Source: Puniceicoccaceae bacterium Marseille-Q1082
GTDB lineage: Bacteria > Verrucomicrobiota > Verrucomicrobiia > Opitutales > Intestinicryptomonadaceae
Direction of reading: 5' to 3'
Assembly (NCBI GenBank): GCA_904424815.1
Contig: CAJGBI010000002.1
Span: 704,206 to 768,205 of the forward strand
DNA length: 64,000 nucleotides
Part shown: piece after piece, positions 1-64,000 of the stretch
How the letters are laid out: each line of letters begins with the position of its first letter
How positions within the stretch are numbered: the stretch's first letter is position 1
Made by a program: the position numbers and the translations under genes
Notes under the pieces: model-generated
The model's database searches: none
Seen by the model: the letters and a program-made list of their open reading frames with translations, nothing else
What the model was told of the DNA's origin: nothing

Positions 1-1
1 G

Positions 2-1207
2 ATCCTGCGCCGCTTTTCCCCCGAGCAGGTTTCGGAGATAGTCTCCGAGATGGACTCCGAGCAGTCCGCCGAGCTCGTCTCCGAAATGCGCGAGCACCGC
101 GCGGTTTCCGTCCTCAACGAGATGGAGCCCGACGACGCCGCCGACATCGTGCGAGAGCTCGAGGACGACGACCGCGACAGGCTTTTGAAGGGTATGCAGA
201 AGTCGCAGCCCGAAGCGGCGGAGGATGTCCTTGAGCTGCTCGAATACCCCGAGGACACTGCGGGCGCGATAATGAACCCGCACGTCGCCACCCTGCGCCC
301 CGAGATGACGATAGACGAGGCCATAGGCGCGGTGCGCAAAATGCGCGACGAATACGAAAACATCTACTATCTGTACGTGGTCGACTCCGACGACGTGTTG
401 CAGGGGGTTGTGTCGATGCGCGCGCTGCTGCTTGCGCCTAAGGGCTCGCGCGTGGGGCACATAATGCGCACGGGGCTCATCGGGCTTCTGGCGCCCACGA
501 TGGACAAGGAGATAGTCGCCCACATAATGGCGGACACGAATTTCCACACGCTGCCGGTAGTGGATTCCGACGGCGAGCTGCTGGGCATCATCACGCACGA
601 CGACGTTATCGACATCATGCGCGACGAGAACACCGAGGACATCCAGAAGATGGCGGGCGCGGGCGCCGACGAGGGGATTTTCGACCCGATTTTTTCGAGC
701 ATACGCCAGCGCTCCCCGTGGCTGCTGGTGAACCTGTGCACGGCGTTTGTAGCGTCGGCGGTGGTGGGGTTTTTCGACTCCGACATAGCTGTTTTGCCTG
801 TGCTTGCGGTGTTCATGCCGATAATCGCGGGCATAGGGGGGAACACGGGCGCGCAGACGCTCGCGGTGACGGTGCGCTCCATCGCCCTCGGGGAGGTCGA
901 GATGTTCGACATGTCGCGCGTTTGCCTGCGCGAGACTTGGAAAGGCTTTCTGAACGGGCTCCTCATCGGCCTGCTCGGGGCGTGCCTCGCGATGGCGGTC
1001 ACGCGCAGGTGGGACTTCTCCGCCATAGTTTGGGTGGCGATGCTGATAAACATGTCGCTCGGCGGCTTCATGGGCAGCTTCATACCCTTTACCCTTAAAA
1101 AGTTCGGGCTCGACCCGGCGTCGGGCTCATCCATATTCGCGACGGGCTGCACCGACACGGGCGGATTCTTCATATTCTTAGGCCTCGGCGCGCTGTTTTT
1201 GTTGTAG
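2..1207 (+). CDS. mgtE: Magnesium transporter MgtE (5'-truncated by window)
   Basis: Inner-membrane Mg2+ channel/transporter gated by cytoplasmic Mg2+. The frame is open from base 2, so the true start lies upstream; 401 residues are visible of a family usually about 450 long. In order they show an acidic helical MgtE N domain (about residues 1-80), a CBS pair (about 85-205, with HTLPVVD and GIITHDDV typical of CBS strands) and a C-terminal membrane domain of about five helices (about 225-401). The segment PIIAGIGGNTGAQ is the conserved MgtE pore-region signature. The stop is TAG. Any Mg2+-sensing leader would lie outside the window. Identification is firm; only the N-terminus is missing. Confidence 0.95.
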   Translation: MLRRFSPEQVSEIVSEMDSEQSAELVSEMREHRAVSVLNEMEPDDAADIVRELEDDDRDRLLKGMQKSQPEAAEDVLELLEYPEDTAGAIMNPHVATLRPEMTIDEAIGAVRKMRDEYENIYYLYVVDSDDVLQGVVSMRALLLAPKGSRVGHIMRTGLIGLLAPTMDKEIVAHIMADTNFHTLPVVDSDGELLGIITHDDVIDIMRDENTEDIQKMAGAGADEGIFDPIFSSIRQRSPWLLVNLCTAFVASAVVGFFDSDIAVLPVLAVFMPIIAGIGGNTGAQTLAVTVRSIALGEVEMFDMSRVCLRETWKGFLNGLLIGLLGACLAMAVTRRWDFSAIVWVAMLINMSLGGFMGSFIPFTLKKFGLDPASGSSIFATGCTDTGGFFIFLGLGALFLL

Positions 1208-1292
1208 AGCGGAATCGGGGCGGTTTGACGGCGCCGGACGTATTGAACGCGCAGAGCGCAAGTTCTCCGCGCCCCATTTACATAGGGTTTTT

Positions 1293-2882
1293 CTAACGCC
1301 CCTCGCGCTTGGGGTCGTTTTTTGTCTTGAAGGTCTTGGGGGTGATGTCGAGCTTTGAGATTTTATAGTTGAGTATGCGCCGCGTGACGGAGAGTTGGCG
1401 CGCGGCGGCGGCGGCGTTGCCCCCGTTTGCGGCGAGCACCTCTATGATTATTTCGCGCTCGAAGTTTTCCACCATCTTCTTGAAGTCTATGTTTTCGTCG
1501 GCTTTGAGCTTCGAGGTATTCGTGGACTGCGGGGTCTGGAGCGACGGGGGGAGGTCCGACTCCGCTATGGCGGGGCCGGCGGGTATTATCACCGCGCGCT
1601 CTATGCAGTTTTCGAGCTCGCGCACGTTGCTGGGCCAGTGGTAGGCGCAAAGCATGTTCATCGCCGCCGGCGTGATTGCGGTGATCTTTTTCCCGCGCAG
1701 GGCGGCGTGCTTTTGCAGAAAAAATTTCGCAAGCTGCGGAATGTCCCTGCGCCTCTGGCGCAGCGGGGGGATATTGATGGTGAACACGCTTATGCGGTAG
1801 TAGAAGTCGGGGCGGATTATGCCGTCGCGCAGGCGGGTTTCGAGGTCTCCGGAAGTGGAGGCTATTATGCGCGCGCAGGAGCGGCGCACTTTCGTTTCGC
1901 CGCAGCGGGAATACGTCCCGTCCGTCAGGAATTTCAGCAGCTTCACTTGCAGCGGCTGGCCTATCAGCCCCATAGAGTCGAGGTACACTATGCCGTTTTC
2001 TGCCTTTTCTACGAGCCCCGGCCGCGTGCGGTGCGACGGCGACTGCGACCCGAAGAGAGCGGCGTCTATGAGCGAGTCGCGCATCGTGGAGCAGTCGAGG
2101 ATTTCGAGCGGGCGGCTGCGCCACATTTTTGCGTTGGCTATCGCGCGCATGGCAAAGTCCTTGCCCGTGCCGACCTCCCCGCGTATCAGCACGTGCGCCG
2201 ACCCGCTCCCCGCCGCGGAGATGAGCTCGTAGGCTTTGAGCATCGCGGGGCTCGAGCCTATCGCGTTTTCGGGGCGGAGCTCCTGGTCTATGCGCTCGCG
2301 CAGGTCGCGGTTTTCGGCGTTGAGCTTTTCGTTTTCCTCCATGTCGAGCAACAGCACCGACACCGCGTAGGCGATTATGTTGGCGATGGTTTCGAGCAGT
2401 TTCAAGTCGCGCTTGAGCTCGTAGCGGGTGGGGTTTTCTCGGTCTATGCTGAGGGTTCCTATCACGCTGTTGCGGCAGACGATGGGCACGCACAAAAAGG
2501 CGGTTTTTACGTCCATGTGACGGCTGCCCGTGCGGTTTAGAAAGTCGGGGCTCCTGGATATGTCCTCCACTATCCTCGACACCCCCCGCGCCGCCACGTC
2601 GCCCGTCACGCCTTCCCCGACGCGGTAGACGCCCCTTTTGCGCTCCTCGTCGCTGAGCCCGTGGGAGGCGCGGATTACGAGCACGTCGCCGTTTTTGAGC
2701 GTCACCGTCCCGCGGGTGAGGTTCATCTGCGCGTGCAGGATGTCGAGCACCTCTTTCAAGAGCATCGACACGTCCTTCACGCGCACGGCGACGCGGCTTA
2801 TCTCGTGCAATACCGAGACTACCAGCCCCCTCTTTTTCTCGGGGGAGGAATTGCCGTTTTCTGGATTTTTTTTATTTTGCAT
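1293..2882 (-). CDS. GAF-AAA+-Fis regulator, NtrC/NifA family, lacking GAFTGA
   Basis: 529-residue regulator with a GAF sensor domain (about 25-175), AAA+ domain (about 205-445) and C-terminal Fis-type helix-turn-helix (about 470-515). The Walker A motif is GEVGTGKD at 235-242, and the sensor-II and arginine-finger region (RPDFYYRISVF, then PPLRQRRRDIP) is well kept. Two features are abnormal. The loop that normally carries GAFTGA, which touches sigma-54, is shortened and reads SQSPSHRTRPG after LFG. Walker B reads IVYLDS, with Ser where the family has the catalytic Glu. It may therefore act without sigma-54 or as a non-hydrolysing regulator. The start is ATG 2882; an in-frame extension to 3080 is Arg/Pro-rich and unlike the family. 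The gene is divergent from the EamA gene. Confidence 0.85.
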   Translation of the reverse strand: MQNKKNPENGNSSPEKKRGLVVSVLHEISRVAVRVKDVSMLLKEVLDILHAQMNLTRGTVTLKNGDVLVIRASHGLSDEERKRGVYRVGEGVTGDVAARGVSRIVEDISRSPDFLNRTGSRHMDVKTAFLCVPIVCRNSVIGTLSIDRENPTRYELKRDLKLLETIANIIAYAVSVLLLDMEENEKLNAENRDLRERIDQELRPENAIGSSPAMLKAYELISAAGSGSAHVLIRGEVGTGKDFAMRAIANAKMWRSRPLEILDCSTMRDSLIDAALFGSQSPSHRTRPGLVEKAENGIVYLDSMGLIGQPLQVKLLKFLTDGTYSRCGETKVRRSCARIIASTSGDLETRLRDGIIRPDFYYRISVFTINIPPLRQRRRDIPQLAKFFLQKHAALRGKKITAITPAAMNMLCAYHWPSNVRELENCIERAVIIPAGPAIAESDLPPSLQTPQSTNTSKLKADENIDFKKMVENFEREIIIEVLAANGGNAAAAARQLSVTRRILNYKISKLDITPKTFKTKNDPKREGR

Positions 2883-3155
2883 TTGGGGGCGCAGTTTCCG
2901 TTTATCCGAAAATTTCCCGCGCCCGGCAAACATAAAACGCTTCCGGAGCGCATGGCGCGGATGCGGCCGGCACCGGCGCGCGCGGGGAAGGGGCGCCGAG
3001 ATTTTTTGCCCCGCTCCGGACTTTCCCGCTTTCCGCCGCGCGGCGGCGCGCTTGCGCAACCTCCCGCTCCGCCCGACCACGAAAACCGCCCCGAAGCGGG
3101 CAAATTTGCTTTACTATTTTTTTGCGCGCATTCCAATTGCGGGATTTGATTTTTT

Positions 3156-4058
3156 ATGAAAAGGCTTGCGGGCATACTGTGCGGCATAGTTTCAGCCGTA
3201 TCCTACGGCACGAATCCGCTATTTGCGGTGCCGCTTCTGCGCGGCGGGTACGGGGTGGACTCCATGCTGTTTTTCAGGTTTTCGGCGGCGGCGCTTCTGC
3301 TCGCACCGGTAGTGGCGGCGTTCGGGGGAGGTTTCCGGACGACGCGCGCGGAGGCCGGGCTGCTGATTATGCTCGGCGCGCTCTTCGCGTTCTCGTCGCA
3401 GGCGCTCTTTTGGAGCTTTACGCTCATGCCCGCGGGAGTCGCCTCGGCGATTCTCTTCCTGTATCCGGTTTTCACGGCGGCGATAATGGCGGCTTTCTTC
3501 GGGGCGCGCATGGGGATGAATACCGCCGCGGCGATGGCGGTTTCGCTCTGCGGGGTGATGCTGCTCTCCGACTTTGAAAACGGCGGCGTCACCGCGGGTG
3601 GCGTCGCGCTCGTCGTGGCGTCGGCGCTCTCCTATGCGGCGTACATGGTGGCGATAAAAGTCACGCGGCTTGCGGCTATGAACGGATTGCGCCTGACGTT
3701 CTACTCACTGCTGTTCGCCGCCCTTGCCGCGGGGCTGAAGCTTGCGGCGGAGTCCCGCGCGCCCCAGATTCCCGATTCCGCCGCCGAGTTCTGGCTCGTC
3801 GCGGCTCTCGCCGTCCTGCCGACTTTCGTCTCGATAACGTTTATCACCTATTCCATACGCTATGCGGGCCCGACGGTCGCGGCGGTCTTGGGGGCGTTCG
3901 AGCCCGCCACGGCGGTCGCGCTTTGCTCCGCGTTTTTGGGGGAGGATTTCACCGCCAGGATAGCGTTCGGGATGGCGCTCGTGATAGTGTCGGTCGTTCT
4001 GATTTCTCTGCCAGAGCGTAAAAACTTGCAATGCGGGCGGCTTTTGCGAAACTCGTAG
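3156..4058 (+). CDS. EamA/DMT-family permease
   Basis: Drug/metabolite-transporter superfamily inner-membrane permease of 300 residues, the usual size, with about ten hydrophobic helices forming two EamA repeats (about 5-130 and 145-290). The opening motif SAVSYGTNPLFA and the second-repeat SALSYAAYMVAIK are typical. The substrate cannot be read from sequence; family members export amino acids, sugars or other metabolites. It runs into the HAD gene with a 4-base gap, suggesting co-transcription. The C-terminal tail after the last helix is short and basic. Confidence 0.88.
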   Translation: MKRLAGILCGIVSAVSYGTNPLFAVPLLRGGYGVDSMLFFRFSAAALLLAPVVAAFGGGFRTTRAEAGLLIMLGALFAFSSQALFWSFTLMPAGVASAILFLYPVFTAAIMAAFFGARMGMNTAAAMAVSLCGVMLLSDFENGGVTAGGVALVVASALSYAAYMVAIKVTRLAAMNGLRLTFYSLLFAALAAGLKLAAESRAPQIPDSAAEFWLVAALAVLPTFVSITFITYSIRYAGPTVAAVLGAFEPATAVALCSAFLGEDFTARIAFGMALVIVSVVLISLPERKNLQCGRLLRNS

Positions 4059-4062
4059 GGCA

Positions 4063-5094
4063 ATGATTCACGACGCCGACAACTCGATCCGCCGCAGGCA
4101 CGTGGTGGCCTGCCTGTGGGACTTCGACAAGACCCTTATCGACGGATACATGCAGACCCCCATTTTCGAGGAGTACGGCGTTGACGAAAAGCTCTTCTGG
4201 AAAGAGGTGAACATGCTGCCCGCCCTCTACGCCGAGCGCGGGGTGAGGGTCTCGCCGGAGAGCGTCTATCTCAACCACCTGCTGAGTTTCGTGCGCGACG
4301 GCAGAATGCGCGGGCTCAACAACGCCAGGCTCCGCGAGCTCGGCGCGCGCCTAAAATTCCGCGCGGGGCTGCCCGAGTTTTTCGACGAACTGCGCGCCGC
4401 CGTTGCCGAGCGCGCGCGCAAAGACGGCATCGACGTGTCGCTCGAGCACTATATAATAAGCACGGGGCTGGCGGAGATGATACGCGGCAGCGCCATAGCC
4501 GCCCACGTGGACGGGATTTTCGGCTGCGAGTTCGTTGAGGAGCCGTTCCCGCCGTACTTCTCGCGCCAGCCGGAATTCGGGCTGACCGACCTCTCGCGGC
4601 AGATAACGCAGATCGGAATGATAGTGGACAACACCATCAAGACGCGCTTTGTCTTTGAAATCAACAAGGGCACGAACAAAAACCCGCAGATAGACGTGAA
4701 CGCCAAAATCGCCGACGCGGACAGGCGGGTGCCCGTGCGCAACATGATTTACGTCGCGGACGGGCCGAGCGACGTGCCCGTGTTCTCCGTGGTCCGCAAG
4801 GGCGGCGGGAAGGCCTACGCGGTCTACACCCCGGGCAGCGAGGCCGAGTTCGCCCAGAACGACATGCTCTTGGAGAGCGGCAGAATCGACGCCTACGGCG
4901 CGGCGGACTTCACCCTCCGGAGCCCGACTTCGCTGTGGATAAAGATGCACGCGCTGAAAATCTGCGACAGAATCATGCGCGAGATAGACGACGCCGTGGA
5001 GGAGCGCCTCGGCAAGGTTCCGCGCCACATACACAGCCCGAAATCCCCCGACCGCCCGCCGCGGGACGGGGAGGGCGAGCCCACCCTGTTCTGA
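4063..5094 (+). CDS. HAD-superfamily hydrolase
   Basis: 343-residue cytoplasmic haloacid-dehalogenase-like phosphatase. Motif I is DFDKT (about residue 20), with the nucleophile Asp and the general acid two residues later. Motif II is probably the STG in IISTGLAE, and motif IV is the acidic stretch YVADGPSDVPVF. The long cap inserted between motifs I and II and the charged C-terminal tail (ending RPPRDGEGEPTLF) make it larger than a minimal HAD enzyme. The substrate is unknown. It follows the EamA permease by 4 bases and ends at a perfect terminator hairpin (5113-5149) that also abuts proS. Confidence 0.82.
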   Translation: MIHDADNSIRRRHVVACLWDFDKTLIDGYMQTPIFEEYGVDEKLFWKEVNMLPALYAERGVRVSPESVYLNHLLSFVRDGRMRGLNNARLRELGARLKFRAGLPEFFDELRAAVAERARKDGIDVSLEHYIISTGLAEMIRGSAIAAHVDGIFGCEFVEEPFPPYFSRQPEFGLTDLSRQITQIGMIVDNTIKTRFVFEINKGTNKNPQIDVNAKIADADRRVPVRNMIYVADGPSDVPVFSVVRKGGGKAYAVYTPGSEAEFAQNDMLLESGRIDAYGAADFTLRSPTSLWIKMHALKICDRIMREIDDAVEERLGKVPRHIHSPKSPDRPPRDGEGEPTLF

Positions 5095-5112
5095 TTTCTC
5101 TCTTGAAAACGC

Positions 5113-5149
5113 GCGGGGATTCGGCGAGAATCCCCGCCTGCTTTTTTTT
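5113..5149 (+). terminator. Rho-independent terminator after the HAD gene, abutting proS
   Basis: Perfect 10-bp stem (5113-5122 with 5128-5137), 5-base loop and a run of eight T at 5142-5149. The T run ends four bases before the proS start codon at 5154, so the hairpin lies within any proS leader that starts upstream. Confidence 0.85.
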
Positions 5150-5153
5150 CGAT

Positions 5154-6665
5154 ATGGCACAGGAAAAACGAACCGCAATCCAGCCCACGAGGGAACAGGA
5201 CTATCCCGAGTGGTACCAGCAGGTAATCAAAGCCGCCGACCTGGCGGAAAACAGCCCCGTCCGCGGCTGCATGGTCATAAAGCCGTGGGGGTATTCCCTT
5301 TGGGAGAACATGCAGTCGGCGCTCGACAAGATGTTCAAGGCGACTGGCCACACAAACGCCTATTTCCCGCTCTTCATTCCCGTGAGCTATCTCGAAAAGG
5401 AGGCGGAGCACGTTGAGGGGTTCGCAAAGGAGTGCGCGGTGGTCACCCACTCGCGCCTGCAGCTCGGCGCCGGCGGAAAGCTGGTGCCCGCTTCGCCGCT
5501 CGACGAGCCGCTGATCGTACGCCCGACTTCCGAGACCATCATCGGCGAAATGTACTCGCGCTGGGTGCAGTCGTACCGCGACCTGCCGATTCTCGTCAAC
5601 CAGTGGGCGAATGTCGTGCGGTGGGAGATGCGCACGCGCCTCTTTTTGCGCACGGCGGAATTTCTTTGGCAGGAGGGCCACACCGCCCACGCTACGCGCG
5701 CCGAGGCCGAGGAGGAGACGCAGAAAATGCTGCGCGTCTACGAGGAGTTCGCGCAGGACTACATGGCTATGCCCGTAATCTGCGGCAAAAAGACTGAGGG
5801 AGAAAAATTCCCCGGGGCGGTGGACACCTATTGCATAGAGGCGATGATGCAGGACAGAAAGGCGTTGCAGGCGGGGACGTCGCACTTTCTCGGGCAGAAT
5901 TTCGCAAAGGCAAGCGGCATAAAATTCCTCTCGGAAAGCGGCTCGCAGGAGTACGCATGGACGACGAGCTGGGGGGTCTCGACGCGGCTTATCGGCGGCA
6001 TGGTGATGACCCACTCCGACGACGACGGGCTCGTGCTTCCGCCGCGCCTCGCACCGGCGCAGGTCGTGATACTGCCCGTGCTGCACAAGGAGGAGGAGCG
6101 CGCGCGGGTTCTCGAATACTGCGACGCTTTAAAGGCGGAGCTCTCGGCCCAAACATACGCGGGGCAGCAGGTCAGGGTCGAAATCGACAGGCGCGATCTG
6201 CGCGGGGGCGAGAAGGTGTGGAGCTGGGTGAAAAAGGGCGTGCCCGTGAGGGCGGAAGTCGGCCCGCGCGACGTGGCGCAGGAGGCCGTGTTTGCCGCTC
6301 GGCGCGACGACGGCTCAAAGAAGTCGGTTCCGCGCGCGGAGTTTGCCGCGACGATAGCCGACACCCTGAAATCCATACAGGACTCCCTTTTTGCGCGGGC
6401 GAAAAAGTACCGCGACGGCAACACCGTCGAGATTTCCTCCAAAGACGATTTTTATTCTTTCTTCACCCCCCAAAACGCGAAGAAGCCGGAGATACACGGA
6501 GGCTTTGCGGTGGCGCATTACGACGGCTCGCGCGAGGTGGAGGAGGCTCTCAAAAACGACCTGAAAGTGACGGTGCGCTGCATACCGCTCGAAGGCGGCG
6601 GGAAGGGAAAGTGCATTTTCACCGGCAAAGAGGGTATAAAGGCGGTATTCGCAAAGTCCTATTAA
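5154..6665 (+). CDS. proS: Prolyl-tRNA synthetase, archaeal/eukaryotic type (ProS type 3)
   Basis: Class II aminoacyl-tRNA synthetase charging tRNA-Pro, 503 residues. It has the class II motif 2 (RWEMRTRLFLRTAEFLWQEGH), no editing insertion domain, an anticodon-binding domain (about 285-390) and a zinc-like C-terminal domain ending in a terminal Tyr (KAVFAKSY). These are the marks of the short archaeal/eukaryotic-type enzyme rather than the E. coli type with its INS domain. ATG 5154 begins MAQEKRTAIQ; longer in-frame starts run back into the HAD gene and are not conserved-looking. No Shine-Dalgarno is visible because the terminator T run sits directly upstream. A terminator follows at 6692-6727. 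Confidence 0.95.
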   Translation: MAQEKRTAIQPTREQDYPEWYQQVIKAADLAENSPVRGCMVIKPWGYSLWENMQSALDKMFKATGHTNAYFPLFIPVSYLEKEAEHVEGFAKECAVVTHSRLQLGAGGKLVPASPLDEPLIVRPTSETIIGEMYSRWVQSYRDLPILVNQWANVVRWEMRTRLFLRTAEFLWQEGHTAHATRAEAEEETQKMLRVYEEFAQDYMAMPVICGKKTEGEKFPGAVDTYCIEAMMQDRKALQAGTSHFLGQNFAKASGIKFLSESGSQEYAWTTSWGVSTRLIGGMVMTHSDDDGLVLPPRLAPAQVVILPVLHKEEERARVLEYCDALKAELSAQTYAGQQVRVEIDRRDLRGGEKVWSWVKKGVPVRAEVGPRDVAQEAVFAARRDDGSKKSVPRAEFAATIADTLKSIQDSLFARAKKYRDGNTVEISSKDDFYSFFTPQNAKKPEIHGGFAVAHYDGSREVEEALKNDLKVTVRCIPLEGGGKGKCIFTGKEGIKAVFAKSY

Positions 6666-6691
6666 AATCCGCTTTCAGCCGCTCCGAAAAC

Positions 6692-6727
6692 CGCGGCGAG
6701 GGTCTTGCTCTCCCCGCCGCGTTTTTT
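6692..6727 (+). terminator. Rho-independent terminator of proS
   Basis: GC-rich stem (CGCGGCG at 6692-6698 with CGCCGCG at 6715-6721) with extra G-C pairs inside, followed by six T. Confidence 0.75.
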
Positions 6728-6826
6728 GTCCGCCGCCAAAAAACGGCTTATTCCTCATCGTTTCAGAAGCAGTCTGAGCGTTTGCCGCAGAGGTAGAGCC
6801 TTTGAAATGCGGCTATTGCCCACACT

Positions 6827-6951
6827 GATTGACGGATTTTTATTTCCAATTAAAAATTCCATGAAACGGGAAATTGCGGAGGCTATGCGCCGTACGCGCG
6901 GACTTCGAATATCGAGGCATGGGGGGCGCCGTTTGTGGCGAGGCATTTTAT
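6827..6951. repeat. Direct repeat copy D1 flanking the toxin-antitoxin module
   Basis: 125 bp matching 7558-7682 at a constant offset of 731 with four mismatches (about 97% identity). It contains a copy of the last 22 codons and stop of the FAD oxidoreductase gene plus 56 bp of downstream DNA. The similarity stops sharply at 6951, 16 bases from the toxin stop codon. Confidence 0.95.
6883..6951 (-). pseudogene. Displaced 3' end of the FAD oxidoreductase gene
   Basis: In minus-strand reading this encodes the same final 22 residues and stop as the intact gene ending at 7614, with one substitution (Gln to His). There is no start codon or 5' part. It is best read as the original gene end, left behind when the toxin-antitoxin block arrived, or as a tandem-duplication remnant. 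Confidence 0.85.
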
Positions 6952-6967
6952 GCAATGCGCTTGAATT

Positions 6968-7297
6968 TCAGAGATTCAAAAGGTTCCGCAGATTCGATTT
7001 GACTTCGTTCAGATCGTTTTTTGGCAAAGTCCCGAGCTTTCTCGAAAGCGAATGCCTGTCAATGCTTCCGAGCCCTTGAAAATTTATTGCTGAGGGTTTG
7101 GGAAGCCATTTTATATGGGTTATGTCATATTCTCCGTCGCCGCCGCGTATTTGCGAAGTTATCGGGGCGACAATGGCAAGCATTCTGGAGTCGTCGGGCT
7201 TTGGATAGTAGAGTACGAGAACCGGACGTATTTTCCCGGTCGTCCCCAGATCGGCAATCCATATTTCGCCGGCCCGCGGCTTTTGCCTAATATTCAC
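6968..7297 (-). CDS. MazF/PemK-like mRNA interferase toxin
   Basis: 109-residue toxin of the MazF/PemK/CcdB fold. The N-terminal segment RAGEIWIADLG and strand KIRPVLVLYYP are the family hallmarks, and APITSQ and the final helix also fit. Family members cleave RNA at short sites and are neutralised by a co-expressed antitoxin. The start is GTG at 7297, overlapping the antitoxin stop by 11 bases, which implies translational coupling. The partner is RelB/DinJ-like rather than a MazE-type protein, a mixed pairing. The gene ends 16 bases from repeat D1. Confidence 0.85.
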   Translation of the reverse strand: MNIRQKPRAGEIWIADLGTTGKIRPVLVLYYPKPDDSRMLAIVAPITSQIRGGDGEYDITHIKWLPKPSAINFQGLGSIDRHSLSRKLGTLPKNDLNEVKSNLRNLLNL

Positions 7298-7517
7298 CCA
7301 GCGCCTCGTTCCAGATTTTGCCCTGTTCTTCGTCGGACATCAGCCTTTCGGGCTTTGTAGTAACCGCAAACGGCAAATCTCCCCGCAGATCTACTTGCGA
7401 AATAAATATGTTTATCGCATCGGACATTTTCAGCCCGAGGCGCGCGAAGATCTTTTCCGCCTTTCTTGCTTTTCTGGAATCGACGCGCGCCCTAACCAAT
7501 ATAGTTGCCTCTTTCAT
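7287..7517 (-). CDS. RelB/DinJ-family antitoxin
   Basis: 76-residue antitoxin with the RelB/DinJ ribbon-helix-helix pattern: a short strand (ATILVRARVD), a helix, then GLKMSDAINIFISQV and LPFAV. Such proteins dimerise, bind their own promoter and hold the toxin with the C-terminal tail, here PERLMSDEEQGKIWNEALGEY or part of it. ATG 7517 is preferred; a TTG six codons upstream (7535) is in frame but falls inside the -10 region. The promoter (7525-7554) and a repeated-hexamer operator lie directly upstream, so autoregulation is likely. Confidence 0.88.
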   Translation of the reverse strand: MKEATILVRARVDSRKARKAEKIFARLGLKMSDAINIFISQVDLRGDLPFAVTTKPERLMSDEEQGKIWNEALGEY

Positions 7518-7524
7518 GGGCAAA

Positions 7525-7554
7525 TATATGCTCAAAAATGCTCATTAGTGTCAA
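7525..7554 (-). promoter_or_regulatory. Toxin-antitoxin promoter, leaderless arrangement
   Basis: On the minus strand, a perfect -35 TTGACA (7554-7549), 18-base spacer and -10 CATATA (7530-7525). The antitoxin ATG begins 7 bases after the -10 box, leaving essentially no 5' leader. The promoter lies wholly inside the block between the two direct repeats. Confidence 0.6.
7528..7543. promoter_or_regulatory. Candidate antitoxin operator: two ATGCTC hexamers, 10-bp period
   Basis: ATGCTC at 7528-7533 and again at 7538-7543, one helical turn apart and overlapping the -10 box and spacer. Ribbon-helix-helix antitoxins often bind tandem hexamers spaced this way. The binding role is inferred. Confidence 0.5.
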
Positions 7555-7557
7555 TAG

Positions 7558-7682
7558 GATTGTCGGATTTTTATTTCCAATTAAAAATTCCAAGAAACGG
7601 GAAATTGCGGATGCTATGCGCCGTACGCGCGGACTTCGAATATCGAGGCCTGGGGGGCGCCGTTTGTGGCGAGGCATTTTAT
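7558..7682. repeat. Direct repeat copy D2 (3' end of the intact FAD oxidoreductase gene)
   Basis: Second copy of the 125-bp repeat (see 6827-6951). Here it is the functional end of the gene: 69 bp of coding sequence with the stop at 7614-7616 and 56 bp beyond. It begins 41 bases upstream of the antitoxin start. Confidence 0.95.
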
Positions 7683-9587
7683 TTCTATTTTCCTTATGTC
7701 GGCGGGCTCGAAATCGAAAACCAGCCTCTTCTGGTAGTTGCCCCGCACGTCCGCCAAAATCCTTTTCGAGCCGTCCGCGAGCGTCGCGGAAATTGTGAAG
7801 TCTCTGAGCGCCTCAGGCTGCGGGCCCTGTATGACCCGCTTCACGAATCCGGTTTCGAGGGTGGGCGTAAGCAGCCGCGAGCCCGTGTCGAGATTGAGAA
7901 TCAGCTTCCCGATTTTCTGCGGCGCGCCCCATTCGAGCGACAGGGCGGGGGACTTTTCTATCGGTGCTTTCCAGCGGTTGCCGTTTGAGCCCGCGATGTC
8001 GTAGCACATGCCCGAGACGACATTTTCGGGCTTTGTCCCCTCCGCCGAGTCGGTCGCCGAGATTTTCGCGGCTCTGGCCAAGTCGAGGGGGTCGGAGTTT
8101 TTTGCCCCGAGTATTATCTGGCCGTCTTTCAAAAGGTTTTGCCGCAGCCTTTCGGCGAGCTCCCCCGACGCGGAAATTTCGCGCGGGGCGAGGTTTTCCC
8201 TTGCGCACATAGCCGCCGCCGTCCCCGCCGCCTGGCCCGCCACGGAGCAAGAGTTCATCACGCGCGTGGAGGTGAACGCCAAGTGGCTTGCGCTCATGTT
8301 GCGCCCCGCCATCATCAGGTTTGAAAACCCCTTGGCGCACATTATCGAAAGCGGCAGGTTGTAGAACGGAACCTGCCCGCCGTAGATTGCCGGCTTTTTG
8401 CCGCGCGCGTAGAATCCCTCCGAGGTCTGGTCTTCGAGCGGCCAGCCGACGGCGCCGACCTGGTCGGGCATGGATTCCCATCCCTTTTCGATGTCGCGCT
8501 GCGTGAAGACGCGCTCGCCGACTATCCGGTAGCTGTCGCGCTTGCCGGGGATCATTCCCACAAAGTCGATAGCCCTGTTTGCCGCCTCGGGGTATTTGCC
8601 GCTGTTTTTGATGTAGTCCCACACTCCGAGCACGATGGAGAGCAGCTCGAAGCGTATGACCTCGTTGTCGCGTATGGTGTCCGCCATGCCGCCGTGCGAT
8701 ATGAACCAATAGCCGTAGTCGAAGCCCCATTTTGCGGGGTCGCGCAGTTTGAGGTCTTCGGCGGAGATTTTTTTCGCCCACGCCGGAGCCTTGAAGGCGA
8801 CGGGCCTGCCGCAGTCCTTGGAGGTGAACATTATGGAGCTGCACAGGAATTTGCCCTTTTCGTAGGTGTCGGCGAGCGGCTCCCCGTACTTTTCGGAGCC
8901 TTCCCTGCCCGCCATGAGCTCCGCGCCCGCCTCCATCGCGAGCCTCGAATCGCCCGTGCAGTCTATGTAAATTTTCGACTTGATGCGGTAGATTTTAAGG
9001 GTTTTGTCGCAGCGCGCGTAGGCTGCGGATATTCTGCCCCCCTCGGCGTCGGCGGCGTAGACGGAAGTGTCGAGCAGCAGAGTGAGATTGGGTTCGGTGA
9101 CGCACTTGTCGTAGAGGAGCAGGTCCCACATCTCCCACGAGCGCTGCGGGTTGTTCGCGGCGTTGTCGAGTTTTATTTCCTCAATGATTCCGGCCTCGCG
9201 CCAGCCCCATTTGTCGCCGTTCACCCCGAGCGGGTGCATTTTTATCTCGCTGCTCGAATTTCCCCCGAGCCTCGACCTGTCCTGGACGAGGACGGTCTTC
9301 GCCCCGTTGCGGGCGGCGGCGAGAGCCGCGCAAATTCCAGCGAGGCCGCCGCCCGCGACCATGACGTCGCACCCGAGCTCCTCTTTGGACATGTTCGGCT
9401 CCGCGGAGAAGTCGAAAAATTTCCCCCTCGTCTTGGCCTCTATTTCGCGCCCGAGGGGGCTTTTTGCCGCGCTGTCCGCGCGCGCCTCGGGGACGCTGAC
9501 CGAGAGAGTATACCCCAGGAGCGACATCGCCGACGCCCCCAAAAATTCCCTGCGCCCGAAGGCGCAATTATCGCTGCCGGATTTCAT
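7614..9587 (-). CDS. Tat-exported FAD-dependent oxidoreductase
   Basis: 657-residue protein with a twin-arginine signal (GRREFLGASAMSLLG, residues 11-25), so it is probably exported folded. The FAD-binding motif is GGGLAG at 79-84, followed by LGGNSS, the pattern of the FAD_oxidored (PF12831) family that is frequent in Verrucomicrobiota and Planctomycetes. The last 150 or so residues look like a beta-rich, discoidin-like domain. The substrate is unknown; carbohydrate oxidation is a guess from family distribution. ATG 9587 is chosen, and ATG 9596 (three codons longer) is also possible. It follows the Tsr3/DTW-like gene by 38 bases. Its 3' end is duplicated at 6883-6951. Confidence 0.88.
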   Translation of the reverse strand: MKSGSDNCAFGRREFLGASAMSLLGYTLSVSVPEARADSAAKSPLGREIEAKTRGKFFDFSAEPNMSKEELGCDVMVAGGGLAGICAALAAARNGAKTVLVQDRSRLGGNSSSEIKMHPLGVNGDKWGWREAGIIEEIKLDNAANNPQRSWEMWDLLLYDKCVTEPNLTLLLDTSVYAADAEGGRISAAYARCDKTLKIYRIKSKIYIDCTGDSRLAMEAGAELMAGREGSEKYGEPLADTYEKGKFLCSSIMFTSKDCGRPVAFKAPAWAKKISAEDLKLRDPAKWGFDYGYWFISHGGMADTIRDNEVIRFELLSIVLGVWDYIKNSGKYPEAANRAIDFVGMIPGKRDSYRIVGERVFTQRDIEKGWESMPDQVGAVGWPLEDQTSEGFYARGKKPAIYGGQVPFYNLPLSIMCAKGFSNLMMAGRNMSASHLAFTSTRVMNSCSVAGQAAGTAAAMCARENLAPREISASGELAERLRQNLLKDGQIILGAKNSDPLDLARAAKISATDSAEGTKPENVVSGMCYDIAGSNGNRWKAPIEKSPALSLEWGAPQKIGKLILNLDTGSRLLTPTLETGFVKRVIQGPQPEALRDFTISATLADGSKRILADVRGNYQKRLVFDFEPADIRKIEIKCLATNGAPQASIFEVRAYGA

Positions 9588-9625
9588 GGGCGGCATTTTC
9601 CGCGTTTGTCGGGCGCGGGGCAACA

Positions 9626-10138
9626 CTAAATTTGCGCGCCGCCGCAGAATACGCTCTCGGAGGCGTCGAAGAAATCGGGGGAGGGCAGGTCGGATAGCCA
9701 CCCGTTGATTTCCATGAATTTTCTCGCAAACGGATAGCCTTTCAATACGGACGGGTCGGGATTGCCGGACAGCTTTGTCGCGGCGTACAGCGCCTCGACG
9801 GTGGCGAGCCCCGCGGGGTCTCCGAAGACTTTGGAGACGCGCGGGTACGCCGTCCGGATTTCCGGCGGGATAGAGCGGGCTGTGAATTTTCCGCCGACTT
9901 TCGCGCGCAGCGACGGCAGCAGCCGCCAGGTGCTGTCGAGCAGCAGTATCGGCAGGCCGGCGTCGGCGGGCGTCACGGGCGGGGCGCCCATTTCGAGCAG
10001 CAAAAAACCCGTGGCGTCGAAGAAGAATTTTTCCGACGCCCTGAAAAACTCGAAGTTCGGATTGCCGTGCAGGCGGCGCAGGGAGCACTTTTTGACGTTT
10101 TCCCTGGGGTGGCGAATGACTGCGACTTTGGCTTGCAT
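9626..10138 (-). CDS. Tsr3/DTW-superfamily (TDD) aminocarboxypropyltransferase-like protein
   Basis: 170-residue protein. The N-terminal motif KVAVIRHPRENVKKCSL, the central LLLDSTWRLLP and the C-terminal TAYPRVS, GLATVEALYAA and FMEIN follow the pattern of the TDD superfamily. That superfamily comprises Tsr3, which adds an acp group from SAM to rRNA, and the DTW proteins TapT/DTWD, which add acp to tRNA uridine. The assignment rests on motif order, not on a search. Its ATG overlaps the queC stop as TGATG, so the two are translationally coupled and an RNA-modification role fits. Longer in-frame starts run into queC. Canonical Tsr3 is archaeal and eukaryotic, so this bacterial form merits attention. 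Confidence 0.65.
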   Translation of the reverse strand: MQAKVAVIRHPRENVKKCSLRRLHGNPNFEFFRASEKFFFDATGFLLLEMGAPPVTPADAGLPILLLDSTWRLLPSLRAKVGGKFTARSIPPEIRTAYPRVSKVFGDPAGLATVEALYAATKLSGNPDPSVLKGYPFARKFMEINGWLSDLPSPDFFDASESVFCGGAQI

Positions 10139-10809
10139 CAGGCGTCGTATTCGGTGGGGTCGGGGATCCCCGCGAGGCGGAACGCCTCTTTGCGCTCGGC
10201 GCAGGTTCCGCATTTTCCGCAGTGTCTTTCGCCGCCCTTGTAGCATGACCACGTCTTGGAAAAATCCACGCCCAGATCCGCGCCGAGCCGCACTATATCC
10301 GCCTTGGTCATTCCCACGAACGGCCGTTCAAGCCCTATCGGAAAGTAGTGGCAAAGGCGGAGCGCGCCGGCGAGCGCGTCGGCGAATTCCGGCCGGCAGT
10401 CGGGATATATTGCGTGGTCGCCGGAGTGGGCGGCGTAGGCGACGGAGCCCGCGCCGATGGCTATCGCGCGCGCCGCCGCGACGGAAATCATTATCATGTT
10501 TCGGTTGGGCACCACGGTGGACTTCATATTTTCCTCGCGGTATCCGCCCTCGGGCACCTCGGTTTCCGCGTCGGTGAGCGAGCTTTTGCCGAAGAGCGCC
10601 CCGAGCTGCGACAGATCCGCCTGCGCGTATCCAACGCCGAGCTTTTTGCAGTTGAATTTTGCGAACTCCAGCTCCTTTGCGTGCTTTTGCCCGTAGAGGA
10701 CGCCGAGCGCGCCCGCGGCGCGCGACTCGGCGGCAAGCTTGTATAGCAGCACCGTGGAGTCGAGCCCGCCCGAATATACGGCCAACGCCTTTTTGCCAAC
10801 GCTTTCCAT
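10138..10809 (-). CDS. queC: 7-cyano-7-deazaguanine synthase QueC
   Basis: Makes preQ0 from 7-carboxy-7-deazaguanine, ammonia and ATP in the queuosine pathway. The 223 residues include the PP-loop SGGLDS (13-18), VPNRNMI, the [16 protein letters not shown] signature and the zinc-binding Cys set C189, C197, C200 and C203 (CxGKCGTC). The length is normal. No queD, queE or queF lies in the window. It heads a minus-strand operon with the Tsr3/DTW-like gene. I see no preQ1 riboswitch in the 137-base upstream gap. Confidence 0.96.
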
Positions 10810-10946
10810 CGGTTAAGACTCTGCCGTTCCCCGCGCGCAATGCAAGCGCAAACGGCGGAATTTGCGCGGTTGCGCGCCGAATGTTTCCGTTTTGGTTTGC
10901 ATATGGCGGCGCTTTCCGCAATGATGGGAAAGCTTTTTATTTTTTT

Positions 10947-12707
10947 ATGGGAACTCTGTTTCAGATGTTGGGAAGCCTTGGGCTCTTTCTCTTCGGCATG
11001 AAGCTGATGAGCGAGGGTTTGCAAAAGGCGTCGGGCGAACGCTTGCGCTCAATAATGCGCTCGATGGCGGGCAACCGCTTCAAGGGGGTGTTTTCGGGCA
11101 CTTTGGTGACGTCGGTCATACAGTCGTCGTCGGCGACAACCGTAATGGTCGTGAGCTTTGTCAACGCCGGCCTGCTGACGCTGCGCGAGAGCATAGGCGT
11201 CATAATGGGCGCGAACCTTGGCACCACGACAACCGCGTGGATAATCGCCGCCCTCGGCTTCAAGCTGGAGCTCTCGTCGCTCGCGCTGCCGCTCGTAGGC
11301 ATCGGGGTTGCGGCGTCGTTCTGCAAGAAGCCCGTCCGCAGGAGCACCGGAGAATTTCTCGTTGGGCTCGGCCTGCTCCTGATGGGGCTGGACTTCCTGA
11401 AATCCTCTATGCCGGACGTGGATCCCGACTCTCCGTTTTTGCAGTGGCTTAGGCACTATTCAAACATGGGCTTCCTGTCGGTTCTGCTGTTTTTGGCGTT
11501 CGGGGTCGTCTTTACAATAATAGTGCAGTCGTCGAGCGTGGCGGTCGCCGTCACTATCACCATGGCGGTAAAGGGCTGGATAGATTTCGACCTAGCGGCC
11601 GCCGTGGTTCTCGGCGAAAATATCGGCACGACAATAACGGCAAACCTCGCCGCCATCACGGCAAACCTCGCCGCAAAGAGGGCGGCGATAGCGCATTTGA
11701 TCTTCAACGTGCTCGGCGTGATATGGGTATTGTGCGTGTTTTATTATTTCCTCGCGATGATCAAGTGGATAATACCGCTCGACTGCGCGCCCGATCCGGC
11801 GACGCTCGCGGCTATGGGGATCTCCGACTTCAATTCGCTCGCGGGCGCCGCGCGCGAGGCCGCCCTCGAAAAGATCGCCATTCCGGAAAGGGTGGCGATG
11901 TTCCACACGATGTTCAATTTTTGCAACATCTGCGTGCTCATAGCGTTTGTCCCGCAGATAGAGAAAATCACGTGCTGGATTCTCAAGAGCAAGCCCGACC
12001 GCAAGCGCCGCACGCCCGTCCAGCGCCTCGAATACCTTTCAAGCAACATCGCGGAAATGGGGGAGCTCGCCCTGTTCGAGGGGCAGAAGGAGCTCGTGAG
12101 GCTCGCGGAAATGTCGGGCGACATGTTCAACGGGTTTGTCAAAGTCATTCAAAAGCCCAACGAGGATTTGAGCGAGGAGGTCGCGCGGCTGCGCGACATC
12201 GAGGAAGAATCCGACAAGCTCTCGATGGCGCTTACGAGCTTTTTCGTCCAGTGCTCTTCGCACGAGCTCAGCCAGGACAGCATAAAAATCGTCACGCGCA
12301 ACATGATAATAGTCCCCGAGCTCGAGGAGATGTGCGACTCTTGCTACCGCCTAATTACCCTCGCCCGAAAGAGGTACCGCAGGCAGCTGATGGACCAGAT
12401 ATTGCAGTCGCCCGCGTTTGTCGAATTCTGTTCCGAAATGAACAAGTTTGTGGACTTCGCCGACAAGAGCCTTGACAAGACTTCTATTCCAAAGGCCGAC
12501 ATAGAGCGCGCCGCCGCGATGCGCAAGAAGCTCGACAGCGTGCGGAAATCCCTCCGCAGGGCGGCGATTTCGCAGATGGAAATAGGCGGCGTCACGCGCG
12601 GAGGAATCTTGTTTATCGAAATCCTTTCAGCGTGCGAGAGGGTAAATTCCCACGCGATGAATATTCTCGAGGCGATAAACCTTAAAGGGATATTCAACGA
12701 ATCCTGA
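10947..12707 (+). CDS. Na+/phosphate cotransporter family protein (NptA-like, PhoU tail)
   Basis: 586 residues. The N-terminal membrane half carries the two inverted PNaS repeats with the QSSSATT (about 59-65) and QSSSVAV motifs that define Na/Pi cotransporters of the NptA/YjbB type. The C-terminal 200 residues are helical and PhoU-like. It probably moves inorganic phosphate across the inner membrane coupled to Na+. The start at ATG 10947 gives MGTLFQMLGSLGLFLFG, the usual N-terminus; a longer in-frame opening overlaps queC on the other strand and is rejected. It ends before a terminator at 12772-12793. Confidence 0.9.
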   Translation: MGTLFQMLGSLGLFLFGMKLMSEGLQKASGERLRSIMRSMAGNRFKGVFSGTLVTSVIQSSSATTVMVVSFVNAGLLTLRESIGVIMGANLGTTTTAWIIAALGFKLELSSLALPLVGIGVAASFCKKPVRRSTGEFLVGLGLLLMGLDFLKSSMPDVDPDSPFLQWLRHYSNMGFLSVLLFLAFGVVFTIIVQSSSVAVAVTITMAVKGWIDFDLAAAVVLGENIGTTITANLAAITANLAAKRAAIAHLIFNVLGVIWVLCVFYYFLAMIKWIIPLDCAPDPATLAAMGISDFNSLAGAAREAALEKIAIPERVAMFHTMFNFCNICVLIAFVPQIEKITCWILKSKPDRKRRTPVQRLEYLSSNIAEMGELALFEGQKELVRLAEMSGDMFNGFVKVIQKPNEDLSEEVARLRDIEEESDKLSMALTSFFVQCSSHELSQDSIKIVTRNMIIVPELEEMCDSCYRLITLARKRYRRQLMDQILQSPAFVEFCSEMNKFVDFADKSLDKTSIPKADIERAAAMRKKLDSVRKSLRRAAISQMEIGGVTRGGILFIEILSACERVNSHAMNILEAINLKGIFNES

Positions 12708-12771
12708 TTGCGTCGGGGGAGGGGAATGGCGCGCCGCCTTGACGGTTCGACAGGCGGCGAGTCGCTTGCGG

Positions 12772-12793
12772 GCCCGCGGTTGCGGGCTTTTTT
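12772..12793 (+). terminator. Rho-independent terminator after the Na/Pi cotransporter gene
   Basis: Six-bp stem GCCCGC/GCGGGC (12772-12777 with 12782-12787), 4-base loop and six T. Confidence 0.75.
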
Positions 12794-13105
12794 ATCTATC
12801 CGCCCCGTTCGGGCGCGGGAGCAGAAGGCGGTTGCCGCAAAATTGCGGGCGCTTGCCCGCGCGGATATTGGCAATTTGGCGGGGTAAAATCGAAATTGTG
12901 CGGTTTCTGCGGGCGTTTCTGCGCATATTAACCGTGTCCTGCGCATTGTTCCGGCGTTTCTGCCGCGTTAAGAACGGGGGCGGCGGCGCGCGGCTAATCT
13001 TTATGGCAGAGGGGGAGGGGAAAAGCGCGCGGATGGGGAAGGCGTTTAGATTGAGAGTGAAAAGGATGGGGAAGGGAGGAAAATATGGAATATCTTATTA
13101 AAAGA

Positions 13106-13132
13106 TTGACTTTTTTATAGGTTATATATATT
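13106..13132 (+). promoter_or_regulatory. Candidate promoter of the first PEP-CTERM gene
   Basis: -35 TTGACT (13106-13111) and -10 TATATT (13127-13132), spacer 15. The ATG at 13142 is 9 bases past the -10 box with no Shine-Dalgarno, consistent with a leaderless transcript. Confidence 0.45.
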
Positions 13133-13141
13133 CCCTTTTAC

Positions 13142-14662
13142 ATGAAAAGATTAACGGTTTTTCCCTTTTTTTCGCTTTTCTTTTTTATTGCCGCTGGCGC
13201 GCAGGATTTGGAATATACGGATTTGTATTACAACAACGATCTCGTCACCCACCCCGGCAAATGGGACCACGGCCATTTGGGGGAAGCAAAAAACTGGAAT
13301 GTCGGCTCCGTGGACGGGCCGGTTTCCGAATCAAACCCCGCGCAATACGACAACCTGTGGGTATCGGCGACAATAACCTCGCAGACCGGATTTGTCACGG
13401 GTTGGGTGGGTGATATGAATTTCCACGACTTCAACATGGATCTCGCGCTCGGCTCTTCGCCCGCGGATTTGTTCTGCACTGTGGAAAACCAGTCCGTCAC
13501 GGCATGGGGCAGCATGAATTTTACGATAACGCCGGCCGACACGGCGGACGGGAGGCAGACCAATATTTTGGTGGAAGACAATTCTTCCCTTTCGGTAAAA
13601 GGAGATTTCAATTTAAACGTAACGGGGAAAACTTCCCTGAGAATCTCTTCATCTTTGGACTACGGCGATGATCCGTGGCCGGTCGTCGGGATATCGCAAA
13701 ATTCCTCGTTTGTAGTCGGCGGAGATTTCAACATTGTCCAGAATTTGCGCAACGGCGTTTACCAGCCGCTCGATTTAAAGATAAACACGGCGTTCTTTGG
13801 GGTAAACGGCGTGATGGACGTGACGCAAAAATCGGCGGGCTCGATAAATTTGGATTTGAAAACCCAATTCTCAAGCAACATGCAGGTCGAAGGCGACGAG
13901 TCTTACGATTCCAACATTTCCCTTGGCGGGCTTAGGGGGGATGCGAACATTCTCCTTTCGGACACTTATTCCGGCGCCGCGGGGCGGAGCGTCTACATCA
14001 GTTTCACAAATTCTACCGCCGAGGAATGGTCGGGGAATTTCACAAACGAAACCGGCCTTAAAACCCATATCGAGATGTTTGCGAGCTCGAGTTCCGGAGA
14101 GCAGACAATGCGCTTTCAAACGGGCGGGGTAGATTCGGTGGCGATTGTCAGCGGAGCGTTGAATCTGTATTCAACCGAAAGCATGGGCAGCCTGTCTTTG
14201 AGCGGGGCGGACGCCAGGCTCGGCATAGCGGGGCAGAACCCCACGGGAGATTTTTCAACGCTTAGATTCTCCTCCGCAGAATGGTCGGCGGGAACGATAG
14301 AAATGGACATTATAGCCGTCGGAATGCACGACGCAATCGCCGTCGAGGGCGCGTTCGACAAGGCGGCGTCCGCTTCGGGGCTTTTCATAGAGCTGAATGT
14401 GGACGCCTACGATTTGGGAATGTGGCTCGACGAGGAGGGAGTTGACTACATTGATTTCGACCTGATAACTTTCGGCTCCACGAATATGAAGGACGGCGAC
14501 ATTTCAGTCGTCGTACGCGACGGCGTGATATGCGAGCTTTTCGGCTTCGACACCGGAACGCTCACGGCAAGGCTTTCCCTCCAAGCCGTTCCCGAGCCTG
14601 CGGCTTTTGCGGCGGCGTTGGGCGCGCTCGCCCTTATATTCGCCGCCCGCGGAAAGAGGTGA
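13142..14662 (+). CDS. PEP-CTERM protein, paralogue 1
   Basis: 506-residue exported protein. It has a signal peptide of about 20 residues (MKRLTVFPFFSLFFF..GAQ), a long beta-rich passenger low in Cys and rich in Gly/Ser/Asn/Asp, and a C-terminal sorting signal: VPEPA, a hydrophobic helix, and basic tail RGKR. PEP-CTERM proteins are normally processed by an exosortase, which is not in this window. It shares NWNVGS near the N-terminus and GGLRGD in the middle with the PEP-CTERM protein at 28957. The function is unknown; a surface or extracellular matrix role is the usual inference. Confidence 0.85.
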   Translation: MKRLTVFPFFSLFFFIAAGAQDLEYTDLYYNNDLVTHPGKWDHGHLGEAKNWNVGSVDGPVSESNPAQYDNLWVSATITSQTGFVTGWVGDMNFHDFNMDLALGSSPADLFCTVENQSVTAWGSMNFTITPADTADGRQTNILVEDNSSLSVKGDFNLNVTGKTSLRISSSLDYGDDPWPVVGISQNSSFVVGGDFNIVQNLRNGVYQPLDLKINTAFFGVNGVMDVTQKSAGSINLDLKTQFSSNMQVEGDESYDSNISLGGLRGDANILLSDTYSGAAGRSVYISFTNSTAEEWSGNFTNETGLKTHIEMFASSSSGEQTMRFQTGGVDSVAIVSGALNLYSTESMGSLSLSGADARLGIAGQNPTGDFSTLRFSSAEWSAGTIEMDIIAVGMHDAIAVEGAFDKAASASGLFIELNVDAYDLGMWLDEEGVDYIDFDLITFGSTNMKDGDISVVVRDGVICELFGFDTGTLTARLSLQAVPEPAAFAAALGALALIFAARGKR

Positions 14663-14760
14663 GGAGCGTTTTCCGCGGAGGCTGCAAAGTTTCGAAAAGG
14701 CGCGCGGCGGCTTCCCGTAATTTTTCGACTCCGCGTTTTGCGGGTTTTGCTCCGCCATTT

Positions 14761-14795
14761 AAAAAGCCGCGACGTTTGCCGCGCGGGGCTTTTTT
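14761..14795 (+). terminator. Rho-independent terminator between two PEP-CTERM genes
   Basis: Stem AAAAAGCC (14761-14768) with GGCTTTTT (14787-14794), extended by G-C pairs, and a T run. It would work in both directions. Confidence 0.7.
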
Positions 14796-14881
14796 CCCTC
14801 GGGGTTGCCAGAGGTTTGTTGCCTTTTAGACGGAGGTGCAGGGGCGGCGGCCTTGAAAAATTGAAGCCTTTGATAAAAAAT

Positions 14882-14909
14882 TTGACTGTTTGATTGTTTT
14901 TGTTAACAT
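14882..14909 (+). promoter_or_regulatory. Candidate promoter of the second PEP-CTERM gene
   Basis: -35 TTGACT (14882-14887), 16-base spacer and -10 TAACAT (14904-14909). The chosen ATG at 14917 is 7 bases beyond, again without a Shine-Dalgarno. Confidence 0.5.
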
Positions 14910-14916
14910 AATTTCC

Positions 14917-16194
14917 ATGAAATTCATTGGATTGTTTTTTGCCGCCGCGCTTTCCGCCTCGGCGCTCGCGCAAACTTACGACAGTACATTTGACGGCTCC
15001 GTCGACGACAATTGGAACACAGCCGGCAACTGGTCCGGCGGGCTTCCGTCCGCGGAGGATTCTGTCTATATAAATTATTCCTCTGAAAATTCAGGGCTGG
15101 TGCGCCTCGAAAACGACGTCGCGGTAGGGGCTCTGACTTTCAACCACAAGCCGGGCAGTTGGGGCGGCTCCGGTTTCTCGGGCGACTTTGCGCTTTCCGC
15201 CTCGTCGCTCGACATAGTGGGAAATTCCGGATTCTTCAAGTTTGGCGGAATTCTCAATGTTTCCGGCAACATTTCGACGGTCGCCATCATAAACGCCCGG
15301 TATATTCGCGCCGGTTCCGTTTCATTCGACTCGTCCGGCAATGTCGGCGTCGAGTATTCCGGCACGGGCACCGCCGAAAACCAAAATTTTGTAGTTAGCG
15401 GAGTGGTCTCCTTCAACAGCGGAGGGAATGTCGTCCTGACGGGCTCGTCCGGAGATTATTACACAACTTTCGGCGGCATTTCGGGCGATGTGGGCAATTT
15501 GCAGGTCAAGAACAATTCCACCGCCGCAAACGCCTATTTGACGCTGAACGTCGCGGCGGGGAATTCCTATTCCTTCGGCGGCGAGGTTTCCAATAAGCAC
15601 GATTATTGGGGCAACGCCGATGTCGAAAACAAAACCATAAACGTTTTTAAAACCGGCGCGGGCGCGCAGTATTTTACCAATTCCAACCGCGTGGAAATAA
15701 CTTCCGCGACGGTCTCCGATGGAATTTTGGGAATGCGCGGAACCATCGACGACAAGCTGTCCGTCGACGGGGGATATTTCGCGGTCGGCTCCGGCGGAGT
15801 TTCCGCGGACTCCTTGGAATGGATTTCGGGGGGATTTGTATTCGATTCCGCCGCAATAGCCGGCGGCGACAAGATAACAGTGGGTGGCTCTTTCGAAAAG
15901 TCGGGGGACGGAAAAATATCTGTCGATTTCGCCGGCCTCGACGCCCTCGCCGAAGGTCTCATCGAAACGTCGAGCGAACTAATTTCCGCCGAAGCCGTGG
16001 ACGAAGCGGCGTTCGACAAATCCGACGCGAATTCCGATTTCTCGGCGGTCAATCTGAAAAACGCCCTCGTCGATTTCTCGTGGGACGGCAACACCCTTGT
16101 CGCCACATTTGTCGCCGTCCCTGAACCCGCGGCAATTGCGGCTTTCATCGGCGCGTTCGCGCTATGCGCCGCCGCGCGGCGTCGGGGGAGATAG
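14917..16194 (+). CDS. PEP-CTERM protein, paralogue 2
   Basis: 425-residue exported protein. A signal peptide (MKFIGLFFAAALSASALAQ) is followed by a WNTAGNWSGGLPSAEDSVYI motif of the kind that opens autotransporter-like beta-helix passengers. Then come repeats of Gly-rich beta segments, a GGISGD motif at the same place as GGLRGD in the paralogues, and the C-terminal signal VPEPAA, hydrophobic helix, RRRGR. ATG 14917 is preferred because the signal peptide begins there and a promoter ends 7 bases upstream; an in-frame start nine codons earlier would overlap that promoter. Probably cell-surface; function unknown. Confidence 0.85.
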   Translation: MKFIGLFFAAALSASALAQTYDSTFDGSVDDNWNTAGNWSGGLPSAEDSVYINYSSENSGLVRLENDVAVGALTFNHKPGSWGGSGFSGDFALSASSLDIVGNSGFFKFGGILNVSGNISTVAIINARYIRAGSVSFDSSGNVGVEYSGTGTAENQNFVVSGVVSFNSGGNVVLTGSSGDYYTTFGGISGDVGNLQVKNNSTAANAYLTLNVAAGNSYSFGGEVSNKHDYWGNADVENKTINVFKTGAGAQYFTNSNRVEITSATVSDGILGMRGTIDDKLSVDGGYFAVGSGGVSADSLEWISGGFVFDSAAIAGGDKITVGGSFEKSGDGKISVDFAGLDALAEGLIETSSELISAEAVDEAAFDKSDANSDFSAVNLKNALVDFSWDGNTLVATFVAVPEPAAIAAFIGAFALCAAARRRGR

Positions 16195-16263
16195 TTTGTA
16201 TGCGAGGGGGCGGCGCATGCCCCTCAGGCGCAAGGCGCGCCTGCCGGTTATGAGGCGTTCAGC

Positions 16264-16310
16264 CATTGAAGGGGGCAAAGCCCCCATTGCGGCACTTGCC
16301 TTGCAATGCG
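16264..16310 (+). repeat. Dispersed intergenic repeat, copy 1
   Basis: About 45 bp: ATTGAA, a GGGGGC-AAA-GCCCCC hairpin, then a TTGC-rich tail. Recognisable copies occur at 20172-20212 (plus strand) and 38145-38190 (minus strand). Confidence 0.6.
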
Positions 16311-16647
16311 CCTATTTCCCCTTGCGCTGCGGGGGAGAAGTGATTGTGTTTAATTGTATTGGCTGGATATTGAGTAAAAACCGAAACGCGGGTTCGCATT
16401 AGCCGTTTTATTTATTTGCGCGGGGCGCAAATGCAAATAAACGGCCTCTCTATGCCGCGACGGTTCCGCCGTTGCGGAGTTGCTTTAAGTTTGCCGATTC
16501 CCGAATCTGAAAGTAAGAGGTTTAAGCAATATGCAGGTGGATTGCAGATATTGGAGAAATAATAAAATGAATTTCGCATGAGAGGTTCGTTTTAGCGTAC
16601 AGAGTTTGCCCTGAACCCCGGGAGTATCCGATTTTGCTCAACGGAAA

Positions 16648-16698
16648 CGAAAGCTTATTTTATCCGAAACTTAGCGGAGCTGTAAAATAAGGCTTTCG
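16648..16698. repeat. Long AT-rich stem-loop
   Basis: Arms 16648-16662 and 16683-16698 pair over 15 bp with one bulged base; the loop is 20 bases. No T run follows, so it is not an obvious terminator. Confidence 0.6.
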
Positions 16699-17037
16699 GG
16701 AAGGATGAATGCGTTGGCGCTTCGTCCTGTGGAGAATCAAACTTGCCACCGTAAATTTTGGTGGAATGGCGCATTGGCTTTGCCAATCCCGCGGGAGATT
16801 TGCCCACTCAATCTTCTGGCGCTTGCCCCGCGCCCCGCGCGGCGCAATCAGGCGGGCAAATCCATTTTTAATGAAGATTTCCTAACAGAGCCATTTGCCA
16901 AATCAAAAAGGGCGCGCCGCTTGAAAAAGGGGGGTTGCTGTCGCTTCCTTTTGCATTTTAGCAAGCGGAAATAGCCAATCCCCCCAACCGGAAAAGTTGC
17001 TCCTTACTTTCGGGTTTAGGTTGCGCCCAGGCGGGTA

Positions 17038-17099
17038 TTTGAAAGAGTCCGCCGGCGTGAGCGTACATTAGCGCGCGGCCAGTGGCGGGCTCTTTCAAA
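17038..17099. repeat. 16-bp inverted repeat with 30-base loop
   Basis: Arms 17038-17053 and 17084-17099 are complementary at 15 of 16 positions. It lies 40 bases beyond the sigma-factor stop codon (minus strand). It may be a terminator without U tract, or a mobile-element end. Confidence 0.5.
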
Positions 17100-17139
17100 A
17101 CGGAGCGTCAACGGCAGTTTCTACGCGCCAATTGCCAAA

Positions 17140-17886
17140 TCAGTTTTTGAATTGGGTCATGCTCGGCCTAAGAGAATTCAGAGCCTGCGCGTGTATTTGG
17201 CATATGCGCGCCTCCGTCAGCCCGAACTCTTTCGCAATCTCCCCGAGTTTTTTGTCTTTGAAGTAATAGTTTTCTATCACTCTTCTCTGCTTCTCGGGCA
17301 GCTGCGCGATATTCTTGCGCACGTTTTCGGCGAATTCCTTCTTTTCTACCGTCTCCACCGCGGTTTCCGCGTTTTCGTCGGCGATGGATTCCGAGAACGA
17401 CGGCGTGTTTCCGTCATCGCTTTCGGGCGAGTCGTTTAGCGATATGAAAGAGCACGACTGCGTGCGCCTCATTATCTTTTCAAACTGTTTTTCGGAAACG
17501 CCCATTTTTTCTCGCAATTCGGAGTCTTTGGGCGCGCGGCCGAGCTGCTGTTCGAGCTCCTCGCGGAGTTTTTCCATCTGCTTTGCGTCGCTTCTGGCGG
17601 AGCGCGACATGTAGTCGAGGCTTCTGAGCTCGTCTATTATCGCCCCCCTGACTCTGGTAGAGATGTAGCCGCCGAAGCTTTCCTCCCTTGCGGGGTCGAG
17701 CTTTCTGACGGCGTCGGCGAGCCCCCCGACTCCGGCGGAATGGAGCTCGTCGAGATCGGCGTAAGAGGGGAGTTTCGTCTTCATCGAATTGACTATTTTC
17801 CTTATGACAGGATAATATTTGACGAAAAGAGCCCTCTGACGAGCCGTCAGCACTTTTTCTTTTTGGTTTTCTTTTAGTCCTATCAT
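17140..17886 (-). CDS. FliA/WhiG-type alternative sigma factor
   Basis: 248-residue sigma-70-family group 3 factor with regions 2 (about 20-95, including DLDELHSAGVGGLADAV and FGGYISTRVRGAIIDELRS), 3 (about 100-140) and 4 (about 190-245, LPEKQRRVIENYYF then GLTEARICQIHAQAL). Those motifs are characteristic of FliA/WhiG rather than of housekeeping or RpoH factors. No flagellar, chemotaxis or anti-sigma gene is in the window, so the regulon is unknown. A promoter at 17956-17984 gives a leader of about 60 bases containing a small GC hairpin between a GGAGGG stretch and the ATG. Confidence 0.9.
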   Translation of the reverse strand: MIGLKENQKEKVLTARQRALFVKYYPVIRKIVNSMKTKLPSYADLDELHSAGVGGLADAVRKLDPAREESFGGYISTRVRGAIIDELRSLDYMSRSARSDAKQMEKLREELEQQLGRAPKDSELREKMGVSEKQFEKIMRRTQSCSFISLNDSPESDDGNTPSFSESIADENAETAVETVEKKEFAENVRKNIAQLPEKQRRVIENYYFKDKKLGEIAKEFGLTEARICQIHAQALNSLRPSMTQFKN

Positions 17887-18264
17887 TTTCGTTTCGGGCG
17901 GATTCCGCCCCCTCCGTGTCGTGTCTGTTTATTTAGACAGTTTTTTTCGCTATTTATTCTATATTTTTTTTACCGATTTGCCAATTTGTGTCCCCAATAC
18001 TGTGAACAGATTTCATGCCAGATTTTGCTGGAATGGAGCATAATTTTGCATCTATTTTATGTACAATATGTTTAAATGAAAAAAATCCGGCGGGCGCATG
18101 GCCGCCGGGCGCGGCAAAAGTGTGACGGCGTGTGACATTGCGCCACAATTTGCGCGCTTTCGGCACGGATTTTCCGCCCGATGGGCGGCCGGCGGCAAAG
18201 TACGTGCTTGCAAGGGCGCCCCGCGCGGGATAGGAAATTGAGCCGAACGAAAAATTTTGCCGAT
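17887..18264. other. 378-bp divergent intergenic region
   Basis: Separates the sigma-factor gene (minus) from the muramidase gene (plus). It holds the sigma promoter and, within its leader (17887-17949), a hairpin GGGCGG-AAT-CCGCCC. The middle is AT-rich with no open frame I would support, and the right part is GC-rich. No clear promoter for the muramidase gene was seen. Confidence 0.6.
17956..17984 (-). promoter_or_regulatory. Promoter of the sigma-factor gene
   Basis: Minus-strand -35 TTGGCA (17984-17979), exact 17-base spacer and -10 TAGAAT (17961-17956), about 70 bases from the start codon. Confidence 0.6.
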
Positions 18265-19554
18265 ATGTCCGATTTTTACCTTATCAAAAAGCGGTTTGCC
18301 GCCTTTGTTCGCATTTTTGCGGCGTTCTTCGCCGCGCTTTGGGGATTCCATGCGCCGGCGGCGCAGGCTCCGAAAGTGATGCTCGGAATAGACGTGCTCG
18401 AGTCGCGCAATTTTGCGCCGATAGCGGGCAAGCGCGTGGGGTTGCTCACCCACCCCGCGGGCGTCAACCGGTTTGGGACGAGCACCATAGACGTCCTGCG
18501 GCGCGCAAAAAACGTAAAGCTCGTCGCGCTGTTCGGACCGGAGCACGGAATTTACGGCGACGAGAAGGCGGACGTGCCTGTTCTCGACAAAATAGACCGC
18601 CGCACGGGGCTGCCGGTGTACTCGCTCTACGGCAAGTACCGCAAGCCGACGCCCGAGATGCTCAAAAAAATCGACGCCCTCGTCATAGATTTGCAGGACG
18701 TCGGGGCGAGGTCGTACACCTACGCAAGCTGTATGCTCCGCGCGATGGAGGCGTGCTTTGAAAACGGGAAAACCGTCGTCGTCCTCGACAGGCCCAATCC
18801 GCTCGGCGGCCTGAAAGTCGACGGCCCGGGGCTCGACCCCCAGTTTAAGAGCTATGTCGGAATGTTCAGCGTGCCTTATGTCCACGGCATGACCATGGGG
18901 GAGCTCGCGAGGTTCGCCAAATGGACGGACGGGGCCATGGAAATTTCCCGAGGGGATAGGCTCGGCGGCAAGCTCGTGGTGGTTCCGATGAAGGGGTGGA
19001 GGCGCTCCATGCTCTGGACTGACACGGGGCTCAAATGGAAGCCGACCAGCCCGGCGGTTCCGACCGTCGCCGCCGCGATGGGGTATCCAATGACGGGGCT
19101 CGGCTGCCAGATAGGGGGATTTCAGCACGGCTACGGCACGCAGTATCCGTTCAGGTTTCTGACTTTCAAGGGCAAGACTCCCGAACAGGTTGAAACCGCC
19201 CTGCGCCGCTGCCAGATAGGGGGGCTCTCGTACCGCCGCGCGGCCGCCAAAAACGCCCGCGGAGAGAAAGTCGAGGGCGTGTACGTCATAATAACCGACT
19301 GGAATTCCCTGAACGTCACGGAGCTCAATTTCCACATGATGCGCCTTGCGTGCCAGTGGGGCGGGCGGGAGATTTTCGCAAACGCGACGGACTCGCAGCA
19401 GTCGCTATTTAACAAGCACACGGGGTCCGCCGAATGGTGGGGCGAAATATCCCGCAAGGGCGCCGCCGCCGACGTCGGAAAGTTTGTCGAAAAGTGGAAG
19501 CGGCAGGCCGCCGCTTTCCGCGAGAGCTCAAAAAAATTCCATTTGTACAAATAG
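18265..19554 (+). CDS. DUF1343 protein, NamZ-like exo-beta-N-acetylmuramidase
   Basis: 429 residues with an N-terminal hydrophobic export signal (about 10-35, ending HAPAAQA) and a DUF1343 body. Family motifs are [49 protein letters not shown] and LDRPNPLGG. Characterised members (NamZ type) remove N-acetylmuramic acid from the ends of peptidoglycan fragments, so a periplasmic wall-recycling role is likely. ATG 18265 is used; the longer in-frame start at 18181 adds a non-hydrophobic basic stretch in front of the signal. The length is normal for the family. Confidence 0.88.
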
Positions 19555-19614
19555 GCGCGCCCGCCGCGCGGCAGCGCGCGCTTTGGGCGCCGGAAAAACG
19601 GAAAGGAAAATGCA

Positions 19615-20142
19615 ATGGACAAAAAAAGCGCAATATTCACCCGCCGCTCCATAAGGGCGTACGACAGTTCAAGGCGCGCGACGAAAGAGCAGATAACCGA
19701 CCTGCTCGACGCCGCGATGCACGCGCCGTCCGCGATGAACAAACAGCCGTGGGAATTCATCGCCGTCACAGACCCCGACAGGATTGCGGGGATAATGAAA
19801 ATCCATCCGTATTGCGAATCCCTCGCCGACGCGGGAACCGCGATAATCGTCTGCGGCGATCTCGACGCGCAGCTGAAATCGCCCGACGGCGGATATTACC
19901 AGTTCGACTGCTCCGCCGCCGCCCAAAATATACTGCTGCGCGCAAAGGAGATCGGCCTCGACACATGCTGGTGCGGAATCGCCCCCGAAAAGGAGAGAAT
20001 ATCCGCTTTTGCGAAATTCTTCGGACTGCCGAAAAACATCGAGCCCATGGCGCTCATAATAGTGGGCTACGGCGCGGAAACTCCCGAATCCGACACCGGC
20101 AGGTTCCGCAGGGAAAAAATCCATTTCCAAACCTGGGCGTAA
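19615..20142 (+). CDS. Nitroreductase-family FMN oxidoreductase
   Basis: 175-residue flavoprotein of the nitroreductase superfamily. It opens with FTRRSIRAYDSSR, where the Arg pair contacts FMN phosphate, then has MHAPSAMNKQPWEF, and in the C-terminal part GLDTCWCGIAPEKERISAF and PMALIIVGY. It is a short, probably dimeric NAD(P)H-dependent reductase; the physiological substrate is unknown. A Shine-Dalgarno-like GGAAAGGAA precedes ATG 19615. It lies 60 bases after the muramidase gene on the same strand. Confidence 0.9.
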   Translation: MDKKSAIFTRRSIRAYDSSRRATKEQITDLLDAAMHAPSAMNKQPWEFIAVTDPDRIAGIMKIHPYCESLADAGTAIIVCGDLDAQLKSPDGGYYQFDCSAAAQNILLRAKEIGLDTCWCGIAPEKERISAFAKFFGLPKNIEPMALIIVGYGAETPESDTGRFRREKIHFQTWA

Positions 20143-20171
20143 GTCGGGCGGGAAGCTCCGCCAGCGCCGCG

Positions 20172-20212
20172 CATGGAAGGGGGAAACCCTTGTTGGCGAT
20201 TGCCTTCGCAAC
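20172..20212 (+). repeat. Dispersed intergenic repeat, copy 2
   Basis: Degenerate relative of 16264-16310: ATGGAAGGGGG, AAA, CCC, then a TTG-rich tail ending in TTGCCTTCGCAA. Confidence 0.5.
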
Positions 20213-20456
20213 CGCGCCGGTTTTCTTTGCGGTTCTCCCGATAAAAGCGGAGTTCCGGAGCGGTTTGCCGATATTTCAGGATTCCGGACGGGGCGAATGC
20301 GGGCGTTGGCGGCAACCCCGTGCGGTGCGGGTTTCCGTAGGCTCCTCAATGCGGGATTTGCCTTCGCGGCGCGCGCGTTTCCTTGCCGGAATCCGGCAGG
20401 CGCCGGATTTCCCGCGCGGGAAAGTTTGGGCGGATTGCGCCGTATTGATGCGGCGC

Positions 20457-20490
20457 AAAAAAAAACAAGCCTTTCAAATGGCTTGTTTTT
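20457..20490 (-). terminator. Rho-independent terminator of glgP, bidirectional
   Basis: Perfect 11-bp stem (20461-20471 with 20480-20490), 8-base loop, and nine T on the minus strand. Confidence 0.85.
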
Positions 20491-20564
20491 GCAGCGGCTT
20501 GCGCGGGTTTCCGGGCCGGCTTTTGCGGGGAGGCTTCCCGCGCATTGGGCGGCGCGCCCGCCGC

Positions 20565-23051
20565 CTAAAAGTCTCTTTTCAGATGCCAGATGTCTTCGGC
20601 GTATTCGCGTATGGTTCTGTCGGACGAGAAGAAGCCCATCCTCGCTGTGTTGTTTATGGCGATCTTCGCCCAGCGCTTTTTGTCGCGGAACGCCTCGTCG
20701 ACCTTCTTCTGGACGTCGCAGTACGACTGGTAGTCGGCGCAGACCATGAAGGGGTCGCCCCAATCGAGAATCGACTTGCGAAGCGGCATGAAGGCGTTCG
20801 GGTTGTCGGGCATGAAATAGTCGGAGACGAGCCAGTCGAGAACGTCCTTCAAGTCTTTGTTCTGGGAGTAGACCGCCCACGGGTTGTAGCCGCGCGCGCG
20901 CCTGTCCTGGACTTCCTCGACATTCATTCCGAATATGAACATGTTTTCCTCCCCGACGGCGTCGAGAATCTCGATGTTGGCTCCGTCGAGAGTTCCGATC
21001 GTGGCGGCGCCGTTGAGGGCGAGCTTCATGTTGCCGGTTCCCGACGCCTCCTTGCCTGCGGTCGAAATCTGCTCCGAGAGGTCGGCGGCGGGGATTATGC
21101 TCATCGCAAGCGACACGCTGTAATTGGGAATGAAGGCTACTTTCAGCTTGCCCTTTATGCGCGGGTCGGAGTTGATTTTCTCGCCGACCTTGTTGATCGC
21201 AAAAATTATGTTCTTTGCGATGTCGTAGCCCGGCGCCGCCTTGGCTCCGAATATGAACACGCGCGGGGCGATGTCCATGTCGGGGTTGTGGAGCAGCTTT
21301 TTGTAGAGCGTGAGTATGTGCAGCAGGTTTAGGTGCTGGCGCTTGTATTCGTGCAGGCGCTTGATCTGCACGTCGAACATCGCCTCCGGCGAGACCTCTA
21401 TGCCGCACTTTTCCCTTATTATCGCCGCCATGCGCTTTTTGTTTTCGAGCTTCACGCGCATGAACTCGCGCTGGAAATCCCCGTCTTCGGCGTAGTTTTC
21501 GAGGGCGCGGATCGCGTCGAGGTCTTTCGGCCAGCAGACCCCCGGAACTTTCGCGTCTATTAGCGCGGAGAGCCCGGGATTGCAGGCCTTGAGCCAGCGG
21601 CGCGGCGTGACGCCGTTTGTCTTGTTGTTGAATTTTTCGGGGGAGAAGTCGTGGAAATCGCGCAGGACGCTGTCTTTGAGCAGCTCCGTGTGGAGGGCGG
21701 CGACGCCGTTTACGCTGAAACTCCCGACCACGGCCAAATACGCCATGCGCACCATCTTTGGCGAGCTCTCCTCTATTATCGAGAGCGCCTCCTGCTTGCC
21801 GAGGTCGCTGGGGTATTTTTCCGCCACGCGCCGCAGCCAGCGCGCGTTGATTTCGTATATGATTTGCAGGTGGCGGGGCAAGAGCTTTTCGAAGAACGAC
21901 ACCGACCACTTTTCGAGCGCCTCCGGCAGGAGGGTGTGGTTGGTGTAGGCGAAGATCTTTTCGCACATGGCCCACGCCTCGTCCCACGGCAGCCCGTGGA
22001 CGTCCATCATAAGCCTCATGAGCTCCGGAATCGCTATCGCCGGATGCGTGTCGTTGAGCTGGATTACCGTCTTGTCCACAAATTCCGACCAGTCGGAATG
22101 GTTTTCAAAGTAGCGGCGGATTATGTCTTGCAGAGAGCACGACACGAAGAAGTATTGTTGCAGGAGCCGCAGAATCTTTCCGTTTTCGGTCTTGTCGTTG
22201 GGGTACAAAACCTTTGAAATTGTTTCGCTCATGGCCTTTTCGTGGACCGCCTGCGCGTAGCCGCCCTCGTTGAAGGCGCCGAGGTCGAACTCGTTGGACG
22301 CGCGCGATTCCCAGAGGCGCAGGAAGTTCACCGTCTTTGCCCCGAATCCGACCACGGGGATATCCCACGGCACGCCGACTATCTCCTTGGCGCCCTCCCA
22401 CGACGGGAGCCAGTCTCCCTTGTCGTTCATGCGGTTTTCGACCCGCCCGCCCATCGGGACTTTCACGGTGTACTCGGGGCGGACGATTTCCCACGGGCAG
22501 CCGAACCTCAGCCAGTTGTCGGGCGACTCCACCTGCCTGCCGTTTTCAAAGGATTGCGTGAAGAGCCCGAACTCGTAGCGTATGCCGTAGCCGATGGCGG
22601 GGTAGTCGAGCGTGGCGAGGGAGTCCTGAAAGCAGGCGGCGAGCCTGCCGAGGCCGCCGTTGCCAAGCCCCATGTCCACTTCGGCGTCGAATATGACATT
22701 GGGGTCTAGCCCGAGTTCGCGGAGCGCCTTGCAGGTTGGCTCCATCAGGTTGGTGTTGACGAGAAGGTCCGCCGTGAGCCTGCCCACGAGGTATTCGAGG
22801 GAGAAGTAGTGCACCCTGCGCACGTCGTTTTCATGCTGGCGGTACATCGTGTCGATGAACCGGTTCATGATGTGGTTTTTTACGGCCAGCGCCGTGGCTA
22901 TCCACCACGAATGGGTCGTGGCGGTTTTTCTCGCGCAGCCGAGCGAACGCTCCAAGTGCCAGAGAATGGCCTCCTTCATTCCCTCGCCGTTTTCGTGCAC
23001 GTAGAACGGGCAGTTGTTCGAGTCGGTGTAGCAATCTTTCGTAGCTTTCAT
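20565..23051 (-). CDS. glgP: Glycogen/starch/alpha-glucan phosphorylase
   Basis: GT35 phosphorylase releasing glucose-1-phosphate from alpha-1,4-glucan ends, 828 residues as expected. It contains [21 protein letters not shown] (the phosphate and substrate region), [11 protein letters not shown] and the PLP-lysine signature [17 protein letters not shown] 23051 starts [10 protein letters not shown]; the longer open frame to 23315 is a Pro/Arg-rich shadow overlapping lptF. It is divergent from lptF across 166 bases and ends at a strong terminator. No other glycogen genes are nearby. Confidence 0.96.
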
Positions 23052-23217
23052 TTTACAGCGTGCGTTTAAAAAATTTTCGGGCCATTTTACGGGGCCCGCG
23101 GCGCATGACAAGCAATATCTCGCGCGCTTGCGGCGGGTCCGGAAGGGCGGCGCGGCGCGCGGGGGCTCGGTTTTGGATTGCAATTGGGCCCGCCGCGTGC
23201 GGTAATGGAAAGAAGCA

Positions 23218-24363
23218 ATGGGTACGCTGAACAAATACATACTCAGGCAGGTAGCGGGCGCCGCCTTCATGACGGTGGGGCTCTTCGTGTTCGTGCTCGT
23301 GCTCGGCAACGTCATGAAAGAGGTCGTGGGCGACCTCGCCGCCGGAAGGCTCAGCGTCGGGTTTTTTCTCTATATAGTGGCGCTGCTCATTCCCGGGGTG
23401 ATACCCTACGCGCTTCCAATGGGAATGCTCACGGGCATACTGCTCGTGTTCGGGAGGATGTCGTCGCAGAGCGAGGTAGTGGCGATAAAGGCGTGCGGCA
23501 GGTCGATATACAGCATGGCGGCCCCCGTGTTTTTCATCGCGATCATAGCGTCCCTGTTTTCAGTCGGCATAAACTTCAACTACGCGCCGATAGCCGACAG
23601 AACCTACAAGAGCGCGCTCAGAAACCTGATCCGCAACAATCCGCTGCAATTCATACAGCCCGGCTCTTTCATAAGGGACTTCCCCGGGTACGTCATCTAC
23701 GCGAACGGCGAGGACGGAAAGGAGCTCACGGGCTTCCGCATTTGGGAGCTCGACAAGCAGGGGCGCTCGCGGGTCTCCATCCAGGCCGACCGCGGGGTTT
23801 TGGACTACGACGACTCCGCCGACGAGATAGTGCTGACGCTGAAAAACGGCAGCGCGGAAAAGGCGCGCGACGACGACCCCGAAAACCTGCGCACCCCGCT
23901 GCCGACCGCGCGCTTCGACGAGCTCGTGATAAAGCTGCCGCTAAACGACATCATAGGCGGAATGGACAGGAACAACACGCGGCTGAAGCTCATGACGTTT
24001 TCGGAGCTCATGAAGGCGCGCGACACATGGCATCCGCGGCCCCTTGAAAAAACGACTCCGGAGCTCGCTTACCGCGACGGAATAGAGGTTCGCATACAGA
24101 TACAGAAGAATTTCGCGATGGCGTTTTCGATATTCTCGATGGTGGTGCTCGCGGTGCCGCTCGGGATAAAGGCGTCGCGCTCGGAGACTTTCGCGAACGT
24201 GGCGATAGCGCTGGCGCTCGCGATGTCTTACTACATGATGATAGTGGTGATTTCGTGGCTTGAAAAATACCCGCATATGCGCCCGGATTTGCTGATATGG
24301 CTGCCGAACATAATATTCCAGGCGGCGGGCTGCGTCCTGATATGGCGCTCGTCCAAAAACTGA
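23218..24363 (+). CDS. LptF/LptG-family permease (YjgP/YjgQ)
   Basis: 381-residue inner-membrane subunit of the Lpt lipopolysaccharide transporter, which passes LPS extracted by LptB to LptC. It has six predicted helices: an N-terminal cluster (about 10-120), a periplasmic beta-jellyroll region (about 125-290) and a C-terminal cluster (about 295-375). The N-terminus LNKYILRQ and [11 protein letters not shown] match the family, and [14 protein letters not shown] in the periplasmic domain favours LptF. GGAAAG lies just before ATG 23218. It implies an LPS-bearing outer membrane. Confidence 0.88.
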
Positions 24364-24439
24364 CGTTTTTTTTCGCCCGCGCCGTGCATCGGGGGCTTTT
24401 GCGGCGGCAAAAAATCCCGTTTGCGGAGCCACAAAAAAC

Positions 24440-24467
24440 TTGAAAGGGGGAAATTTTCCCTTAGATT
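24440..24467 (+). promoter_or_regulatory. metK promoter overlapping a palindrome
   Basis: -35 TTGAAA (24440-24445), 16-base spacer and -10 TAGATT (24462-24467). The ATG at 24477 follows after 9 bases. A 6-bp inverted repeat, GGGAAA-T-TTTCCC (24448-24460), fills the spacer and could be an operator. Confidence 0.5.
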
Positions 24468-24476
24468 TTAAACTTT

Positions 24477-25652
24477 ATGATAAATAACTACGTCTTTTCA
24501 TCGGAGTCGGTGGGCGAAGGCCATCCCGACAAAGTCGCCGATTACATTTCAGACAGCATTCTCGACGCCTGCCTCGAGCAGGACAAATTCAGCCGCGTCG
24601 CCTGCGAGACTCTCGTAAAGAGCAACTGCGTCGTAATCGCGGGCGAAATCACGACGAAGGCCGTCCTCGACTACGAGAAAATCGTGCGCAACGCCGTGCG
24701 CGAGATAGGCTACGTCAATTCGGACGACGTTTTCCACGCCGACCACATATTTCTGACCAACCTCCTGACCAGACAGTCCCCCGACATCGCGCAGGGGGTG
24801 GACGCCCGCAAGGCAAAGGGCAAGAAGACCGCCGAGCAGGGCGCCGGCGACCAGGGCATAATGTTCGGCTACGCCACGAACGAAACGCCCGAGATGATGC
24901 CCGCGCCCATAATGTTCGCGCACAGGATTCTCACGGAGCTCGCCAGGCAGCGCAAGAGCGGCAGGGGCCCAAAGTGGCTGCGCCCCGACTGCAAGAGCCA
25001 GGTTGCCGTCGCATACGAGGACGGCAAGCCCGCGTATATTGAAAACGTCGTGGTGTCCACCCAGCACGCGGCGGGGGTATCGCACGCGGAGATTGAAAAG
25101 TACATAGTCGAAAAGGTCGTAAAAAAGGTTCTCCCCAAGAAGCTCATAACCAAAAAGACCCAGTTTCTCGTGAACCCGACGGGCAATTTTGTAGTGGGCG
25201 GCCCGCAGGGGGATTCGGGGCTCACGGGCAGGAAAATCATTGTGGACTCCTACGGCGGCGCGGGGCGCCACGGCGGAGGGGCGTTCTCCGGCAAAGACCC
25301 CAGCAAGGTGGACCGCTCGGCTGCGTACATGTGCCGGTGGGTGGCAAAGAACGTCGTAGCGGCGGGGCTTGCCGACAGGTGCGAAATCCAGGTCGCCTAC
25401 GCAATCGGCTATCCGCAGCCCCTAAGCATCGCAATCGAAACTTTCGGAACGTCGAAGATTCCCGAGGAAAAAATCGAAAAGGCGATAAGGAAAGTTTTCA
25501 GCTTCAAGCCGGCCGACATCATCGCGCAGCTCGACCTTTTGCGCCCCATCTACAAAAAGACGACCAACTACGGGCACTTCACCAAGTCCGACCTTCCGTG
25601 GGAGAAGACCGACAAGGCCGGCGAGCTCAAAAAGGCGGCGGAATCCAAGTGA
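24477..25652 (+). CDS. metK: S-adenosylmethionine synthetase
   Basis: Makes SAM from methionine and ATP. The 391 residues have the family motifs: N-terminal [21 protein letters not shown] or part of it, [12 protein letters not shown], the P-loop-like [17 protein letters not shown] and [19 protein letters not shown]. Length and order are normal. It is followed by ahcY after 6 bases, a methyl-cycle operon. I found no recognisable SAM or SAH riboswitch in the 113-base gap before it; the gap holds a promoter with a palindrome. Confidence 0.97.
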
Positions 25653-25658
25653 GGCAAA

Positions 25659-27077
25659 ATGGCTAAGAAAGACAAAAACGATTTCAAAGTTGCCGACATC
25701 TCCCTCGCCCCGTGGGGCAGGAAGGAGCTCGACATCGCCGAAAAGGAAATGCCCGGGCTGATGGCAATCCGCGAGGAATACGCGCCTAAAAAGCCCCTCA
25801 AAGGCGTCCGCGTGAGCGGCTCGCTGCACATGACCATTCAGACGGCCGTGCTCATCGAGACCCTCAAAGCCCTCGGCGCCGACGTGCGCTGGGCGAGCTG
25901 CAACATATTTTCCACGCAGGACCACGCGGCGGCTGCAATCGCCAAGGCGGGGGTTCCCGTGTTCGCGTGGAAAGGGGAGTCGCTCGAAGAGTATTGGGAT
26001 TGCACCTACCGCGCCCTCACGTGGCCGGACGGCAGCGGCCCGCAGCTCATAGTGGACGACGGCGGCGACGCCACTTTGCTAATCCACAAGGGCTACGAGC
26101 TCGAAAACGGCGACAGGTGGGTCGACGCCCCCTCCGGCTCGGAGGAGGAGAAAGTCATAAAAAAGCTCCTCAAAAAAGTTTACGCCGCCGATAAGAACCA
26201 CTGGCACAAGGTAGTGGCCGAAGTCAGGGGAGTTTCCGAGGAGACCACCACTGGCGTCCACAGGCTCTACCAGATGGTCGAGGACGGCAGGCTGCTGTTT
26301 CCGGCCATCAACGTCAACGACTCCGTCACGAAGAGCAAATTCGACAACATATACGGCTGCCGCGAATCCCTCGTGGACGGCATAAAGCGCGCGACAGACG
26401 TCATGGTTGCGGGCAAGGTCGCCCTCGTGTGCGGCTACGGGGATGTCGGCAAGGGCTGTGTGCAGGCTCTCAAAGGCCTCGGGGCTACGATACTCGTCTC
26501 CGAAATCGACCCCATATGCGCGCTTCAAGCCGCGATGGAGGGCTACCGCGTCGTCACCGTGGAAGACGCCTTGCCGCTCGCCGACATATACGTGACGACG
26601 ACGGGCAACTGCGACGTCATCACCATAGACCACATGAAGCGCATGAAGGACCAGGCGATTCTCTGCAACATAGGGCATTTCGACAGCGAAATCCAGGTTG
26701 CGAAGCTCCAGGCTTTCCCGAAGATAAAGCGCACAAACATCAAGCCGCAGGTGGACAAGTACACTTTCCCGAAGGGCAACTCGATTTTCCTGCTCGCCGA
26801 AGGCAGGCTCGTGAACCTCGGCTGCGCCACGGGGCATCCGTCGTTTGTGATGAGCAACTCCTTCTCAAACCAGACGCTTGCGCAAATAGACCTCTGGAAG
26901 AACAGGGGCAAGTACGAAAACAAGGTTTACATCCTCCCCAAGAAGCTCGACGAGGAAGTCGCAAGGCTCCACCTCAAAAAGCTCGGCGCCAAGCTCACTA
27001 AGCTCACTAAGAAGCAGGCGGACTACATCGGCGTGAAGGTGGAGGGCCCGTACAAGCCCGAATTCTACCGCTACTGA
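25659..27077 (+). CDS. ahcY: Adenosylhomocysteinase
   Basis: NAD-dependent hydrolysis of S-adenosylhomocysteine to adenosine and homocysteine, relieving product inhibition of methyltransferases. The 472 residues include the substrate region ([14 protein letters not shown]), the Rossmann motif [10 protein letters not shown], the NIGHFDSEI segment and the C-terminal KPEFYRY. GAGG precedes the ATG. It is directly coupled to metK, so SAM formation and SAH removal are co-expressed. No metE, metH or mtn gene lies nearby. Confidence 0.97.
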
Positions 27078-27112
27078 TTTTTCATTTCCCCCAAAAATCC
27101 TCCGTAAAAAAC

Positions 27113-28045
27113 ATGAAAAAGACAGCATTACTCCTAATCTCTTTCGCGGCGTTTGCGGCCTCGCTGCCCGCGCAGTCCCAGGTAACCGAAAACAAGGATG
27201 TCGTCAATATGGGCAGCGGCGTCACCGCCAACCAGACGACCGGATACAAGCCGTCCGTCACGCTGCTGAGCGGCGGCGCCGTCGAGTACCGCGAGTATAC
27301 CCCCGAACTCTCGCTCTCGCTGCTCGGCGTTTCGGCAGCGGTCGGGTACGAGTCGGAATACGTGTTCAGGGGCGAAAAGCGCTCGGGGCACGCAATCCAG
27401 CCGAAAGTGGAGTTTTCCTATCCCCTCTACGCGCTCGACCTCTATGCGGGAGCGTGGTATTCCTCGCCGATAAAGGGCACGAAGATGGGGGAGGCCAGCG
27501 AGCTTGACGCGTACGTCGGTGCCGTCTATTATTATAAAGAGCTGCGCGTGGACGTCGGCTACATCTACTACTGGTATCCGGACAGCGACAGCTACCTGAT
27601 TTCCGGCGATATGGAAGTTTACGGCGGTGTGTCTTTCGACACGGCCTCGTACCTCTTCGGCATAAACGTCAGCCCCTCTTTCTACTATTTCTACAACTGG
27701 ACGCTCGAGCAGCACGTGTTTGAGCTCTCTCTCGGCTACGCTTTCCCCGTCGGCGGGTGGCTTCTTGACAACGAGCGCTTCACGATGCCCGTCCGCGTCT
27801 ACGGCGGCTATCTCACCGCGGGCAAAAAAGACGACGGCAAGCTCGGAGGGCAGGGTTGCAACTACTGGTATTACGGCGTGAGCGCCGACCTCGCGTACGC
27901 CGTCACCGAATACTGCACGATTAGCGGCGGCATCAGGTTCTCCCAGCGCGGCGGCGGAGAAGGCCCGCAAAGCGACGGCAGCTACGAGCTCGCCGGGCGC
28001 GAAAAGAACTTCTGGTTCGGCGGAAAAGTCGATTTCGGATTCTAA
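27113..28045 (+). CDS. Outer-membrane beta-barrel protein (TIGR02001/Gcw_chp-like)
   Basis: 310 residues with a 20-residue signal peptide (MKKTALLLISFAAFAASLPAQ) and then alternating aromatic strands typical of a small outer-membrane barrel ending in Phe. The segment VGYESEYVFRGEKRSGHAIQP resembles the conserved opening of the Gcw_chp/TIGR02001 family. No enzyme motif is visible. It may be a porin or structural barrel; function unknown. It starts 35 bases after ahcY and is followed by a terminator, so it could be read from the metK promoter. Confidence 0.75.
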   Translation: MKKTALLLISFAAFAASLPAQSQVTENKDVVNMGSGVTANQTTGYKPSVTLLSGGAVEYREYTPELSLSLLGVSAAVGYESEYVFRGEKRSGHAIQPKVEFSYPLYALDLYAGAWYSSPIKGTKMGEASELDAYVGAVYYYKELRVDVGYIYYWYPDSDSYLISGDMEVYGGVSFDTASYLFGINVSPSFYYFYNWTLEQHVFELSLGYAFPVGGWLLDNERFTMPVRVYGGYLTAGKKDDGKLGGQGCNYWYYGVSADLAYAVTEYCTISGGIRFSQRGGGEGPQSDGSYELAGREKNFWFGGKVDFGF

Positions 28046-28072
28046 GATCCGGAGAGAAATCCGAAATCATGC

Positions 28073-28107
28073 AAAAACCCCGCCGGCGCAAGCCGCGGGG
28101 TTTTTTT
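28073..28107 (+). terminator. Rho-independent terminator after the outer-membrane protein gene
   Basis: Nine-bp stem AAACCCCGC/GCGGGGTTT (28075-28083 with 28095-28103) running into seven T. Confidence 0.85.
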
Positions 28108-28337
28108 GCCGAAAGCGTATCGCACTGCAAGATTTGAGGAATAAAATCAAACGTTTGGGGAAAGCGCCCGTATTTTGGGGATTCCCATGAAATCCCAGCG
28201 TTGTTTTCACGGTCGGCGCAAACGCCCCGCCGACCGTTTTCCGCAAATCGCCCCGCGCATTGGCAGCCTGTTCCAATTTGCCGTAGGGAATGTCCGCTGT
28301 CGCCTCCGTCTGCGCAAATCCGGCCGCCGAAAGCTTT

Positions 28338-28806
28338 TTAATCTGCGCAAACTATTCCTCCGCTTTGTATTCGGCAGGTATGGGAATGTGTGGCAATAAC
28401 GATTCGATTGAAAAACATCTTTTTTGCCGAGGGGGACAAAACCACGAAGGCCTCGCGGAAATAGCAAACATTGCCATGATGGAATTTGCGGCGCATTTCA
28501 ATTATCCATTCCGCATATCCGGCGATGGCGTCCATGTCGGGAGAAAAAATAAAGTCGCAATCTCCTTTCAAGACTCTTGCAAATATTTTGCAGGGGTTTT
28601 TATTTCCGGCCTTGCGCGTATCGCAGATGTTCGGCGGCGGCCCGTCGGAGCAGGAGCCGTTCCAGACCTTGCTTCGGTTCATGGAGTCGGCGCAAAAAAG
28701 TTTCCAAACTCAAATCCGTAATCCGAATCCGGCCAGACCCTTTTATTTTTCCGCAACCTCCCATTATTTCCCGCCATTTCCGTTTCCGAATTTTTTCAAA
28801 CGTCAA
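28338..28806 (-). pseudogene. Possible decayed unidentified gene
   Basis: Two overlapping minus-strand open frames (28338-28682 and 28600-28806, in different frames) have balanced protein-like composition, for example the segment DFIFSPDMDAIAGYAEW. Together they could be one gene broken by a frameshift. I do not recognise the family. It may equally be chance open frame. Confidence 0.25.
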
Positions 28807-28956
28807 TGGAGAGCGGGAAAGAATGTTTTACGCGGTGAGTGTAGCGGGGCGGGGACAGAGAATGGGAAATATTGGAAAAAGTTTTGTAAAAGTATTGACA
28901 TTTTTAGGAAAAATATGTTTTCTGGGGAATCATCGAAATTAAACAAAGGATTTATA

Positions 28957-30585
28957 ATGATAAGTGCATTTCCCAATTCTTCGCACTTTTGCCGCGGGCA
29001 TTCAGCGGCGTATGGGCTTTTAAGAAAAGTCTTTGCCGGATTTCTGTCTTTTATTTCTTTTATATGCGCCGCTTTTGCCCAAACGTATTCGGATTATTAT
29101 TTTATTCCTACCTCGGGAAATAACAACAAATTGAACGATGTCGGGAACTACAATGTCGGCAGTATTTCCGGCGAGCCCGCAGCGTCTTTGCCGGATTTCA
29201 ATGCGAATGTCTTCATTACGGCGGATTCCGACGGCTATACGGCAAATTCAAACTATGCCGATTTCAACGCCCGCGATGTGGTTTTCAAAGTCGGGGATTC
29301 CGGAACGGGAACAAACGGCGCGTGGTTTCTTTTGACCGAAAACAACACGGCTACCATAAGGGGCGATTTCCTCTTTTCGGCGAGGAACGCTGCGGATTGG
29401 GTTCAGGCCGAGAGCGGCGTAAAAGTTTTAAGCGGCGCCAATTTCCAGGTTTCGGGCGACTTCATCGTCGAAAACAACAACATCGCCGGTGCGAACAACG
29501 CCGGATTCAAATTCGCCTTCAAACACCATTCCTTCGACCACACGAACGGGAGCGTCTTCATCGGTGGGAATCTGCTCTTTCGCGCCGCCGGGCGGGGGAC
29601 GAATTGGGCCACCGAGCGCATTGAGATGCTTACAAAGGTGACCAATTTTACGGTAAACGGCTATGTGGATCTCACCCAGCCGATAGTCAACGGGTCGAAG
29701 AGCAACCTGATTTGGGATCTCAAATGCGGCGGCGATAGCTCCGCCGGAGACGTCGGCAATATCCGCGTCGGCGGGCTGCGCGGCGACGGCGCTTTGAAAC
29801 TCTCCAAGCAAAATTCCACCGTGAATTTGGAATTTTCAAATTCCGAAGACCACGCGTGGGCCGGCAGCCTCGGCATTGTCGATTCGACCTCGGTTTTTAA
29901 CGTGACGATGTACGCGAATAATTCCGGCGCCAAACAAACCCTCAGGTTTGCGGCGGATTCCTCCAACCTTGACGACAACGACGCGTGCCGCAATTCGGCG
30001 ATACATGTCCCGAATTCCGTGAGCGTGGAAAACGGGATTCTCGAAATGAATTTTTCGGGCAATGTCGGCGGAAAGCTTTCCGTCAACGGCTCTTCCGCCG
30101 CATTCGGCGCGACCGGCGTTTCGCCCGACTACGAATACGGCTCGGTTGCGTTTTCGCGCATAGATTGGGGCGGGGGCGCTTTTGCGTTCGACATTTTCCC
30201 GAATATCGACGCCGGCGATTTGATAACCGCCGCCAAGGTTGACGGGGATCCCGATTCCGGAATCTTCAACGTCGCTTCCGGCGCCTCGGGGCTCGAGATG
30301 AAATTCAACGTATCCGCGCGGGATTTGGAGATGTTTCTCTACGAAAACGGCGTCGAATCCTACGAGCGCGCGATAATGGCATGGGAGACCTCCTCGAACA
30401 TAGGCGAATATCTCGGCGACATTGCCCTGGCGGTTTCGGACGGAGTGGAGGTTCGGCTGTTTGTGCGGGACGACAGTCTCGTGGCGTCGTTCTCGGCGGT
30501 TCCGGAGCCCGCGGCGGGCGCTGCGGATTTTTCGGCAATGGCGCTCGCGCTTGCGGCAATTCGGCGCGGGGCGCGCAAATCATAG
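28957..30585 (+). CDS. PEP-CTERM protein, paralogue 3
   Basis: 542-residue exported protein. The signal peptide is unusually long (about 42 residues, hydrophobic core GFLSFISFICAAFA). Then comes a beta-rich passenger and the C-terminal signal VPEPAA, hydrophobic helix, RRGARKS. It shares YNVGS near the start, GGLRGD in the middle and the pre-signal layout with the protein at 13142, so the two are paralogues about 15 kb apart. ATG 28957 has a good Shine-Dalgarno, AAAGGA, seven bases upstream, which decides the start. This gene therefore has a normal leader, unlike its two relatives. Confidence 0.85.
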   Translation: MISAFPNSSHFCRGHSAAYGLLRKVFAGFLSFISFICAAFAQTYSDYYFIPTSGNNNKLNDVGNYNVGSISGEPAASLPDFNANVFITADSDGYTANSNYADFNARDVVFKVGDSGTGTNGAWFLLTENNTATIRGDFLFSARNAADWVQAESGVKVLSGANFQVSGDFIVENNNIAGANNAGFKFAFKHHSFDHTNGSVFIGGNLLFRAAGRGTNWATERIEMLTKVTNFTVNGYVDLTQPIVNGSKSNLIWDLKCGGDSSAGDVGNIRVGGLRGDGALKLSKQNSTVNLEFSNSEDHAWAGSLGIVDSTSVFNVTMYANNSGAKQTLRFAADSSNLDDNDACRNSAIHVPNSVSVENGILEMNFSGNVGGKLSVNGSSAAFGATGVSPDYEYGSVAFSRIDWGGGAFAFDIFPNIDAGDLITAAKVDGDPDSGIFNVASGASGLEMKFNVSARDLEMFLYENGVESYERAIMAWETSSNIGEYLGDIALAVSDGVEVRLFVRDDSLVASFSAVPEPAAGAADFSAMALALAAIRRGARKS

Positions 30586-30696
30586 TCCCATAGTCCGCCG
30601 CCCTCCCTGCGGATTTCGGGCGTTCCGGCATCGGGGCGCCTTTTTTTTGCCCCTAATTTTGTTGCCCTCCGCCGAAGTTTCCGGCATTCTTTGATT

Positions 30697-31974
30697 ATGA
30701 AACTTTTTAACGTTTTTCTCGGACTCGCGGCGGCTCTCGCCGCCGGCGGATGTTGCGGAACGGGCGGGGTGAATTCCGCTTCCGTCCTAAAATACGACTC
30801 GTTCAATCCCGGGCAGGTGTGGCTCGACGACAACGGCAGGCACATAAACGCCCACGGAGCGGGCGCGATTTTCGACAACGGCAGGTACTATATTTTCGGG
30901 GAGCACAAGCTCGGCGGGACGCTCGGAAACAAGTCTGTGGTGGGCGTCCACTGCTATTCGTCCGACGACCTATACAACTGGAAGGACGAGGGGATCGCCC
31001 TCGAAATGAGCGGCGACCCGAATTCGGAAATCGTGCGCGGCACAATATTGGAGAGGCCGAAAGTCATCTACAATCCGCGGACGAAAAAGTACGTTATGTG
31101 GATGCACCTCGAATTCCGCAAGGGGCCTACCGCGAAATCCGCCGATTTGAAGGACATCTACGCCGAAAAGCCCGACTATTCCACCGCCCGCGCGGGGGTC
31201 GCGGTTGCGGACAAAATTGCCGGCCCTTATAAATATGTCGGAAGTTTCCGCCCCAACGCCGGCAAGTATCCGATAAACGGGGCGGACGGGCTCAGGGCGT
31301 ACCGCGCGGAGCTCGAAAAAGACCCGAATTGGAAGTCGAAAAAATTCAAGGGCGAAGAGCGCAAAAAGGCGCTCGCTCGCGGGTTCGCCTTTTTGCGCGA
31401 CTTCGACGGGGGGCAAATGTCGCGCGACATGACGCTGTTTGCCGACGACGACGGCAGGGCGTATCTCGGCTGCGCGAGCGAGGACAATTCCACATTCCAC
31501 ATACACGAGCTCAATTCCGAATACACGGGGTTCACGGGCAGGTTTGCGCGCGTGTTCCCAGGCGGGTACCACGAGGCTCCCGCGTTTTTCAAGAGGGGCG
31601 GCAAGTACTACATGTTTTCGTCGCACTGCACGGGCTGGGCGCCTAACCCCGGCAGGGTTTCAGTCTCCGACGAAATGCTCGGCGAGTGGAGGGAGCTCGG
31701 CAACCCGTGCCGCGGCGATGGGCAGAAAAAGTCGAAAACCGTCCCCGTCGAGGCGAAGGCCGACACGACTTTCCGCTCGCAGAGCAGCGCGGTTATTCCG
31801 GTTCGGGGCAAAAAGGACGCCTTCATATATTTCGGAGACCGCTGGATACCAGAGGACGCCATAGACGGCAGGTACATTGTCCTCCCCGTCGAGTGGGAGG
31901 GCTCGGGGGAGGGCGCAACGCCCGTGATAAGGTGGCGCGACAAGTGGAAAATAGAGGACGTTTTCAAGGATTAG
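30697..31974 (+). CDS. GH43-family glycosidase lipoprotein
   Basis: 425 residues. The N-terminal lipobox (LAAGGC, Cys about 19) predicts a lipoprotein. The body is a five-bladed beta-propeller-like glycosidase: GRHINAHGAGAIFDNGRYYIFGEH resembles the first blade of exo-beta-1,3-galactanase-type GH43 enzymes, SSDDLYNWKDEG is the usual second-blade signature, and YHEAPAFFKRGGKYYMF carries the likely catalytic Glu. It probably trims galactan or arabinogalactan side chains at the cell surface. ATG 30697 is used; a TTG two codons earlier is less likely. It begins the carbohydrate locus. Confidence 0.8.
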   Translation: MKLFNVFLGLAAALAAGGCCGTGGVNSASVLKYDSFNPGQVWLDDNGRHINAHGAGAIFDNGRYYIFGEHKLGGTLGNKSVVGVHCYSSDDLYNWKDEGIALEMSGDPNSEIVRGTILERPKVIYNPRTKKYVMWMHLEFRKGPTAKSADLKDIYAEKPDYSTARAGVAVADKIAGPYKYVGSFRPNAGKYPINGADGLRAYRAELEKDPNWKSKKFKGEERKKALARGFAFLRDFDGGQMSRDMTLFADDDGRAYLGCASEDNSTFHIHELNSEYTGFTGRFARVFPGGYHEAPAFFKRGGKYYMFSSHCTGWAPNPGRVSVSDEMLGEWRELGNPCRGDGQKKSKTVPVEAKADTTFRSQSSAVIPVRGKKDAFIYFGDRWIPEDAIDGRYIVLPVEWEGSGEGATPVIRWRDKWKIEDVFKD

Positions 31975-32117
31975 AATTCGGGCGTCGGCGTTTGGGCGCG
32001 GCGGATTGTTCCCGAATTTTCGGGGCGCGGGGGGAGTTCGTAATCCCCCCTCTTTTTTTGTGCGGGGCGCGGCGGATCTTGCGCTCCGCCCGGCGGAAGG
32101 CGCGAAAGCATAATCGC

Positions 32118-32146
32118 TTGCAAATAAAATGCGGCTCCGTTACCTT
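32118..32146 (+). promoter_or_regulatory. Candidate promoter of the GH-A-like gene
   Basis: -35 TTGCAA (32118-32123), exact 17-base spacer and -10 TACCTT (32141-32146). The ATG at 32153 is only 6 bases further, a leaderless layout. Confidence 0.45.
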
Positions 32147-32152
32147 TTGCGC

Positions 32153-33829
32153 ATGAAAAAGGTTTTGCTTCCGATTTTTTGCGCCGCCTTCGCGATTTTC
32201 GCGCGCGGGGAAAATATTCCCGACCGCGTTTTGCCCGAGAGCGAATACCCCTATTGGGGCGGGTACAAAAAGACGAATTTTGAGGACGTAAAGCCCGCCG
32301 AGTGGATCGCGGAAGATTCCGTGAGGGACGGGTGGGACTGGTCGCTTCCGCCGCGCGTGAAGCCCGACCCTAATTCCTACGTCACCCTCTACCGCACCGG
32401 AATGAACGGCATGGGGAAAATCGCCAAGATAAAGCCCGTGAACTTCCCGTCGATTCCGGTAGTTGGCTTTTGGCTGAATTGGAAGGATATCGAAAAAACC
32501 GAGGGCGTCTACGACTTCCAGCCCCTCAAAGACATGATAAAGGCCGCCGCCGAAAAGGGATACGGCAGCGTCATAAGAATCCACACCGCGGCGACGCGCT
32601 TCGCCCCCGAATGGCTGTTCAAGTACAATGTTCCGGTGGACGAAAATCCCGAGGGAAAGGGCGACAGGATGAAGCCGATAGACCCCGCGCACCCCGAATT
32701 CCACAAGCGGTATTTGAAGCTCGTCGAGGCTTTCGGGAAGTCCGGGATTCCGCAAATGGACGAGGTGAAGGGAATGTTTGTGGGGTATTCGTCGTACTCC
32801 AACGGCGACGAGGGAATGGGGCCGGTTCCCGAGCACGAAAACCCCGACGGGTTTCCGCACGTCAGGGAGCGCATAGATGCGTGGGCGGAGGCCGCAAAGG
32901 GCGTGGAGCGCAAAGTTTTCATGGGCGGGTGGAGCGACTACGGAATTTCAAAGGGCTTCGGAATCCGCCGCGGATTCGTGGAGATGTACCTCTACCACGT
33001 TCCGGACGAGAAGATCGGCCAGAAGATCGACAAAGACGGCTATCTGTACGTCGACGAGGAAAATCCCGTCGTGAAGAGCGGCGTGCGCAACGGCGAGGAG
33101 AACGAGGAGTACGAGGAGCATTGGGCGAGCGAAAGGGGTCGGTACCGCTTCGGCAAATCCACGGCGTCCTTCCCGTACCGCTACTTTTCGTCGAACCTGC
33201 GGCTGCTTCAAATGCGCACCAACGACGTCATCTGGAACGAGTTTACCATAAATCCCGAAATGTTCGTGTGGGTCGGGCTTGAGCTTGGCAAGACCGCAAA
33301 AACCGCTCCCGACGCATGGTGCTTTCTGCGCGAGAGCTATCTTTGGAAGTCCAATATGCGGCGCGACGGAAAGGGGGCGGAGGATCCCAATACGGGGCTT
33401 AAAAACTTCGAGCGGTGGGTATACCAGCGCGACAGCCCCGGCTACGAGACGGAGCCCGCGGTCAAAATAGGCCACGCGATAAAAATGTGGATGGTGCGCG
33501 ACGACAGGCGGTACGACTATGTGGCGCGGACCGGCGCGAAAATAGGCTTTGACGTCGACGGCAAATTTTTGCGCGGGAGAAACAGGAAAATAGCCGTGAA
33601 GATTTCGTATTTCGATTTCGGAAAGGGGAAATTCGCGCTCGAATACAATTCGGGCGGCGAAGTCGGGCGCAGGGTCGTGGAGTGCGCGGACAGCGGCAAA
33701 GTGCGCACGGCGACGTTTTTCATTACGGCCGACTTCCTGAAAAACATGAAGCTGAAACACGATCTCGAAATAACGGGGATCGACGGGTACAAGCCGACAA
33801 TCTCCATGCTGCGCGTAGTGAAGCCGTAG
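32153..33829 (+). CDS. Exported glycosidase-like protein, GH-A TIM-barrel type
   Basis: 558 residues with a signal peptide (MKKVLLPIFCAAFAIFARG). The segment FWLNWKDIEKTEGVYDFQPL followed by RIHT is the typical first barrel strand of clan GH-A enzymes such as GH42 and GH5 relatives. The later GYSSYSNGDEG and a C-terminal beta-sandwich (about 470-558) fit a multi-domain glycoside hydrolase. The exact family and catalytic pair cannot be fixed by eye. It sits between a GH43 lipoprotein and a large DUF4838-like protein and ends 2 bases from the convergent stop of the latter. Confidence 0.65.
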   Translation: MKKVLLPIFCAAFAIFARGENIPDRVLPESEYPYWGGYKKTNFEDVKPAEWIAEDSVRDGWDWSLPPRVKPDPNSYVTLYRTGMNGMGKIAKIKPVNFPSIPVVGFWLNWKDIEKTEGVYDFQPLKDMIKAAAEKGYGSVIRIHTAATRFAPEWLFKYNVPVDENPEGKGDRMKPIDPAHPEFHKRYLKLVEAFGKSGIPQMDEVKGMFVGYSSYSNGDEGMGPVPEHENPDGFPHVRERIDAWAEAAKGVERKVFMGGWSDYGISKGFGIRRGFVEMYLYHVPDEKIGQKIDKDGYLYVDEENPVVKSGVRNGEENEEYEEHWASERGRYRFGKSTASFPYRYFSSNLRLLQMRTNDVIWNEFTINPEMFVWVGLELGKTAKTAPDAWCFLRESYLWKSNMRRDGKGAEDPNTGLKNFERWVYQRDSPGYETEPAVKIGHAIKMWMVRDDRRYDYVARTGAKIGFDVDGKFLRGRNRKIAVKISYFDFGKGKFALEYNSGGEVGRRVVECADSGKVRTATFFITADFLKNMKLKHDLEITGIDGYKPTISMLRVVKP

Positions 33830-33831
33830 AT

Positions 33832-36594
33832 TCAGCGCGCTATCCTGCCGAACATGTCGCCGCGGATCGGGCCGATATTGAGCCTCCACTGCGGGAAGCT
33901 TTCGCATTCAGGCCACGAGTAGGCTATCGGGGGCGCTTTCGAGCGGCTTCCGGAGGCGTCGCGGCGGACGAATATCCACGCGGGGCGCAGGGCCGGGTTC
34001 CCGCCGCGCGCGAGGTCGGGGAGGAAAGCCTCCGCCCGCCATCCGCCCCCGCCGCGGCTCTCCACCCGCGTTCGGGCGAGCTTGCAGAATTCCGAAGCCC
34101 CGTTGCGGCTGAATCTTATAGTTTGCGGGAAAACCGTTCCGGCGGCGTCGAAGAATGTCGCTGCGAGTTCGTCGTACCCGTAGTCGCCGTCGAGCTCCGC
34201 CTCGAACGCGAGCCCCTCTTCCGATTCCGAGAGCCGCCAGCGCATAGACTTCCCCTCCACCCACTTTCCGTCGGCGCGTACTTTCGGGGCGCTTTTTTCA
34301 AATCCGCTCTCGGGAAGCTTTCCGCCCTTTTCAAGCGCCTCCCGCGCGGCTCCGATTTGAGCCGCCGTCTCTTTCAGTCTGCCGATGCGCCATATCAGGC
34401 GTTCTTTTGAATACAGGTGCGATTCCGCCTCGGAGTGGAACCCCAGCCGCGAGTCCGCTTCGCACAGCTCCGCCATTTTTTCGGACAGAACCGCTTCCTC
34501 CCGCGCGATTTCCTCCATGCGCGACAGGAGCTTGGCCGCCTTTTGCGCGCCGCCCGCTTCGCGCCCCGCGAAATATGCCCCGCGCCGCAGGAGGTAAAAT
34601 TCAAAAATGTTGCGCGCGCTCTCGAACTGGATTTTGAGCGCTTTCATGAGCCCGAGGTCGAGGCGTCGGCCGTCGTTTGCGGGGAGGGATTTTTCCAGCG
34701 CCTCAATGTCGGGGGCGGCGGATTCCATTTTTGCGCACATCGTCCGCGCGAGCTCCAGGGCCTCTTCGAGCGAATGGTTTTCGAGCGCCTCCCCTATCGT
34801 CTCGCCGTTCGGCGCGGTATCGGGCTTCCACGTCGGGTTTAGCGGCCTCATTCCGATGTCGAAATGAAGCGGCCATACGACGCCGGCGTGCATCGGCCCG
34901 TAGTACTGCATTCCGTTCGAGAGCGGATAATGGGAGTACCCTTCGGCGTACGCTTCCCATATTTTTGCGATTCTCTCGGCGTCGGCGCCCCACTTCGGGC
35001 GCGCGAGCCTTGCGAGAAAATCCTCTTTCGAGCCCTTGAAATCCTCGAAGGCGAGTTCCCCCGCCGCCTCGTTCATCGCGCCCGGGTAGTTGCCGAAATA
35101 CCAGCATTGCATGACGCTCGAGCACCCCGCCTTTTTCATCCGCGCGTATTTGTCGTACAGCAGTCCGGGCGCGGGGACGAACGGGACGGTTGCGACTTCG
35201 TGTGAGCACCCCACCTGGATTTTTGCGGACAGCTCCGCGCCGGAGGCGCGCGCGGCGTCGGCGATTCTCTCGAACGGCTGGGCCGGGCCGCAGAACGACA
35301 GCCAGTAGTCCCCGCCGCTCCTCCACCTGCCGAGCTGCTTTTTGAGCGCGCCGCTCTCGAAGTTGTATTGGATTGTCGCGCCCTCCGGAACGTGGCGGGC
35401 GAGGTCGAACACCCACGGCGCGCGCTCCGCCTCGGGCTGAGGCTGGTATAGCCAGGTTATGAGCTCGGCTTCGGGGTTGGATTTTCTCATGCCTTCCACC
35501 ATGGCGCGCGCGGCGTCGGCGTGGATTTCCCACTTCGGGCGCTTCGAGCAGCGCGGGCAATTCACCTGGGCGTCGGAGACGGCGGGCAGGGCGCTGAGGC
35601 AGTTTGTTATCCTCTCTCCGTGGCTTATGTTTATCAGTCCTCCGAGATTGGGAACCTGCGCGAATATGTCGGCGAGGGATTCGCGCAAATACCGCAGGGC
35701 GGATTCGCTTGAAGTGCAGAATGCGTAGTCGTTTTTCCACCCGCGCGCGCCCTTCCATTCGGGGTGGGCGGCCAGCATCGGGTCGCCCGCCGGCAGCGAC
35801 GCGGGCTCTATCGCGAACAGCCAGACTTTTATCCCGTACCTCCCGCACTTCTCGACGGTCTTGCGCAGCTTTTCGAGCCGCCTTTGCGCCATCGGGTCGC
35901 GCTTGGCAAAAGACGTTTCGGCGAGGTCGCGGAATTCCACCGTAATCCACAGCCCGTTGATTCCCTCGCGCGCGAGCTTGCCGAGGTAGTCGCCCGGGTA
36001 GTAGTCCACGCCGTCGAGCAGTTCGTCGCGGTTGAAAGGCGGGCGCTTTATCGGGCCGAAAAAGCACCGCGATATTCTGTTTTTGAGCCACGGCTTGCGC
36101 TCGGTTTCCCCGAGCGGCAAAAACGCGCCGTCCTGGGAGGCCATGAGGTTTTCGAGATAGTATATCCCGCGCCGCATTCCCTCGTCGTCCTCGGCGGCGA
36201 GCTCCGCGCCCGACTTTCCGACTCGGAGCCTGTAGCTTTCCCTCCCAGCGACTTTCCCGCGCGAGAGTTTGAGGGGGACTTTCCCGTTTTCCGGCAGCCC
36301 CGCGTCCGCGAAAAACGATTTGAGCTCGGATATGGCGGTTTCCAGATTTTTGCCGATGCCGTATTCGTCCGCTATGCGCAGGCCGCCGGAAATGTCGAGC
36401 TCGCCGCCGTTCGCGCCCCGCGTCCAGCGCGTCCGCACGGGCTCGCGCCTTGCGAGGTCTTCCATAAATTTCCATTGTTCTCGCGGCGGAGGGGAAGGGT
36501 ATTCCCCGCCGGAGGCCGCGGCGGGTTCCCCCGCGGCCAGCACGCGGGCGGCCAATATCGCGATGGCCGCAAAAATGTGTCTTGCCATATGCAT
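33832..36594 (-). CDS. Large exported glycosidase-like protein (GH20/GH67-fold, DUF4838-like)
   Basis: 920 residues with a signal peptide (about 1-21, ending RVLAAG). A GH20/GH67-type N-terminal alpha-beta domain (about 70-165) is followed by a TIM-barrel region with VNCPRCSKRPKWEIHAD and ELITWLYQP, similar to the Cys-pair motif of DUF4838 proteins. A helical stretch (about 590-760) and a C-terminal beta domain resembling a carbohydrate-binding CBM9-like module (about 770-910) follow. Alpha-glucuronidase-like or hexosaminidase-like activity is possible. The ATG at 36588 is an alternative start two codons in. It converges on the GH-A-like gene. Confidence 0.6.
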   Translation of the reverse strand: MHMARHIFAAIAILAARVLAAGEPAAASGGEYPSPPPREQWKFMEDLARREPVRTRWTRGANGGELDISGGLRIADEYGIGKNLETAISELKSFFADAGLPENGKVPLKLSRGKVAGRESYRLRVGKSGAELAAEDDEGMRRGIYYLENLMASQDGAFLPLGETERKPWLKNRISRCFFGPIKRPPFNRDELLDGVDYYPGDYLGKLAREGINGLWITVEFRDLAETSFAKRDPMAQRRLEKLRKTVEKCGRYGIKVWLFAIEPASLPAGDPMLAAHPEWKGARGWKNDYAFCTSSESALRYLRESLADIFAQVPNLGGLINISHGERITNCLSALPAVSDAQVNCPRCSKRPKWEIHADAARAMVEGMRKSNPEAELITWLYQPQPEAERAPWVFDLARHVPEGATIQYNFESGALKKQLGRWRSGGDYWLSFCGPAQPFERIADAARASGAELSAKIQVGCSHEVATVPFVPAPGLLYDKYARMKKAGCSSVMQCWYFGNYPGAMNEAAGELAFEDFKGSKEDFLARLARPKWGADAERIAKIWEAYAEGYSHYPLSNGMQYYGPMHAGVVWPLHFDIGMRPLNPTWKPDTAPNGETIGEALENHSLEEALELARTMCAKMESAAPDIEALEKSLPANDGRRLDLGLMKALKIQFESARNIFEFYLLRRGAYFAGREAGGAQKAAKLLSRMEEIAREEAVLSEKMAELCEADSRLGFHSEAESHLYSKERLIWRIGRLKETAAQIGAAREALEKGGKLPESGFEKSAPKVRADGKWVEGKSMRWRLSESEEGLAFEAELDGDYGYDELAATFFDAAGTVFPQTIRFSRNGASEFCKLARTRVESRGGGGWRAEAFLPDLARGGNPALRPAWIFVRRDASGSRSKAPPIAYSWPECESFPQWRLNIGPIRGDMFGRIAR

Positions 36595-36740
36595 ATTTTT
36601 AAAGCGTTGTTGCCGGATCTATTCCAGAGCATACGCGCGCGCTGATTTTGTGGCAAGCCCTTAATCAGCCTTTCCGCGGCGGCGGCGCGCCAACTATTTT
36701 GTTGAAATGCCGCCTCTGAAAGTCAATTATCTCCCAAATT

Positions 36741-38003
36741 ATGATAGACGTAAAATTCCTCAGGGAAAATCCGGAACTTGTGAAGGCCAAAGTCGCGCTC
36801 AAGCACTTTGACTGCGACATCGACGCAATACTCGCGTTCGACGCCAAAAGGCGCGCGGCCGTCGCGGAATTTGAGGACGCGCGCGCCGCCCAAAACGCCG
36901 CGAGCAGGGCGATTTCCGAACTCCCGAAAGGCTCCGAGGAGTTCAAGGCAAAGCTCGCGGAGATGAAGGATGTGTCGAGGCGCGTCAAGGAGCTCGAGGC
37001 CGCCGCGGGCGAAATCGAAAAGGAGTGGAAGCGCATGTTGCTTGCCATTCCCAATCTGCCCGACGACAGCGTTCCCGTCGGAAAGAGCGCCGAGGACAAT
37101 GTCGTCGTCAAGGAGTGGGGCGACATTTCCAAAATCAAAAACGCCGTGCCGCACTGGGATTTGCCGCAGTTTGAAAAGCTGCTCGACTTCCGCAGGGGCG
37201 TAAAGGTGACGGGGGCGGGATTCCCGTTCTACGTCGGCGACATGGCGCGGCTCGTGCGGGCGCTGCTTTCGTTCTTTCTCGACGAGGCGCGCAAAAACGG
37301 GTACCGCGAGCTCATGTGCCCGATAATGGTGAACGCCGCGAGCGCCACCGCGACGGGGCAGCTCCCCGACAAGGAGGGGCAGATGTACCATGACGCGGCG
37401 GACGACTACTATATGATTCCCACGGCGGAAGTGCCCGTGACGAATTTTTACCGCGACGAAGTTTTCGAGGAGTCGCAGCTGCCGGTTTGCGCGTGCGCGT
37501 ACACCCCGTGTTTCCGCCGCGAGGCGGGAAGCTGGGGCAAGGACGTGCGCGGGCTCAACCGCCTGCACCAGTTCGACAAAGTGGAGCTCGTCAAATGGGC
37601 GCATCCCGACCGCAGTTTCGAGGAGCTCGAAAAGCTCCGCAACGACGCCGAGGGGATTCTGCAAAAGCTGAATCTGCCCTACCGCGTGCTCTCGATATGC
37701 ACGGGCGACATCGGCTTTCCTCACGCCAAGCAGTTCGACCTCGAAGTGTGGGCGGCGGGGCAGAAAAGGTGGCTCGAAGTATCGAGCTGCTCCTGCTTCA
37801 CGGACTTCCAGGCGCGCCGCGCCAACATACGCTTCAAATCGGCCGGCGGAAAGCCCGCGTTTGTGCACACGCTGAACGGTTCGGGGCTAGCGATTCCGCG
37901 CGTGCTGGCGGCTTTGCTCGAAAACAATGTCCGCGGCGACGGGTCGATAGCCGTCCCCGAGGCTCTGGCGCACTGGTACGGCTCCGACACGCTCGGGGCA
38001 TAG
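36741..38003 (+). CDS. serS: Seryl-tRNA synthetase
   Basis: Class II synthetase charging tRNA-Ser and tRNA-Sec, 420 residues. It has an N-terminal coiled-coil tRNA-binding arm (about 25-105, Lys/Glu/Ala-rich), then the catalytic domain with motif 1 (GYRELMCPIMVNAAS), motif 2 (CFRREAGSWGKDVRGLNRLHQFDKVE or part of it) and motif 3 (NGSGLAIPRVLAALLENN). All expected signature residues are present. There is no obvious Shine-Dalgarno before ATG 36741. Confidence 0.97.
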   Translation: MIDVKFLRENPELVKAKVALKHFDCDIDAILAFDAKRRAAVAEFEDARAAQNAASRAISELPKGSEEFKAKLAEMKDVSRRVKELEAAAGEIEKEWKRMLLAIPNLPDDSVPVGKSAEDNVVVKEWGDISKIKNAVPHWDLPQFEKLLDFRRGVKVTGAGFPFYVGDMARLVRALLSFFLDEARKNGYRELMCPIMVNAASATATGQLPDKEGQMYHDAADDYYMIPTAEVPVTNFYRDEVFEESQLPVCACAYTPCFRREAGSWGKDVRGLNRLHQFDKVELVKWAHPDRSFEELEKLRNDAEGILQKLNLPYRVLSICTGDIGFPHAKQFDLEVWAAGQKRWLEVSSCSCFTDFQARRANIRFKSAGGKPAFVHTLNGSGLAIPRVLAALLENNVRGDGSIAVPEALAHWYGSDTLGA

Positions 38004-38144
38004 GGGCGCGCCCGCCGATTAATGGGGTTCCGCCCTTGCGGAAATTGGTGGCGCCGGTTTTTTATTCGGAGGGATATTCTCCACATTGCGCGGGCGATGG
38101 GAAGCTTTATGGAGAGATAAACAACCAACAACGGGGGATAGCCT

Positions 38145-38190
38145 CATTGCGCGGGCAATTGGCGCAAAGGGGGCTCAGCCCCCCTTCAAT
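38145..38190 (-). repeat. Dispersed intergenic repeat, copy 3
   Basis: The reverse complement matches the plan of 16264-16310 closely: ATTGAAGGGGGG, hairpin GGGGGC-TCA-GCCCCC, then TTGCGCCAATTGCC and GCAATG. It lies in the 190-base gap before ffh and ends 4 bases from the start codon. Confidence 0.6.
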
Positions 38191-38193
38191 AGA

Positions 38194-39525
38194 ATGTTTG
38201 AGGGAATAACGGAGAATCTGTCGAAGGCTCTGCGCAATTTGCGGGGGCTGGGGAAGCTTACGGACGAGAACATGGCTGAGGCGCTGGGCGAGGTTCGCAA
38301 GGCGCTTTTGTCGGCGGACGTGCACTTCAAGGTGGCGCGCGATTTCACGGAGAGGGTTCGGGCGGAATGCGTCGGCCTTGAGGTCGTGAAGTCCGTGACG
38401 CCCGGGCAGCAGGTCGTCAAGATAATCAGCGACGAGCTTGTGAAGCTTCTCGGGGCGGGAGAGACGGAGCTTTCGCCGATAAGGCCGCTTGGGATTATGA
38501 TGGTCGGCCTCCACGGGTCGGGCAAGACGACGACTTCCGCGAAGCTTGCGGCGCTGCTGCGCAGGCAGGGGATGAATCCGGCGCTCGTGGCGTGCGACGT
38601 TTACAGGCCCGCGGCAATAGACCAGCTGGAGATTTTGGGCAGGCAGATAGGGGTGCCGGTCTATTCGGACAGAAATTCCAAGGATGTTCCGGAGATAGGG
38701 GAGCGGCTGGGGAAGCTCGCGCTGCAAAACGGGGCAAACGCCGTGATTTTCGACACCGCCGGACGCCTGCAAATAGACGCCGCCCTCATAGAGGAGATAA
38801 AGAGGCTGCGCGGGGCGGTTTCGCCCAAAGAAGTGCTGCTCGTTGCGGACGCGGCGCTGGGGCAGGAGGCTGTCAGCGTGGCGAAGGCGTTCAACGAGGC
38901 GGTCGGCGTGACGGGGGTCGTGATGACGAAGCTCGACGGCGACGCGCGCGGGGGCGCCGCGCTCTCAATAAAGGCGGTTTCGGGGGCGCCTATAAAATTT
39001 GCGGGCACGGGCGAGAAGATTTCCGACATCGAGGCGTTCCACGCCGACCGCATGGCGCAGCGCATACTCGGCATGGGCGACATCGTGAGCCTCGTCGAGA
39101 AGGCGCAGGAGAACATCGACATGGAGGAGGCCGCCAAGATGGCCGAGAAGCTCCGCAAGGCGGATTTCAATCTGGAGGATTTTCTCTCGCAGATGCGCCA
39201 GATAAAGAAGCTCGGGCCGCTGGGCGGCATAATGAAAATGCTGCCTGGCATGGGCGGCGCCGGCATAGAAATAGGAGAAAAAGAGGAGGCGCGCGTGCGC
39301 CGCATGGAGGCGATAATCCTCTCGATGACGCCCGCGGAGAGGCGCAACCCTTCGATAATCAACGCGCGCCGGCGCATGAGAATCGCGGGGGGATCGGGCA
39401 CGCAGGTGCGCGACGTGAACACGCTTTTGAAGCAATTCGAGCAGATGCGCAAAATGATGAAGATGATGAAGGGCGGCAAGGGCAGGCGCATGATGTCGTC
39501 TTTGATGTCCGGATTCGGAAGGTAG
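38194..39525 (+). CDS. ffh: Signal recognition particle protein Ffh
   Basis: SRP GTPase that binds signal sequences and 4.5S RNA and docks with FtsY. The 443 residues consist of an N helical bundle (1-95), G domain with GLHGSGKTT (105-113), DTAGRLQID and [14 protein letters not shown], and a Met-rich M domain (about 300-443) with [12 protein letters not shown] (the RNA-binding motif) and a C-terminal run of Met-Met pairs. ATG 38194 gives the usual [13 protein letters not shown]; upstream in-frame sequence is repeat DNA. A stem without U tract follows at 39552-39570. Confidence 0.97.
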
Positions 39526-39604
39526 CTGCGGGGGCGGAAAATGCGCGCCGAGGCGCGGAATGTCCGCGCCACTGCCGCGGCGGTTGCGGCGGGCGATTTT
39601 GTTC

Positions 39605-39631
39605 TTGAAAAGTTGCGCCGGAGCATATTAT
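39605..39631 (+). promoter_or_regulatory. Candidate promoter of the DUF1648 gene
   Basis: -35 TTGAAA (39605-39610), 15-base spacer and -10 TATTAT (39626-39631). The ATG at 39642 is 10 bases downstream, with no Shine-Dalgarno. Confidence 0.4.
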
Positions 39632-39641
39632 ATGCAAGGTT

Positions 39642-40511
39642 ATGGGATTTCGGGATTTCATAATTTTCCAGGCAGTGATGTTTGCGGCTTCGCTTCTTTG
39701 CATATTCGTCCCGCGCAACGGCGTAGCGGGGGTGAGGTTTTTCTATACGCTCGCCGACGATGAAATTTGGAAAGCCGTAAACGTCCGCTTCGGGATTGCG
39801 GCTTCGTGCGTTGTCGCGGTTTTTGCGCTGGCGGGGGCCGCCGCGGATTTAGCGGGGGCGGAAGAGTTCATATATTTCGCGGTTGCGGAGGCCGCGGCAT
39901 ACGGGCTGGTTGCGCTCTACGCCTACGCCCTCGCAAAAAAGCTCTACTTTAAAAAATTTCCCGATTCCCCTGGGCCGAAGGGGCGCGCCGCTGGAAAATC
40001 CGGATTTTGCGCCCCAAAAAAAATTTCGGGCTTTGAGCGCGCCCTTTTTATTTTTTACATTTTTGCCACCGCCGCGCTCTTCTTTTGGCTCCGCGGACTG
40101 TGCGGGCCGGTTTGGGACGAGACTGTCGCAACCCATTGGAACGCGGAGGGCGTAGTCGACGGGTATATGAAAATGGGCGACAATTTTGCGGAGCTTTCGG
40201 CGATTCTGCTTTCGATAGGCGCGCTCGGTGTTGTCGGCGGATATGCGGCGTCGCGCCTTTGCTCAGGCGGGCGGGGGATTTTCACGCCGCTTTCGTGCGG
40301 GCTGTCCTTTGCGCTCGCGATGACTTTTTTCTGGGCGACGGCGGTTTACTCGACGCTCGCGGCGCATGAAAATTCCGGCAAGCTCGAGATTTTTTCGGGG
40401 TTGGGCGGGGTTTTCGCGGCGGCCGGAGGCGCGTTTCTGATCTTTCACGTATGCGCCTCGATAGGCCTTTCCATTTCCTTGCAAAACCGCGCCGCCGGCG
40501 GGCGGAAATAA
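39642..40511 (+). CDS. DUF1648/SdpI-like membrane protein
   Basis: 289-residue inner-membrane protein with about seven hydrophobic helices. THWNAEGVVDGYM (about 164-176) is the DUF1648 signature found in SdpI-type immunity and signalling proteins, here in the second half. The first half has a similar helix layout and may be a diverged second unit. The function is unknown; in Bacillus the family protects against a secreted toxin, but no sdpC-like gene is visible here. It is followed by the binding-protein gene 38 bases later. Confidence 0.65.
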   Translation: MGFRDFIIFQAVMFAASLLCIFVPRNGVAGVRFFYTLADDEIWKAVNVRFGIAASCVVAVFALAGAAADLAGAEEFIYFAVAEAAAYGLVALYAYALAKKLYFKKFPDSPGPKGRAAGKSGFCAPKKISGFERALFIFYIFATAALFFWLRGLCGPVWDETVATHWNAEGVVDGYMKMGDNFAELSAILLSIGALGVVGGYAASRLCSGGRGIFTPLSCGLSFALAMTFFWATAVYSTLAAHENSGKLEIFSGLGGVFAAAGGAFLIFHVCASIGLSISLQNRAAGGRK

Positions 40512-40514
40512 TTG

Positions 40515-40542
40515 TTGCGCGCGGCTTTCGCGCCGTTAGCAT
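40515..40542 (+). promoter_or_regulatory. Candidate promoter of the binding-protein/comEC/tilS operon
   Basis: -35 TTGCGC (40515-40520), 16-base spacer and -10 TAGCAT (40537-40542). The ATG at 40550 is 7 bases beyond. Confidence 0.35.
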
Positions 40543-40549
40543 TTTGGGC

Positions 40550-41644
40550 ATGAATGCGAAATGCGCAAAATTTTTTGCGGCGGCCTGCGCGCTTGCGGCG
40601 GCGGCTCTCGCGGGGTGTTCGTCCGCCCCGAAGTTCGGAGAAAACGTCTATCCGATGGGCGCGATACTGCCGCTTACGGGCGAAAACGCCGCCGCCGCGC
40701 GCGAGGCTCTCAACGGCATGGAGCTCGGCGCCGAGAAAGTCAACGCCTCGGGCGGGATTGCCGGATTGAAAGTAGAAATCGTCCCGCGCGACGCCAACGG
40801 ATCCGACAAGCTGTCGTTCGAGGAAAATTTCGACGCCCTGCGCCGCGACGGGGTGAGGGTGATTTCCGTCGGGTTCGACGAGGTTGTGGTGCCGTGGCAC
40901 CAGCGGATAGCCAAGTGCGACGACGCCTTTGTGAACTTTCTCTGCCAGTATCCGCCGGCGACTGTTGACGCGCCGAATTCCGTCCGGATATTTCTGAACG
41001 GCGCGCAGGACGGCGACGCGCTCTCGAAAGTCGTCGAGCGGCCTGACAGGCGCGATGTGCGCATAGTCCTCATGAGCGTGGATTCGATGTTCGGCAAGGC
41101 GTGCGGAGACTACCTCGCCTTTTGCGTGAGGCTCGAGCGCACCAAGCTCTACACCGACGTGTTCACGCAGAACACGCGCGACTTCTCCATTTTCAGCGGG
41201 CAGATAAAAAGGCTCTTTCCCGACTACGTGTTTTACGTGGGCAGGGGCGGGGAGTTGAAAAGCTTCGTCGAGAGCGTCGCCAAAGACGGGTTCAGGGGGA
41301 CGGTCGCCTCCGGCGCGGTGTTCGGCTTCGAGCCGTTCGAGGTTCCCGAGGGCGTGAAATTTTTCAGGACGGCGACGCTGTTTGAGCTCGGCAAAATCGC
41401 CACTCCCGCCTCGCGCGAGTTCGCCGCGGCTTACAGGGCGAAATACGGCAGGGCGCCGACGTGGGTGGCTGCTTACGGGTACGACTCTGTCGTGGAGCTT
41501 GCGAAGGCGGTGGAGGCAGCCAAGTTCAACCCGTCCAAAATGCGCGATTACTTTAAGGACAGAAAAACGGAGGGCGCGATAGGCTCGATGGAGTTCGACC
41601 GGACTGCGGACCCGCTCTCCGAACTTGAGCTTACGCGCCTATGA
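40550..41644 (+). CDS. Periplasmic-binding lipoprotein, type I fold (LivJ-like)
   Basis: 364 residues with a lipobox (LAGC, Cys about 22), so probably anchored in the membrane. The type I periplasmic-binding fold is shown by GAILPLTGENAAAAREALNGMELG and later AAYRAKYGRAPTWVAAYGYDSV, as in branched-chain amino-acid binding proteins. No ABC permease or ATPase gene is adjacent, so the ligand and partner are unknown; a sensor or wall-related role is possible. Its stop overlaps the comEC start by ATGA, which makes it the first gene of an operon with comEC and tilS. Confidence 0.78.
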   Translation: MNAKCAKFFAAACALAAAALAGCSSAPKFGENVYPMGAILPLTGENAAAAREALNGMELGAEKVNASGGIAGLKVEIVPRDANGSDKLSFEENFDALRRDGVRVISVGFDEVVVPWHQRIAKCDDAFVNFLCQYPPATVDAPNSVRIFLNGAQDGDALSKVVERPDRRDVRIVLMSVDSMFGKACGDYLAFCVRLERTKLYTDVFTQNTRDFSIFSGQIKRLFPDYVFYVGRGGELKSFVESVAKDGFRGTVASGAVFGFEPFEVPEGVKFFRTATLFELGKIATPASREFAAAYRAKYGRAPTWVAAYGYDSVVELAKAVEAAKFNPSKMRDYFKDRKTEGAIGSMEFDRTADPLSELELTRL

Positions 41645-43380
41645 CGAGCCTTCCCCCGCCCGGCGGTTCCCGATGCCCCGCGCGCCGAGGGGAGGCGTGC
41701 GCGCCGCCTTCGGCGTGGATTCTCGCTGCGATTTTGTGCGCCTATGCCGCGGCGTCGGCAATTCCCGAATTGAGGAGGTTTTCCGCCGCCGCGCTCTCGG
41801 CCGGCGTTTTCCTGCTGGCGCTCCTTGCGAGCGCGGAGGTTTTGGCGTTTTCGGAGGCGGAGCCGCCCCGCGCTTCAAGGCGCGCCGGGATTGCGAGGGG
41901 CGCGGTTGTGTTCGCCGCCGTGTGGTGCGCGGCGCTCGCGCGCTTTTACATGGGCGTTCCCGAAAATCCGTACCCTGGCTTCGCCCCCCGAGAGGCGTCG
42001 GTTTCAGCGCGCATTTCAGACGTTTCGCGCGGAAAGAACGGCTCCCTCTACGGGACGGCGGAGGTTGTCTCGTCAAAGGATCTGCCGCTTCTTGCGGGGC
42101 AGCCGCTTTGGTTTGTGGTTTCCGACGGCAAAGGGGGGCTGCGCAATCCGCCGGAACTGCGCCCGTCGGCAGTGGCGGTTTTCAACGGCGCGGTGTATCC
42201 GACGGGCGGGGCGCGCTACCGCTCCCGCGGGCATTCGGACCAAAAGTCGCGCGATTTCGACGGGTATTTGGAGGGCAAATTCGTGCATTACAAAATATTC
42301 GCCCCGAGCTCCGGCGTGAAAGTCGAGGTTCCGGCCTCCCCGCGCTTCGGGCTTTACGCGAAAATCGCCGAGTACATGGATTCGTCGCTGAGCGCGCTTC
42401 CGCCCTTCATGTCTGCGGAATCGGAGGCGGCAAAGACCTATCGGGCGATGATACTCGGCGACAAGAGCCTGCTCACGCCCGAACAGAAGGACGCCTTCGC
42501 GCGGACGGGCGTAATGCACGTATTCGCAATCAGCGGCCTGCACGTCGGGTTCGCGGCGGGGATTTTGTACTTCGCGCTCTCCGCGCTAGGCGCGGGGCGG
42601 AAGATCCAGCCGCTTGTCGCGCTTCCCGCGCTGTTTTTATATGTGGCCGCTTGCGGCGGAAGGCCGTCGGCCATGCGCGCGTTCGGAATGGTGGCGGCGG
42701 TGTGGCTGGCGTCGCTTCTGGGCAGGGGCGCAAAGCCGATAGACACCATAACGCTCGCCGCGATAGCCGCCCTCGCGATTTTCCCGCGCGACATGGGCGA
42801 CGCCGGATTTGCGCTCTCGTACTGCGTGGCGGCCTCGATATTCGTATACTCCCTTCCGCTCTTTGAAAGGGTTTCCGAAATCGCCGCCCCGCGCGCCCTG
42901 TACGGGGGGTTTTTCAGGCGCGCGTATTCGGATTTCAGGCGTAAATTCTTCGACTTCGCCGCGGGCGGAATCTGCATTTCTTTCGGGTGTTCGCTGGCGG
43001 CTTTTCCGCTTTCGGCGCACTATTTCGGGTACGCGTCACTGGCTGCCGCCGCCTATTCGCCGCTATTTGTGTTCGGCTCGGGAATCGCCGTCAGCCTCGG
43101 GTTTGCCGGGTTTTTCCTGCCGGATTTTGCGGCGCAGTGGCTCAACGCGGTATCCTGCGCGGTCGTGGGGGTTATGAACGAGTCGTCGCTAATGCTCGAC
43201 TCCGCTGCGGACATGTCGGTGGACTTCTCGATAAAAAGCGGCCTCGCCGCGGGGGCCGCCGCGCTCGCGTTTCTCTTTTTTGCCGACCTTTCGGGGCGCC
43301 TCGGACGGCGCGCCGCAGGTTTCTTTCTTGCGCCCGCCGCGATGGGGGCGCTAATAATGCTTTGCAAATTCGCCGAATAA
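41641..43380 (+). CDS. ComEC/Rec2-family protein without beta-lactamase domain
   Basis: 579-residue membrane protein of the ComEC/Rec2 family, the inner-membrane DNA channel in natural transformation. It has N-terminal helices, a small soluble domain (about 105-225) and the competence membrane domain (about 235-500). The latter contains the conserved HVFAISGLHVGF, GGRPSAMRAFGM and FALSYCVAASIFVYSLPLF. The C-terminal metallo-beta-lactamase domain of full-length ComEC is absent; the protein ends in a few helices. It may work with a separate nuclease. The start overlaps the lipoprotein stop (ATGA), and tilS follows after 2 bases. Confidence 0.85.
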   Translation: MTSLPPPGGSRCPARRGEACAPPSAWILAAILCAYAAASAIPELRRFSAAALSAGVFLLALLASAEVLAFSEAEPPRASRRAGIARGAVVFAAVWCAALARFYMGVPENPYPGFAPREASVSARISDVSRGKNGSLYGTAEVVSSKDLPLLAGQPLWFVVSDGKGGLRNPPELRPSAVAVFNGAVYPTGGARYRSRGHSDQKSRDFDGYLEGKFVHYKIFAPSSGVKVEVPASPRFGLYAKIAEYMDSSLSALPPFMSAESEAAKTYRAMILGDKSLLTPEQKDAFARTGVMHVFAISGLHVGFAAGILYFALSALGAGRKIQPLVALPALFLYVAACGGRPSAMRAFGMVAAVWLASLLGRGAKPIDTITLAAIAALAIFPRDMGDAGFALSYCVAASIFVYSLPLFERVSEIAAPRALYGGFFRRAYSDFRRKFFDFAAGGICISFGCSLAAFPLSAHYFGYASLAAAAYSPLFVFGSGIAVSLGFAGFFLPDFAAQWLNAVSCAVVGVMNESSLMLDSAADMSVDFSIKSGLAAGAAALAFLFFADLSGRLGRRAAGFFLAPAAMGALIMLCKFAE

Positions 43381-43382
43381 AA

Positions 43383-44822
43383 ATGTCCGGAAAATCGAAG
43401 TTCAAAATACCGCGCGCGCTTCTCGAGCCTTCCGCCGCGCGCGCCGTGGAGGAGGCCGCCGCGCGCGGCGGGAGGATCGGCGCGGCGTGTTCGGGCGGCG
43501 CGGACTCGGTGTGCGCTCTCATGTGGGCGGCGTCGGCGCTCCGCGGGAGGGAGAAAAACCTGTTTGTCCTGCATTTCAACCACAGGGAGCGCGCCGCCGC
43601 CGATTCAGACGCCGCGTTTGTCGGGAGCCTCGCGCGCTCGCTCGGCGCGGAGTTTGTTTTGGGCGCAGCGGAGAGCGCGCCGGAGAGGATTTCGGAGGAC
43701 GCCCTGCGCAAGATGAGGCTCGCGTTTTTCGCCTCGAAATCCGCCGAGCTCGGGCTTTCGGCGATAGTGCAGGGGCACAATTCCGGAGATGTCGCCGAGA
43801 CGCTCGTGATGCGCCTCATGCGGGGCTCGGGCGGCGAGGGGATGTCCGCGCCGCGCCCGCTCTCGCACTTTCGCGGCGCGCTGTTTGCGCGGCCGCTTCT
43901 GAGGATGTCGAAAGCCGAAATCAAAAAAATCCTCTCCGCCGCGAAAGCCGAATGGCGCGAGGACGAGACGAATTCGTCGCCGGATTTCCTGCGCAACAGG
44001 CTGCGCGCCGAAATAGTTCCCGCGATAGACGCGCTCTGCCCGGGGGAGTTTGCCAAAAGCGCCCTGAGATCCCGCGCGCTGTTCCAGGAGGATTCGGACT
44101 TTGCCGAAAGGGTTTTCGGGCGCGAAATCGCCGCGGCGAACCCGCGGCTCGAGCTCTCCGGCTCGGGGAATCCGCCGCGGGAGCTTTTTATCCCGCGCGA
44201 ATTCGCCTCCGACCCCGCGTTTTTGCGCAGGGCGGCGGCGAAGCTGCTTTCGCTCAACTCCCTCGCGGGGAAGACGCGGTCGGGGTGCGCGGACTCGTTC
44301 GTCGCCGCGGCGGTCTCGGGGGGAGCCGCCCGCGTCTGCGTCGGGGAGGGTCTCGAAATGTTTTTCGACGGCTCCATTGTGGGTCTCGAAAAGCCGGAGC
44401 CTCTCCCGGGCTGGGAGATTGTCCTGAAATCCGGCAGGAACGCCCTCCCGGGCGGGCGGGTTTTGAGGGTCGAAAAAGTTTCGCTTACGAAGGCGCGCTT
44501 TGAGTCGATAATAAACGGTGAAAACGACGACTCCGCGCGCGCGTACATAGACCTTTCGGCGACGGGAGGGCTTGCGGGCGGCGCGCTCGTTGCGCGCTCG
44601 CGGCGCGACGGCGACAGGTATCCGCCGCTCGGGTCGCGCTCCCCGAAAAAGCTGAAGGAGATTTTCAACGCAAAAAAAATTCCGGCGCGGAAACGAAAGT
44701 CGGCTTTCGTTGTCTGTAATCTGCGGGGCGACATACTGTGGAGCCCCGGGCTGCCGCCGTCGGAGCTCTTCAAGGCGGCGGGGTCGCGCTCGGTAATTGA
44801 ATTGACGTGCGAAAAATTTTAA
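43383..44822 (+). CDS. tilS: tRNA(Ile)-lysidine synthetase
   Basis: Converts C34 of the tRNA-Ile CAU anticodon to lysidine, changing it to read AUA. The 479 residues have the PP-loop SGGADS at 37-42, LHFNHRERAAADSDAAF, GHNSGDVAETLVMRLMRGSG and the NRLR segment of the family. A C-terminal TilS domain (about 380-479) ends in GDILWSPGLPPSE. ATG 43383 is chosen because MSGKSKFKIP leads straight into the domain; longer frames overlap comEC. An essential gene, tightly linked to comEC and 26 bases before ftsH. Confidence 0.94.
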   Translation: MSGKSKFKIPRALLEPSAARAVEEAAARGGRIGAACSGGADSVCALMWAASALRGREKNLFVLHFNHRERAAADSDAAFVGSLARSLGAEFVLGAAESAPERISEDALRKMRLAFFASKSAELGLSAIVQGHNSGDVAETLVMRLMRGSGGEGMSAPRPLSHFRGALFARPLLRMSKAEIKKILSAAKAEWREDETNSSPDFLRNRLRAEIVPAIDALCPGEFAKSALRSRALFQEDSDFAERVFGREIAAANPRLELSGSGNPPRELFIPREFASDPAFLRRAAAKLLSLNSLAGKTRSGCADSFVAAAVSGGAARVCVGEGLEMFFDGSIVGLEKPEPLPGWEIVLKSGRNALPGGRVLRVEKVSLTKARFESIINGENDDSARAYIDLSATGGLAGGALVARSRRDGDRYPPLGSRSPKKLKEIFNAKKIPARKRKSAFVVCNLRGDILWSPGLPPSELFKAAGSRSVIELTCEKF

Positions 44823-44848
44823 ATTCTAATCCACCTTTTAACGCTTAA

Positions 44849-46864
44849 ATGGACAAGAAGGAAAAAAACGCTTTCGGCAAGATTCCGAACAAACCGTATT
44901 TTGTTTGGATAGCGATTGTTTGCGCAATAATTATGCTCGTTTCCCTGCCGCGCGGCGGAGCCGGCAACGTCCAGACGCTCGACACCAAGCAGCTGATGAC
45001 GGCGGTGCAGAACGACGCCCTCCTGGAGATCTCCCTGCGCAACGACCCGTCGGCGGGCAAGGACTGGTACGTAGCGGAGGGCAAGATGAAAAACCCCGTC
45101 TACGGGCTTGAGGACGCCCCCAAAGACGCGCCGCGCTCGCTGAATTTCGCCTTTGCCGGCAGGATTACCGAGGACATGTACAAGCGTCTGACCTATCCGA
45201 CCGCCCCGTGGGAGGTAAAGGAGATCCCGTCGAGCACGTTTTGGGGGAACCTCGTGTCGAGCGTGCTGCCGTTTCTGATAATAGTGGGCGTGCTGTATTT
45301 CCTCTTTACGCGTCAGATGCGCGCCACGGGCCGCGGTGCGATGAGCTTCGGCAAGAGCCGCGCGCGCCTTCTTTCGCCGGACAAGGACAAGGTGACGTTC
45401 AAGGATGTCGCCGGCTGCGACGAGTCCAAGGAGGAGGTTTCGGAAGTCGTGGAGTTTCTCAAAAACCCAAAGCGTTTCAGCGACATCGGGGCGAGAATCC
45501 CCAAGGGCATTCTCATGGTAGGCCCGCCCGGGACCGGCAAGACCCTTTTGGCGCGCGCCGTCGCGGGGGAGGCCGACGTGCCGTTCTATTCTATCAGCGG
45601 CTCCGACTTCGTGGAGATGTTCGTGGGCGTCGGCGCCGCCCGCGTGCGCGACATGTTCGAGCAGGCGCGCAAAACGGCCCCGTGCCTTGTGTTCATCGAC
45701 GAAATCGACGCAGTGGGGCGGCAGCGCGGCGCCGGCATGGGCGGCGGACACGACGAGCGCGAGCAGACACTGAACTCCCTTCTCGTCGAGATGGACGGCT
45801 TCGACGCCCACAGCGGCGTGATCATCATCGCGGCGACCAACCGCCCCGACGTGCTCGACAGCGCGCTCCTGCGCCCCGGCAGGTTCGACAGGCAGGTTGT
45901 AATCGACCTTCCGGACGTCAAAGGGCGCGAGGAAATCCTCAAAATACACGCGGCGAAAATCAAGCTGGACCCCTCCGTTGATCTGGCGACCATCGCGAAA
46001 ATCACGCCCGGGTGCTCCGGCGCGGACTTGGCGAACCTGCTCAACGAGGGCGCCATCATCGCGGCGCGGCGCAACGACAAGACCGTCACCATGGCGGACA
46101 TCGACGAGGCGCGCGACAAGGTGTTTTTCGGGCGCGAGCGGCGCAAGCTCATGGACGACGGCGAAAAGAAGCTCACCGCCTACCACGAGGCGGGGCACGC
46201 GCTCATACAGGCTGTCATCGACGACGGGCGCCTTCCCGTGCACAAGGTGACGATAATCCCGCGCGGGCAGAGCCTGGGGTCCACGATGTTCGTGCCCTCG
46301 CGCGACATCCGCACGGAGTCGAAAAAATCCCTGCTAAACCACATCTGCACGAGCCTCGGCGGAAGGGTCGCCGAGGAGGCGGTGTTTACCGACATCACAA
46401 ACGGCGCGGCGGGCGACATCAAGCAGGCGACGAAAATCGCGCGCAAGATGGTTTGCGACTGGGGCATGGGCGAGATCGGCCCGATAGCCCTCGGAGAAAA
46501 CCAGGACCACATATTTTTGGGCAAGGAGATCGCGCGCGACGAGCATTTCAGCGAAAAGACCGCGCAGCTGGTGGACGGCGAGATAAAAGCGATAGTCGAC
46601 GGCCAGCTCGAGAGGGCGCGCAAAATAGTGCGCGAAAACCGCGGCAAGCTCGACCTCATCGCAAGCGAATTGCTTTTGCGCGAAACCATCGAGGGCGAGG
46701 ACGTCTATAAAATCGTCCGCGGCGAATTTACGCCGACCGATCCGGAGGAGTTCAGGCGCAGGACGGAGGCGGCCGCTCCCTCCGCAGAAGCCGAAGCCGC
46801 CGCCGCAAAGCCGGAGGAGGACGGAGGCGAAATTATCGCGCCCCCGCTTCCGGAAAACGGGTAG
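44849..46864 (+). CDS. ftsH: ATP-dependent zinc metalloprotease FtsH
   Basis: Membrane-bound AAA+ protease for quality control and LpxC/sigma-32-type turnover. The 671 residues comprise two transmembrane helices (about 17-34 and 134-153) around a periplasmic domain, Walker A GPPGTGKT (225-232), Walker [10 protein letters not shown], the second region of homology with [20 protein letters not shown], and zinc motif HEAGH (446-450). The C-terminal tail is rich in Ala/Glu/Pro. Family order and length are typical. A strong terminator follows. Confidence 0.97.
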
Positions 46865-46886
46865 CGGCGAAAGGCTTTTTTTGACG

Positions 46887-46914
46887 GCGCGCGGAAAGTC
46901 CGCGCGCTTTTTTT
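46887..46914 (+). terminator. Rho-independent terminator of ftsH
   Basis: Perfect nine-bp stem (46887-46895 with 46899-46907), 3-base loop and seven T. Confidence 0.9.
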
Positions 46915-46995
46915 GCGCCGGCGTTTTTCTTCGGTATGGCGCGAATTTAATTCGCCCGCCGGAAATTCACACAGAGTTATGCGCGCCGTTTTTTG

Positions 46996-47021
46996 TTGAT
47001 AGCGCGCCTTCGCGTTATTAT
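46996..47021 (+). promoter_or_regulatory. Candidate promoter of the GH16 gene
   Basis: -35 TTGATA (46996-47001) and -10 TATTAT (47016-47021) with a short 14-base spacer. The ATG at 47032 lies 10 bases beyond the -10 box. Confidence 0.4.
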
Positions 47022-47031
47022 CCGAATTTCT

Positions 47032-47931
47032 ATGAAATTGAAATATGCCGGTCTCGCCCTTTTGTTTTGTTGCGCCTCCGCCCCGCTTTTCGCCGAAGGA
47101 AGCTGCGGGGAGCTCGTATTTTCCGACGAATTTTCGGAAGATGGCTCGCCGAATCCCGAAAAGTGGGATTACGAACACGGTTTTGTGCGCAATATGGAGT
47201 TGCAGTGGTACCGCCCCGAAAACGCCCATTGCAGAAACGGGCTGCTCGTCATAGAGGCGCGCAGGGAGAAAGTTAAAAATCCGAATTTCGGGAGGGAGCC
47301 GAAGAACCATTGGGGCAACGCGCGCGAATTTGCCGAATACGCCTCCGCGTGCGTCATAAGCAGGGGAAGTTTCGATTTCAGGCGCGGAAGGCTTGAAGTG
47401 CGCGCGCGCATACCTTTCGGCAAGGGGGCGTGGCCCGCGATATGGCTGTTGGGGGAGAGTATCCGCGGCAAATCGGACCGCCTGCCATGGCCCGCCTGCG
47501 GCGAAATCGACGTGATGGAGTTTTACCGAATCGGCGGCGTCCCCAACATTCTCGCAAATTTCGCGTGGGAGGGGGCAAAGCCAGGGTCATCGGTTTGGAA
47601 CGGCAAAAAAATCCCGCTGTCGCATTTTCTCGCCAAAGACCCCGACTGGCTCGCGAATTTCCACGTCTGGCGAATGGATTGGGACGAGAAGTCGTACCGA
47701 ATATTTCTCGACGGAGAGCTCCTCAACGAAATGCCGCTCGAAAAGTCCGTCAACGCCGGAAAGTACAAGGGAATAAATCCGTTCTTGAAGCCGCAGTACC
47801 TGCTGCTGAACCTCGCCGTGGGCAATCCCCAAAAGGGCAAAGGCCCGGTGGACGACGACGCGATGCCCATGAGGTATGAAATCGACTACGTGCGCGTCTA
47901 CAAGTTTCCGGAATCGGGCGAAAACAAATAG
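47032..47931 (+). CDS. GH16 endo-beta-glucanase (laminarinase-like)
   Basis: 299-residue exported enzyme with a signal peptide (about 1-22, ending PLFAEG). It has the GH16 jellyroll with the catalytic motif GEIDVMEF at 157-164 (nucleophile E158, helper D160, acid/base E163), preceded by GAWPAIWLLG and an N-terminal LVFSDEFSEDG. These are typical of beta-1,3-glucanases or laminarinases rather than kappa-carrageenases. The likely substrate is laminarin or fungal/cereal beta-glucan. Its 3' end overlaps the convergent dinG gene by 34 bases. Confidence 0.9.
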   Translation: MKLKYAGLALLFCCASAPLFAEGSCGELVFSDEFSEDGSPNPEKWDYEHGFVRNMELQWYRPENAHCRNGLLVIEARREKVKNPNFGREPKNHWGNAREFAEYASACVISRGSFDFRRGRLEVRARIPFGKGAWPAIWLLGESIRGKSDRLPWPACGEIDVMEFYRIGGVPNILANFAWEGAKPGSSVWNGKKIPLSHFLAKDPDWLANFHVWRMDWDEKSYRIFLDGELLNEMPLEKSVNAGKYKGINPFLKPQYLLLNLAVGNPQKGKGPVDDDAMPMRYEIDYVRVYKFPESGENK

Positions 47932-49988
47932 TCGGCCTCTTCCTTTACAAAAGTTTCGATTTCGTCCGCGCGCGCCCTTTCGACCCTCGGCGTCGGTATG
48001 GCGGCGGCGAAGTTTTTGCCGTAGGATTTCGTCAGCATCCGCGGGTCGAGCACGCAGACTATTCCGCGGTCGCGCGCGCTGCGTATCAGCCGCCCGACGC
48101 CCTGCCTGAATTTTATTATCGCCGCCGGAAGGGAAATCTTGATGAACGGGTTTTCGCCGAGCGCCTCGGCGCGCTCCATTCTCGCTTCCGTGAGCGGGTG
48201 CTTGAAGTTTTCGAACGGCAGCCTTACTATTATCACCTGCGAGAGCGCGTCGCCAGGGACGTCTATGCCCGTCCAAAAGGTGTCCGTGCCCATCAGCACC
48301 GCGTTGGCGTCCTCCGCGAACCTTCTGACGGTTTCCGCGCGCGGCATTCTGCCCTGCACGTAAAGTCTGCGGCCTTTGAGCGCGCCGGAGGCTTCGAGGA
48401 TTTCTGCGGTTTTTTTGAGGTCGGCGCGGCTGGTGAAGAGCGCGAGCGTCCCGCCCCTCACGACGTTCGCGAGCCTGCCTATGTAGGCGGCGGTTTTTTC
48501 GCAGTCCATCTTTCCGGTTTGGCTGTCGGGGGCGGCGGCGTCGGAAAACAGGAATGCGCGCATGTTTTTGCCGTAGTCGAAAGGCGAGTCGCACACGAAG
48601 GATTCCGCCGCCTCCGCCCCGATTCTTCCGGCGAAGTCCTCCATGCTTCCGGAGATCGCGAGCGTTGCGGAAGTGAGTATCACGGGAGAGCCGCCGGAAA
48701 ACAAAACCCTGCGCAGTATTCCGGATACGTCTATGGGCGCCGAATTGAGCGACGCCGACCTGCCGCCGGCGCCCGCCGCCTCCAGCCAGTACACCGATTC
48801 CGGGTCGGAGAGGTACGCGCAGTCCTCTATCGCGTTCTTTATGCCGGAGACTTTCCGGCGGTAGTCCTTGATTTCCGACGCAAGCCGCTCGTTGGGGGCG
48901 TTCTGGGCGAGGGTGTCCAGAAGCCGCATCGTAGAGTCGAGAGCCCCCGCCGCGCCGGAGACGTCGGCCCAGTCGGGCGAGCTGAGGCGAACTGTGTCGC
49001 GGGAGAGCAGAAAGTCCTTTTTGATTTTCGCGAACAGCTCTTCGCACTCGCCGATCGCGTCGCAGACTATCTGCTTGTCCCTGAATTCCGCCAGCCCCGA
49101 GCGCGCTATCAGGCCGCGCTTTTTGCGGGGGTCGTAAATTCTGGACAGCTCGCGCCTTATGCCGGGCCCCGAAATTGACAGGCCGAAGGCGTCGGAAGCC
49201 ACGTCCGGTATGAGGTGCGCCTCGTCGATTACGAGCATGTCGTTTGCGAAAAGCACGCCGTTTTCGTCCTCGCCCGCGCCCATTCCGGCGGACAGAAGCG
49301 AGAACAGCAGGTTGTGGTTGAGCACCACGACGTCCGCCGAAGATATGTCGCGCCGAGCGTTCTGGTAGAAGCACGAGCCGTCCGGGCAGTTTTTAGGCGC
49401 GCACGACGACGAGTCCGCATTGACCCAGCTCCACACTTCGGGGTCGGGAGGCGGGTTTAGCTCTTCCGCGAGCCCCGTGCGGGTTGTCTCCGCCCACGCG
49501 GCGATGCGCTCGAGCTCCGCGCTCTCGGCGGTGTCGAACAGCTCCCTCTTTTCGGCGAGCGCGCGCTTCAGCCTGTGCGGGCACAGGTAGTTCGCGCGCC
49601 CGAGCAGGAGGGCCGCCCTGAAATCCGCGCAGTCGGAGAGCGCCTCGCAGTTGGAGAACATCATGGAAATCCGCGGCAAATCCTTTTCCATGATCTGCTG
49701 TTGGAGCGCTATCGTGTGGGTGGCGACGACGAGCTGCCTCTTGAATCTCTTGGCGGCGATTATCCCCGGGACGAGGTATGCCATGCTCTTGCCCACGCCC
49801 GTTCCGGCCTCGAAGAGAAGCGGGGAATTGCCCGAAAACGCCTGCGCGCAGCAGTACGCCATCCGCTCCTGCTCGGGCCTGTGCTCAAAGTTCGGGAGTA
49901 TGGAGGCGTATCCGCCGCCGCAGAAAATCTTTTCGCAAAGCGGCGGCAGGTCCCGCCCGTCAAACGCCTCTCCGCCCTCCGGCGCCAT
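47898..49988 (-). CDS. DinG/XPD-type ATP-dependent DNA helicase
   Basis: 696-residue superfamily 2 iron-sulfur helicase. Walker A is AGTGVGKS (61-68), motif II is VIDEAHLI, and the helicase C-terminal motif set includes GTDTFWTGIDVPG and QGVGRLIRSARDRGIV. Four Cys for the FeS cluster lie between motifs Ia and II (C-L in NYLCPHRL, then CAPKNC and the C of GSCFYQNARR). It is probably involved in DNA repair or R-loop removal. The ATG follows the hpnH stop directly (TAAATG), so it is translated with hpnH. Confidence 0.9.
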   Translation of the reverse strand: MAPEGGEAFDGRDLPPLCEKIFCGGGYASILPNFEHRPEQERMAYCCAQAFSGNSPLLFEAGTGVGKSMAYLVPGIIAAKRFKRQLVVATHTIALQQQIMEKDLPRISMMFSNCEALSDCADFRAALLLGRANYLCPHRLKRALAEKRELFDTAESAELERIAAWAETTRTGLAEELNPPPDPEVWSWVNADSSSCAPKNCPDGSCFYQNARRDISSADVVVLNHNLLFSLLSAGMGAGEDENGVLFANDMLVIDEAHLIPDVASDAFGLSISGPGIRRELSRIYDPRKKRGLIARSGLAEFRDKQIVCDAIGECEELFAKIKKDFLLSRDTVRLSSPDWADVSGAAGALDSTMRLLDTLAQNAPNERLASEIKDYRRKVSGIKNAIEDCAYLSDPESVYWLEAAGAGGRSASLNSAPIDVSGILRRVLFSGGSPVILTSATLAISGSMEDFAGRIGAEAAESFVCDSPFDYGKNMRAFLFSDAAAPDSQTGKMDCEKTAAYIGRLANVVRGGTLALFTSRADLKKTAEILEASGALKGRRLYVQGRMPRAETVRRFAEDANAVLMGTDTFWTGIDVPGDALSQVIIVRLPFENFKHPLTEARMERAEALGENPFIKISLPAAIIKFRQGVGRLIRSARDRGIVCVLDPRMLTKSYGKNFAAAIPTPRVERARADEIETFVKEEADYLFSPDSGNL

Positions 49989-51011
49989 TTACGAGCGCTT
50001 TCTGAAATTGCGCATGTGCTTTGCCGCGCGCGCAAGCCCGCCGAACGTCCCGAAGATGTCGCGGACGGCGCTGGCCTCATAGCCGCTGTGGAGCATGCAG
50101 TCCTTGCACTCGGGGCGCGTGCCGTTGTGCCCAAGCCCGTAGGAGTCTATGCAGTCCATCAGTTCGGCGAAAGTTTCGCAGTAGCCGTCGTTGATAAGGT
50201 AGCACGGCTTTTGCCAGCCGAAAATGGAGTATGTGGGGTTGCCCCACGGCGTGCATTCGTATTCCTGTTCGCCCTTCAAAAATGCGAGGAACCCCGGGGA
50301 GTGGTTGAACACCCATTCTTTTTTCGGGTTGGAAAGTATCTTTTTGAACAGCTCAACCGTCTTGTTGCGCTCGAGGAATATGTTTTGGCTGGGCGCCTTG
50401 TTGTAGGGGAATCCGGGGGATATCATCATGCCTTCTACGCCCAGCGACATGGCTTCGTCGAAGAATCTGCGCACTTCGTCGGGGTCGGCGTCGTTGAAAA
50501 TCGTCGTGTTGGTAGTGACCCTGAAGCCGCGTTTTACGGCTTCCTTTATCCCCTTGACGGCGATGTCGTAGGCGCCCTCCTTGTTTACGGACTTGTCGTG
50601 CATTTCGCGCGTGCCGTCGAGGTGTATGCTTAGCGACAGGTATTTGCTCGGCTTGTAGAGGTCTATTTTCCCGAGCAGCACCTGGGCGTTCGTGCACATG
50701 TATACGAATTTCCCGCGCTCGATAAACCCCTCTATCATCTGCGGCATTTCGGGGTGCAGAAGCGGCTCGCCGCCCGCGATGCTCACCACGGGCGCCCCGC
50801 ATTCCTCGAGAGCCGCCCACGCCTTTTCCTTGGGCATTCTGCGGCTGAGGATTTCCCGCGGATATTGGATCTTGCCGCAGCCCGAACACGCCAGATTGCA
50901 CTGAAAGAGAGGCTCGAGCATCATCACCAGCGGATAGCGCTTCTTGCCCTTGAGCGTGTTGGATATCGCGTATTTCGCGACTGTTAATGCCTGTGTTATC
51001 GGTACTGCCAT
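49989..51011 (-). CDS. hpnH: Adenosyl-hopene transferase HpnH (radical SAM)
   Basis: Radical SAM enzyme that joins adenosine to diploptene to start side-chain synthesis of extended hopanoids. The 340 residues begin MAVPITQALTVAKY, carry the cluster motif CNLACSGC (C38, C42, C45) in PLFQCNLACSGCGKIQYP, and have GGEPLLHPE and a C-terminal Cys-containing region (CKDCMLHSGYEA). All of these match HpnH closely. GGGAGAACGAC before ATG 51011 is a good Shine-Dalgarno. Squalene-hopene cyclase and other hpn genes are not in the window. It is cotranscribed with dinG. Confidence 0.9.
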   Translation of the reverse strand: MAVPITQALTVAKYAISNTLKGKKRYPLVMMLEPLFQCNLACSGCGKIQYPREILSRRMPKEKAWAALEECGAPVVSIAGGEPLLHPEMPQMIEGFIERGKFVYMCTNAQVLLGKIDLYKPSKYLSLSIHLDGTREMHDKSVNKEGAYDIAVKGIKEAVKRGFRVTTNTTIFNDADPDEVRRFFDEAMSLGVEGMMISPGFPYNKAPSQNIFLERNKTVELFKKILSNPKKEWVFNHSPGFLAFLKGEQEYECTPWGNPTYSIFGWQKPCYLINDGYCETFAELMDCIDSYGLGHNGTRPECKDCMLHSGYEASAVRDIFGTFGGLARAAKHMRNFRKRS

Positions 51012-51196
51012 GTCGTTCTCCCGTGGATAAATAAATATGAAGCCGCTTATGATTGCACCCGCGCCGCGCTTCTTCAACACTTTTTTTTCCGCCCGAATGA
51101 GGGCTGTCGCGGGGCGATTTTTTCCAAAAAAAACTTGTAAGGGAGCGCGCGCAATGGCACTATCGACGCGCTTTTTAATTTAGAGTTTCCATATTT

Positions 51197-52228
51197 ATGA
51201 CAAACCCCCACGGACTTATCGGCAAGTTTGCGTTTGCGGCGGCAATCGCGGCAGCCTGCGCGGCGGCCGACGCAGAGATCATAAACTTCGCAAACGGCGA
51301 CAAAGTCACGGGCGCAATAGTTTCTTCGACTCCCGAAAGCGTGGTGGTAAACACTGTGTTCGGGCAAGTGACAATACCGCGGACTGCCATAGCCCAGATT
51401 TCGCCGGACGCCCCCGCCGGCGCGCCCGCCGCCCAGGTTCCCGCGCCCGCCCAGCCCGCGCCCGCGGCGGACGAAACCGCGCCGGAGCCAAAGCCCAAGG
51501 AGCCCGAATGGCTCGTGGAATACCGCAATTTCGTAAAGCAGAACTTTCCCGAGGACTGGCAGTTCAGAATACGCGGCGGCGCGGCGCTGAAAGAGACGAC
51601 CTCCACCAACTTTTCCGTCAACCTCGCTTTCGACGCCAAAAAGGAGTGGGATCTGAACAAGTTCGAGTTCACCGCCTTCTACGACTACACCTCCGAAACC
51701 ATCGACGACGTCACCAACCGCACGCTCGACAAATACGGCGCGGAAACCAAATTCCGCAGGGACGTTAACAAGGCGAGCAACTGGTACTACGAAAATCTCC
51801 TGTCGTACCGCCGCGACACCGTAAAGGGAATACGCGACCAGGTGGACGAGGCTCTGACGTTCGGCTACCGCTTCGATTTCAAGCGCTACAATCTTTACAT
51901 CGACATCGCCCCTGGCCCCGCAGTCCGGTACATCAACGCCGACGACTACGACACCAAGTGGGTCGCCATGGCGGTCGTGTCGGAATCGCTGCACTGGGAC
52001 ATCAGCAAGTTCATGGCGTTTGAGCAGAAGCTGTACGCCGGCTTCAACCTCCAGAAGCCTTCGGAGTATTCTGTCAACTTCGGGCTCGCGCTGCTCATGC
52101 ACGCAACGGAAGTAATGGACATCGCCCTCAGGTACACTTACAGCTACGACGCCGTCAACGCCGACAGCGCCCAGAAGTCGGAGCAGACCCTCCTGCTGTC
52201 GTTCGAATTCCCGTTCAATTGGAAATAA
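51197..52228 (+). CDS. DUF481-family outer-membrane protein
   Basis: 343 residues with a signal peptide (about 1-27). A small beta domain with [14 protein letters not shown] and [13 protein letters not shown] (about 28-70) is followed by an Ala/Pro linker (about 75-105) and a DUF481 beta-barrel ending in a terminal Lys after FEFPFNW. DUF481 proteins such as YdiY are small outer-membrane barrels, often acid-induced, of unknown function. ATG 51197 lacks a Shine-Dalgarno. mdh follows after 25 bases and has its own strong one. Confidence 0.85.
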
Positions 52229-52253
52229 CGCTTTAACCATAAGGAGACATAAA

Positions 52254-53240
52254 ATGAAAAAACCCATAAGAGTCGCAATAACCGGAGCCGCCGGACAAAT
52301 CGGCTACTCCCTCCTGTTCAGAATCGCAAGCGGCGCCGTATTCGGCCCCGACCAGCCCGTGGAATTGAGCCTCATCGAAATCGAGCCCGGAATGAAGGCG
52401 CTCGAAGGCGTCAAGATGGAGCTTGACGACTGCGCGTTCCCGCTGCTTGACGGCATCGTGACGACCTGCGATCTCGACGAGGGCTTCAAGGGCGCCAACT
52501 GGGCGCTTCTCGTCGGCAGCGTCCCCCGCAAGAAGGGAATGGAGCGCTCCGACCTGCTCGGCATCAACGGAAAGATTTTCATAGGCCAGGGCCAGGCGAT
52601 TGAAAAGAACGCCGCCGACGACATCCGCGTGCTCGTTGTCGGCAACCCCTGCAACACGAACTGCTGGATCGCCATGACCCACGCTGCGGGCATTCCCGCG
52701 AACCGCTGGTTCGCAATGACCCGCCTCGACGAAAACCGCGGCAGGGCGCAGCTTGCGCAGAAGGCGGGAGTGCACGTCAACGAAGTGACGAACATGACCA
52801 TCTGGGGCAACCACTCCTCCACCCAGTACCCCGACTTCTACAACGCAAAAATCGGCGGAAAGCCCGCGGCGGAAGTAATATCCGACGAGGCGTGGCTTAA
52901 AAACGACTTCATTCCGATCGTCCAAAAGCGCGGAGCCGCCATTATCGAGGCGCGCGGCCTCTCGAGCGCGGCGAGCGCGGCGAATGCCGCCATAGACACC
53001 GTCCGCACGCTCGTCACCCCGACGCCGGAAGGGCAGTGGTTCAGCGTCGGCGTATGCTCCGACGGCAGCTACGGCACTCCGAAGGGAATCATAACCTCCC
53101 TCCCGGTCCGCTCCGACGGCAAGAACTGGGAAGTCGTCCAGGGGCTCGAAATCAACGAGTTCTCGCGCGGGAAGATCGACGCCAGCAACAAGGAGCTTCT
53201 CGACGAACAAGCGGCGGTAAAGCAGATATTCAGCCTCTAA
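52254..53240 (+). CDS. mdh: Malate dehydrogenase
   Basis: Oxidises malate to oxaloacetate with NAD in the TCA cycle. The 328 residues have the Rossmann motif [15 protein letters not shown], the binding loop [16 protein letters not shown], the active-site region [24 protein letters not shown] and catalytic His in [11 protein letters not shown]. This is the cytosolic/type 2 MDH pattern. AAGGAG, 9 bases before ATG 52254, is the best Shine-Dalgarno seen in the window. A terminator-like hairpin follows at 53406-53453. Confidence 0.96.
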
Positions 53241-53813
53241 AATTTGGCGAATGCATTTCGCGCCGGGCGCGTGAAAAATTGGCTTACGCCCTGTTGGGAA
53301 AGCCGCCAGAGCCGCTCGCGATAACGCCGCGAGCCTTTGGCAGCTTTTTTATACTCGCCTGAACTCCGTTTTGCCGCGCGCCAAAGCAAAAAATTGCTGT
53401 GGAATAAGCCGCGCCGCTTGCGCGCTTTAAGCGCGTTTCGGCCGCGGCTTTTTCTTGCGCGTTGCCGCGCGCCAAAATTATTGCGCAAAATCGGAAAGTT
53501 TGGATTTTTTTCGGAACCAATTCCGGAAGCGTATTCGAACATCTCTTTCGGGGGTTCGTTTTTTGGGGAAAGCGGGAGGGTGACGCCGGTATTGGCGGAG
53601 CCAATCTAAGGCGTGTCAACTTCTTCCATTGCCGGCGCGTCCCGCGCTCGCAAGGGGGGCCATTTAAATTAAAGCGGCGTTGCCGCGCTTTCCCGTGAAA
53701 GCGTGCTTTTGCCCGCCTTGCGCTTTGTGCTTCCGCGCTTAAAAGTATTGCGTTTGGTTTGGGTATCTTGCAGGCTACGCTATGATTTTATTTGTCTGCG
53801 CGGGAATTAGACT
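53241..53813. other. 573-bp intergenic region after mdh
   Basis: Holds a branched hairpin terminator (53406-53453) and an ATTGGC-GGA-GCCAAT hairpin (53591-53605) like the one at 16773-16787. Open frames here have skewed composition and no recognisable protein. Confidence 0.6.
53406..53453 (+). terminator. Terminator-like branched hairpin after mdh
   Basis: Outer stem AAGCCGCG/CGCGGCTT (53406-53413 with 53443-53450) encloses a second palindrome and is followed by three more T after the stem's own TT. Confidence 0.6.
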
Positions 53814-54392
53814 ATGAAAAAATTTGCGGTTTCTTTTTTGGCGCTGGCCGCGTTTTCGAAGGCGTTTGCGGGGATTTTCTTCCTGAACGGAACGTCGCCC
53901 AACGACGCTTCGTATGACGTCAACAAAGTCTGGCAAGGCGACGATATGCTCGGCCGGCCGGCGGTAGGCATTGTGCTTTTATGGGATGTTTGCGGTATGC
54001 GCGGATTGCTATTTAGGATTTTTGCGACGGTTTTGTTTTTTGCTGCTGCGGCTGCGCCGGTTTTTTCAAATGAAAAGCCGGCGGGCTTGATGGTGAGGCT
54101 CTCGAAAATCGAAGTGCGGATGGAGGATTTGGAGGAGTACAACGCCCTTTTAAAGGAGGAGATTCTCGCTTCCGTCAAATTGGAGCCCGGGGTGCTCACG
54201 CTTTACGCGGTTTGCGATAAAGACGCCCCCAACAGAATCACGATACTCGAAATTTACAAAGACGAGGCCGCGTACAAAAGGCATATAGAAAGCCCGCATT
54301 TCCAAAAGTACAAGCGCGGGACTTTGAAGATGGTGAAGTCTCTGGAATTGAAGGACGTTTCCGCGCTGATTCCGGAAATGAAGATAAAGTGA
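53814..54392 (+). CDS. Exported antibiotic-biosynthesis-monooxygenase-like protein, chimeric N-terminus
   Basis: 192 codons that contain two separate signal peptides. Residues 1-19 (MKKFAVSFLALAAFSKAFA) open a 46-residue stretch that I do not recognise. At codon 62 (ATG 53997) a second signal begins (MRGLLFRIFATVLFFAAAAA), followed by a ferredoxin-like ABM/YgiN-type domain (about 90-185): LMVRLSKIEVR, LKEEILASVKLEPGVLTLYAV, ILEIYKDEAAYKRHIESPHFQKY. The likely working protein is the 131-residue form from 53997, and the first part looks like the truncated start of another secreted protein fused in frame. Both readings are possible. Confidence 0.65.
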   Translation: MKKFAVSFLALAAFSKAFAGIFFLNGTSPNDASYDVNKVWQGDDMLGRPAVGIVLLWDVCGMRGLLFRIFATVLFFAAAAAPVFSNEKPAGLMVRLSKIEVRMEDLEEYNALLKEEILASVKLEPGVLTLYAVCDKDAPNRITILEIYKDEAAYKRHIESPHFQKYKRGTLKMVKSLELKDVSALIPEMKIK

Positions 54393-54739
54393 GCTTGCCG
54401 CGGTTTTTGCCGCCAGGCTTGGAAGGCGCCCGCGCAAAGGAGCAGGGGAACCGGATTTTGCGGGCGCGTTAGCAGCCCGCAGGATTGCGTTTCGGAGCGT
54501 TTAATTTTTTTGCCTTTATTGCCTCCGCATTCCGCCGAGGGTTTTTATTGCGCCGCCTGCATTCGGCGGGATTTTAATGCGCGATTAAATCTTTCCTCCG
54601 CCCGAAAAAAACGCCCGCCTGGATTGTGTAAATATGTTTGGAATGCATTGGATTTAAATTCAAATATGCATTGCAATTCGATAAAATAGTTTTTAATTTT
54701 TTCTTGAATACATTTATTGTCTGTATAATTATAAAAACA
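54393..54739. other. 347-bp AT-rich intergenic region
   Basis: The left half has ordinary composition without a gene. The right half (about 54590-54739) is strongly AT-rich for this genome and ends in the nuclease promoter. Open frames on both strands here are short and low-complexity. Confidence 0.6.
54704..54729 (+). promoter_or_regulatory. Candidate promoter of the orphan nuclease gene
   Basis: -35 TTGAAT (54704-54709) and a perfect -10 TATAAT (54724-54729), spacer 14. The ATG at 54740 is 10 bases beyond the -10 box. Confidence 0.5.
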
Positions 54740-55594
54740 ATGAACATATCTAAAAAAGATTCTGAATCCATACAAAATGGAATATTGCGCTATCAAAAAA
54801 TACTCGCATCTGCAAAAGCGCGCGACTTAAACGAATCGGACACCGTAACCATCATAACCGATATGCTAAATGATGTTTTTGGATACGATAAATATCTTGA
54901 AATAACGAGCGAATTTGCCGTCCGCAATACTTTTTGCGACCTCGCGGTAAAGGTGAACAACAAAATAGAATACCTTGTGGAGTGCAAATCCGTCGGCACG
55001 GAATTGAAGGACAACCATCTGAAACAGGCGGTTGACTACGGGGCAAACCAGGGCGTAAGTTGGGTAATACTTACAAACGGCATCATATGGAAACTCTATA
55101 AAATCAGGTTTGAAAAGCCGATTGGATACGATCTTGTGGCGCAGTTTGATGTCGCGGCGCTGAATCCGAGAACGGAAGACGCGCGGGAATTGCTGTATAT
55201 CCTCCACAAATCGGCCATCGAAAAAAACCTCAGACAGGAGCATTTCGAAAAATCCCAGCTGATAAACCCCTATACCGTCGCCCAGGTTCTCATTTCGGAA
55301 CCCGTTATAGGGGCGCTTAGGCGCGAGATTAGAAAACTGTCGGATATAAAGCTCGAGGCGGGCGAGTTGACGAAATTGCTCCTGAACGATGTCGTAAAAC
55401 GCGACCTGATAGAAAGCGAGACCGCAAAAGAGGCAGAAAAGACCGTGAGAAAGCTCCAAAAAAGCCTCGACAGGAAGCTCGCCAGGAAAAAAGAGCAGGA
55501 TGGCGCGCGCGTTGCACCCGCCGTTTTGGAGCCTCCCGTCGGGCAGCAGGGCGAGCAGGGCGGGGAAAGCGCGGAACCCGCCGCCGCCCGGTAG
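54740..55594 (+). CDS. Orphan type I restriction HsdR N-terminal-like nuclease
   Basis: 284 residues. The N-terminal 150 match the HsdR_N/PD-(D/E)XK pattern: FCDLAVKVNNKIEYLVECKSV with D67 and E81-x-K83, then LKQAVDYGANQGVSWVILTNGIIWKLYKI. The helicase part of HsdR and the HsdM and HsdS genes are absent, so this is a stand-alone nuclease-like protein. The C-terminal tail (about 225-284) is charged coiled coil and then Gln/Gly/Ala-rich low complexity. Codon use and the upstream DNA are more AT-rich than neighbours, suggesting recent transfer. It may act in defence; function unproven. Confidence 0.75.
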   Translation: MNISKKDSESIQNGILRYQKILASAKARDLNESDTVTIITDMLNDVFGYDKYLEITSEFAVRNTFCDLAVKVNNKIEYLVECKSVGTELKDNHLKQAVDYGANQGVSWVILTNGIIWKLYKIRFEKPIGYDLVAQFDVAALNPRTEDARELLYILHKSAIEKNLRQEHFEKSQLINPYTVAQVLISEPVIGALRREIRKLSDIKLEAGELTKLLLNDVVKRDLIESETAKEAEKTVRKLQKSLDRKLARKKEQDGARVAPAVLEPPVGQQGEQGGESAEPAAAR

Positions 55595-55699
55595 GGTATT
55601 TTTCAAAATTTTTCCGATGTTGCAAACCGGTATTCGGAGAGTACGGTTTTTGCGCCTATAATATATGAAATTTCGCATTGGGCGTCTTGGAAATATATT

Positions 55700-55905
55700 T
55701 TTCGCGAAAAAATTTTTTGCGGAATTTTTTTAACTGTTCGGTTTACGCCTCCGCGCCCCGAGCTTAAAAACTGCGCGTTTTGGAAGGCGGCGGCGTTCGC
55801 GCGCGCTTCAAAAATCTTTAAGATTTTCGCGCATATTGCGGCGTCATAAAGGCGTTTTGGCGCCTGAACCAGCCGGTGCCCAAGGTTTGGAAGCCGTCGG
55901 GACGC
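55700..55905. repeat. Diverged duplicate of the exonuclease 3' region (left copy)
   Basis: Aligns over about 210 bp with 56258-56470, including AT-rich DNA beyond the stop codon, with several indels. One segment, 55861-55885 against 56426-56450, matches at 21 of 25 bases. Overall identity is perhaps 70% by eye. Confidence 0.75.
55764..55905 (-). pseudogene. Decayed 3' fragment of the DnaQ-like exonuclease gene
   Basis: Minus-strand remnant of the last roughly 45 codons of the gene at 56320. The residues LGTGWFRRQNAF align with LGIGGFRHHDAY of the intact protein. Indels break the frame after that, and a stop (55764-55766) sits at the homologous place. There is no 5' part. Confidence 0.7.
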
Positions 55906-56095
55906 TCGAAAGCGTTTTGCGCAGCGACGCAGTTTTGGAAATTTGCGCCGTTTGCGCGCGTTTGCGCTTCTCGGGCGCGGCTTAATGAAAAGAAAGAAGA
56001 GGGGTTGGAGGGGAAATTTTGAGAAGGCGCATTTTTACTTGCTGTCCGCGTTGCGGCGCGCCAAGGGAATCGGCGTCGCCGCGCGCGCTGCCGAC

Positions 56096-56130
56096 AAAGA
56101 AACCGCAAACCCGTAAGGGGATGCGGTTTT
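56096..56130 (-). terminator. Terminator of the initiator tRNA
   Basis: Eight-bp stem AAACCGCA/TGCGGTTT (56100-56107 with 56122-56129), with T-rich sequence on the minus strand just beyond. Confidence 0.65.
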
Positions 56131-56134
56131 CAAA

Positions 56135-56211
<77 letters not shown>

Positions 56212-56319
56212 TCAATTTTTAAAGTCTGAAATAAATTCTCTGCCCAACGCGATTGCAAGAAAAAAAATCCGTTTTGCGGATTTTTTTGAACTTTTCGCTT
56301 CCTCCGCCGCAGCCCGCGC

Positions 56320-56850
56320 CTAAAACGGAGGGAAAAACCGCTTTTTGAAGGCGTTCACGTTTGTGCGCGTCTCAAAAATTTTAAAGATTTCCGCGCAAAC
56401 CGCGGCGTCTTCATAGGCGTCGTGGTGCCTGAACCCGCCGATGCCTAAGGCTCGGGCGAGCTCGTCGAGGCGGTTGCCTCCGCGCCCCCTCAGCCGCCGG
56501 CTGATGGAAAGCGTGCATATGTAGTCGAACTCTCCGGCGTCCGGAGGCCTGTATTCCGCGAGAGCCGCATGCAGGCACGACATGTCGAAAGCCGCGTTGT
56601 GCGCCACGACATTGTCGTACAGAAACGGCCTCATCTTTTGCCATACCTCAGGGAAAGTCGGCGCGCCGCGAACGTCGTCGGGCTTTATCCCGTGCACGTT
56701 CATGCACCACCGATCGAAATCCGCGCGGGGATCTACCAGCGTGTTGAGTGTGGCGACCGTTTTCCCGTTTTCGACGCGCACGAGCCCTACCGCGCATATT
56801 GAGCCGCGCGCGCAGTTCGCCGTTTCAAAGTCTATGGCGGTGAAATCCAT
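56320..56850 (-). CDS. DnaQ-like DEDDh 3'-5' exonuclease
   Basis: 176-residue stand-alone exonuclease domain. ExoI is AIDFET with D7 and E9, ExoII includes HNAAFD with D89, and ExoIII is HHDAYEDA with H143 and D148, a full DEDDh set. The N-terminal AIDFETAN and the CxGLVRVENG segment match the short DnaQ/PolC-epsilon-like proteins common in bacteria. It could act in proofreading, repair or RNA end trimming. The 3' region has a decayed duplicate beyond the initiator tRNA (55700-55905). Confidence 0.92.
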   Translation of the reverse strand: MDFTAIDFETANCARGSICAVGLVRVENGKTVATLNTLVDPRADFDRWCMNVHGIKPDDVRGAPTFPEVWQKMRPFLYDNVVAHNAAFDMSCLHAALAEYRPPDAGEFDYICTLSISRRLRGRGGNRLDELARALGIGGFRHHDAYEDAAVCAEIFKIFETRTNVNAFKKRFFPPF

Positions 56851-57176
56851 CTGGATTCAATAATTTTGCTCTTCCGCGCCAAGTCAACAAATTTGGAGGC
56901 AACGCCGCTTCCAGGCCCGCCCCTGCGGCGATTGTAAAAACCAATGCGCTTATCCTGTTTTTCCGGCAATATCGTTTTTTCATTTCCGCAAGCGGAAATT
57001 ACCAATGCTCTCCCGACTATCCCCTGCTTTCGGGTTTACATGTCCAGGCGATTATAGGAAAGCCGCCACGCGCGGCGTATTGCCATACGCGAGCGGATTT
57101 GGCGGTTTGCCGGCGGGGGATAAGCGGAAAACATTTACGCCGGTGGGGCGCGTCAAAAGTGGGTTCAGGCGCCCTT
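56851..57176. other. 326-bp intergenic region
   Basis: Carries a repeat shared with 16961-17035 (56988-57050: GCAAGCGGAAAT, CCAAT, then TTTCGGGTTTA). The remainder is GC-rich palindromic sequence without a gene. Confidence 0.55.
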
Positions 57177-58091
57177 TCAGGAGTGGGGGTGGGCGGAGTT
57201 GTAGGCCTCGAGCATTTTCCGCGTGCTCAAATGCGTGTAAATCTGGGTGGTGGATAGGCTGGAATGCCCGAGCATTTCCTGGACGGTGCGCAGGTCGGCG
57301 TCGGCGTTTACGAGGTGCGTTGCAAATCCGTGGCGCAGCTTGTGCGGGGTGATGGAGAGCGGCAGGCCGGCGAATTGCAAATATATTTTGAGCTCGCGCT
57401 GTACAAGGCGCGGGTAGAGCGGGGCGCCCTTCGCCGTGCGCAGGATCTCGGCGTCCGGCTCGCGGGGGGAGTTTCCGGATTCCCGCCACGCGGCAAGCAG
57501 CCTGCCCGCGGATTCCCCGTATGGGCAAAAGCGGGTCTTGCCGCCCTTGCCGAGAACGGTCGCCACATTGCGGCGGGAATCTATGTCGCGCCATTTCAGG
57601 GCGCAGAGCTCGCTTATTCGCAGCCCGGCGCCGTAGAGGAGCTCGAGGGCGAGGGCGTCGCGCAGTGCGCGGAACCTGTCGATTTTTCCGGCGCGTTCGA
57701 GCGTCCACGGAATTTGGAGAAGCGCCGCGGTCTGCCCCTCGTTGAGGCATATAGGGAGATCCTTTTTCATCTTCGGCAGGCTTACGAGCTCGAACGGGTC
57801 GCTTTCCGCCGCGCGCGTCTGGATCAGAAATTTGTAGAACGAGCGCAGGGCGGAAATTTTGTTGCGGACTGTGGCCGGACGCAGCTTCGACGAGAGCTCG
57901 GCGACGTACATGCGGGCTACGCGCCTGCCGGCGGAGAGGTACGAGCCGTCGGAAAACTCGCAGATTTTAAGCCATCCGACCCACTCGCGTATGGAGTCGG
58001 AGTAGTTGCGCAGCGTGTACTTCGAGTAGCGGCGCTGCTGGCCGATGCGCACCATGAACGCCTCGATGTTTTCGTCGGTTTCGCCCGTCAT
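57177..58091 (-). CDS. Tyrosine recombinase XerC/XerD
   Basis: 304-residue tyrosine recombinase with a SAM-like core-binding N-terminal domain (about 5-90) and catalytic domain (about 110-300). Catalytic residues are visible as the Arg of GAGLRISEL, Lys of GKGGKTRF, His-x-x-Arg in HKLRHGFATHL, His of LGHSSLSTTQIY and the nucleophilic Tyr of IYTHLS. Length and motifs fit XerC/XerD, which resolve chromosome dimers, rather than phage integrases. It is the last gene of a five-gene overlapping operon; ATG 58091 overlaps the prepilin-peptidase stop by ATGA. Confidence 0.92.
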   Translation of the reverse strand: MTGETDENIEAFMVRIGQQRRYSKYTLRNYSDSIREWVGWLKICEFSDGSYLSAGRRVARMYVAELSSKLRPATVRNKISALRSFYKFLIQTRAAESDPFELVSLPKMKKDLPICLNEGQTAALLQIPWTLERAGKIDRFRALRDALALELLYGAGLRISELCALKWRDIDSRRNVATVLGKGGKTRFCPYGESAGRLLAAWRESGNSPREPDAEILRTAKGAPLYPRLVQRELKIYLQFAGLPLSITPHKLRHGFATHLVNADADLRTVQEMLGHSSLSTTQIYTHLSTRKMLEAYNSAHPHS

Positions 58092-59008
58092 TTGAAGAGG
58101 AGGCCGGCGACGCCGCCGAAATAGGCGTCCACCGGCTTTGAGAAAAACATGTAGTATGCCAATCCCCCGAGGGCGAGCCACGGCCCGTAGGGAATGGCGT
58201 CGGGAGCGGAATCCGAAGCGTCTTCGGAGGGGGAGTTGCGCGGCTTTTTTCCGGATTTCTTACCCTTTGAAAAGGCGGCGCGCAGCGCAACAAGCGGAAC
58301 CATCGCGGCGGCGCCTATGAGCGACCCCCCGAATACCGCAAACAGCGCGCCCTGCCACCCGCAAAACGCGCCTATCATGCCGACGAGTATCACGTCGCCC
58401 TCTCCCATGGCCTCCCTCCCGAATGCGATCTCCCCTCCGAGGCGCATCCAGTAGAGGATTCCCGAGCCGACCGCAAGCCCGCAAACCGACGATACGATGG
58501 AGGCTACTGACGAGGCGAAAAACGGGGCGCCCTCTATGCGCGCTCCGTGGATGTCGGGAAACAGCGCGGAGGCAGCCACTGCCAACAGCGCGCCGCCGAC
58601 GGTCGCGAAATCCGGAAGCGACATGGTGTCGATGTCCACGAATGTACAGAATATGAGAATGGACGCAAACAGCATTCCGACTCCGGCGGAGGCGGGCGGA
58701 AGCAGAATCCACATCGAACAGAATACCGCCGCCGTCAGGAATTCGACGAGCGGGTACCGCGGCGAAATTTTCCGCCCGCAGCACCTCGCGCGCCCGCGCA
58801 GGAGTATCCATCCGAGGATCGGGATGTTGTCGAACCACGCGATCGGTTTTCCGCACGCGCAGCGCGAGCCCGGCCGCACTATCGACCTTCCGGCGGGAAT
58901 GCGCAGAATGCAGACGTTCAGAAAGCTGCCGACGCACGCGCCGAACATGAAAAACGCCGCGGGGAAGAACGCCGGAAAGGCGGAGTTTATTTGTTCGAGG
59001 GTTGCCAT
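58088..59008 (-). CDS. Prepilin peptidase (type IV leader peptidase)
   Basis: 306-residue polytopic membrane protease that cleaves and methylates type IV pilins and pseudopilins. It has the N-terminal GACVGSFLNVCILRIP, the zinc-type Cys region (CxCG ... CCGRKISPRYPLVEFLTA) and both catalytic Asp motifs: FVDIDTMSLPD and MGEGDVILVG (the GxGD motif). Substrate pilin genes are not in the window. ATG 59008 lies inside the 3' end of aroE (22-base overlap). It could also serve DNA-uptake pili together with the ComEC protein. Confidence 0.93.
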   Translation of the reverse strand: MATLEQINSAFPAFFPAAFFMFGACVGSFLNVCILRIPAGRSIVRPGSRCACGKPIAWFDNIPILGWILLRGRARCCGRKISPRYPLVEFLTAAVFCSMWILLPPASAGVGMLFASILIFCTFVDIDTMSLPDFATVGGALLAVAASALFPDIHGARIEGAPFFASSVASIVSSVCGLAVGSGILYWMRLGGEIAFGREAMGEGDVILVGMIGAFCGWQGALFAVFGGSLIGAAAMVPLVALRAAFSKGKKSGKKPRNSPSEDASDSAPDAIPYGPWLALGGLAYYMFFSKPVDAYFGGVAGLLFK

Positions 59009-59913
59009 TTTTCGGCGCCGTTGAGGGTTTTGAGCATGAGTTCGCCCATTAGCGGCTTGGCGGTCCAAATCGAAAGCGACTTCGCGCCCTGCCACGCCAA
59101 CATCGCCAGCCCCCCGCACGCCCTCATGCCGCGCGCGCGCGCGGCGAGCGTTGACGGGGTTTCGCGGCCGGCGGCGTAGGGCATGTCGAAGAACGCGGCG
59201 GAAGGCGGAAAGGCTGAAAAATCCGCGCACGGCGGGTCGCCCTCTTTGAGGCCGACGGAAGTCGCGTTTATGATTACGGGCGACGGCGGGCAGGCGAATT
59301 TTTCCCCGAGCAAATGGGCTTCGCATTCAAAGCCCGCGCCTCTGATGTCGGAAGAGAGTTTCCCGAGCCTTTCCGCGCCGCGGTTTAAAATAATGAGGCT
59401 GCGGCACCCGCGCGACAGGGCGTGGAAAGCGGCCGCCCGCGCCGCGCCGCCCGCGCCTATTATCACGATGTCCGAGCCCTTAATCTCGCGCCCGAGGGAA
59501 TGTTCGACCGCCTTTTCGAGCCCGAATCCGTCGGTGTTGTATCCCTTCCAGCCGCCGGAAGTTTTCAGCAGGGTGTTGCACGCGCCCGCGAGTTTCGCCG
59601 GCGGGTCTATATCGTCCAGCAGGGGAACGGCGACCTCCTTGTGGGGAATCGTGAGGTTGATCCCGAGAAAATTTTTTTCCCGCAGGGCGGCGAGGGCGCC
59701 GGCGAGGCTTTCGGACGCGACTTCAAACGCAAAGTATTTCGAGCCGGCATACGCGGCGTCGGACTTCGCGATTTCAGCGAGAGCCGCATTCTGCATCAGC
59801 GGGCTTAGGGAATGGGCGATCGGCTTGCCGAGCACGGCGAAAAACGGGGGGTTGCTCTGCGGCGTCCTGGCGGCAAATTCCCCCGAGCGCAAATCTTCGA
59901 TTTTAAAAATCAT
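58987..59913 (-). CDS. aroE: Shikimate dehydrogenase
   Basis: NADP-dependent reduction of 3-dehydroshikimate in aromatic amino-acid synthesis, 308 residues. The motifs are GKPIAHSLSPLMQNAA, NLTIPHKE (catalytic Lys), ACNTL, GYNTDGFG and the dinucleotide loop GAGGAARA, then NRGAER. The last part, INATSVG and GLAMLAWQGAKS, is typical. About 25 residues precede the usual N-terminus. ATG 59913 overlaps the yggS stop by ATGA; longer starts overlap yggS fully. Confidence 0.94.
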   Translation of the reverse strand: MIFKIEDLRSGEFAARTPQSNPPFFAVLGKPIAHSLSPLMQNAALAEIAKSDAAYAGSKYFAFEVASESLAGALAALREKNFLGINLTIPHKEVAVPLLDDIDPPAKLAGACNTLLKTSGGWKGYNTDGFGLEKAVEHSLGREIKGSDIVIIGAGGAARAAAFHALSRGCRSLIILNRGAERLGKLSSDIRGAGFECEAHLLGEKFACPPSPVIINATSVGLKEGDPPCADFSAFPPSAAFFDMPYAAGRETPSTLAARARGMRACGGLAMLAWQGAKSLSIWTAKPLMGELMLKTLNGAEKWQPSNK

Positions 59914-60605
59914 CTCTCCCTGTCCCCGAATAGGAAAGTCCCGACCCTTATCATCGTGGAACCCGCGGCGACGGCGGGTTCGAGGTCGCCGCTCATTCCC
60001 ATAGAGAGCTCCGGCAGCGGGCGCGAAAACTCCCTTTGGAGGGCGTCGCGCAGGTTGCGCAGGCTCAAAAAGCATTCCTCCGCGGCGCGCAGCGTCGAGT
60101 CTATGGGGGCGATCGCCATCAGCCCCTCCACCGACACGTTCGGAAGCCCGAGGGCGAATTCCAGAAGCTCGGGGCCGTCGGAGAGGTCGGCGCCGAATTT
60201 GGCGGGGTCGTTTCCGGCGTTTATTTGGAGCAGAACCCTCTGGACCTTGCCGAGCCCGCGCGCGTGGAAGTCGATTTTTTCGAGAAGCCTCTTTGAATCG
60301 ACGCTCTGGATTCTGTCGAAGAGCTTGACGGCGAGTCCCGCCTTGTTTGACTGCAAATGCCCGATCAGCTCCCATGAAATTTTGAAATCCGCCCTCCCGA
60401 TTTTATCGGCGGCTTCCTGCACGCGGTTTTCGCCGACGGATTCAAACCCGCACCTGCGCGCAAATTCTACCGCTTCCAACGGGTGGAATTTAGTCACGGG
60501 CAGGATTTTTATCTCCGACGGGCTCCGCCCGCATGACCGCGCAGCTGCGGCGACGCGCTCTTCCAGGCGCGCGCAGTTGTCGGAAAACTCCGGATAGGAA
60601 ATCAT
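59910..60605 (-). CDS. YggS-family PLP-binding homeostasis protein
   Basis: 231-residue alanine-racemase N-domain barrel that binds PLP and controls its availability. The PLP Lys is K39 in LPVTKFHP. GENRVQEAADKI, WELIGHLQSNKAG, LQINAGNDPAKFG and GLMAIAP follow, ending in SMGMSGDLEPAVAAGSTMIRVG, where the phosphate is held. ATG 60605 overlaps the aminotransferase stop (ATGA). Its coupling to a PLP enzyme gene (class III aminotransferase) fits the cofactor link. Confidence 0.94.
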   Translation of the reverse strand: MISYPEFSDNCARLEERVAAAARSCGRSPSEIKILPVTKFHPLEAVEFARRCGFESVGENRVQEAADKIGRADFKISWELIGHLQSNKAGLAVKLFDRIQSVDSKRLLEKIDFHARGLGKVQRVLLQINAGNDPAKFGADLSDGPELLEFALGLPNVSVEGLMAIAPIDSTLRAAEECFLSLRNLRDALQREFSRPLPELSMGMSGDLEPAVAAGSTMIRVGTFLFGDRER

Positions 60606-62002
60606 TTTTGCGCCCTGTTTGCCGCGCTCGCCGCGATGAGCCTCCTGCCGAATTTCCAAAGCGCGCCCGTCGGGTTGGAGGCTTCGGATAGCACTTTGTC
60701 GAACGCGGATATGAACCTGTCTATCTCCCTGTCAGTGATTGTGAAGGGCGGGAGAATCTTTACGGCGTGCACCTCGTGGCTCGTCACCTGCGTTATGATT
60801 CTGTGGTTGTCCATGAGGGCGGTGACTATCATCTGCGTGAACAGCGAGTTGTTGGCCGCGTTGAGCGCCTTCCACGCCGCCTTCTGCAAGAGTCCCTTGG
60901 GCTCCTGAAATTCTATCGCTATCATAAGCCCAAGCCCCCTGACCTCCCTTATGTAGGAGTGTTTTTCTTTGAGGGCGTTGAGGCGTTCGAGGAGCTTTTT
61001 GCCCGCAGCGGCGCAGTTTTCGACCATGCCCTCCTTTTCGATGACGTCGATTGAGGCGAGGCCGCAGACCATCGCGAGGTTGTTCCTTCCGAAAGTCGTC
61101 GAGTGTATGACGCACTTTTCGAGAGACGAAAAAGTGCTCTGGTGGATTTCGCGCGTGGTGACGAACGCAGCGCACGGGACGTATCCGCCGCTTAGCGCCT
61201 TGGCGACGGTCACGATGTCGGGGTCGAGGTTCCAGTGCTGGAAGGCGAACCATTTGCCAGTGCGCCCCAGACCCGTCTGGACTTCGTCCATTATGAACAG
61301 CGCGCCGTACTTCCTGCAAAGCTCCTGCGCTTTCGGGAAAAATTCGGGCGAGGGAATGTAGACCCCGTGCCCCTCGACGGGCTCGGCGATGAACGCCGCC
61401 ACGTCCCCCTGTTTTAGCTTGGCTTCGAGGTCTTCGAGGTCGTTGAAATTGACCGCCTCCGCCCCCGGCAGGAACGGGCCGTAGCCTTCGTGGAAATGCG
61501 CGGTGGCCGTCACCGAGAGCGCGCCGTATGTAAGCCCGTGGTAGCCGCCTTTCATCGAGAGTATGCGCGATCTCTTCGTGTGGGCGCGCGCGAATTTTAT
61601 GGCGCCCTCGTTGGCCTCCGTTCCGGAATTGCAGAAGAAGCAGGCGGTCAGCCTGTTGTCGAGCAGCTTTACGAGCCTTTCGGCGAGCAGGCCGCTGAGC
61701 AGCGCGCAGTCGAGCTGCACCATGTTGGGCAGATCCATGTCAATGGCGTCTTTGAGCGCTTTGGCGATAACCGGATGGTTGCGGCCCATGCCGTATACAC
61801 CGTAGCCGGTGATGAAGTCGAGGTAGTCGTTGCCCTCCGCGTCGTAGAGGTACGCGCCCTTGGCGCGGGCGTAGCACTTGTCGAAGCCTATCGTTTTCAG
61901 AACCGTCGAGAGCGTGCGGTTCATGTAGAGGTCGTGAAGTTTGTAATTTTCGCCGCGCCGCGACTCGACGAGCTCCCTTATGTCAAATTCTTTCGTTGCC
62001 AT
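60602..62002 (-). CDS. Class III (ornithine/GABA-type) PLP aminotransferase
   Basis: 466-residue omega-aminotransferase. It has CNSGTEANEGAIKFARA, GGYHGLTYGALS, EPVEGHGVYIPS, FIMDEVQTGLGRTG (PLP-ring Asp) and VAKALSGGYVPCAAF with the Schiff-base Lys. The long N-terminal stretch before the domain (about 45 residues) and C-terminal extension exceed acetylornithine aminotransferases. The substrate cannot be fixed; polyamine, ornithine or hopanoid amination (HpnO-type) are options, the last only because hpnH is 10 kb away. First gene of the overlapping operon. Confidence 0.85.
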   Translation of the reverse strand: MATKEFDIRELVESRRGENYKLHDLYMNRTLSTVLKTIGFDKCYARAKGAYLYDAEGNDYLDFITGYGVYGMGRNHPVIAKALKDAIDMDLPNMVQLDCALLSGLLAERLVKLLDNRLTACFFCNSGTEANEGAIKFARAHTKRSRILSMKGGYHGLTYGALSVTATAHFHEGYGPFLPGAEAVNFNDLEDLEAKLKQGDVAAFIAEPVEGHGVYIPSPEFFPKAQELCRKYGALFIMDEVQTGLGRTGKWFAFQHWNLDPDIVTVAKALSGGYVPCAAFVTTREIHQSTFSSLEKCVIHSTTFGRNNLAMVCGLASIDVIEKEGMVENCAAAGKKLLERLNALKEKHSYIREVRGLGLMIAIEFQEPKGLLQKAAWKALNAANNSLFTQMIVTALMDNHRIITQVTSHEVHAVKILPPFTITDREIDRFISAFDKVLSEASNPTGALWKFGRRLIAASAANRAQK

Positions 62003-62066
62003 ATGAAAATTTCGCCCCTAAATTTAGGCGCAAAAAAAAATACTTCAACTTAATTCTGGAAAGCAA

Positions 62067-62915
62067 TTGAACTCGATCGGCCGCTATGTCGTGGACTTCG
62101 ACCCGTTTGCGGTGAGGTTTCCCGACTCTTTCTTTTTGTCCGGAATACGCTGGTACGGGCTGGCGTATCTGGCTGGGTTTTTTATTGCGTACATGCTGCT
62201 CAACTTTTATTCGTCGCGCGGCAAAAGCCCCCTGTCGAAAGACGACAACTCCACATTCATAACCTATCTGCTCTTCGGCGTGATAATCGGCGGCAGGCTG
62301 GGGTACATGCTCTTTTACGACTTCGGCAATTTCGCATCCAACCCCGTTTCCGCCCTCTACATCTGGAAGGGCGGCATGGCGAGCCACGGCGGGTTTCTCG
62401 GGGTGGTGGCCGCCATGGTGTTGTTCGCGAGGTCGCGCGGGGAAAGTTTCTGGACGCTGTCCGACATCATAGTGACGGTCTGCACCCCGGGAATCTTCCT
62501 CGGCAGAATCGCAAACTTTGTGAACGGCGAGCTATGGGGGAAAGTGTCCGACGCCGGATGGGCGATGATATTCCCGCACTCCGCGCCCGCGGGAACCCCG
62601 CTCGAACAGATCGCCCCGCGCCATCCGTCGCAGCTCTACGAGGCGTTCGGGGAGGGGCTGTTTCTGTTTCTGTTTTTCCAATACAGATTCTGGAGGTGCA
62701 ATCTCCCCCGCGGGCAGGTTTCGGGCGAATTTCTCGTCCTCTACGCCGCCGTCAGAATCGTCTGCGAGGTGTTCCGCGAACCCGACGCCGGCGTGGAGCC
62801 GATAATGGGGCTCAGCCGCGGGACGTTTTACTCGTGCATATGCGCCGCCGCGGGAATCGCTATTATAATATGGGCGCGGGCTTCCGCGCGCCGCAGACAA
62901 AACGGGCAAAAATGA
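62067..62915 (+). CDS. lgt: Prolipoprotein diacylglyceryl transferase
   Basis: Seven-helix inner-membrane enzyme adding diacylglycerol to the lipobox Cys of prolipoproteins, 282 residues. Motifs are IRWYGLAYLAGF, the essential ASHGGFLG, GRIANFVNGELWG (the Lgt signature) and RHPSQLYEAFGEG. The start is TTG at 62067, preceded by GGAAAG at the right distance, and no ATG lies near the true N-terminus. Its substrates in this window include the lipoproteins at 30697 and 40550. The stop overlaps the sufS start by ATGA. Confidence 0.95.
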   Translation: MNSIGRYVVDFDPFAVRFPDSFFLSGIRWYGLAYLAGFFIAYMLLNFYSSRGKSPLSKDDNSTFITYLLFGVIIGGRLGYMLFYDFGNFASNPVSALYIWKGGMASHGGFLGVVAAMVLFARSRGESFWTLSDIIVTVCTPGIFLGRIANFVNGELWGKVSDAGWAMIFPHSAPAGTPLEQIAPRHPSQLYEAFGEGLFLFLFFQYRFWRCNLPRGQVSGEFLVLYAAVRIVCEVFREPDAGVEPIMGLSRGTFYSCICAAAGIAIIIWARASARRRQNGQK

Positions 62916-64000
62916 GCTTTGACGTTGAAAAGATAAGGAAGGACTTCCCCGCGCTCTCGCAGACGCTCGAGTCGGGGCGCAAACTGGTGTATTTCGACAA
63001 CGCCGCCACCGCGCAGAAGCCGCGGAGCGTAATCGACGCCGTGTGCGCGTTCTATTCGCGCGACAACGCCAACATACACCGCTCCGCGCACGAGCTCGCC
63101 GGGCGCGCGACGCGCGGGTACGAGCTATCGCGCGCCAAAATCGAAAAATTCTTCGGCGCGGGCGGCGAATACTGCGCCGTATTCACGCGCGGGGCGACGG
63201 AATCCCTCAACCTTGCGGCGTGCTCGTGGGGGCTGCAAAACCTCAAAAGCGGCGACGAAATTCTCGTCACCGCCATGGAGCACCACGCCAACATCGTCCC
63301 GTGGCAGATGGCGGCGGAGCGGACCGGCGCGAAGCTCGTCGTCGCGGGAATGCTCGGGGACGGCTCGCTCGACATGGAGGACTTTAAAAACAAGCTCTCC
63401 CCGAAGACGAAAATCGTCTCGGTTGCGCACGCCTCAAACGTGCTCGGAACGGTAAACGACATCGCGGCGATAGGCGAAATGGCGCGGCAAAACGGCTCGG
63501 TTTTTTCGGTGGACGCCGCCCAGTCGGCCCCGCACATGCTCGACGACATTTCCTCCGCGCCCTGCGACTTCATTTCGCTTTCCGGCCACAAGTGTTTCGG
63601 GCCTACCGGAATCGGCGTGCTCATCGCCCGCCGCAGCCTGCTCGATTCCATGCCCCCGTACCAGGGCGGCGGAGACATGATAGAAAACGTGTCGTGGCGC
63701 CGCACCACCTTCCGCCCCGCGCCCGAGAGGTTCGAGGCGGGAACTCCGAACATCGCGGGCGCCATAGGCTTCGGCGCGGCGGTCGACTACATGTCGGGAA
63801 TCGACAAAACTGCCGCGCGCGCGCACGAGCGCGCCCTGCTCGAACGGCTGGTTGCGGGGCTTTCGGAAATTCGGGGGCTTAGAATATTCGGATCGGCAAA
63901 GGAGAAAGTCGCGGTGGCTTCGTTTGCGATAGACGGCGTCCACCCGAACGACATCGCCTCCCTGCTCGACGCCGACGGGATAGCGGTGCGCACGGGGCAC
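62912..64000 (+). CDS. sufS: Cysteine desulfurase SufS (3'-truncated by window)
   Basis: PLP enzyme releasing sulfur from cysteine for iron-sulfur cluster assembly. 363 residues are visible of about 410. They begin MSFDVEKIRKDFPAL and show YFDNAATAQKP, ATESLNLAA, EHHANIVPWQ, VDAAQSAPH and the Schiff-base motif SGHKCFGPTGIGVL. The final visible residues VRTGH are the start of the catalytic-loop motif whose next residue should be the Cys, just outside the window. It is group II (SufS/CsdA) by motif spacing. The ATG overlaps the lgt stop. Confidence 0.95.
   Translation, partial: MSFDVEKIRKDFPALSQTLESGRKLVYFDNAATAQKPRSVIDAVCAFYSRDNANIHRSAHELAGRATRGYELSRAKIEKFFGAGGEYCAVFTRGATESLNLAACSWGLQNLKSGDEILVTAMEHHANIVPWQMAAERTGAKLVVAGMLGDGSLDMEDFKNKLSPKTKIVSVAHASNVLGTVNDIAAIGEMARQNGSVFSVDAAQSAPHMLDDISSAPCDFISLSGHKCFGPTGIGVLIARRSLLDSMPPYQGGGDMIENVSWRRTTFRPAPERFEAGTPNIAGAIGFGAAVDYMSGIDKTAARAHERALLERLVAGLSEIRGLRIFGSAKEKVAVASFAIDGVHPNDIASLLDADGIAVRTGH

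Follow-up and report, generated by a model that had tools for sequence, protein, structure and literature searches.

A RelB-MazF toxin-antitoxin module flanked by duplicated 3' ends of an FAD oxidoreductase gene: a candidate insertion with long target duplication in Verrucomicrobiota

In our view, the movement of chromosomal toxin-antitoxin (TA) modules off plasmids, phages and integrons is poorly known. Islands that sit at the 3' ends of genes duplicate the gene end, restore the host gene and carry an integrase. For restriction-modification genes of Helicobacter pylori, insertion with long target duplication has reportedly been described by Nobusato et al. in 2000 and by Furuta et al. in 2010. 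This type of insertion was recognised when two H. pylori genomes were compared, and it is said to accompany restriction-modification genes frequently (PMC1643837). According to a review (PMC3874152), some restriction-modification systems show long and variable target duplications of about 100 bp and are unlinked to known mobile elements. Similar statements are present in PMC3031569, which adds that the direct-repeat forms can amplify by crossing-over. For a segment of a restriction-modification locus in one H. pylori strain, one homologous and one non-homologous joint were inferred (PMC4615327), and TA and restriction-modification systems are compared in PMC2654758 with a citation of the 2000 paper. 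In the passages covered by a full-text literature search, no report of long target duplication was found for TA modules.

Within the window, i.e. the whole 64-kb stretch of DNA that was analysed, R is the sole direct repeat of at least 40 bp that was reported. Its two 125-bp copies, R1 (6827-6951) and R2 (7558-7682), have a spacing of 731 bp and share 97% identity. The four mismatches are located at 6832/7563, 6862/7593, 6881/7612 and 6919/7650; only one of them is coding, with Gln in the used copy R2 and His in the stranded copy R1. A search of the window's own 2.70-Mb genome (G000) at E<=1 retrieved these two copies, both at this locus, and no third one, the four remaining matches reaching at most 33.7 bits. 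The target gene, on the minus strand like all the features described here for this locus, encodes an FAD-dependent oxidoreductase (7614..9671; PF12831, E 9e-70) with homologues in relatives; the actual start of the gene probably falls within this frame. Its end is intact. The stop codon TAG is at 7614-7616, and R2 comprises the last 22 codons (7617-7682), the stop and 56 bp downstream (7558-7613). R1 is a second end of the same gene, stranded beyond the toxin. The sequence-only reading was right in describing 125-bp repeats with four mismatches on both sides of the TA block and in recognising them as the 3' end of the FAD oxidoreductase gene, one copy being in use and the other stranded.

The inserted unit (6952..7557, minus strand) is exactly 606 bp long and has a GC content of 48.3% versus 58.9% for the window, i.e. 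about 10 points lower. It begins with a promoter region (7521..7557) with a TTGACA element, set 3 bp in from R2, that is conserved in a same-genus relative (G005). A direct repeat in the promoter region, GAGCAT-TTTT-GAGCAT, is a possible autoregulation operator. The first gene (7287..7520) encodes a RelB/DinJ-like antitoxin of 77 aa, recognised by TIGR02384 RelB_DinJ (46.4 bits, cut-off 45.65) and PF04221 RelB (26.4 bits, cut-off 22.4). Its end overlaps the start of the second gene (6968..7297), which encodes a PemK/MazF-like toxin of 109 aa. The toxin matches PF02452 PemK_toxin (E 4e-14; 53.1 bits, cut-off 23.1) and has no match in NCBIfam, and its family profile matches solved MazF structure chains. 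We can predict that the module is a type II TA operon with a RelB/DinJ antitoxin and a MazF/PemK toxin. It is like known RelB/DinJ-MazF/PemK modules in gene order, gene overlap, sizes, and Pfam and NCBIfam families, and would pair a RelB-class antitoxin with a MazF-class toxin. The earlier claims that the unit holds only a promoter, a RelB-like antitoxin and a MazF-like toxin, and that it has no integrase, also stood, the TA genes and promoter filling all of its 606 bp.

This locus shares with the Helicobacter insertions, as they are described, a small addiction-type unit, a long and variable duplication of about 100 bp and the lack of a linked known mobile element. As in insertion with long target duplication, the unit lies between the copies of a long direct repeat of its target, and the length and sequence of the repeat vary by site. 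The cargo differs, being here a type II TA operon, and the bracketed cases belong to the phylum of the window or are labelled verrucomicrobial, one (L085) being labelled planctomycete. In addition, the Helicobacter case comes from two strains that were compared, whereas the window's arrangement is known from one genome. The window has in common with islands at gene 3' ends the duplicated gene end and the restored host gene, but its unit is of about 600 bp with no integrase, and across loci there is no common att core and 5' gene parts are involved too. The structure is real, and its reading as an insertion is well supported. Our favoured explanation, which we hold to be fairly probable, is that a minimal RelB-MazF operon came in horizontally and became joined to the 3' end of the FAD oxidoreductase gene, so that a long stretch of the target was duplicated, and that no site-specific recombinase was needed.

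The neighbours of the unit are the ProRS and FAD oxidoreductase genes, followed in one direction by the genes for HAD-like and EamA proteins and in the other by those for QueC and a Na/Pi cotransporter; there is no integrase among these six neighbouring genes. The toxin has one match in its own genome. Among 13 same-genus relatives a match was obtained in G005 only (66% identity), at another site (L023/L067) with flanks unrelated to those of the window and no bracket. The DNA similarity between the window and G005 spans the promoter, the antitoxin gene and the greater part of the toxin gene, and goes no farther; the conserved unit is therefore promoter-antitoxin-toxin, as bracketed by R1 and R2. 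In plasmid and phage collections the toxin had no match at E<=1e-5. The FAD locus was compared, by DNA and by R alone, with 88 genomes (own genome and the 13 same-genus ones included). There was no other strain of the species among them and the relatives are too distant to provide an empty site, which counts against the favoured explanation. The one close match among viral contigs, with 57% identity, is a relative of the TA module on L119 (1115-3221). An integrase-like gene is located about 580 bp beyond this toxin (PF00589, 26.0 bits, cut-off 27.1; PF22022, 24.1 bits, cut-off 27), and just a 24-bp repeat surrounds the module. A form of the module carried by an integrating element or a recombinase may exist.

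Brackets were sought at other MazF-type loci by comparison of the sequence before the module with the sequence after it. With a first toxin profile, 52 loci were obtained from genome contigs and 2 more from viral contigs; 14 of 387 genomes of the phylum had matches to a second one, 15 in all. Among the first 25 loci, window included, strong repeats at most about 60 bp from the end of the toxin match were found at L073, L074, L079, L081, L085, L088 and in the window. Further bracketed loci in the phylum sample (14 loci) were L126, L129 and L130. In a uniform close-bracket test (ungapped, positive at a score of at least 50), 8 of 67 MazF loci were positive, namely L130, the window, L081, L074, L126, L079, L088 and L129, the next score being 20. 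Seven of these are independent, since L081 and L088 share their repeat. The 67 loci are what remained of 69 when L100 and L111 were left out for their short flanks; the near-identical L109 and L116 were both counted as negatives. L073, with a 733-bp repeat, and L085, with a 79-bp repeat, are additional cases in which the upstream copy is more distant from the module. No such bracket is present at the other 59 loci, which counts against the insertion reading. As a control, pseudo-cassettes taken from the same loci scored at least 50 in 7 of 952 cases. Four of these lie over one four-copy interspersed repeat (L071), two over one real bracket of L085 around a DUF6036 nucleotidyltransferase gene, and the last is a weak match with 59% identity (L094). 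The Fisher test gave p of about 1e-6 (8e-6 if L081 and L088 are taken as a single case), for control positions that overlap and are not independent.

Each of the eight positive loci either belongs to the phylum of the window or has a verrucomicrobial label, and the bracketed L085 has a planctomycete label. Among the more distant L090-L118 (27 of the 67 loci, with mixed and mostly non-verrucomicrobial labels), none reached 24. The weaker repeats of L068 (38 bp, 84%), L119 (24 bp) and L082 (22 bp) were not counted, nor were a 79-bp repeat far downstream in L076 and a 361-bp match at 67% in L087 that corresponds to two similar genes. Relatives of the TA block with other gene ends, for which the sequence-only reading had proposed to search, were thus found at several loci. 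The TA unit looks acquired, its insertion being linked to the duplication of the end of a gene. L085 also contains the second bracketed cassette met in the control (L085:5797-6854), in which 88-bp repeats (84%) surround the DUF6036 nucleotidyltransferase gene. A 354-aa gene contains one of these repeat copies in its 3' portion, and the nucleotidyltransferase gene has a weak AbiEii similarity.

Among the repeats compared, the DNA differs from locus to locus, L081/L088 being the sole shared pair; a 30-bp match was seen between the L074 repeat and L087. The repeat lengths range from 59 to 733 bp. The readable repeats lie mostly at gene ends, either 3' or 5', and the targets are unrelated. Besides the 3' end of the FAD oxidoreductase gene in the window, they are the 3' ends of a glucuronyl-esterase-like gene (L081/L088, PF22244), of a 3-keto-disaccharide hydrolase gene (L085, PF06439) and of a 70-aa gene that has no Pfam or NCBIfam match (L074). 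A 5' gene part is the target at L126 and also at L073, the latter with no family match, and part of an AbiEi-like gene is the target at L130 (PADLOC E 8e-26, below the NCBIfam cut-off and with no Pfam match). By eye, no common motif was seen at the unit ends of ten cases. In L129 (G284), a repeat with many matches in that genus is located just past the stranded copy (L129:1920-2083), and a search with L129 in 31 genomes gave matches to the toxin, to its neighbours and to a multicopy repeat. L081 and L088, which come from separate assemblies, have the same collinear structure with 90.5% identity over 1.84 kb, and the toxin frame of L088 appears broken. In L081 the stop TGA of the intact gene is supplied by the module joint, and after the stranded copy come TAA and L088-like sequence; this TAA could be the older stop. 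The two copies of L081 differ at 1 of 74 sites, and the L081 and L088 orthologues differ at 5 sites (upstream copies compared) and 7 sites (downstream copies compared) (L081:3636-4427, L088:1286-2031). This suggests that the L081 copies were homogenised by gene conversion between them. Because they look homogenised, the 4-in-125 difference between R1 and R2, whose comparison with the genome background the sequence-only reading had proposed, is unsafe as a clock.

If a TA operon entered the 3' end of the FAD oxidoreductase gene, the gene would keep a complete end, R2, and a second end, R1, would be stranded past the toxin. Two routes are the best candidates for such an entry, and their molecular steps are those that we infer. 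In the first one, DNA from a relative with the module beside the same gene would be joined by homology on one side and by an illegitimate joint on the other side, and part of the recipient's own gene end would be left as a stub. Homology-facilitated illegitimate recombination, as treated in PMC3240628, would leave such a stub through its one homologous and one illegitimate joint. In the second route, break repair with template switching would copy the module and then resume upstream of the point of departure. Addiction would select the cells that keep the joint, since recombination of R1 with R2 would cut the module out cleanly.

A Campbell-type event, in which a circle with the gene end and the TA genes recombined homologously into the chromosomal gene end, would also yield the order R-TA-R with a small divergence (4/125). 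The collinear L081 and L088 indicate in addition that two species can have such a locus in common, whether through inheritance or through transfer. However, a separate circle with the matching gene end would be required at every locus, the targets being unrelated. Neither plasmids nor phages gave a toxin match (E<=1e-5), and the close viral match has only its 24-bp repeat. We consider this event unlikely. The sequence-only reading had proposed site-specific or homologous integration of a circle with a replacement gene end. In the site-specific form, the recombinase could act in trans on a minimal cassette, at an island att or an integron attC site, or the unit could be what is left of a decayed larger element. 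Like island att sites, the 606-bp unit has a repeat at a gene 3' end and R2 restores the gene, and the L119 module is near an integrase-like gene just below the Pfam cut-off. The site-specific form is not supported by the comparison of loci: except for L081/L088 the repeats are unrelated between loci, they range from 59 to 733 bp, and they include 5' gene parts at L126 and L073. The unit ends of the ten cases have no common sequence by eye, and the nearest neighbours of the window's unit are the EamA, HAD-like, ProRS, QueC and Na/Pi cotransporter genes. Integron gene cassettes differ as well, since the flanking repeats are unrelated between loci and R in the window is partly coding. Despite L119, the varied repeats of the remaining loci do not fit one recombinase, and a shared att-like sequence at the joints is not supported by the sequences compared. 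Site-specific integration in any of these forms is thus quite improbable.

The target genes were also analyzed where the module is absent. The L081 region has matches in 80 of the 387 genomes, mostly in the esterase gene. A duplicated gene end without the TA genes, which the sequence-only reading had set as an outcome that speaks against it, was absent from all 16 usable FAD homologues (392 to 1437 bp downstream, scores at most 16) and from all 10 usable esterase homologues (scores at most 17), 1 of 17 FAD loci and 2 of 12 esterase loci having been left out. No MazF relative is present in any of these loci. Unlike the ten esterase homologues, L081 and L088 carry both the duplicated end and a MazF relative. 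These data bear on the possibility that the TA module is native and that the gene end was tandemly duplicated together with it, one TA being lost afterwards. This needs no foreign DNA and gives the order R-TA-R. It requires, however, two events at each of several loci, and it has to face the 16 FAD homologue loci without a MazF relative, the GC content of the unit (10 points lower) and the same-genus TA relative at another site with unrelated flanks. A native module is very improbable.

For the favoured explanation, an acquired operon joined into a gene end, L126, the one locus that allowed a comparison within its genus, gives a hint about the route. The L126 region has a match in 14 of 21 same-genus genomes, source genome included. 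The target gene is single-copy in nine same-genus relatives, and blastn found nothing of the module next to it. On the left of R_up, similarity exceeds that of shuffles in 2 of 7 relatives (L139 and L142), and on the left of R_dn in 3 of 7 (L135, L137 and L143), 2 of the 9 relatives being left out of this test. Such mixed left flanks do not fit a simple one-step duplication of a single ancestral site. They could mean that the module arrived with the gene start of a relative, with homology on one side.

That some related modules of other bacteria sit between duplicated ends of other genes suggests a route into chromosomes for such modules, through a joint in which the landing spot becomes duplicated. 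As a more tentative extension, on which we would not insist, small TA operons of Verrucomicrobiota may be mobile without their own recombinase. Random joints with long duplications would be kept because cells that lose the module pay for it, and insertion into genes would be harmless thanks to the duplicated end. It is plausible that addiction itself selects such captures. If true, addiction would be the driver of mobility, in line with what has been put forward for restriction-modification systems, and TA modules would be linked to restriction-modification genes by their route of genome entry. A footprint that recurs and can be searched for, namely a bare operon flanked by long copies of its target, would provide a handle on TA movement. 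In strain collections, ages, donors, target choice and loss by repeat recombination could be measured.

Brackets were also counted with a common test for other families in samples of the phylum. They were present at 7 of 27 ParE loci, 3 of 14 MazF loci, 2 of 30 PIN loci and none of 29 cold-shock loci, with 3 of 30 ParE loci and 1 of 30 cold-shock (CSD) loci left out. Fisher p was 0.004 for ParE and MazF versus cold shock, and 0.017 for the three TA families versus cold shock. Five of the ParE brackets (L154, L156, L157, L162 and L168) look like interspersed repeats by eye; the ParE repeats are therefore not counted as target duplications, and the claim rests on MazF. L154 and L156, from the same genus, have similar flanking repeats and the same kind of next gene, and probably represent one inherited arrangement. 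That interspersed repeats on both sides of the window's module are there by chance, or are an assembly artefact, is hardly credible: several ParE brackets do look so and the L071 repeat has four copies, but R is partly coding, its only two copies in G000 differ from each other, and L081 and L088 have the same structure in two separate assemblies. In E. coli K-12, none of six TA loci is bracketed (one flank is of 201 bp for mazEF and of 498 bp for chpSB), which, like the low PIN count, speaks against the favoured explanation.

In 1.264 Mb from three genomes, window included, six two-copy brackets without a single spanning frame were found, copy numbers being those within this sample: one in the window, one in L272, two in L310 and two in L311. 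Among the inserts inspected, those of the window, of L310 and of the first L311 bracket, the window's alone is known to hold TA genes. Long-repeat footprints are thus not confined to TA modules, which also speaks against the favoured explanation, and per locus they appear commoner at TA modules. In L310 (11606-12187, G199), 52 bp of the start of a 498-aa gene are duplicated (92%), with 478 bp between the copies in which no ORF was seen; this footprint resembles a target duplication but has no TA. L311 contains a 244-bp repeat in and near an integrase-like gene.
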